From a virus: a DNA stretch of 23,210 nt. Position numbers and translations under genes: made by a program. The notes beneath the pieces were generated by a model. That model was not told the DNA's origin, searched no databases, and was given only the letters and a program-made list of their open reading frames with translations. The DNA is taken from positions 1 through 23,210 of IMG/VR virus record IMGVR_UViG_3300041411_000001; one strand, written 5' to 3'. Below, in pieces: positions 1 through 23,210 of this stretch (its first letter is position 1; the number at the start of each line of letters is the position of its first letter).

Positions 1-797
1 CCCCACGTCAGCTTATTCACGAACAGGTGAGAGCTTGGATCAACAGCTACCTTCCAAAGCTTGGTGTGCGTGTTGTAGACGTTTGGGACAAGATGACTGA
101 TACCGCTGCTGTTACAGTTGACGGCCTGCACTGGAACCCAACTGGTGCCCGTATCGTCGGAGAAGCCTTGGCTCGTGAGATTCAAGACCTATTCAATACT
201 CCAGTGCCCCTACCACGCGTTACAAGCCCTTATGACTCTGCACTGAACCCATTCGGTCAGATCAACTCTAACGCCTTGCTGACAGGCACCACAGGGACTA
301 AGAGCGCATCTGCCAACGCAACCGGTGACGTAGCAACGGGTTACACGATTGCTGGAAGCTCTTGGACAGGTATGAGCGTGGTTGCATCGAAGGAAGCCGC
401 TACTATCGGTGAAGCTCAAGTCTTCAAGTTCAGCGGTACTCCAACAACATCTGGAGCCCTGTTCACCTTTGAGCAGATCATCACACTTGCAAACGCCAAG
501 CTTGCTGCAAACATCAAAGCTGTTGCAGATATTGAATTCGAAATGACTGGATGCCTCGGCGTGAGTCTCGACTTCCGTTTCCTTGATTCTGGTACTTACA
601 ATTCTAAGTGCTGTGACCGTTACCAAGATGGATTCCCGATGAGTAGTGTAAAAGTGTCTGGTGTTCAAGAAACCCCAATCACAGCAATCACATCTGGATG
701 CACAGAGGTTAAGATTCGTGTATCTGTTTATGCGAGTCAAAACATCCCAATGACTGGGACAATTAAAGTCAAACAACTAGCAGCAATTGCTGCGTAA
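1..797 (+). CDS. SGNH/GDSL-type hydrolase, C-terminal part (5' end outside window)
   Basis: The frame is open to the left edge (first whole codon at base 3), so only the 3' part of the gene is visible; the GTG at 27 is internal. The stretch DGLHWNPTGARIVGEAL has the last catalytic block of SGNH/GDSL esterases: Asp codon at 120-122, His codon at 129-131 (DxxH), followed by the usual helix. The nucleophile Ser and oxyanion-hole Gly/Asn must lie upstream. About 190 further residues form a Gly/Thr/Ser-rich, beta-rich region with four Cys, starting with a motif (NALLTGTTGTKSA...GDVATGY) that I recognise from carbohydrate-binding-like ends of phage tail proteins. Family knowledge: such enzymes often de-esterify capsule or O-antigen as virion parts. 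Inference: a virion-associated deacetylase/esterase. A soluble host-modifying enzyme is an alternative. Confidence 0.7.
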   Translation, partial: PRQLIHEQVRAWINSYLPKLGVRVVDVWDKMTDTAAVTVDGLHWNPTGARIVGEALAREIQDLFNTPVPLPRVTSPYDSALNPFGQINSNALLTGTTGTKSASANATGDVATGYTIAGSSWTGMSVVASKEAATIGEAQVFKFSGTPTTSGALFTFEQIITLANAKLAANIKAVADIEFEMTGCLGVSLDFRFLDSGTYNSKCCDRYQDGFPMSSVKVSGVQETPITAITSGCTEVKIRVSVYASQNIPMTGTIKVKQLAAIAA

Positions 798-813
798 TTA
801 CAAGGAAAATATC

Positions 814-1035
814 ATGGCTCTAACAACACCAACAGAACAATACGAACTGATCGCCCAACTTGGATTGCTGGAAGGCATCAAAGCTGGAGCTTTCATTGAT
901 GCTGGACAAGCTGCTGCTATTACTGCCCTTACGACAGTGACTACAGCAGACGCAACTGACGAAGCAACTGCCATTACTCTGGTTAACGCTTTGAAGGTAA
1001 AAGTCAATGCAATCATCGCTGCATTGAAAGCGTAA
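814..1035 (+). CDS. small structural-like protein of unknown function, 73 aa
   Basis: A 73-residue protein starting at ATG 814 behind AAGGA (802-806); an upstream TTG at 787 lies inside the hydrolase gene and has no Shine-Dalgarno sequence. The protein is Ala/Thr-rich, has no Cys, Trp or predicted membrane segment, and ends in an amphipathic helix (VNALKVKVNAIIAALKA). The pattern of a short acidic linker (TTADATDEATA) followed by a terminal helix resembles the ends of small head-fiber or virion-decorating proteins, but the match is only impressionistic. It sits 16 bp after the SGNH hydrolase and is followed by the promoter region for the packaging genes, so it is probably the last gene of the preceding transcription unit. 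No function can be assigned with confidence. Confidence 0.65.
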   Translation: MALTTPTEQYELIAQLGLLEGIKAGAFIDAGQAAAITALTTVTTADATDEATAITLVNALKVKVNAIIAALKA

Positions 1036-1043
1036 TAAAATTG

Positions 1044-1072
1044 TTGACTCAATCTCTTGAATATGAAATACT
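1044..1072 (+). promoter_or_regulatory. candidate sigma70-like promoter, upstream copy
   Basis: TTGACT at 1044-1049 and AATACT at 1067-1072, separated by 17 bp. The -35 matches five of six consensus bases and the -10 matches four of six. It lies just after the 73-aa gene and would drive the terminase and head genes. It is the weaker of two tandem candidates; no mapping data support it. Confidence 0.35.
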
Positions 1073-1095
1073 TTACGGTTTTTATGTTTAAGGGG

Positions 1096-1123
1096 TTGAC
1101 AACTCTGATTTCACATGTAGAAT
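1096..1123 (+). promoter_or_regulatory. candidate sigma70-like promoter for the packaging/head operon
   Basis: A perfect -35 TTGACA (1096-1101) and a -10 TAGAAT (1118-1123) with a 16-bp spacer, in the only intergenic region of the window longer than 100 bp. Transcription would start near 1130, about 60 bases before the terminase ATG. The -10 is overlapped by ATGTA (1115-1119) and TACAT (1125-1129), an inverted repeat that might be an operator, though it is short enough to be chance. Confidence 0.55.
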
Positions 1124-1132
1124 GTACATATA

Positions 1133-1150
1133 GAGCAAGACATATTGCTC
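1133..1150 (+). promoter_or_regulatory. 5'-UTR stem-loop just downstream of the predicted transcription start
   Basis: GAGCAA (1133-1138) and TTGCTC (1145-1150) form a perfect 6-bp stem around a 6-base loop. There is no T-tract after it, so it is not a terminator. It would lie within a few bases of the 5' end of a transcript from the promoter at 1096-1123. Phage and bacterial 5'-terminal stem-loops of this kind can protect mRNA from decay; that role is inferred here. Confidence 0.4.
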
Positions 1151-1190
1151 CCCATCTTCGGTCGCAATGACCACAACTTCAGGAGGCACA

Positions 1191-2675
1191 ATGGTACTTA
1201 AGCCAAGAGAATATCCCGTATTCGATTTGAATCCAAATATCATTGGCCCTAAATCCCCAAAGCAATATGAATTCATGCACACTGATGCAAACATTACCGT
1301 ATTCGGTGGTGCTGCTGGTGCAGGTAAATCATACCTTGGCGTAATGGACTTCCTGAAGCACGTAAAACTTCCAAACTTCCGTGGTGTAATGGTTCGCCGT
1401 TCTACTCCACAACTTAAAGGTCCGGGTGGCCTTCTTGAGAAAGCTCAAGCCTTGTTTGAACTTGTTGACCCTAAAGTAAGATGGCGTGACAAGCAGGACC
1501 ACTTCCTGTTTAGTTCTGGCGCCAAAGTCTTCTTGCGTCACTTCCAAGACCTCAAAGCAAAGGACGACTTCCAAGGTTGGGAAGTAAACAAATTCCTGAT
1601 TGACGAAGGACAACAATTCGAAGAAGCAATGGTCATCTACTTGATGTCTCGTATGCGTAATCCAAGTTGCCCTGAAGTTCCACCACACATGAAGATCACT
1701 TGTAACCCTGACTATGACAGCTTCTTGCGTCACTGGTTGGATTGGTGGCTTGATCCTAATACTGGAATCCCGATTCCTGAACGTGATGGTGTTACTCGTT
1801 GGTTCGTTCGTCTCGATGATAAGATGTGCTGGGCAGATAGTTGGCGTGAAGCTATTGATCTGTACGGTAATCCTAAGCTGGCAGATGATCACAAGAAACA
1901 AGTTAAGCCGCTGAGCTTCAAGTTCATTTCGGCAAACGTATATGACAACCCAATCCTTTGTGAAATCGATCCAAACTATGTAGCTATGCTAGAAGGTTTG
2001 GGACGTGTTGAAAAGGCTCGACTGCTTCACGGTAGTTGGCTGGCAAGAGCTGAAGGCTCTGGTTACTTCAAAGAAGAATGGGTGAACATGGTTCCACATC
2101 CTGCACTGAAAGCTGTTAAGCGTGTTCGTGCATGGGATATCTCTGGAACTATGCCTTCTGATACAAACCCTAATCCCGACTGGACTGCTGGAGTTCTCAT
2201 GAGCAAGACTCGTGAAGGACGTTACACAGTAGAAGACGTTGTTCGGGATAGACGACGCCACGGTGGCGTTCTTGACATGATCCTTGAAACTGCAAGACAA
2301 GATGGCGATGATGTAACAATCATTATCCCTTGTGACCCCGGAGCTGCTGGTAAAGCTTATGCTGCCTCGCTTATCCGTGACATTGCAGACGCTGGTTATT
2401 ATGCCAAGATGAAAGCAACTAACAAATCTAAGGTTACACGATTCGCCCCATTCGCTGCTGTTGCAGAGGCTGGTGGTATTGACGTTGTAACTGCTGAATG
2501 GAATGCGGACTACTTCATGGAGCTTACACGCTTCGATGGTAGCAGAAACATCAAAGACGACATGGTTGACGGAACGTCTGATAGTTTCCACGCACTCTCT
2601 ACTGACATTCATATCCCTGACTTCATCGTTCCTGAAATGGTTCAGGTGAATCCATTCAGGGTATACAATACATAA
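1191..2675 (+). CDS. terL: terminase large subunit (DNA packaging ATPase/nuclease)
   Basis: A 494-residue motor protein that docks on the portal, pumps DNA into the prohead with ATP and cuts the concatemer. Walker A is GGAAGAGKS (39-47), Walker B is FLIDE (135-139, catalytic Glu139), and the coupling region is SANVYDNP (247-254). The C-terminal RNase H-like nuclease has candidate metal-binding Asp at 316 (RAWDIS), 382 (PCDPGAAGKAY) and 464 (DGTSDSF). ATG 1191 is chosen because AGGAGG (1181-1186) lies directly in front; an in-frame ATG at 1167 has no Shine-Dalgarno sequence. The length is normal for the Terminase_6/6C family. It is the first gene of the head operon. No small terminase gene is in the window. 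The portal gene begins 9 bp after the stop. Confidence 0.96.
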   Translation: MVLKPREYPVFDLNPNIIGPKSPKQYEFMHTDANITVFGGAAGAGKSYLGVMDFLKHVKLPNFRGVMVRRSTPQLKGPGGLLEKAQALFELVDPKVRWRDKQDHFLFSSGAKVFLRHFQDLKAKDDFQGWEVNKFLIDEGQQFEEAMVIYLMSRMRNPSCPEVPPHMKITCNPDYDSFLRHWLDWWLDPNTGIPIPERDGVTRWFVRLDDKMCWADSWREAIDLYGNPKLADDHKKQVKPLSFKFISANVYDNPILCEIDPNYVAMLEGLGRVEKARLLHGSWLARAEGSGYFKEEWVNMVPHPALKAVKRVRAWDISGTMPSDTNPNPDWTAGVLMSKTREGRYTVEDVVRDRRRHGGVLDMILETARQDGDDVTIIIPCDPGAAGKAYAASLIRDIADAGYYAKMKATNKSKVTRFAPFAAVAEAGGIDVVTAEWNADYFMELTRFDGSRNIKDDMVDGTSDSFHALSTDIHIPDFIVPEMVQVNPFRVYNT

Positions 2676-2684
2676 GGCGAGGTT

Positions 2685-4136
2685 ATGACTGAACTAATTG
2701 AAAAAGCAGAAACTCCTTTGCCTCGTTTGCGTCTTGGTGAAATGGGAACAACCGGTCTGAAAATGGCTGGTGGTCGCATTAACGAAGAAGCTCGCAGAGA
2801 ACTACGGTTCCCTGAAGCTTGCAAGACTTTCCGAACGATGGCTTCGGATGTAACAATCGCTGCTGCTCTCTCTCTGTTCAAGATGATGATCAGCCGTGTT
2901 GAATGGACAACTGACCTTGGTCCTGCTCCAGATGCTGCGATGAAAGCTCGCGGTCAATTCCTAGAGGAATGTCTGGATGATATGGAACACAGTTGGCGTA
3001 GCTTCATTCAAGAGACTACATCTGCACTAACTTACGGCTTCTCGGTTCACGAGAAAGTCTACCGTCGTCGTGACGGTTCTACAGGTTCTAAATACAGTGA
3101 TGGTAAGATTGGCATCAGGAAGCTCCCTATTCGCTCACAGGACACGATCTACAAGTGGCTATACAGTGAAGACGGTCGTAACCTTCTTGGCGTCCAGCAG
3201 AGCCTCACAGCGATTCAAGGGGCAGAACGCTACCTGAATCTGAACGCTATCAATAGCACTGGCATGATTGACATTCCCCGTAAGAAGTTCTTGCTTGTCC
3301 GTGTGGACGCAGAACGTGATAACCCGGAAGGTAACTCGCCACTACGTGCTGCGTATTACGCTTGGAAGTATCGCTGCCTGATCGAAGAACAAGAGTCGAT
3401 TGGTGTTAGTCGTGACATGGTTGGTATGCCAACTCTGTACTTGCCTCCACGTTATATGTCTGCTGATGCTTCTCCTGCTGAAGCAAAGATTTATCAATAC
3501 TACCAGAACGTTATCCGAAACATTCAGATGAACGAACAAGCTGGTCTGATCCTGCCACAACAATTCGACCCTGAAAGCCGACAGCCATTGTTCAAGTTTG
3601 AACTGACTTCGACACAGGGTGCCAAGATGTATGACACAGATGCAATCATTAAGCGTTGGGACAATAAAATCCTCACTGCTTTGTTTGCTGATGTTCTGAA
3701 ACTTGGACAAGATAGTGTTGGTAGCTTCTCGCTTGCTGGTGCAAAAACAAATATTATGGCAATGGCGATTGAAGCACGTCTTCAAGAAATCGCTGATGTT
3801 GTCAACAAAGACTTGATCCCACAACTATTCGCATTGAACGGTGAAGCATCTGACGCCAAGCTTCCTAAGCTGGTTTACGGTGACTTGGATGAAGTTGATC
3901 TTGATGAATTCTCCAAAGCAATCCAACGTATGGGTTCTGTTGGGGCTCTTGAACTTGACCGTCCTATGGCGAACAAGATTCGTGCTGCTCTTAAAGTTCC
4001 TGTTAAACCTGATGATGCTCCGATTGATAAAAAGGAAATCATGGGTGGTGAAAGTCAAGCCGGTCTAGCTGGTGTTGGCAATGGAGCTTCGAAGAAAGTA
4101 TCAGGTAAAGATAATGCTGCCGCAAATAACGCATAA
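2685..4136 (+). CDS. portal protein (DUF935-like)
   Basis: A 483-residue protein forming the dodecameric ring at the head vertex through which DNA enters and to which neck and terminase bind. The order terminase-portal-protease and the sequence agree: an N-terminal region with DVTIAAALSLFKMMISRVEW (about 55-75), then the helix-rich wing containing LTYGFSVHEKVYRR, a clip/stem region with AGLILPQQFD, and the SFSLAGAKTNIMAMAIEARLQEIADVVNKDL motif near 345-375, which is characteristic of DUF935/Mu gp29-like portals. The last about 45 residues (from KKEIMGGESQ) are Gly/Ala/Lys-rich and probably disordered. The start at 2685 follows AAGGCGAGG, which overlaps the terminase stop. The length fits the family. 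Confidence 0.92.
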   Translation: MTELIEKAETPLPRLRLGEMGTTGLKMAGGRINEEARRELRFPEACKTFRTMASDVTIAAALSLFKMMISRVEWTTDLGPAPDAAMKARGQFLEECLDDMEHSWRSFIQETTSALTYGFSVHEKVYRRRDGSTGSKYSDGKIGIRKLPIRSQDTIYKWLYSEDGRNLLGVQQSLTAIQGAERYLNLNAINSTGMIDIPRKKFLLVRVDAERDNPEGNSPLRAAYYAWKYRCLIEEQESIGVSRDMVGMPTLYLPPRYMSADASPAEAKIYQYYQNVIRNIQMNEQAGLILPQQFDPESRQPLFKFELTSTQGAKMYDTDAIIKRWDNKILTALFADVLKLGQDSVGSFSLAGAKTNIMAMAIEARLQEIADVVNKDLIPQLFALNGEASDAKLPKLVYGDLDEVDLDEFSKAIQRMGSVGALELDRPMANKIRAALKVPVKPDDAPIDKKEIMGGESQAGLAGVGNGASKKVSGKDNAAANNA

Positions 4137-4145
4137 GGAGCCACA

Positions 4146-4598
4146 ATGAAATTCGTTGATGCACTTGCTGAACTAATCGAAAAACACTTTGGTGGCTCTA
4201 CTCAAGAAGTTAAGGCACCAGTTGAAGTGACAAAAGCTCTCGATGAAGAGGACCGAAAGGCTCTCTTCGTTGTACTTGCTCCTGATGTAGTTGACCTTCA
4301 CGGGGATACATATACAGCAGTTGAAGTTGAGAAAGCTTGTGACAACTACAACGCACATTGCAACGTAGCTTACCTGTTCCACCAAGTAGAGACTGAAGAA
4401 GCGAAAGCTATCCAGTCCTTCATTGCCCCATCTGATTTCACACTGGACAACGGTGTTGCAATCACTAAAGGCACATGGCTACAGTGGTGGAAGTTCCCTG
4501 AAACGGAAGTTGGTGAAGCTCTATGGCAAGGTGTTAAATCTGGCGACATCAACGGTGTCTCTATTGGTGCTATGGCTAATGTCGAGGAACTAGAATGA
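4146..4598 (+). CDS. prohead protease, XkdF-like serine peptidase (S78_2 type)
   Basis: A 150-residue protease expected to cleave scaffold inside the prohead. It shows the XkdF hallmarks in order: VVLAPDVVDLHGDTYTAVEVEKAC (42-65), the His-containing LFHQ (catalytic candidate His79), SFIAPSDF (91-98), ITKGTW (106-111) and GDINGVSIGA (133-142, candidate nucleophile Ser139). AAGGAG (4135-4140) precedes the ATG. The reading frame stops right after the core fold. The conserved continuation seen in longer XkdF proteins (a strand like HVALV followed by a PAN-type turn) is encoded at the start of the next gene, which overlaps by ATGA (4595-4598). The protease/scaffold unit therefore looks split into two translationally coupled genes. 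Confidence 0.88.
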   Translation: MKFVDALAELIEKHFGGSTQEVKAPVEVTKALDEEDRKALFVVLAPDVVDLHGDTYTAVEVEKACDNYNAHCNVAYLFHQVETEEAKAIQSFIAPSDFTLDNGVAITKGTWLQWWKFPETEVGEALWQGVKSGDINGVSIGAMANVEELE

Positions 4599-5509
4599 CA
4601 ATCGCAAAACGTCGCTTGACTGATATCAAGTTTGAACATGACGGGGCACACGTTGCCCTTGTCGGTAAACATCAAGGTGGTCCTGCAAATGGAATCACTA
4701 CACTGATTACCAAAGCAACTAATCAAATCACACAAGAGCAGATTGAGAAAGCCTCAACTGTTACTGTTGAAATGCAATTCCCTGAGTTCCTTCGTAAGTT
4801 CTTTGGACTGTACTGGGACGATGCAGAAGTTCTATCTTCTGTTATGGGTTATGGACGCACAGAGTATCCTGATACTAATGAGAAAGATTGGATCGATCAA
4901 AAGATCGAATCTATCAGTATCATGAAAGCTGTGTACAAAGCCCAAGACGTGGAGAAGGCTCTCGCAGCTCTAACTCCAGAACAACATCTAGCCCTTATGG
5001 CTGATCAAGAAATGCTGGAGAAAGCTTTCGCTGCTCTTCCAGAACAACCTATCAAACAAGAGGAAACTCAAATGGAAACAATCCTGAAGGCTGCTCACGA
5101 AGAAGCCGTTCTCGCTGCTGTTGCAGTTGAAAAGGCCGCTGCTGTAGCCGCTGTCGCTGAAGTCCAAAAGGCTCTAGTTGCTCAAGAAGAAGTGCTGAAA
5201 GCTGTTCAAGCTGAAGTTGCTACATTCAAAGCTGCTGAAGCTGCTCGTGTACAAGAAGTTCGCAAGTCTGCATTGGCTGCTGTATTGCCTGAAGCTCAAG
5301 TTGAAAGTGTTCTGAAAGCACTTGAAGCTGTTGCTGAAGAAGCATTCGCTGCTGTCGTTGCTGGATACGCTGTACAAAAAGCTGCCGTTGATAACTCTGA
5401 AATGATGAGTGAAACAGGCGTTGCTGGAACTGGTACTGCCGACGCTCCAGAAGTCGACCGTACTGCTGAAATCCTGAAAGCTAAGTACGCCCCTAAAGCT
5501 GCTAAGTAA
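4595..5509 (+). CDS. head scaffold protein with XkdF-like N-terminal extension
   Basis: A 304-residue protein in two parts. Residues 1-about 130 continue the prohead-protease family (RRLTDIKFEHDGAHVALV, then GGPANG, then MQFPEFLRKFFGLYWDDAEVL). Residues about 160-270 are an almost uninterrupted Ala/Glu/Lys/Val coiled coil (EEAVLAAVAVEKAAA..., KALVAQEEVLKAVQAEV) typical of scaffold proteins, and the end is short and basic (KYAPKAAK), as expected for a capsid-binding tail. It overlaps the protease gene by four bases, which suggests translational coupling. It has no good independent Shine-Dalgarno sequence. A second in-frame start at 5072 may yield the coiled-coil part alone. Expected role: internal scaffold, later removed by the protease. 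The position between protease and decoration/capsid genes supports this. Confidence 0.82.
   Translation: MTIAKRRLTDIKFEHDGAHVALVGKHQGGPANGITTLITKATNQITQEQIEKASTVTVEMQFPEFLRKFFGLYWDDAEVLSSVMGYGRTEYPDTNEKDWIDQKIESISIMKAVYKAQDVEKALAALTPEQHLALMADQEMLEKAFAALPEQPIKQEETQMETILKAAHEEAVLAAVAVEKAAAVAAVAEVQKALVAQEEVLKAVQAEVATFKAAEAARVQEVRKSALAAVLPEAQVESVLKALEAVAEEAFAAVVAGYAVQKAAVDNSEMMSETGVAGTGTADAPEVDRTAEILKAKYAPKAAK
5072..5509 (+). CDS. possible internally initiated scaffold isoform (in-frame, 145 aa)
   Basis: Inside the 4595-5509 gene, ATG 5072 is in frame, follows AAGAGGAAACTCAA (Shine-Dalgarno-like AGAGGA), and begins exactly where the coiled coil starts (METILKAAHEEAVLAAV). The product would be a free scaffold lacking the protease-related domain, in the way lambda Nu3 is made inside gene C. 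The start is inferred from signal strength and domain boundary only; a processing site at the same place is an alternative. Confidence 0.4.
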   Translation: METILKAAHEEAVLAAVAVEKAAAVAAVAEVQKALVAQEEVLKAVQAEVATFKAAEAARVQEVRKSALAAVLPEAQVESVLKALEAVAEEAFAAVVAGYAVQKAAVDNSEMMSETGVAGTGTADAPEVDRTAEILKAKYAPKAAK

Positions 5510-5541
5510 TCTAACCCCATTCTTATTAGGAGAAATACCCA

Positions 5542-5925
5542 ATGGCAACTTACGCCTCTGATGTACAACGTCTGAGCAACTGGCTGAAATACGAAGAAGA
5601 AGCTGGCTCTGGCACTACTCGCGAAGTTCTCGCTAAGTCTGCAACCAACGCTACCTTGACTGGTTCTGTCCTTGACAGCACAGGCCAACTGGTTGTTGCT
5701 GCTACCCTAGCTGACGCAACTTACATTTTGATTGACGACCTGACCCGCCCTGCTGCTGCTGAATACACGAAAGTGTTGGTACTGGCTCGTGGTAAAGCCA
5801 AGGTTGGTAAACGTGCTCTGATCTTCGGAAGCGACGTTACAACAGATATCCAGAAAGCTACTGCCTTCACCAAACTGGCTACTCTGCAAATCTTCGCTGT
5901 CGATCAACTCGACGTTTCCATCTAA
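5542..5925 (+). CDS. head decoration protein (lambda gpD-like)
   Basis: A 127-residue, Thr/Ala-rich, beta-rich protein without Cys or Trp-rich segments, apart from NWLKYEEEAG near the N-terminus. The core pattern, a variable N-arm with LTGSVL, then GQLVVAATLADATYILIDDLTR, then KVLVLARGKAKVGKRALIFG, fits the HDPD/gpD fold, in which trimers sit on capsid three-fold sites and stabilise the expanded head. Its place between scaffold and major capsid genes matches lambda D-E order and is strong context. The start at ATG 5542 follows TTAGGAGAAA. It should be made in about the same amount as capsid protein; both genes have strong Shine-Dalgarno sequences. Confidence 0.82.
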   Translation: MATYASDVQRLSNWLKYEEEAGSGTTREVLAKSATNATLTGSVLDSTGQLVVAATLADATYILIDDLTRPAAAEYTKVLVLARGKAKVGKRALIFGSDVTTDIQKATAFTKLATLQIFAVDQLDVSI

Positions 5926-5945
5926 TCCAACTTAGGAGAACATAA

Positions 5946-6998
5946 ATGTCTCAAGTTCAAATCGCCAAGGCCGCTGTTCGCAGCTTTGCTGGCAACAACT
6001 ACGAATACACTGACCTGACTCAGAACCTTCTGATCATCCCTAACGTTTGGTCTTTGGCTGAACAAATCGGTCTGTTCGGTAAAGAAACAACTAACCAAGA
6101 AACTCTGACAATCGAAGAAATCACAACTGGTTTCGGTCTGGTTACAGACGTACATCGTGGCGCCCGTCACCAAGTGTCGGCAGATCACAGCCGTCGTATG
6201 CACGCGTTTGCAATGCCTCACTTCACCCTTGACGACGCTATCACTCCACGTGATATCCAAGGCAAGCGTGCTTTCGGTGTTGACGCTCTGGAAACTGTAG
6301 CTGCTGTTCGTGCTCGCAAATTGGAAACAATTCGTCAGAGCTGGGCTGCTACAATGGAAAAAGCTCACTGGCACACTATCGTAACTGGTACTGCCTACGC
6401 TCCAAACGCAACTGTAGCCTACGACTGGTACAGCGTTTTCGGTGCAACACGTAAAGTGGTTGACTTCGAACTGAACACTTCGACTACTGACCTGATCGTT
6501 AAGACAGAAGAAGTATTCGCACACATCCAAGACAACGCAATGGATGGTTCTGTTCGTGGTGAAATCTTCGCCATCGCTTCCCCTGAGTTCTTCAACAAAC
6601 TCATTGGTCACCCAACAATGAAGGCTCTGTGGCTTGCTTACCAGCAGTCTCCACAAATCCTGCGTGATCGTCTGTCTGCTCGCGGATACGACGCTCGCTA
6701 CCGTGAATTCACAATCGGTAACATCACCTACGTTGAATACCGTGGTGTTGGTCCAGATGGTGTTCGTTACATCCCAGCAGGTGACGCTTACTTCATGCCT
6801 TCGGACATGGGTGATAACTTCACTACCTACTTCGGTCCAGCGGATCACTTCGACTTTGTTAACACTCAGGGTCAAGAAATGTACGCGTTTGAATACGGCG
6901 ACAACCGTGGTCAGATGATCGAAATCCAAACCGAATCCAACTTCATCGACGTTCTGCGTCGTCCACAGTTGATCGTTCGTGGTACTGTAGGTGCCTAA
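5946..6998 (+). CDS. major capsid protein (lambda gpE-like)
   Basis: A 350-residue shell protein of the Phage_cap_E type. Family signatures are visible: DLTQNLLIIPNVWSLAEQIGLF (23-44), TIEEITTGFGLVTDVHRGARH (55-75), AFAMPHFTLDDAITPRDIQG (near 87-106), and late SPEFFNKLIGHPTMK and GDAYFMPSDMGDNFTTYFGPADHFD. The length matches the family (about 340-350). TTAGGAGAACATAA precedes the ATG. An intrinsic terminator follows the stop within 7 bases, so this gene ends the high-expression head segment. Codon use is strongly biased to C/T third positions (AAC, TTC, GGT, CGT), as expected for a very abundant protein; the same bias creates a long but meaningless antisense reading frame. Confidence 0.95.
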   Translation: MSQVQIAKAAVRSFAGNNYEYTDLTQNLLIIPNVWSLAEQIGLFGKETTNQETLTIEEITTGFGLVTDVHRGARHQVSADHSRRMHAFAMPHFTLDDAITPRDIQGKRAFGVDALETVAAVRARKLETIRQSWAATMEKAHWHTIVTGTAYAPNATVAYDWYSVFGATRKVVDFELNTSTTDLIVKTEEVFAHIQDNAMDGSVRGEIFAIASPEFFNKLIGHPTMKALWLAYQQSPQILRDRLSARGYDARYREFTIGNITYVEYRGVGPDGVRYIPAGDAYFMPSDMGDNFTTYFGPADHFDFVNTQGQEMYAFEYGDNRGQMIEIQTESNFIDVLRRPQLIVRGTVGA

Positions 6999-7004
6999 TT
7001 GACT

Positions 7005-7038
7005 GGGGGCCACGAAAGTGGCTCCCTTTCTTTGTTTT
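7005..7038 (+). terminator. intrinsic terminator after the major capsid gene
   Basis: GGGGGCCAC (7005-7013) pairs with GTGGCTCCC (7018-7026) in a 9-bp stem (one G-U) closed by a GAAA tetraloop (7014-7017), followed by TTTCTTTGTTTT (7027-7038). The next gene starts only 14 bases later with no promoter between, so read-through must occur; it probably works as an attenuator lowering connector and tail expression relative to capsid. Confidence 0.85.
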
Positions 7039-7052
7039 AACCGGAGGTAAAT

Positions 7053-7514
7053 ATGCCGTATACAGGTGATCCAGCCAATAATGCAATTGATCGTGTTCGT
7101 CTAGCAGTTGGTGACATCTGGGACGATATGGAAATGCTGACGGATGCTGACTATCAATACTTCCTAGATCGTAATGACGGGAATGAGAACAGAGCTACAA
7201 TGGATGCCATCAAGGCCATCCTATTCAAACTAGCACGTATGACTCGTGAACGCACAGGCGACATTGAAGTTTACGGTGGTGAATGGTTCTCCAATTACTA
7301 CAAGATGCTATTACTTCTTCTGAAAGACCCCAATGCTTCGATCAGCCTCGCTGTTCCATACGCTGGTGGTATTTCCAAATCGGATATGTTCAAGAACGAT
7401 TCCGACTGTGACAACGTTGTTCGAGAAATCAACATCGGGTATTCACAATCCAGACGCTTGTATGATTGTAACTATCCAAGCGGTGGAGATAATTGTTATG
7501 GGTTTTACCCTTAA
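7053..7514 (+). CDS. head-tail connector / head completion adaptor
   Basis: A 153-residue protein directly after the capsid gene. The opening (PYTGDPANNAIDRVRLAVGD...MLTDADYQYFL) is the typical start of head-tail adaptor proteins of the HK97 gp6/SPP1 gp15 type: a D..DxxR..iGD motif, then a helix with LTD.. and AxxxI. The following DAIKAILFKLARMTRERTGDIEV...YYKMLLLLLKDP is helical, as expected for a protein that forms a ring under the portal. The last about 40 residues are polar with three Cys and end in a Tyr-rich tail. GGAGG (7043-7047) sets the start. It overlaps the next gene by 17 bases. The exact family assignment is inferred from pattern and position. Confidence 0.75.
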   Translation: MPYTGDPANNAIDRVRLAVGDIWDDMEMLTDADYQYFLDRNDGNENRATMDAIKAILFKLARMTRERTGDIEVYGGEWFSNYYKMLLLLLKDPNASISLAVPYAGGISKSDMFKNDSDCDNVVREINIGYSQSRRLYDCNYPSGGDNCYGFYP

Positions 7515-7971
7515 AGTTGAGACAAAGAAACTAAGCTCTTTGATCCGACGAATTGATGCAATAGATAATACTGAAGTTGAGGTTGGTTTCTGGGATGACC
7601 ACTATGGTCCTGAGAACGATAATCTTCCTGTTGCACTAGTAGCTGCCTACAACAACTTCGGTACTTCATTCAACCCCACAAGGCCGTTCATGGACGATAC
7701 GTTCGAGGACATCATGTATCAAGCATACATGGGCCGTGCAGTTAAACATGTATTCCTTTCCGTTCTCACTAATGGACGTAGCACTCAGAGGCTCCTACGT
7801 GAGCTTGGAGCAACGATCAAAGAACTGATGCAACTCACTATCCTCCAGTACGCTGCGGACGGTGGTAACAGTCAGAAGACGATTGAGAAGAAGGGAAGAG
7901 ACAGTCCACTTATTGACACTGGCAAGATGCTCGAATCTGTCAGGTTCAGAATCCAAAAAGGAGGTATGTGA
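7498..7971 (+). CDS. neck / tail completion protein (HK97 gp10-like, virion morphogenesis)
   Basis: A 157-residue protein. The start at ATG 7498 is chosen because GGAG (7485-7488) stands 9 bases ahead and the translation then begins MGFTLKVETKKLSSLIRRI; the longer upstream frame only shadows the preceding gene. The hallmarks of the gp10/gpS-like family are clear: VEVGFWDD...ALVAAYNNFGTSFNPTRPFMDDTFED (a strand, a small insertion, then an N.fGt..nP.RPFm motif) and a late PLIDTGKMLESVRFRI (the dTG.l..Sv motif). Such proteins complete the neck or cap the tail. The stop TGA overlaps the next ATG (TGATG), so translation is coupled. Confidence 0.8.
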   Translation: MGFTLKVETKKLSSLIRRIDAIDNTEVEVGFWDDHYGPENDNLPVALVAAYNNFGTSFNPTRPFMDDTFEDIMYQAYMGRAVKHVFLSVLTNGRSTQRLLRELGATIKELMQLTILQYAADGGNSQKTIEKKGRDSPLIDTGKMLESVRFRIQKGGM

Positions 7972-8342
7972 TGCTTCATCCGCCACTCCTATCAACAGGT
8001 CAAGTGGTCCTCGACGTTACACGTCGTGAGGCTCCTACTATCGACAGAGGCCGTCCGGTTCTCGGTGCTGAGTCTACCGTACAAGTTGTATGCAACGTAC
8101 AACCAGTGTTGAAATCTTCCGACACTATTATGCTTCCTGAAGCAGACCGATCTAAAGCTTGCCTGAAAGTTTATACTAAGGGCGGTGAAATGAGAGCTTT
8201 GAAAGAAGCTGGTCCGGGTTGGGCAGCAGATCGATTCGTATGGGAAGGTGATCTATACGAAGTCATGAAGGTTATTAATTATAGAATGGGCGTTTTGAAC
8301 CACTACAAAGCAATCTGCATGCGTGTGGAGTTGACAAGATGA
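7971..8342 (+). CDS. head closure / head-tail joining protein
   Basis: A 123-residue protein starting at ATG 7971, six bases after GGAGG (7960-7964). A conserved arrangement is visible: a polar N-terminus, a strand with VQVVCNVQPV, LPEADRSKACLKVYTKG (the lpEg.R.k..i.vyt pattern), then DRFVWEGDLYEVMKVINYRMGVLNHYKAICMRVE (G..YeV..v..w....HYka...R). This is the pattern of small head-closure proteins such as SPP1 gp16-type stoppers, which plug the connector after packaging. It lies third in the four-gene neck cluster and overlaps the next gene by ATGA (8339-8342). The fold assignment is by pattern, not search. Confidence 0.72.
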   Translation: MLHPPLLSTGQVVLDVTRREAPTIDRGRPVLGAESTVQVVCNVQPVLKSSDTIMLPEADRSKACLKVYTKGGEMRALKEAGPGWAADRFVWEGDLYEVMKVINYRMGVLNHYKAICMRVELTR

Positions 8343-8908
8343 ACATCTATAAAGACCTTGAAGACAGCCTGTACAACGTAATTGAAGAGTTGTTCCCTGC
8401 AACCAGAATCATCTTCGCATACAACAACCTACCGGAGCCTCAAACTCCATACTTGGTTATTGATATTAAGCGTCTTGATCAATTGGGTAGCGAATACAAC
8501 TCTACGTTCGTTGACGACTTCGCCACAGCCCCTACAACCACTACGCAGATCGATATGATGGCGAAGGTAAGGTTCGAGGTTGTTGGCTTAATGGACAACG
8601 ATACAGAGGCTGCTGAGCTTGCTCAGAACATCCAATTTGCTCTACGAACTGCCCGTGGGTATGAGAGTCAGGCAAGAAATAATCTGGCCCGTCATGGACA
8701 GATCACAAACCGCCGTATGCCTTACCGCAAGGACACGGACATGTACATGCTTTACCAAGTGGATGCAAACTTCGCATACACAGCAATCTCTCAAGATGAG
8801 CAAGACTACATTATCGCTACAGACTTCACTGGTGTCTATCATGATGCTGGACGTGAGCCTGATCATGTAATCATCAATCATATTGAAATCAATTATCCAA
8901 CTCCATAA
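8339..8908 (+). CDS. neck / tail terminator protein
   Basis: A 189-residue protein, last of the connector cluster and directly before the sheath gene, where contractile phages encode the tail terminator. The N-terminal helix-strand unit (YKDLEDSLYNVIEELFPATRIIFAYNNLPEPQTPYLVIDI) and the later MMAKVRFEVVGLMDNDTEAAELAQNIQFALRT resemble the alpha/beta fold of lambda gpU-type terminators. A strand ending YQVDANFAYTAIS lies before a 45-residue acidic C-terminus. Expected role: capping the finished tail and binding the head neck. The assignment rests on fold pattern and gene order; a minor neck protein is the alternative. The start overlaps the previous stop by four bases. Confidence 0.68.
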   Translation: MNIYKDLEDSLYNVIEELFPATRIIFAYNNLPEPQTPYLVIDIKRLDQLGSEYNSTFVDDFATAPTTTTQIDMMAKVRFEVVGLMDNDTEAAELAQNIQFALRTARGYESQARNNLARHGQITNRRMPYRKDTDMYMLYQVDANFAYTAISQDEQDYIIATDFTGVYHDAGREPDHVIINHIEINYPTP

Positions 8909-8919
8909 GAGGAACTGAA

Positions 8920-10212
8920 ATGACACGTCTAACCGACATCATCGAAATTCAGATCAGCCGTGAAACTTCTGCGGTTGCTCAAACAAATTTCAACGTACCA
9001 GCCTTTATCTCTGCTCACACCAACTTCATTGAACGCGCTCGCGTGTACAGTTCGTTGCTGGCAGTAGCAGATGACTTTGCAAGCACAGACTCTGCATACA
9101 TTGCAGCTTCTAAGTTCTTCGGTCAAGCAATCAAACCAGCTAACATCGTTATCGGTCGTCGTCAGATTCCCGGTGCAACTGTTAACGTTTTGACTGTAGT
9201 AGCAAGCACAGCTTACACCCTGACAGTGAGCGGCGTAACAGTCACTTATGTTTCTCAGGCTCTGGACACTGCAACCCTTATTGCTTCCGGCCTTAAAGCA
9301 GCCTACGAAGTAACCCCTGTTGATGGCGTAACTCTGGTAGACAACCTCGACGGTACTCTGACATTCTCTGTAGCTGGAGAAATCGATTGGTCCCTGAAAG
9401 TTTCTTCTAACTTGAGCAAGGCTAACGCCCCAGCGACTGAAACTTGGTCTACATCTGTAACCGAAGTTCAGAACGACAATGACACTTGGTATGCTCTGGC
9501 TATCGAATCCCACAACGAACTTGATGTTCTGGAAGTTGCTGGCGTGATCGAAGCTAAGAAGAAAATCTTCGGTACTTCTTCTGCAACAGCCGCAATCAAG
9601 ACAACTGGAACAACTGACATCTTCGCTCAATTGCAAGCCCTTGGATACCAACGTACCTTCGGTGTTTTCTCTAATGACGCTGATACACAGTTCCCAGAAT
9701 GTGCTTGGATCGGATTCCAGTTGCAAGAACAACCGGGCTCTAACACTTGGGCTTACAAAGCTCTGACTGGTGTTACTGTTTCCAAACTGTCTGACACTGA
9801 ATCCACAAACATCAAAGCCAAAGCTGGTAGCACCTACGAATCTGTAGGCGGGCAATCCGTAACTGTCGGTGGCAAGATGTTCGGTGGTGAGTGGATTGAC
9901 GTTATGGTCTTCGTTGACTGGCTGGAAGCACGCATGACTGAACGTCTGTGGTTCCGTATGGCTAACAGCAAGAAAATCCCTTACACCGCTGCTGGTGCCA
10001 CAATCATTGAATCTGAAATCCGGGCTCAACTGAATGACGGTATCCGTGTTGGTGGATTGGCAGATAACCCAACTCCAGTAGTTCGCGTTCCAGATGTTCT
10101 GTCTGTTGCTCCGAACCTGCGTGCCCAGCGTATCTTCGAAGGTATTGAGTTCGAAGCTCGCCTAGCTGGTGCCATCCACTTCGTTAAAATCCGTGGAACT
10201 GTAACCGTTTAA
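8920..10212 (+). CDS. tail sheath protein (DUF3383-like)
   Basis: A 430-residue contractile sheath subunit. The N-terminus (RLTDIIEIQISRETSAVAQTNFNVPAFIS) and FIERARVYSSLLAVADDFASTDSAYIAASKFFGQ...IVIGRR are classic DUF3383 features, as is the C-terminus with GIRVGGLADNP and FEARLAGAIHFVKIRGTV. Residues about 98-165 form an inserted Ig-like unit (AYTLTVSGVTVTYVSQ...ASGLKAAY...DGTLTFSV) on the outside of the sheath; a related unit occurs in the J-like protein at 18064-19518. The presence of this gene makes the phage a myovirus. AGAGGAAC precedes the ATG. A perfect hairpin straddles the stop codon. Sheath is expected at high copy, equal to tube protein. Confidence 0.93.
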   Translation: MTRLTDIIEIQISRETSAVAQTNFNVPAFISAHTNFIERARVYSSLLAVADDFASTDSAYIAASKFFGQAIKPANIVIGRRQIPGATVNVLTVVASTAYTLTVSGVTVTYVSQALDTATLIASGLKAAYEVTPVDGVTLVDNLDGTLTFSVAGEIDWSLKVSSNLSKANAPATETWSTSVTEVQNDNDTWYALAIESHNELDVLEVAGVIEAKKKIFGTSSATAAIKTTGTTDIFAQLQALGYQRTFGVFSNDADTQFPECAWIGFQLQEQPGSNTWAYKALTGVTVSKLSDTESTNIKAKAGSTYESVGGQSVTVGGKMFGGEWIDVMVFVDWLEARMTERLWFRMANSKKIPYTAAGATIIESEIRAQLNDGIRVGGLADNPTPVVRVPDVLSVAPNLRAQRIFEGIEFEARLAGAIHFVKIRGTVTV

Positions 10213-10222
10213 TTACGGTTAC
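10201..10222 (+). promoter_or_regulatory. hairpin straddling the sheath stop codon
   Basis: GTAACCGT (10201-10208) and ACGGTTAC (10215-10222) form a perfect 8-bp stem around a 6-base loop containing the TAA stop (10210-10212). A C-rich stretch rather than a T-tract follows, so it is not an intrinsic terminator. It may stabilise the sheath mRNA end after processing, or tune entry to the tube gene. The role is inferred. Confidence 0.45.
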
Positions 10223-10244
10223 ATCCCCTCACAAGGAGACTTAA

Positions 10245-10769
10245 ATGGCTACTCAACGCGCTTCTACATATGCACCGAACCAAGTATGCGTGGTTATCAC
10301 ACAAGATACCAGCGGCATTGCTCACGTAATTTCGGGCTACTCTGAAGACAGCATCGTTTCTATCGAACGTTCTGCTGAAACTTTCACAATGTACACTGGT
10401 GCTGATAACACCATGACTCGTGTTTACAACGCTAACACATCTGCTACGATCACATTGAGTCTACAACAAACTTCTGCATCGAATGACATCCTGTCTCTGC
10501 TGTACCAAAACGATGCGGCAAGTTTGTCTTCTGACACAATGTTCTCCATCCAGATCAAAGACAACAGCGGTCGCTCGAACTTCTTCAGTGACAATGCTTA
10601 CGTCGGGATCGTCCCTAACTCTGCGTTCAGCAACAGCATGAACACACGTGATTGGGTAATCCATGCTGCTGATCTTCAAACTTACATCGGTGGTAACGCC
10701 AAGTTGGTCCCTGCTGATCAAGATACTATCCAGACTCTGGGTGGTTCTATCGATCCACGTTGGTTGTAA
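10245..10769 (+). CDS. major tail tube protein (DUF3277-like)
   Basis: A 174-residue tube subunit encoded directly after the sheath. It shows the DUF3277 pattern: STYAPNQVCVVI, ISGYSEDSIVSIER, FTMYTGADNTMTRVYN, ATITLSLQQTSASNDILSLLYQNDAA, FSIQIKDNSGRSNFFSDNAYVGIVP, NTRDWVIHAADLQTYIGGN. Family role: hexameric rings stack into the inner tube through which DNA leaves. It has the strong AAGGAG Shine-Dalgarno (10233-10238) and is the only one of the three paralogs followed by a terminator, which fits a high-copy product. The two genes downstream (10833-11336 and 11339-11863) share the same motif order and the terminal IGGN, so this is the first of three tandem homologs. Confidence 0.92.
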   Translation: MATQRASTYAPNQVCVVITQDTSGIAHVISGYSEDSIVSIERSAETFTMYTGADNTMTRVYNANTSATITLSLQQTSASNDILSLLYQNDAASLSSDTMFSIQIKDNSGRSNFFSDNAYVGIVPNSAFSNSMNTRDWVIHAADLQTYIGGNAKLVPADQDTIQTLGGSIDPRWL

Positions 10770-10781
10770 TACATCGCTATC

Positions 10782-10812
10782 AGGGGCTTCCATTCGTGGT
10801 GGCCCCTTTTTT
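10782..10812 (+). terminator. intrinsic terminator/attenuator after the tail tube gene
   Basis: GGGGC (10783-10787) pairs with GCCCC (10802-10806). An inner CCA/TGG stem (10790-10792 with 10797-10799) closes a TTCG loop (10793-10796) across a small internal loop, followed by TTTTTT (10807-10812). The next gene starts 20 bases later without a visible promoter, so termination is presumably partial. Confidence 0.82.
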
Positions 10813-10832
10813 CATTTCTACAGGAGGCAAAT

Positions 10833-11336
10833 ATGGCCGTAGCTCTATACTCGCCAAAAGACGTTTTCATCAGTCTTGCTGGCTTGCACACAATCTCTGG
10901 ATATGCCGATGGCACATTCGTTCGTATTACAAAGGACATGAAACCATTTTCCAAGGTTCGAGCAATGGATGGAGAAATGGCTCGTATGTACAACGAAGAT
11001 GAAGGCTTCAGAGTTGAAATCACTGTCGCTCAATCGTCTGGAAGCAACAACATTCTTTCTGCCATCTACAACGTGGATGCTGCAACACAGATGGGTAAAT
11101 TCCCACTGCTTATTAAAGATTCCAAAGGACAGACCAGCTTCTTTGCTGCGACTGCTTGGATCGAACAAATTCCTGAAGTCACCTTCTCCAATCAACTTGA
11201 AACCCGCACATGGACATTCGGTTGCTCTGGCGCTGCAATTACAATTGGTGGGAACGGTGATACAAACTTGCTCGAAGATGCACTCCTAGTAGGGTCTGCT
11301 GGCTTGGGCGTTCTTAAACAGTTCGGAGTATTTTAA
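10833..11336 (+). CDS. second tail-tube-family protein (DUF3277-like paralog)
   Basis: A 167-residue homolog of the tube protein just upstream. Same-order motifs: YSPKDVFISLAG, ISGYADGTFVRIT, RAMDGEMARMYNEDEGFRVEITVAQSSGSNNILSAIYNVDAAT, FPLLIKDSKGQTSFFAATAWIEQIP, LETRTWTFGCSG, ITIGGNG. This copy keeps features of ordinary DUF3277 tube proteins (the DGEMARMYNED region) even better than the first gene does. It has a strong AGGAGG six bases before ATG 10833, but lies behind the attenuator. Possible roles: a minor tube ring at the baseplate end (initiator, like T4 gp48/gp54 in concept) or at the head end. Which of the three genes forms the bulk of the tube is inferred from position and from the terminator. 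Confidence 0.85.
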   Translation: MAVALYSPKDVFISLAGLHTISGYADGTFVRITKDMKPFSKVRAMDGEMARMYNEDEGFRVEITVAQSSGSNNILSAIYNVDAATQMGKFPLLIKDSKGQTSFFAATAWIEQIPEVTFSNQLETRTWTFGCSGAAITIGGNGDTNLLEDALLVGSAGLGVLKQFGVF

Positions 11337-11338
11337 TT

Positions 11339-11863
11339 ATGGCTGGAGATATCTTGACTTACGCCCCTTCGACTGTTACACTGGTACTCTGTGGCTATGT
11401 TCTTACAGGCATTGTTTCTGTAAGTCTGCAATGGAAGTCCAGTCCGTTCACAGTTAGACGTGGCATTCGTGGACAACATACCCGCACAGGTAGCAAGGAC
11501 AGACAGTCCACCGTTACAATCGAAGTATTGCAAACCTCTATCACCAACGACATCCTCTCTGAGATTCTTGAACAGGACACACGGAACTACTCTGGCCGTC
11601 TTGAATTCTCTGTGAAAGATGCATCCGGTACAACTCAGTGGGCATCGACCCAATGTTTCCTTCGTGCGTGGCCTGACGCTTCCCTTAGTGGGGAGATTCA
11701 AACTCGTAAGTGGGACGTAGAGATTCTATCGTTCATCAGTGGCAAAATCGGTGGTAACGCCCGTCAAGGCTTCGACCTGCTGGACTCTTTCAATGGAGCA
11801 GCAGAATATGTATCCAGTGGAATTGACAGTGCTGTGGATTCCGCATCCAATCTATTCAGTTAA
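11339..11863 (+). CDS. third tail-tube-family protein (divergent DUF3277-like paralog)
   Basis: A 174-residue divergent homolog: TYAPSTVTLVLCGYVLTGIVSVSLQW, FTVRRGIRGQHTRT, STVTIEVLQTSITNDILSEILEQDTRN, LEFSVKDASGTTQWASTQCFLRAWPDASLSGEIQTRKWDVEIL, KIGGNARQG align with the two preceding genes. It replaces the acidic DGE loop with a basic one (RRGIRGQHTRTGSKDRQS) and adds a 25-residue amphipathic C-terminal tail (DLLDSFNGAAEYVSSGIDSA). Its start is only 2 bases after the previous stop and its Shine-Dalgarno (GGAG 11325-11328, ten bases away) is weaker than those of its neighbours, which fits a minor component. It is probably a ring connecting the tube to another part such as baseplate hub or terminator; the precise place is unknown. 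Confidence 0.75.
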   Translation: MAGDILTYAPSTVTLVLCGYVLTGIVSVSLQWKSSPFTVRRGIRGQHTRTGSKDRQSTVTIEVLQTSITNDILSEILEQDTRNYSGRLEFSVKDASGTTQWASTQCFLRAWPDASLSGEIQTRKWDVEILSFISGKIGGNARQGFDLLDSFNGAAEYVSSGIDSAVDSASNLFS

Positions 11864-11876
11864 TTAGGAGAATCAA

Positions 11877-12257
11877 ATGGCTATTAAGCAAAAAACAATC
11901 GAAGTGAACGGTAGCGAATACTTGATCACTCAACTGGGTGCCCTGAAAGGTACTCGTGTATTGAAAGAAATCACCAAGCTCGTTGGCCCTGCTTTTGCAC
12001 AGATGCAGAAGAAAGATGGCGAAGGGCAGTCTGGAACTATCGGTGACGCTCTAGGCATTCTGTTCGAGAATTTGGACAATGCAAACATCGAAGGCATGAT
12101 CATGGAACTGGCTAACACTGTTGCCAAGTCCAATGGCTCGGCAATCAACTTCGACATGGAGTTTGCTGGTGAATACGACAAGCTATTCCTCGTACTGAAG
12201 GAGGTAGCCGAGTTCAACTTCGGTTCGGTTTTTACTCTGTTCGGTTCTCGGGAGTAA
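11877..12257 (+). CDS. tail assembly chaperone (short product)
   Basis: A 126-residue protein between the tube genes and the tape measure gene, the standard place for the lambda G-like chaperone. The N-terminus (QKTIEVNGSEYLITQLGALKGTRVLKEITKLVGPAFA) is the strand-plus-helix start common in phage tail assembly chaperones, and the end (LFLVLKEVAEFNFGSVFTLFG) is the usual conserved finish. It coats the tape measure during assembly and is absent from the virion. TTAGGAG sets the start. Near its 3' end the frame runs through GTT TTT (12228-12233) followed by a hairpin, where a -1 shift would join it to the next frame (12272-12529), which lacks its own ribosome binding site. Confidence 0.82.
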   Translation: MAIKQKTIEVNGSEYLITQLGALKGTRVLKEITKLVGPAFAQMQKKDGEGQSGTIGDALGILFENLDNANIEGMIMELANTVAKSNGSAINFDMEFAGEYDKLFLVLKEVAEFNFGSVFTLFGSRE

Positions 12258-12270
12258 CCGCTACTCCTGA
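12228..12270 (+). other. probable -1 programmed frameshift signal (lambda G/GT-type)
   Basis: In the chaperone frame the codons GTT TTT (12228-12233) let the A-site tRNA-Phe slip back one base onto TTT (12230-12232). A 9-bp hairpin with one G-U follows: 12248-12256 with 12262-12270, loop ACCGC, carrying the zero-frame stop TAA (12255-12257). An internal AAGGAGG (12198-12204), with no start codon after it, lies 23 bases upstream. The spacer of about 14 bases to the hairpin is longer than usual, and the P-site pairing after slippage is imperfect, so efficiency is uncertain. Confidence 0.6.
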
Positions 12271-12271
12271 C

Positions 12272-12529
12272 ATGCAAGTTGGCATGGACGGGACAACCCT
12301 TGAACCAGTGCCTATCCATCCGAGATTACAACGTGTTCAAGATCAATTCAGCCAAGACTGGGAAGTGTACAATGTCCTTACCAGTCCGCTAGGTCTTGCT
12401 ACTTATGTCGAGTTGGATACGGTATGTAACACCGAAGACTTGTACAAGATGTTTGAGATAGTTCAAGTCCATAAAGAAATGGAGGCTGTCGCTCACATCC
12501 AAGCCAAACTCCAAGAGGGTAATAAATAA
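12272..12529 (+). CDS. tail assembly chaperone, C-terminal part, probably made by -1 frameshift
   Basis: An 85-codon stretch from ATG 12272 to 12529, in the -1 frame relative to the chaperone and open upstream through the slip site. ATG 12272 has no Shine-Dalgarno sequence at workable distance (GGAG is 17 bases away and buried in a hairpin), unlike nearly all neighbours. The likely product is therefore a fusion of chaperone residues 1-119 with 98 more, about 217 residues, like lambda gpGT. The extra part (PRLQRVQDQFSQDWEVYNVLTSPLG...TEDLYKMFEIVQVHKEMEAVAHIQAK) is helical and polar, as expected for a domain recruiting tube subunits to the tape measure. The alternative is independent low-level initiation. 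The stop overlaps the tape measure ATG. Confidence 0.65.
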   Translation: MQVGMDGTTLEPVPIHPRLQRVQDQFSQDWEVYNVLTSPLGLATYVELDTVCNTEDLYKMFEIVQVHKEMEAVAHIQAKLQEGNK

Positions 12530-14871
12530 TGATTACGGAAGAAATCGCACGGCTTACTGGTAAGCTGGTCTTCCAAGTGGACAACCGCCCTCTGATGGCA
12601 TTCGAGAAGCGACTAAACAATGTCATCGACTCGCTTCGTACACTTGAAACACTAGCAAACAAGAAGTTCAATATCAAAGTCCAGCTCGACTCTCGTACTC
12701 TACGTGAGCAACTGGCGAAGGCATCTAATGCTAAGGTGACACTGAAGGATGTAAACGTCTCTCAGGAAGCTCTGGCTGTAGCTGCAAAGCGTATTACTGA
12801 CAAGCTCAACAGTACGCCAATCACTCTGAACAAAATCCGTGTAGATATCGCTTCTTTGATCGAAACCAAGAAGGTAACTCGCACACTACTTGGTCAGATG
12901 CAGATTAACATCCCTTTGAAGTTTGGCACTGCTGCAATGGAAGCAGAGCTGCGTAAAGAGGTAAAAGCTATTGGTGATCGTAACCCAGTCAAACTGGCTG
13001 TACACATCAATGCAAATGCACTAGAACAAAAGATTCGTAAGGCCATCAAACAAGCCACTAAAGGTTTGCAGGCCATTAAGGTCAAGATCGCAAATCCTGA
13101 AGTCCAGTTGAAGGTGGATAAACAACACCTCATTGCACAAATTCAGGAAGCATTAAATTCTCGCCAGTTTAGAATCAGAGTTGGTCCGGGTCCACTTCCA
13201 AGGGACGAACGCGGAGAGCCTTCTCACAGTAGACGTGGTGCATTCGGTGGCGGTCTGATGGGAGCAGGTATGGGCTTCGCCAGAGGCGCTCTACCGGGTC
13301 TAGGAGCTGCGTTCGCTATCGGGGCAGTCAACCAGATCAACCAACAACTTGTAGCGACTAACACAGCCTTGGAGGCCGTCTCTGGGAGTGCAGAAGGGTA
13401 CGCAAGTAACCTGAAGTTCCTTGAACAGCTTACTGAGGAACAAGGTCGTAACATGCGTGATGTTGCACCACAGTTCAACAGCATTCTGGCATCGGCTCAA
13501 GGCGCTATCGGAAACCAAGGCACTCAAGACTTGTTCCGTGGTGTCATGAAGTACGGTACTGTAATGGGACTTGACCAAGAAGCCATGAAAGGCTCTCTTC
13601 GTGCCATCAGTCAGATGTTCTCCAAAGATAAGATTCAGGCTGAAGAAGCACAAGGTCAGTTGGCTGAAAGACTTCCAGCGGCTATGCAACTTCTTGCTAA
13701 AGCAAACGGGACTGATGTAAAAGGTCTTCGTGAACAAATGCAGAAAGGCTCTCTCGATCCTAAGAAAATCTTGCCTCAGATGGCTAAGATCATGGAAGAG
13801 TTGGCTGAGAAGAATGGAGCTTACGCTAAGGCGTTGGAATCCACACGTGTTGCCCAAGGACGAATGAACAGACAGTTTGAACGTTCTGTTCGTATTTTTG
13901 CTGAAGGTGGTTTTGATAAAGGCATTCGTGACTTCTTCACAACTATGGCAGATGGCATGCGTGATTCTGAACCACTGATTAAAGCTCTCGGTGGTGCATT
14001 TGATTTCTTGATGCGTCCAATCAATGCTCTGATTAAGATCGTGAGCGGGATTGGTAAGAATTGGGGAAATATCGCTGCTGTATTCGGTATGACTGGTAAA
14101 CAACTTGCAATTCTTGGAACTATCGCCGGTGTCGCATTGTTGCCATTTGGTGGTTTGGCTATTGCCATTGCTGCTGTTGCCCTTGCAATTCAAGATGTGA
14201 TGGTTTATGCAAATGGTGGGGATTCTCTATTTGGACGTTTCCTTGAAAGTAGCCCAGAAGCAAGAGCTGCACTGGAAGGTTTCTCGAAAGAAGCTAGACA
14301 GTTTGGTGAGTATCTACAACTTGCTGTTACGAACGCCCTAGAGCTTGCTGGAGGTCTGAAAGGACTGTCCCTACCTGAGATGTTCATTAACACAATGCGT
14401 GAGCTACAAACCATCCTGAAGCTGTTCAACGATACAGTTGATCGCTTTGTGGCTGCTGGTGAATACGCACAGATGATGAATCCTGAAGGTGGTGTTGGTG
14501 CCAACTTGGCTAACATGCGAGCTATGGCCAATGGACCTGAATGGGCACGTCAACAGATGTCTGACAAGATTGCTGGTGACTTTGCTAAACAAGGTGTTGT
14601 CTCTTCTGATATTCCGGGTGGTGTTGGTGTAAGCCTGACTGCTGATCAGATTGGCGAAGCTGTTGCTCGTGCTATTGGAGTACAAGCTGCCGAAGGTCAA
14701 CAACGTAAAGACTACTACGAAGCAAACATCAATGTTAATGTCGAGGGTGGGGTTATCTCTGCTGGAGACTTGATGTCTGCACTCAATGAACCGATGAAGC
14801 AAGTTGCTATCAAAGCCTTTGGTGAAGTAATTAACAACGAACGCTCCACACAATCGCAGGTGAGACAATGA
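12529..14871 (+). CDS. tail tape measure protein
   Basis: A 780-residue protein setting tail length. Residues 1-about 215 hold degenerate strand-helix repeats (near 50-72, 156-185 and 192-212, each a V.L-type strand plus helix). A Gly/Ala-rich hydrophobic segment follows (about 240-270, GGGLMGAGMGFARGALPGLG). Then comes the tape-measure domain (about 275-430: LEAVSGSAEGYASNLKFLEQLTEEQ, MGLDQEAMKGSLRAISQMFSKDKIQAEEAQGQL). A second long hydrophobic segment is at 523-558 (LAILGTIAGVALLPFGG). The C-terminus is mixed. At about 0.15 nm per residue the tail would be near 115-120 nm (inference). The order chaperone, tape measure, baseplate is standard. The start overlaps the previous stop; GAGGG lies nine bases ahead. 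The hydrophobic segments may help genome entry through the inner membrane. Confidence 0.93.
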   Translation: MITEEIARLTGKLVFQVDNRPLMAFEKRLNNVIDSLRTLETLANKKFNIKVQLDSRTLREQLAKASNAKVTLKDVNVSQEALAVAAKRITDKLNSTPITLNKIRVDIASLIETKKVTRTLLGQMQINIPLKFGTAAMEAELRKEVKAIGDRNPVKLAVHINANALEQKIRKAIKQATKGLQAIKVKIANPEVQLKVDKQHLIAQIQEALNSRQFRIRVGPGPLPRDERGEPSHSRRGAFGGGLMGAGMGFARGALPGLGAAFAIGAVNQINQQLVATNTALEAVSGSAEGYASNLKFLEQLTEEQGRNMRDVAPQFNSILASAQGAIGNQGTQDLFRGVMKYGTVMGLDQEAMKGSLRAISQMFSKDKIQAEEAQGQLAERLPAAMQLLAKANGTDVKGLREQMQKGSLDPKKILPQMAKIMEELAEKNGAYAKALESTRVAQGRMNRQFERSVRIFAEGGFDKGIRDFFTTMADGMRDSEPLIKALGGAFDFLMRPINALIKIVSGIGKNWGNIAAVFGMTGKQLAILGTIAGVALLPFGGLAIAIAAVALAIQDVMVYANGGDSLFGRFLESSPEARAALEGFSKEARQFGEYLQLAVTNALELAGGLKGLSLPEMFINTMRELQTILKLFNDTVDRFVAAGEYAQMMNPEGGVGANLANMRAMANGPEWARQQMSDKIAGDFAKQGVVSSDIPGGVGVSLTADQIGEAVARAIGVQAAEGQQRKDYYEANINVNVEGGVISAGDLMSALNEPMKQVAIKAFGEVINNERSTQSQVRQ

Positions 14872-15662
14872 CAATCGCTATCCGCCGTGAAAACGGCGAC
14901 ATCCTCTGGTTTGACGCTGTAGAGGGTTTCGATGAAACCCTTAGCAGCACAGTAACCAAACATCCAGTTGCTACAGGTAGTTTCATTGCTGACCACATCA
15001 CCAAGGATAATCCACGATTCACTCTTCGTGGAATCCTATCTGATGCGGACTTCAACTTCAACAGACCACAACTGGGGAATGAATATGAAGGCTGGCAATC
15101 TGTTAACACCAGAAAGCAGTATGTAAATAACACACCAGTAGACAGTCCAGTATCCATCAACAGTAACAAGAATACCTTCAAGAGCTTTCTTCCTGAATCC
15201 ATTTCTCAATTCACGTCTACAAGCATTCCTGAAGTTGTTGTAACTGAACAACCGAAAGTAAAATCCGCATCTGCTGTGCGTATGGACTTGGTTCGTATCC
15301 GTGACATGAAGGAAGAGTTCACTCTTGTAGACTTCGAAGATAACTTGATTCGCCGTAGCTGGTCTAACTGTGTCTTCACAAACCTGTCTTTCAGTGAGAC
15401 TCCAGAAGGTGGCGATTCGCAAGCTCTCTTCCCAGTAATGGAAATTGAACAAGTTGTGTACACCAGTGTTGAAAACGTTAAGATTAAACTGAAGCCAATC
15501 AACAAAGGTCGTCAACAAGGTGAAGCGTCTAAGCGTGAAACTGAAACAGGGGATGACGCTAAGACAGAACCAACTGGATATTCTGGTGAAACTTCTGAAG
15601 CCTTGAAGGCTAAAGGGCTAGGTGATAAGACTAAACCACAATTTGGAGACGCACCTGCATGA
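14868..15662 (+). CDS. baseplate protein, Dit-like N-terminal domain
   Basis: A 264-residue protein immediately after the tape measure (ATGA overlap 14868-14871). The N-terminus (WFDAVEGFDETLSSTVTKHPVATGSFIADHITKDNPRFTLRGILSDADF) matches the Dit-like tail protein pattern, in which a strand pair is followed by H.v..Gs.i.DH and l.l.G..Sda. Such proteins form the ring joining tube to baseplate in contractile and siphophage tails. A second strand-rich region (VRIRDMKEEFTLVDFEDNLIRRSWSNCVFTNLSFSETPEGGDSQALFPVMEIEQVVY, about 140-200) completes the fold. The last 50 residues are charged, Gly/Lys/Glu-rich and probably disordered. In comparable phages this position carries a T4 gp53-like LysM protein; I see no clear LysM motif. 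Confidence 0.72.
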   Translation: MTIAIRRENGDILWFDAVEGFDETLSSTVTKHPVATGSFIADHITKDNPRFTLRGILSDADFNFNRPQLGNEYEGWQSVNTRKQYVNNTPVDSPVSINSNKNTFKSFLPESISQFTSTSIPEVVVTEQPKVKSASAVRMDLVRIRDMKEEFTLVDFEDNLIRRSWSNCVFTNLSFSETPEGGDSQALFPVMEIEQVVYTSVENVKIKLKPINKGRQQGEASKRETETGDDAKTEPTGYSGETSEALKAKGLGDKTKPQFGDAPA

Positions 15663-16000
15663 CAACTAACTTTGTTGAAATGCCGCTATACCCTGAACTG
15701 ACTTACAGATATAGTATTTCATTGCAGGGTATCTCGTGGCAGTTTAAGTTCTACTGGGTAGAACGAGCTAAACAGTGGCAGATGGACATCCGCCAAGAAG
15801 ATCAGACTGCTATCATCTTAGGCTATGCCTTGGTGCCACAGTATCCGATCCTTGAGGATGTTCCGCTTGAAGTGTATGGACTGACAGGCAGATTTGTACT
15901 GATGCCTGTGAACGTTGCTGTTGCAACAGCCATTACACAAGAGTCTTCGATCATGCCCGAATTCTTTAAACTTTTCTACATGTACGAAACGGAGGTATAA
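15659..16000 (+). CDS. baseplate plug protein (Pam3 gp18 / DUF6983-like)
   Basis: A 113-residue protein. The pattern YRYSISLQGISWQFKFYWVERAKQWQMDIRQEDQTAIILGYALVPQYPIL...GRFVLMPVNV is that of the small baseplate-plug family named from cyanophage Pam3 gp18: a first strand with LdG..y.f.f.W..r...W.mdi, a turn, then G..lvp.yp.l, and a final P.G.f.l.p. These proteins close the central baseplate around the hub. The length is as usual for the family. The gene overlaps the previous one by ATGA and ends one base before the hub start, so it is tightly coupled in the baseplate operon. Confidence 0.75.
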   Translation: MTTNFVEMPLYPELTYRYSISLQGISWQFKFYWVERAKQWQMDIRQEDQTAIILGYALVPQYPILEDVPLEVYGLTGRFVLMPVNVAVATAITQESSIMPEFFKLFYMYETEV

Positions 16001-16001
16001 C

Positions 16002-16922
16002 ATGATTCAAGAAGAGCGGGTTTATGAACTAACCGTTGGTGACTACCGTACAGGAAATGGCCTACGAATCACCGCCGGTATTCCAGATGAAAACGGTGTA
16101 ATGAACGTTGGCCTTCAAGTCACTTTCGATATTTCCAAAATGGCTGATAACAAAAAGACAAAAGGTAACTCTGCCTCGATTGAGGTTTATAACCTGTCGC
16201 GTAGTCAAGCCGCTCTACTTGAAGGTGAATACCTTGAGTGTACTTTCTCTCTTGGATATAAAGAGCAAGGGCCACGCGTTGTCGTAACTGGAAACGTAAC
16301 CGATATTTCTACTCGTAAGAGCGGAGAAGATCGTATCACAGTTATCCGAATGGGAGAGGGTTACACAGACCTTAACCATAAGAAGCTGAAACAAATGGTG
16401 AGTCCGGGTAAGACTGTTAAAGACGTTATTAACGATATTCAACAGCAAATGCCCGGTGTTGCTCGTGGCTCCATTGTCGGTACAAACCTTAACAACCCAA
16501 TCGTTCATGGATGGCGCCTAACAGGTACTCCACGTGAAATGTTGAAGAAGGTGTGTGATGCCTACGACTTGGAATACAACGTCTCTGGAGGCGTCCTGAA
16601 CGTCTCTGACGTTAATGGATTGGCCACTAAGGACGTATTGAACGCTCCAGTCATTAGTCCAACTACTGGACTGATTGATGAACCATTCTACACATCAGAA
16701 GATGGACGTAAACATCCAAAAGATAAACGTCGTCGTCGTGGTGTCCAATTTACTTGTCTGCTGAACACAGAGCTGGTTCCCGGTCGTATCGTTAAACTCG
16801 AAGACACGGTGATCAACGGCTTCTACCGCATTAACGCCACACGGTTCAACGGAGACTTCCGTGGTAACCCTTGGTATGCAGAGTGCTTGTGTTCGGAGAT
16901 TGCAGCGGAGGAACTGAAATGA
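16002..16922 (+). CDS. baseplate hub protein
   Basis: A 306-residue protein. The start at ATG 16002 is set by GGAGG (15991-15995), and the longer upstream frame lies inside the plug gene. The N-terminus (LRITAGIPDENGVMNVGLQVTFDISKM...NSASIEVYNLSRSQAALLEGEYLECTFSLGYKE) and the later PGKTVKDVINDIQQQMPG...WRLTGTPREMLKKVCDAYDLEYNVSGGVLNVSD are recognisable parts of trimeric hub proteins of the Mu gp44/P2 gpD/T4 gp27 class, with G....vL.k.c...g..y.v..g.l.v. The C-terminus (VQFTCLLNTELVPGRIVKLE...GFYRINATRFNGDFRG) is the usual end domain. It anchors the spike encoded next; the two genes overlap by ATGA. Confidence 0.8.
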   Translation: MIQEERVYELTVGDYRTGNGLRITAGIPDENGVMNVGLQVTFDISKMADNKKTKGNSASIEVYNLSRSQAALLEGEYLECTFSLGYKEQGPRVVVTGNVTDISTRKSGEDRITVIRMGEGYTDLNHKKLKQMVSPGKTVKDVINDIQQQMPGVARGSIVGTNLNNPIVHGWRLTGTPREMLKKVCDAYDLEYNVSGGVLNVSDVNGLATKDVLNAPVISPTTGLIDEPFYTSEDGRKHPKDKRRRRGVQFTCLLNTELVPGRIVKLEDTVINGFYRINATRFNGDFRGNPWYAECLCSEIAAEELK

Positions 16923-17680
16923 TTCCCGGTCTATTGAGCGAATACCTTAAAAGTGAATTTGAAATGTCTATGGGTGAAATGTGGTTCGCATGTCCGGGTG
17001 TTGTCACTGGTGTATCTGGTGACTTCTCTGATCTGCGGGTGACAGTTCAACCATCCATTAACGAACTCTATGCCGATGGCGTCTCTGAAGAGCATTTGGA
17101 TATTCTAAGTGTTCCAGTTGTAATGCCCGGTAGTGCAACATCCCTTGTAAGCTTCCCTGTGAACGCTGGTGACACTGTATTGCTTGTCTTCAGTCAACGT
17201 TCCATGGACAACTTTAAAATCGGTAATGGGCAACCTACACAGCCCAACGACGCACGTAAATTCCAAGCCGAGGATGCTATTGCCATTCCCGGCTTGTTTA
17301 CATTTGCGAAGTCTGCAAACAGAGCATCTATCCGCAAGTACCCACACAATCCACGGACAGACTTGGTGATCGCTCACAATATTGCAAGCGGTACTGAGGT
17401 AATGATTCAATTCAAACAGACGGGTGATTTGATTGTGAACACAGAACAATCTGTGACAGTCAACTGTAAGACTGGAGAATTGAATGCAACCGAGTCCTAC
17501 ACCATCAACACCCCAACTATGAACGTCAATGCTGACACCACAAACTGGACAGGCAATATCGTACATAGCGGTAACTACACAATGACAGGACAAGCCACAT
17601 TCAATGGCGTGTTGTTCGATACCCACTTCCATTCCGGTGTTACTCCCGGTTCTGGTAACTCTGGCATTGTTGCTGGATAA
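16919..17680 (+). CDS. baseplate spike, gp138-type with HxH apex
   Basis: A 253-residue central spike. Residues about 25-100 form the gp138-type N-terminal OB domain (CPGVVTGVSGDFSDLRVTVQPSINELY...LSVPVVMPGSATSLVSFPVNAGDTVLLVFSQRSMDNF). The middle has beta-helix-like repeats (ELNATESYTINTPTMNVNADTTNWTGNIVHSGNYTMTG). The C-terminus FDTHFHSGVTPGSGNSG carries HFH (236-238), the iron-binding HxH tip known from P2 gpV and phi92 gp138, with the usual P.sGnSg end. It punctures the outer membrane, which supports a Gram-negative host. It begins by ATGA overlap with the hub gene. An upstream in-frame start at 16871 lies inside the hub gene and is not preferred. Confidence 0.87.
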   Translation: MIPGLLSEYLKSEFEMSMGEMWFACPGVVTGVSGDFSDLRVTVQPSINELYADGVSEEHLDILSVPVVMPGSATSLVSFPVNAGDTVLLVFSQRSMDNFKIGNGQPTQPNDARKFQAEDAIAIPGLFTFAKSANRASIRKYPHNPRTDLVIAHNIASGTEVMIQFKQTGDLIVNTEQSVTVNCKTGELNATESYTINTPTMNVNADTTNWTGNIVHSGNYTMTGQATFNGVLFDTHFHSGVTPGSGNSGIVAG

Positions 17681-17689
17681 GGAGACAAT

Positions 17690-18064
17690 ATGGATTTGCT
17701 TCTCAATGGAGACACTGGCGATATGGTGTTTGTGAACGGTGGCTGCCCAGTCACCCAACACACTGCTGATGTTGTTGCACAGCGTCTTCGCATCACCCTG
17801 TACACATTCCTCGGAGAATGGTTCCTTGACACTACAGTCGGGGTTCCATACTTCCAACAAATCTTCGGTAAGCTGAGAACCAAGGCTTCTGTTGATTTGA
17901 TCTTCCAACAGATCATCACTGATGACCCAGACGTTATTGAAATCTTGACGTTTGATTCCACGCTTGATCGTGGAGCCCGTGGCTACAGTATGACATTCCA
18001 AGTGCGTGTAAGTGATAACACTGCATCGCTTCCAATTACAATCGACCTAGGAGACGTTATTTAA
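17690..18064 (+). CDS. baseplate wedge protein W (gp25-like)
   Basis: A 124-residue protein of the GPW/gp25 family. The core signature is VAQRLRITLYTFLGEWFLDTTVGVPYFQQIFGK (29-61), the qri.irl.tf.GEwfld...GvpY.q.i pattern, followed by a beta-rich end (DPDVIEILTFDSTLDRGARGYSMTFQVRVSDN). In T4 and P2-like tails this small protein sits at the sheath-wedge boundary and starts sheath assembly, with the J- and I-like wedge proteins encoded next. AAGGAG (17679-17684) overlaps the spike stop. The stop codon overlaps the start of the J-like gene (TAATG). Length and gene order match the family. Confidence 0.9.
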   Translation: MDLLLNGDTGDMVFVNGGCPVTQHTADVVAQRLRITLYTFLGEWFLDTTVGVPYFQQIFGKLRTKASVDLIFQQIITDDPDVIEILTFDSTLDRGARGYSMTFQVRVSDNTASLPITIDLGDVI

Positions 18065-19518
18065 TGGCTGGCCTATCGCGTGAAGGTCTGGAGATTAAAA
18101 CTCTAGACGAAGTATTGAATGATAACCGTATCCGTGCATCCAACCTCTTCGCTGACCTCGTGCCAGCAGGAGATATTGTGGATGTCGGCTCTAACGGAAC
18201 CCTTGGCCGTCTTATCGGTGTTGTGTCTCCATCTGAGGCAAGCATGTGGGAGGCCATTCAACAGGTTTACAACAGCTTCAACCCAGCAACTGCCATCGGT
18301 ATTTCGCTGGACAACATCATTGCCCTGTCTGGTATTTCCCGTCTTGTCGCTCAGCCAACACGAGCACAAGTTTTGTTGGAAGGCACTACAAACATTACCG
18401 TGAGTTCTCCGCTCGGGAAAGCTTACAGCTCCACAACCCAACGTGTATTCTCGATTCTCAATCCTGTACTTATGAGTCCTACTGGAGCATCTGGTATTGG
18501 TATCGTTCCAATCACTGTAGCTGACAGCACAGATTACACATTCAGCTATTCTGTAGATGGCGTTAACTTTGTTGACACCACGTATAACTCTGGTGTTGGT
18601 GCAACATCTGCATCGATTCTTGCAGGATTGAAGACTCAAGTTGATTTAATTTTGGGTGGGGTCTTTACAACTTACTATCAAGATGGTAGACTGTTTATAA
18701 CTCGTACTGATCCTTTCCAAATTGCCAACTTCACTGTTTCTATCAATCTTCGTATTGAGAAAGTCAGAAAGCTTGGCGTTGCTGTCGATGACGTTGTTGG
18801 TGTGTTCCCACAGCAAGCTATGAGCATCGATACTATCTCTGTCCCTATCGCGGGATGGGATAGCGTCATTAACCCTATCAGCGCCACTACAGGCCGTCTG
18901 GTAGAGACTGACGAAGAGCTTCGTGAACGTTTCCGTAACTCTAAATTCTTCCAGTCCCAAAACATCCTTGAAGCTCTGATTGACGCACTGCGTAACGTTG
19001 ATGGTGTAACTGATGTCGTTGTCTATGAGAACGATACAGACGGTCCAGATATTAACGGTGTCCCAGCTCACAGCTTCTTGCCTATCGTCTTGGGTGGCCT
19101 GCCTTCCGATATCGGAGAAACAATCTGGCAGAACAAACCAACTGGTATTCCTTCTGTTGGTGATACGACGATCCAAATTACAGACAGCCAAGGCTTCCTG
19201 CACAGTATCTCGTACAAACGTCCAACAGAGATTCCGATCTACATCACTGTTAGCATTTCGAATGCTGGCGGTATCGCTGGTGATGCACAAGCTCAGATTC
19301 GTCAGAACATTGAAAACTACGGTGAAGCCAACTACTTCATTGGTGATGATGTAATCTACTCGCGCTTCTACACACCAATCAACACTGTACCGGGACACAT
19401 GGTTAACTCCTTGTTCATTGGTACTTCGCCAAGTCCAACAGGAACAGCGAACATCGTGATTGATTTCGATGCTGTTGCAACATTCAACCCAGCTAACATT
19501 ATCGTCAACCTCGTATAA
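18064..19518 (+). CDS. baseplate wedge protein J-like
   Basis: A 484-residue protein of the Baseplate_J class, which radiates from the hub and carries the fiber connection. The N-terminal region (VGSNGTLGRLIGVVSPSEASMWEAIQQVYNSFNPATAIGISLDNIIALSGISR) and ATTGRLVETDEELRERFRNS (about 278-297) are typical, as is YITVSI...GDAQAQIRQNIENYGEANYFIGDDVIYSRFYTPINTVPG near the C-terminus. Residues about 157-232 insert a beta-rich unit (DYTFSYSVDGVNF...ILAGLKTQVD...DGRLFITRTD) that recalls the Ig-like insertion in this phage's sheath. It overlaps the W-like gene by one base, and the DUF2612 gene follows 11 bases on, giving the canonical W-J-I order. Confidence 0.9.
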   Translation: MAGLSREGLEIKTLDEVLNDNRIRASNLFADLVPAGDIVDVGSNGTLGRLIGVVSPSEASMWEAIQQVYNSFNPATAIGISLDNIIALSGISRLVAQPTRAQVLLEGTTNITVSSPLGKAYSSTTQRVFSILNPVLMSPTGASGIGIVPITVADSTDYTFSYSVDGVNFVDTTYNSGVGATSASILAGLKTQVDLILGGVFTTYYQDGRLFITRTDPFQIANFTVSINLRIEKVRKLGVAVDDVVGVFPQQAMSIDTISVPIAGWDSVINPISATTGRLVETDEELRERFRNSKFFQSQNILEALIDALRNVDGVTDVVVYENDTDGPDINGVPAHSFLPIVLGGLPSDIGETIWQNKPTGIPSVGDTTIQITDSQGFLHSISYKRPTEIPIYITVSISNAGGIAGDAQAQIRQNIENYGEANYFIGDDVIYSRFYTPINTVPGHMVNSLFIGTSPSPTGTANIVIDFDAVATFNPANIIVNLV

Positions 19519-19529
19519 AGGGGGCTTAA

Positions 19530-20261
19530 ATGTCCGTCAATCCATTCGAACTTGTACCGTTTGTTGATGAAGCTCGTGGACGTATCACTGAGCAATTCAA
19601 AGACAAACCGATCATCGATAAATACATCCGCTTGCTTATTGGTGAGTGGTCTGAAATGCAAGTTGTTCTTCAAGACTTGCAGCAGCTCCGCTCCATCGAT
19701 ACTGCTGTTGGTGCCCAACTCGATATCATCGGAGAGATTGTTGGTCGTCCTCGTGGACTCGTAACTGCTGAACTGTTCTACTACTTCGGCTTTGAATCAG
19801 CTCCCCTTGGCGGGAGCTTTGCTTCTACAACAGACCCAACAGTTGGTGCCCCTTGGTACTCTATTGATGCTCCAACGGGAATCTCTCGCGAACCTTCTGA
19901 CGAAGAATACCGTTTGATTCTTAAAGCCAAGATCATTAAGAACAGAACAATGTCTCGCCCTGAAGATGTAATCAATGCGTACAAGTTCTTGTTCCAAGCC
20001 GGTGCAGTAACTATCGATGAATATGAACCTGCAAAAGTTCGTATCGGTATCGGTAAGATTCTCACAAACGTTGAACGCGGTTTGCTGTTTGACTTGGGTG
20101 GTGCTGGCACACTACTTCCAAAGACTGTAGGCGTTAATTACGTCTACTCTGAATTCCAAGCTGGACGTGTATTTGCGACAGAAGGTTTCCCCGGAGGCGT
20201 GGGAACAGGTGATCTAAATGACCCATCTTCTGGCGGTATTCTGTCCAACATCATCACCTAA
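19530..20261 (+). CDS. baseplate protein I-like (DUF2612)
   Basis: A 243-residue protein. The first 75 residues (FVDEARGRITEQFKDKPIIDKYIRLLIGEWSEMQVVLQDLQQLRSIDTAVGAQLDIIGEIVGRPR) have the signature of DUF2612 and related gpI/Mu gp48-like baseplate proteins: a helix bundle ending A.G.qLD.iG.ivG..R. EPSDEEYRLILKAKIIKNRTMSRPEDVINAYKFLFQAGAVTIDEYEPAKVRIGIG (about 120-175) follows. The rest is a Gly-rich end likely touching the fiber. AGGGGGC precedes the start. As the last wedge gene before the fiber gene it should link the J-like wedge to the fiber N-terminus. Confidence 0.87.
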   Translation: MSVNPFELVPFVDEARGRITEQFKDKPIIDKYIRLLIGEWSEMQVVLQDLQQLRSIDTAVGAQLDIIGEIVGRPRGLVTAELFYYFGFESAPLGGSFASTTDPTVGAPWYSIDAPTGISREPSDEEYRLILKAKIIKNRTMSRPEDVINAYKFLFQAGAVTIDEYEPAKVRIGIGKILTNVERGLLFDLGGAGTLLPKTVGVNYVYSEFQAGRVFATEGFPGGVGTGDLNDPSSGGILSNIIT

Positions 20262-20279
20262 TTTAAGAGGATCATTTAT

Positions 20280-22991
20280 ATGGTTGACTACATCAAGCAG
20301 GACATGACGGATATCTGGGCTTCCAGTGGTGACATCACCTCTCCCTCTCCTGAAAAGATTGCAACAGGCTGGGTGGTTGAAGCCGTTCCTCGCCAATGGT
20401 GGAACTGGTTTGAGAACCGCCAAGATACAAACATCGCTTATATTCTTCAGAAAGGATTGCCTGAATGGGATATTGTTTCTGAATACCTGACAAACAAATC
20501 TTATGTACAACGTAATGGTGTTGTCTACAAGTGCATCCTGACAAACTCTGGACTAGACCCTGCCACATCCCCTGCTAACTGGGTGAAGGCATTCCCTGAG
20601 TCTTCTGCGAGCCTTGAAGCGCTTCGAGTGATCACTCCTGCCGCTAACACCTTTGTATACTTCACAAGCCCTACAGCGGCTGCCACAAGCTCTGTTACGG
20701 CATACGCCCGTACACTCTTGGACGATGTTGACGCGGCTGCGGCACGTACAACTCTTCAAGCTCAATTGGCAAGCGCAGTTCTGACCACTCTGGCGACACT
20801 GACACCAGCGACCAACAAGCTCCCGTATTTCACTGGTACTTCTAGTGCAACTACTACAGACTTGACATCGTTTGCTCGTAGTTTGCTCGATGATAATGAT
20901 GCTGCTACAGCTCGTACAACCCTAGGCGTTTACAGTTCGGCTGAATCTGATGCAGCTCTGACTGCTGGATTGGCGACTAAACAACCTCTTGCTACAAACC
21001 TGACCAACCTTGCAGCACTGACGATCACTGGCAATACGATCCCATTTTACGATGGGTCTTCTGCTCTTGGTCTGACACCAGTTACAACTTATGGTCGTGG
21101 GTTCCTCAATCTCGCTGATGCTTCCGCCTCTCGTGGTTACATTGGAGCAGATAACGCATCCAACCTGACATCTGGGACAATTGCTCTGGCTCGCCTTCCT
21201 GTAGACCTTACAGGGATCAATGCTGCTACAGCAACTAAGTTGCAAACAGCTCGCACGATCCAAGGTGTTGCTTTCGATGGAACAGCGAACATCACACTAT
21301 CTGTAGTTGATAAAGATAGTGCCACTGGTTCTGCTGCACTTCCTGCTGGTACATCTGCTCAACGTACTGCGTCTCCTGCAAACGGTATGCTTCGTTACAA
21401 CAGCGAAACGAACGAATTTGAAGGATACCAGAACGGTGCATGGGCTGGTATTGGTGGTGGTACTCCACTGTACACTGTACTTTGGTGGCCTAACCGTGCT
21501 TCGATCCCAGCCGGATACATTCCTGCTGACGGACAACTGCTGACACGTACAACTTATCAAGCTGCATTTGCTGGTGTTGATTCTGGAATCCTTCCTGTAG
21601 TTTCTGATGCAACTTGGCTGGCAACATCTACAAGCCGTGGTTGCTACACAACAGGTAACGGAACAACAACCTTCCGTATTCCAGATTTGAACGGTAAGAC
21701 TGCTGGCACAACTGCTGCTCCATTCCTTCGCGGTGATGGTACAAACTCGACAGGTGTTGCTGGTAACTTCCAAGCTTCCGCTAACCTATCTCACACACAC
21801 ACATTCCAAAGTAACGCTGGTGCGATTAAGAACACCTACCCAACTGTCTCGCTTGGTTTCACTGGAACTGGTTATGCCGATGCTGGTAGCCCTGCTGTCC
21901 TTCTTGCAAGTGGTGACGTTGAATCCCGTCCAGTTAACGTAACTGGTGTGTTCGTAATCAAGTTGATTGGTGGCGCTTCTGAACTATCGCAAGACGATGC
22001 TTCTGTCGCAGTTGCTGCACTTGAAGATAAGCTCCAGTTTGTATCTGGCCGTAACCGTATCATCAATGGTGATTGCCGTGTATCCCAGAAGGCGACAGTT
22101 ACGGCGACTGGCTCTGGTAATTTTTACGGCGGTGTTGATCGTTTCAGAGCCGTAAACGGCTCTGGAGGGGGATCTTTCACTCAATCTCGTACCTCGTCTA
22201 TGGTATTCGATGGGGTAACTCGTCTTGCAGTTCGCCACCAAGTTGTAACAGCTATGACTAGCTCTACAGGAACTAACTACTGGAGTGGTATTAACCAGCT
22301 TATTGAAGGGCTTAACTGTTACGATTTTATTGGAAAACCTGTCGTAGCTTCCTTCATCTTCAATACAAACGTAAGCGGCACATATTCAGTATCCCTGCGA
22401 GACTCCACTAACTCTAAGAGCTACGTGTCTTCTTTTGCAGCAGTTGCAAACACACCTGTAAAAGTGGTTTTGCCTGTCGCGGCAGTTCCGCTCGATGCAG
22501 TGATCCCTAACACAACCGCTGCTGGGTTCCAAATTATGATCGGCACTATTAACACTGGCACATACCAAACATCCTCTCTCAACGGATGGCAATCTGGTCT
22601 ACTTATGACTGCTACTGGTGCCACAAACTGGGGTACTACTGCTGGTAACTTTATTGAAGTTACAGATTTGCAGATTGAATTGGGAACACAAGCCACAGAA
22701 TTTGAGCGTTTGGACGTTGCAGACCAGATTAATCAGTGCAGACGTTACTTTTACCCCACATCCGTGAATTGGGTTGGTTATCAGCTCGCTGGTAACGGGT
22801 ACGGGGTAACGTTGCAGCACTCATCCGTGATGCGAGCAAACCCCTCTGTAACCTTAAGTGGGGTATCTTCGATTAATACTACTAACGGTGGTGTCACGGC
22901 GAATAACATCAATTATTGGCACTCGGGGTCTGCTACTGCAAATGGTGTTGTCCAATACGCCGCTAGCGTTGCATTCGACGCTGAATTCTAA
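20280..22991 (+). CDS. tail fiber with chitin-binding-like, collar and receptor-binding domains
   Basis: A 903-residue modular adhesin. Residues 1-62 are an attachment region (SPSPEKIATGWVVEAVPRQWWNWFENRQDTNIAYILQKGLPEW). 63-106 resembles a type 5/12 chitin-binding-like fold (WDIVSEYLTNKSYVQRNGVVYKCI...PANW). 117-about 292 holds three degenerate repeats. About 305-345 is the NAATATKLQTARTIQGVAFDGTANITL shaft motif. 398-510 is a phage tail-collar domain (WPNRASIPAGYIPADGQLL, FRIPDLNGK, SHTHTF). 590-903 is a distal domain starting RNRIINGDCRVSQ and containing LQIELGTQATEFERLDVADQINQCRRYFYP, a widespread tail-fiber receptor-binding C-terminus. The start follows AAGAGG. This is the probable host-range determinant; the receptor is unknown. 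The next gene looks like its assembly chaperone. Confidence 0.9.
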   Translation: MVDYIKQDMTDIWASSGDITSPSPEKIATGWVVEAVPRQWWNWFENRQDTNIAYILQKGLPEWDIVSEYLTNKSYVQRNGVVYKCILTNSGLDPATSPANWVKAFPESSASLEALRVITPAANTFVYFTSPTAAATSSVTAYARTLLDDVDAAAARTTLQAQLASAVLTTLATLTPATNKLPYFTGTSSATTTDLTSFARSLLDDNDAATARTTLGVYSSAESDAALTAGLATKQPLATNLTNLAALTITGNTIPFYDGSSALGLTPVTTYGRGFLNLADASASRGYIGADNASNLTSGTIALARLPVDLTGINAATATKLQTARTIQGVAFDGTANITLSVVDKDSATGSAALPAGTSAQRTASPANGMLRYNSETNEFEGYQNGAWAGIGGGTPLYTVLWWPNRASIPAGYIPADGQLLTRTTYQAAFAGVDSGILPVVSDATWLATSTSRGCYTTGNGTTTFRIPDLNGKTAGTTAAPFLRGDGTNSTGVAGNFQASANLSHTHTFQSNAGAIKNTYPTVSLGFTGTGYADAGSPAVLLASGDVESRPVNVTGVFVIKLIGGASELSQDDASVAVAALEDKLQFVSGRNRIINGDCRVSQKATVTATGSGNFYGGVDRFRAVNGSGGGSFTQSRTSSMVFDGVTRLAVRHQVVTAMTSSTGTNYWSGINQLIEGLNCYDFIGKPVVASFIFNTNVSGTYSVSLRDSTNSKSYVSSFAAVANTPVKVVLPVAAVPLDAVIPNTTAAGFQIMIGTINTGTYQTSSLNGWQSGLLMTATGATNWGTTAGNFIEVTDLQIELGTQATEFERLDVADQINQCRRYFYPTSVNWVGYQLAGNGYGVTLQHSSVMRANPSVTLSGVSSINTTNGGVTANNINYWHSGSATANGVVQYAASVAFDAEF
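20628..21155 (+). repeat. three degenerate protein-level repeats in the tail fiber shaft
   Basis: Units start at 20628 (residue 117), 20799 (residue 174) and 21018 (residue 247). Each begins with a ITP/LTP/LTI strand, an N..PYF-like core, a Ser/Thr-rich stretch, then T.YAR.LLD..DA..AR.TLG-type ending (ARTLLDDVDAAAARTTL, ARSLLDDNDAATARTTL, GRGFLNLADASASRGYI). They lie 57 and 73 residues apart. The third copy is the most diverged. This is typical of trimeric fiber shafts. Confidence 0.75.
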
Positions 22992-23004
22992 CAGGAGATA
23001 ATTT

Positions 23005-23210
23005 ATGTATAAACTACAAAAGGAAGGTGTTCTGCACCTTCCAAGCGAAATGTACATTCCATTCGATGAAGGGAATAGACACTATGTTCAATACCTTGAA
23101 TGGTTGGCAGAAGGCAACACTCCTGAGCCAGAGGTTGGTGAAGCCGAAGTTACTGCTGCTCTTGAAAAGGAAGCCCGTGATCTACGTGACGCTGAACTAA
23201 CTCGTGCAGA
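23005..23210 (+). CDS. tail fiber assembly chaperone-like protein (3' end outside window)
   Basis: Starts at ATG 23005 behind AGGAGATAAT, 13 bases after the fiber stop, and runs off the right edge after 68 codons. The visible part (YVQYLEWLAEGNTPEPEVGEAEVTAALEKEARDLRDAELTRA) has the Y..YL.WlaeGNtPep motif and the start of the RD..L..-type helix seen in phage tail-fiber assembly/XkdW-DUF4376-like proteins that are encoded after fiber genes and help fold or attach them. A perfect 8-bp inverted repeat (23022-23042) lies in codons 6-13. Confidence is limited by truncation. Confidence 0.65.
   Translation, partial: MYKLQKEGVLHLPSEMYIPFDEGNRHYVQYLEWLAEGNTPEPEVGEAEVTAALEKEARDLRDAELTRA

Follow-up and report, generated by a model that had tools for sequence, protein, structure and literature searches.

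The locus described here encodes three tail-tube-family proteins in tandem, raising the question of which copy builds the tail tube and what the other two contribute to the virion. It belongs to a 23.2 kb virus record that encodes head and tail proteins of a phage with a contractile tail (the whole analysed stretch of 23,210 nucleotides, hereafter "the window"), where the three tube genes are located between the gene of a DUF3383-family tail sheath protein (8920-10212) and the gene of a TAC_15 tail assembly chaperone (11877-12257); we refer to genes 1, 2 and 3, all on the plus strand, and to their products as TTP1 (10245-10769, 174 residues), TTP2 (10833-11336) and TTP3 (11339-11863). We conclude that, very probably, TTP1 is the major tube protein and TTP2 and TTP3 supply one hexameric ring each, joining the tube to the baseplate; the basis of this conclusion is homology, orthology, the abundance ratios in a relative, the six ortholog chains of each minor copy that accompany baseplate proteins, and a conserved terminator.

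Three tube paralogs and their surroundings

The original prediction of three tandem tail-tube paralogs between sheath and chaperone, with exact coordinates, is confirmed by the comparison of the three proteins: all of them match the same profile, PHROG_280 (E = 1.4e-42, 3.1e-42 and 2.4e-31 for genes 1, 2 and 3), their mutual identity is 28-33%, BLAST between the pairs gives E = 3e-27, 3e-18 and 6e-16, and their pairwise alignment scores lie 22-36 standard deviations above those of shuffles, while profile-profile comparison gives E = 2e-27 for gene 1 against gene 3 and E = 8e-26 for gene 1 against gene 2. The common motif order that had been read from the three proteins is likewise seen in their alignment. 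The search against PF11681 (KPP10_Orf10, formerly DUF3277), proposed as a check, divides the copies: gene 1 passes the cut-off of 25 bits with 41.5 bits, while genes 2 and 3 score below it (20.3 and 16.2 bits); among the orthologs, a match to PF11681 at E <= 0.1 is found in 21 of 23 for gene 2, but in only 3 of 23 for gene 3.

For genes 1 and 3, AlphaFold2 models of medium confidence (pLDDT 72 and 75, respectively) predict a tail-tube β-sandwich fold with one helix, and the tail tubes of Bas63, Sf14, phiTE and Pam3 lead their Foldseek matches (best E = 2e-07 for gene 1 and 3e-09 for gene 3; entry 9zd7 is not among the matches listed, from a library that extends to April 2026). The predicted models cover genes 1 and 3; gene 2 has a solved ortholog, gp78, in the Protein Data Bank (PDB). 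The amphipathic tail noted for gene 3 does not hold up as a conserved helix: it is modelled with pLDDT below 50, and some orthologs have only a short one or lack it.

The neighbouring genes, all on the plus strand, encode further parts of the tail. The sheath protein matches PF11863 (E = 4e-29), PHROG_205, a tail sheath family (E = 2.5e-118), and gp76 of PDB chain 9zdk_S (E = 1.4e-184); further downstream, we find a Dit-like baseplate ring protein (14868-15662; PF21821, E = 8.8e-22; ortholog of gp83, chain 9zd7_A, E = 2.9e-48), the baseplate hub (15915-16922; ortholog of gp85, chain 9zd7_J, E = 3.8e-101) and the sheath initiator (17690-18064; ortholog of gp87, chain 9zd7_K, E = 8e-42). The chaperone frame (PF21822, E = 4e-24) stops soon after the slippery site GGTTTTT at 12227, where the -1 frame is open until a stop at 12529; judging by these letters, the region 12227-12529 probably encodes a -1 frameshift fusion of TAC-N and TAC-C, as has been reported for phage Adele (PMC12846349), and the whole feature would thus extend over 11877-12529. 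At the start of the window, a truncated first gene (3-797) carries the motif GLHWNPTGARIVGEAL, which by eye resembles an SGNH-hydrolase-type tail protein, such as the one in the phiPsa374 virion list.

By the similarity of its tube and sheath proteins and by its gene order, taken over 23.2 kb only, the window appears to be a fragment of a Vandenendeviridae-like Pseudomonas myophage. Its nearest relatives are the Pseudomonas phages UAVern, ventosus, NoPa and Bitten, followed at a greater distance by Otagovirus, Flaumdravirus, Pakpunavirus and Nankokuvirus; identity to the named Pseudomonas relatives is ~56-76% for TTP1, 48-70% for TTP2 and 32-65% for TTP3, and the mean column identity among orthologs falls in the same order (79%, 70% and 59%). 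The triplet occurs in the same order in 15/15 Pseudomonas-phage records examined and in Acinetobacter phage AM24, whose record labels the proteins as tail tube protein I, II and III. In IMG/VR, we have found 32 loci, and all of the 28 that span the whole region hold the triplet in one order, including one (L023) with a 100% match to the first tube protein of the window; three others run into the end of their contig, and the last is a distant locus (L054) with a single match.

In the maximum-likelihood tree, there is one clade per gene position (support 96/81, 99/99 and 98/95), and a single branch separates each positional group from the rest in 100% of the 200 bootstrap trees, with the tree positions of the Acinetobacter copies being unsure because of their long branches. 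Since there is one clade per position and the triplet is present throughout the relatives, we consider the duplication to be old and each copy to have been retained. By sequence, TTP2 is as close to the single-tube phages as TTP1 is, a point that speaks against the roles proposed here.

Some local variations of the locus are worth recording. A close relative (L024) has ~510 extra bases between the TTP2 and TTP3 genes (4593-5104), which may be an inserted homing endonuclease; the annotations of KIL1, PAK_P4 and Y1-MI place such endonucleases next to the tube genes. In the PAK_P3 record (L013:3566-4572), TTP2 and TTP3 are annotated with late starts (3698 and 4168), while the full-length genes start at 3566 and 4069, matching those of KPP10. 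The Acinetobacter phages Phab24 (L017:3986-5660) and vB_AbaM_P1 (L019:3454-5019) also have three genes here, which are very divergent; their gap after gene 1 measures only 8-10 bases, leaving no room for a hairpin.

Abundance and placement of the copies in relatives

The copies differ strongly in their abundance in purified virions of phiPsa374, for which gel-based proteomics has reported TOP3 signals of 1.89e9 for the sheath protein gp067, 7.57e8 for gp068, 4.56e6 for gp069 and 1.56e7 for gp070 (PMC9796965, Table 1). With gp068, gp069 and gp070 mapped to TTP1, TTP2 and TTP3 by gene order and by their masses (18.7, 18.0 and 19.1 kDa), the TTP1 signal exceeds that of TTP2 by ~166 times and that of TTP3 by ~49 times. 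The same study ranks gp068 as the third most abundant protein of the virion, names it the tube protein and describes a tail of 30 discs with C6 symmetry (PMC9796965). TOP3 is a rough measure: when scaled to 180 copies of TTP1, it gives ~1 for TTP2 and ~4 for TTP3, not 6; within this accuracy, the ratios fit those that single rings would give. In the published virion mass spectrometry of PaP1, where the proteins are mapped in the same manner by gene order and mass, gp057 (TTP1) reaches 6.96e7 and gp059 (TTP3) 6.6e6, while gp058 (TTP2) is not listed.

The placement of the minor copies is indicated by PDB entries 9zd7 and 9zd8, which hold the orthologs of gene 2 (gp78, chain 9zd7_H, E = 9.5e-68) and gene 3 (gp79, chain 9zd7_G, E = 3.6e-43) together with the orthologs of the Dit-like protein, the hub and the sheath initiator. 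Over the two entries, gp78, gp79, gp83 and gp87 count 12 chains each and gp85 counts 6, i.e. six of each of the former and three of gp85 per entry, if they are shared evenly; these chain counts suggest that gp78 and gp79 form two hexameric rings in the baseplate. The entries are known here through their sequences, chain counts and molecule names, so that ring positions are deduced from the chains that are present together. The sequence of gp78 is 100% identical to that of many Pakpunavirus genomes. A chain orthologous to TTP1 was not found in the PDB search, where the best match of gene 1 is the paralog gp78; the deposited chains therefore give no direct view of the tube, which weighs against the proposed roles.

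In the arrangement that we propose, TTP1 would polymerise into stacked hexameric discs within the sheath, while the rings of TTP2 and TTP3 would connect the last disc of TTP1 with the Dit-like ring and the trimeric hub of the baseplate, acting as tube initiator or adaptor rings. The Dit-like protein would thus be the neighbour of the minor rings, and the likely order is TTP1 - TTP2 - TTP3 - Dit; the initiator role and the transfer of these assignments to the phage of the window are inferred. The idea that duplication has supplied two specialised rings is supported by the mass spectrometry of relatives, by the PDB chain counts and by the conserved terminator described below, but both rings appear to belong to the baseplate end, and not one to each end of the tail.

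The terminator-type hairpin after gene 1

Genes 1 and 2 are separated by a gap in which GGGGCTTCCATTCGTGGTGGCCCC precedes a run of six T (10783-10812, plus strand). The attenuator that had been proposed after the first gene is thus present as a hairpin, but its type is that of an intrinsic terminator. The gap folds at -17.4 kcal/mol with a single-sequence z of only -2.0, and it is the comparative evidence, rather than the folding z of a single sequence, that carries the case for a terminator. Because a stock terminator scan missed the hairpin, we have compared the gaps with shuffled sequences and with control gaps in a test made for this purpose, in which a terminator is defined as a stem of at least 7 pairs followed by a T-run: such a hairpin is found in 46/46 homologous gaps (those of the window, the IMG/VR loci, the named phages, AM24 and Felix O1), with 28 distinct hairpins among them, while 2.2 are expected from dinucleotide shuffles. 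No such hairpin occurs in control stretches of 70 bases located upstream of gene 1 (32 loci), downstream of gene 2 (29 loci) or downstream of gene 3 (28 loci). In the window and in L023, the script chose an alternative pairing of the same hairpin.

The annotations of relatives agree with this result: a terminator is recorded at this place in PAK_P3, on the basis of RNA-Seq, as well as in PAK_P4 and KIL1. Felix O1 has its sole tube gene in the position of gene 1, with the hairpin after that gene. RNA-Seq-based antisense RNAs are also annotated in this part of two genomes, over the sheath gene in PAK_P3 (L013:1818-2509) and over the tube genes in PAK_P4 (L014:3204-3604 and 3954-4574).

The terminator splits the sheath gene and gene 1, located upstream, from genes 2 and 3, located downstream, and this division fits the abundance data. 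In our model, the terminator would set the output of the locus, at least partly: the sheath protein and TTP1, of which ~180 copies each would be needed, are encoded before it, while TTP2 and TTP3, needed in six copies each, would be made by read-through. By extension, the terminator could be a conserved dosage switch, in which partial read-through sets a ratio of ~30:1 of tube discs to the two adaptor rings and thereby allows duplicated copies of a self-assembling tube protein to serve as single rings without poisoning the growth of the tube; we regard this as plausible but somewhat doubtful, with read-through as the control step being the conjectural part. As regards translation, a strong ribosome site had been ascribed to gene 1 and a weak one to gene 3. 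The best Shine-Dalgarno pairing is in fact that of gene 2 (-10.3 kcal/mol), followed by gene 1 (-8.5 kcal/mol); gene 3 is indeed the weakest of the three (-6.1 kcal/mol), but its weak site is not a trait of the family.

Other readings and known systems

The three paralogs might instead mix within discs or alternate along the tail, as the original prediction allowed with its heteromeric tube. Their common family, the one predicted fold of genes 1 and 3, and the adjacency of three genes transcribed in the same direction are all compatible with such a tube, but signal ratios of 166:1 and 49:1 in phiPsa374 contradict it, gp78 and gp79 are present in six chains each in the baseplate entries, and the terminator parts gene 1 from the other two; a mixed tube is hardly credible, and we have ruled it out on the published virion abundances. 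The same abundances, from phiPsa374 and PaP1, rule out TTP2 as the major tube protein with TTP1 as another part, an extremely improbable assignment even though the tblastn matches of TTP2 include the single tubes of Felix O1-like phages, for which TTP1 stays below threshold, and even though one ring of a major TTP2 would also be visible in a baseplate map; in Felix O1, moreover, the single tube gene has the position and the terminator of TTP1.

It is also very unlikely that one minor paralog forms the initiator ring at the baseplate while the other closes the tube at its neck end. One ring per tail end is the usual expectation and was the premise of the original prediction, but gp78 and gp79 are both found alongside Dit, hub and sheath initiator in one and the same pair of entries, and the locus encodes a terminator protein of its own (8339-8908), a relative of the tail completion protein in PDB entry 9zbs. 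Single rings of TTP2 and TTP3, both at the baseplate end, are thus the reading that we retain.

The layout is a known arrangement rather than the little-described one that had been suggested. For phage Adele, a paper of December 2025 describes the triplicated tube locus TTP1-TTP2-TTP3 of Vandenendeviridae (PMC12846349), and gp068 of phiPsa374 was called the tube protein in 2022; close relatives are therefore largely described already, although the available text on Adele does not give a role per copy. According to that text, the Adele locus has the same three genes at the same place, in three clades of low mutual identity, with a variable C-terminal helix and a variable loop after the first strand; unlike the present work, it assigns no role to each copy and leaves the terminator unmentioned (PMC12846349). 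The direct orthologs of genes 2 and 3, gp78 and gp79 of 9zd7/9zd8, belong to another genus, Pakpunavirus.

Felix O1 (Andersonviridae, with the related solved tubes of Sf14 and Bas63) resembles the window in its tube family, its sheath-tube order and the terminator-type hairpin after the tube gene, but it has one tube-family gene at the locus, with no TTP2 or TTP3. A comparable single ring is known from the PB1-like phage E217, where the tube-fold protein gp36, or "tail tube-B", forms one hexameric ring between the tube and the baseplate hub complex (PMC10329688); gp36 is reported to be structurally similar to the tube protein gp32 (RMSD 3.6 Å) and is encoded among the baseplate genes (PMC10329688), whereas in the window the two rings would come from tandem genes whose products still fall under one sequence profile.

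What is added here to these systems is a role per copy, drawn from published proteomics, from the chain counts of deposited structures and from the conserved terminator. This bears on the annotation of the three proteins, whose usual labels are just "virion structural protein", "tail tube protein" or "baseplate protein", and duplicated tube proteins appear to have been retained as adaptor rings of the baseplate in a family to which therapy phages of Pseudomonas aeruginosa belong.
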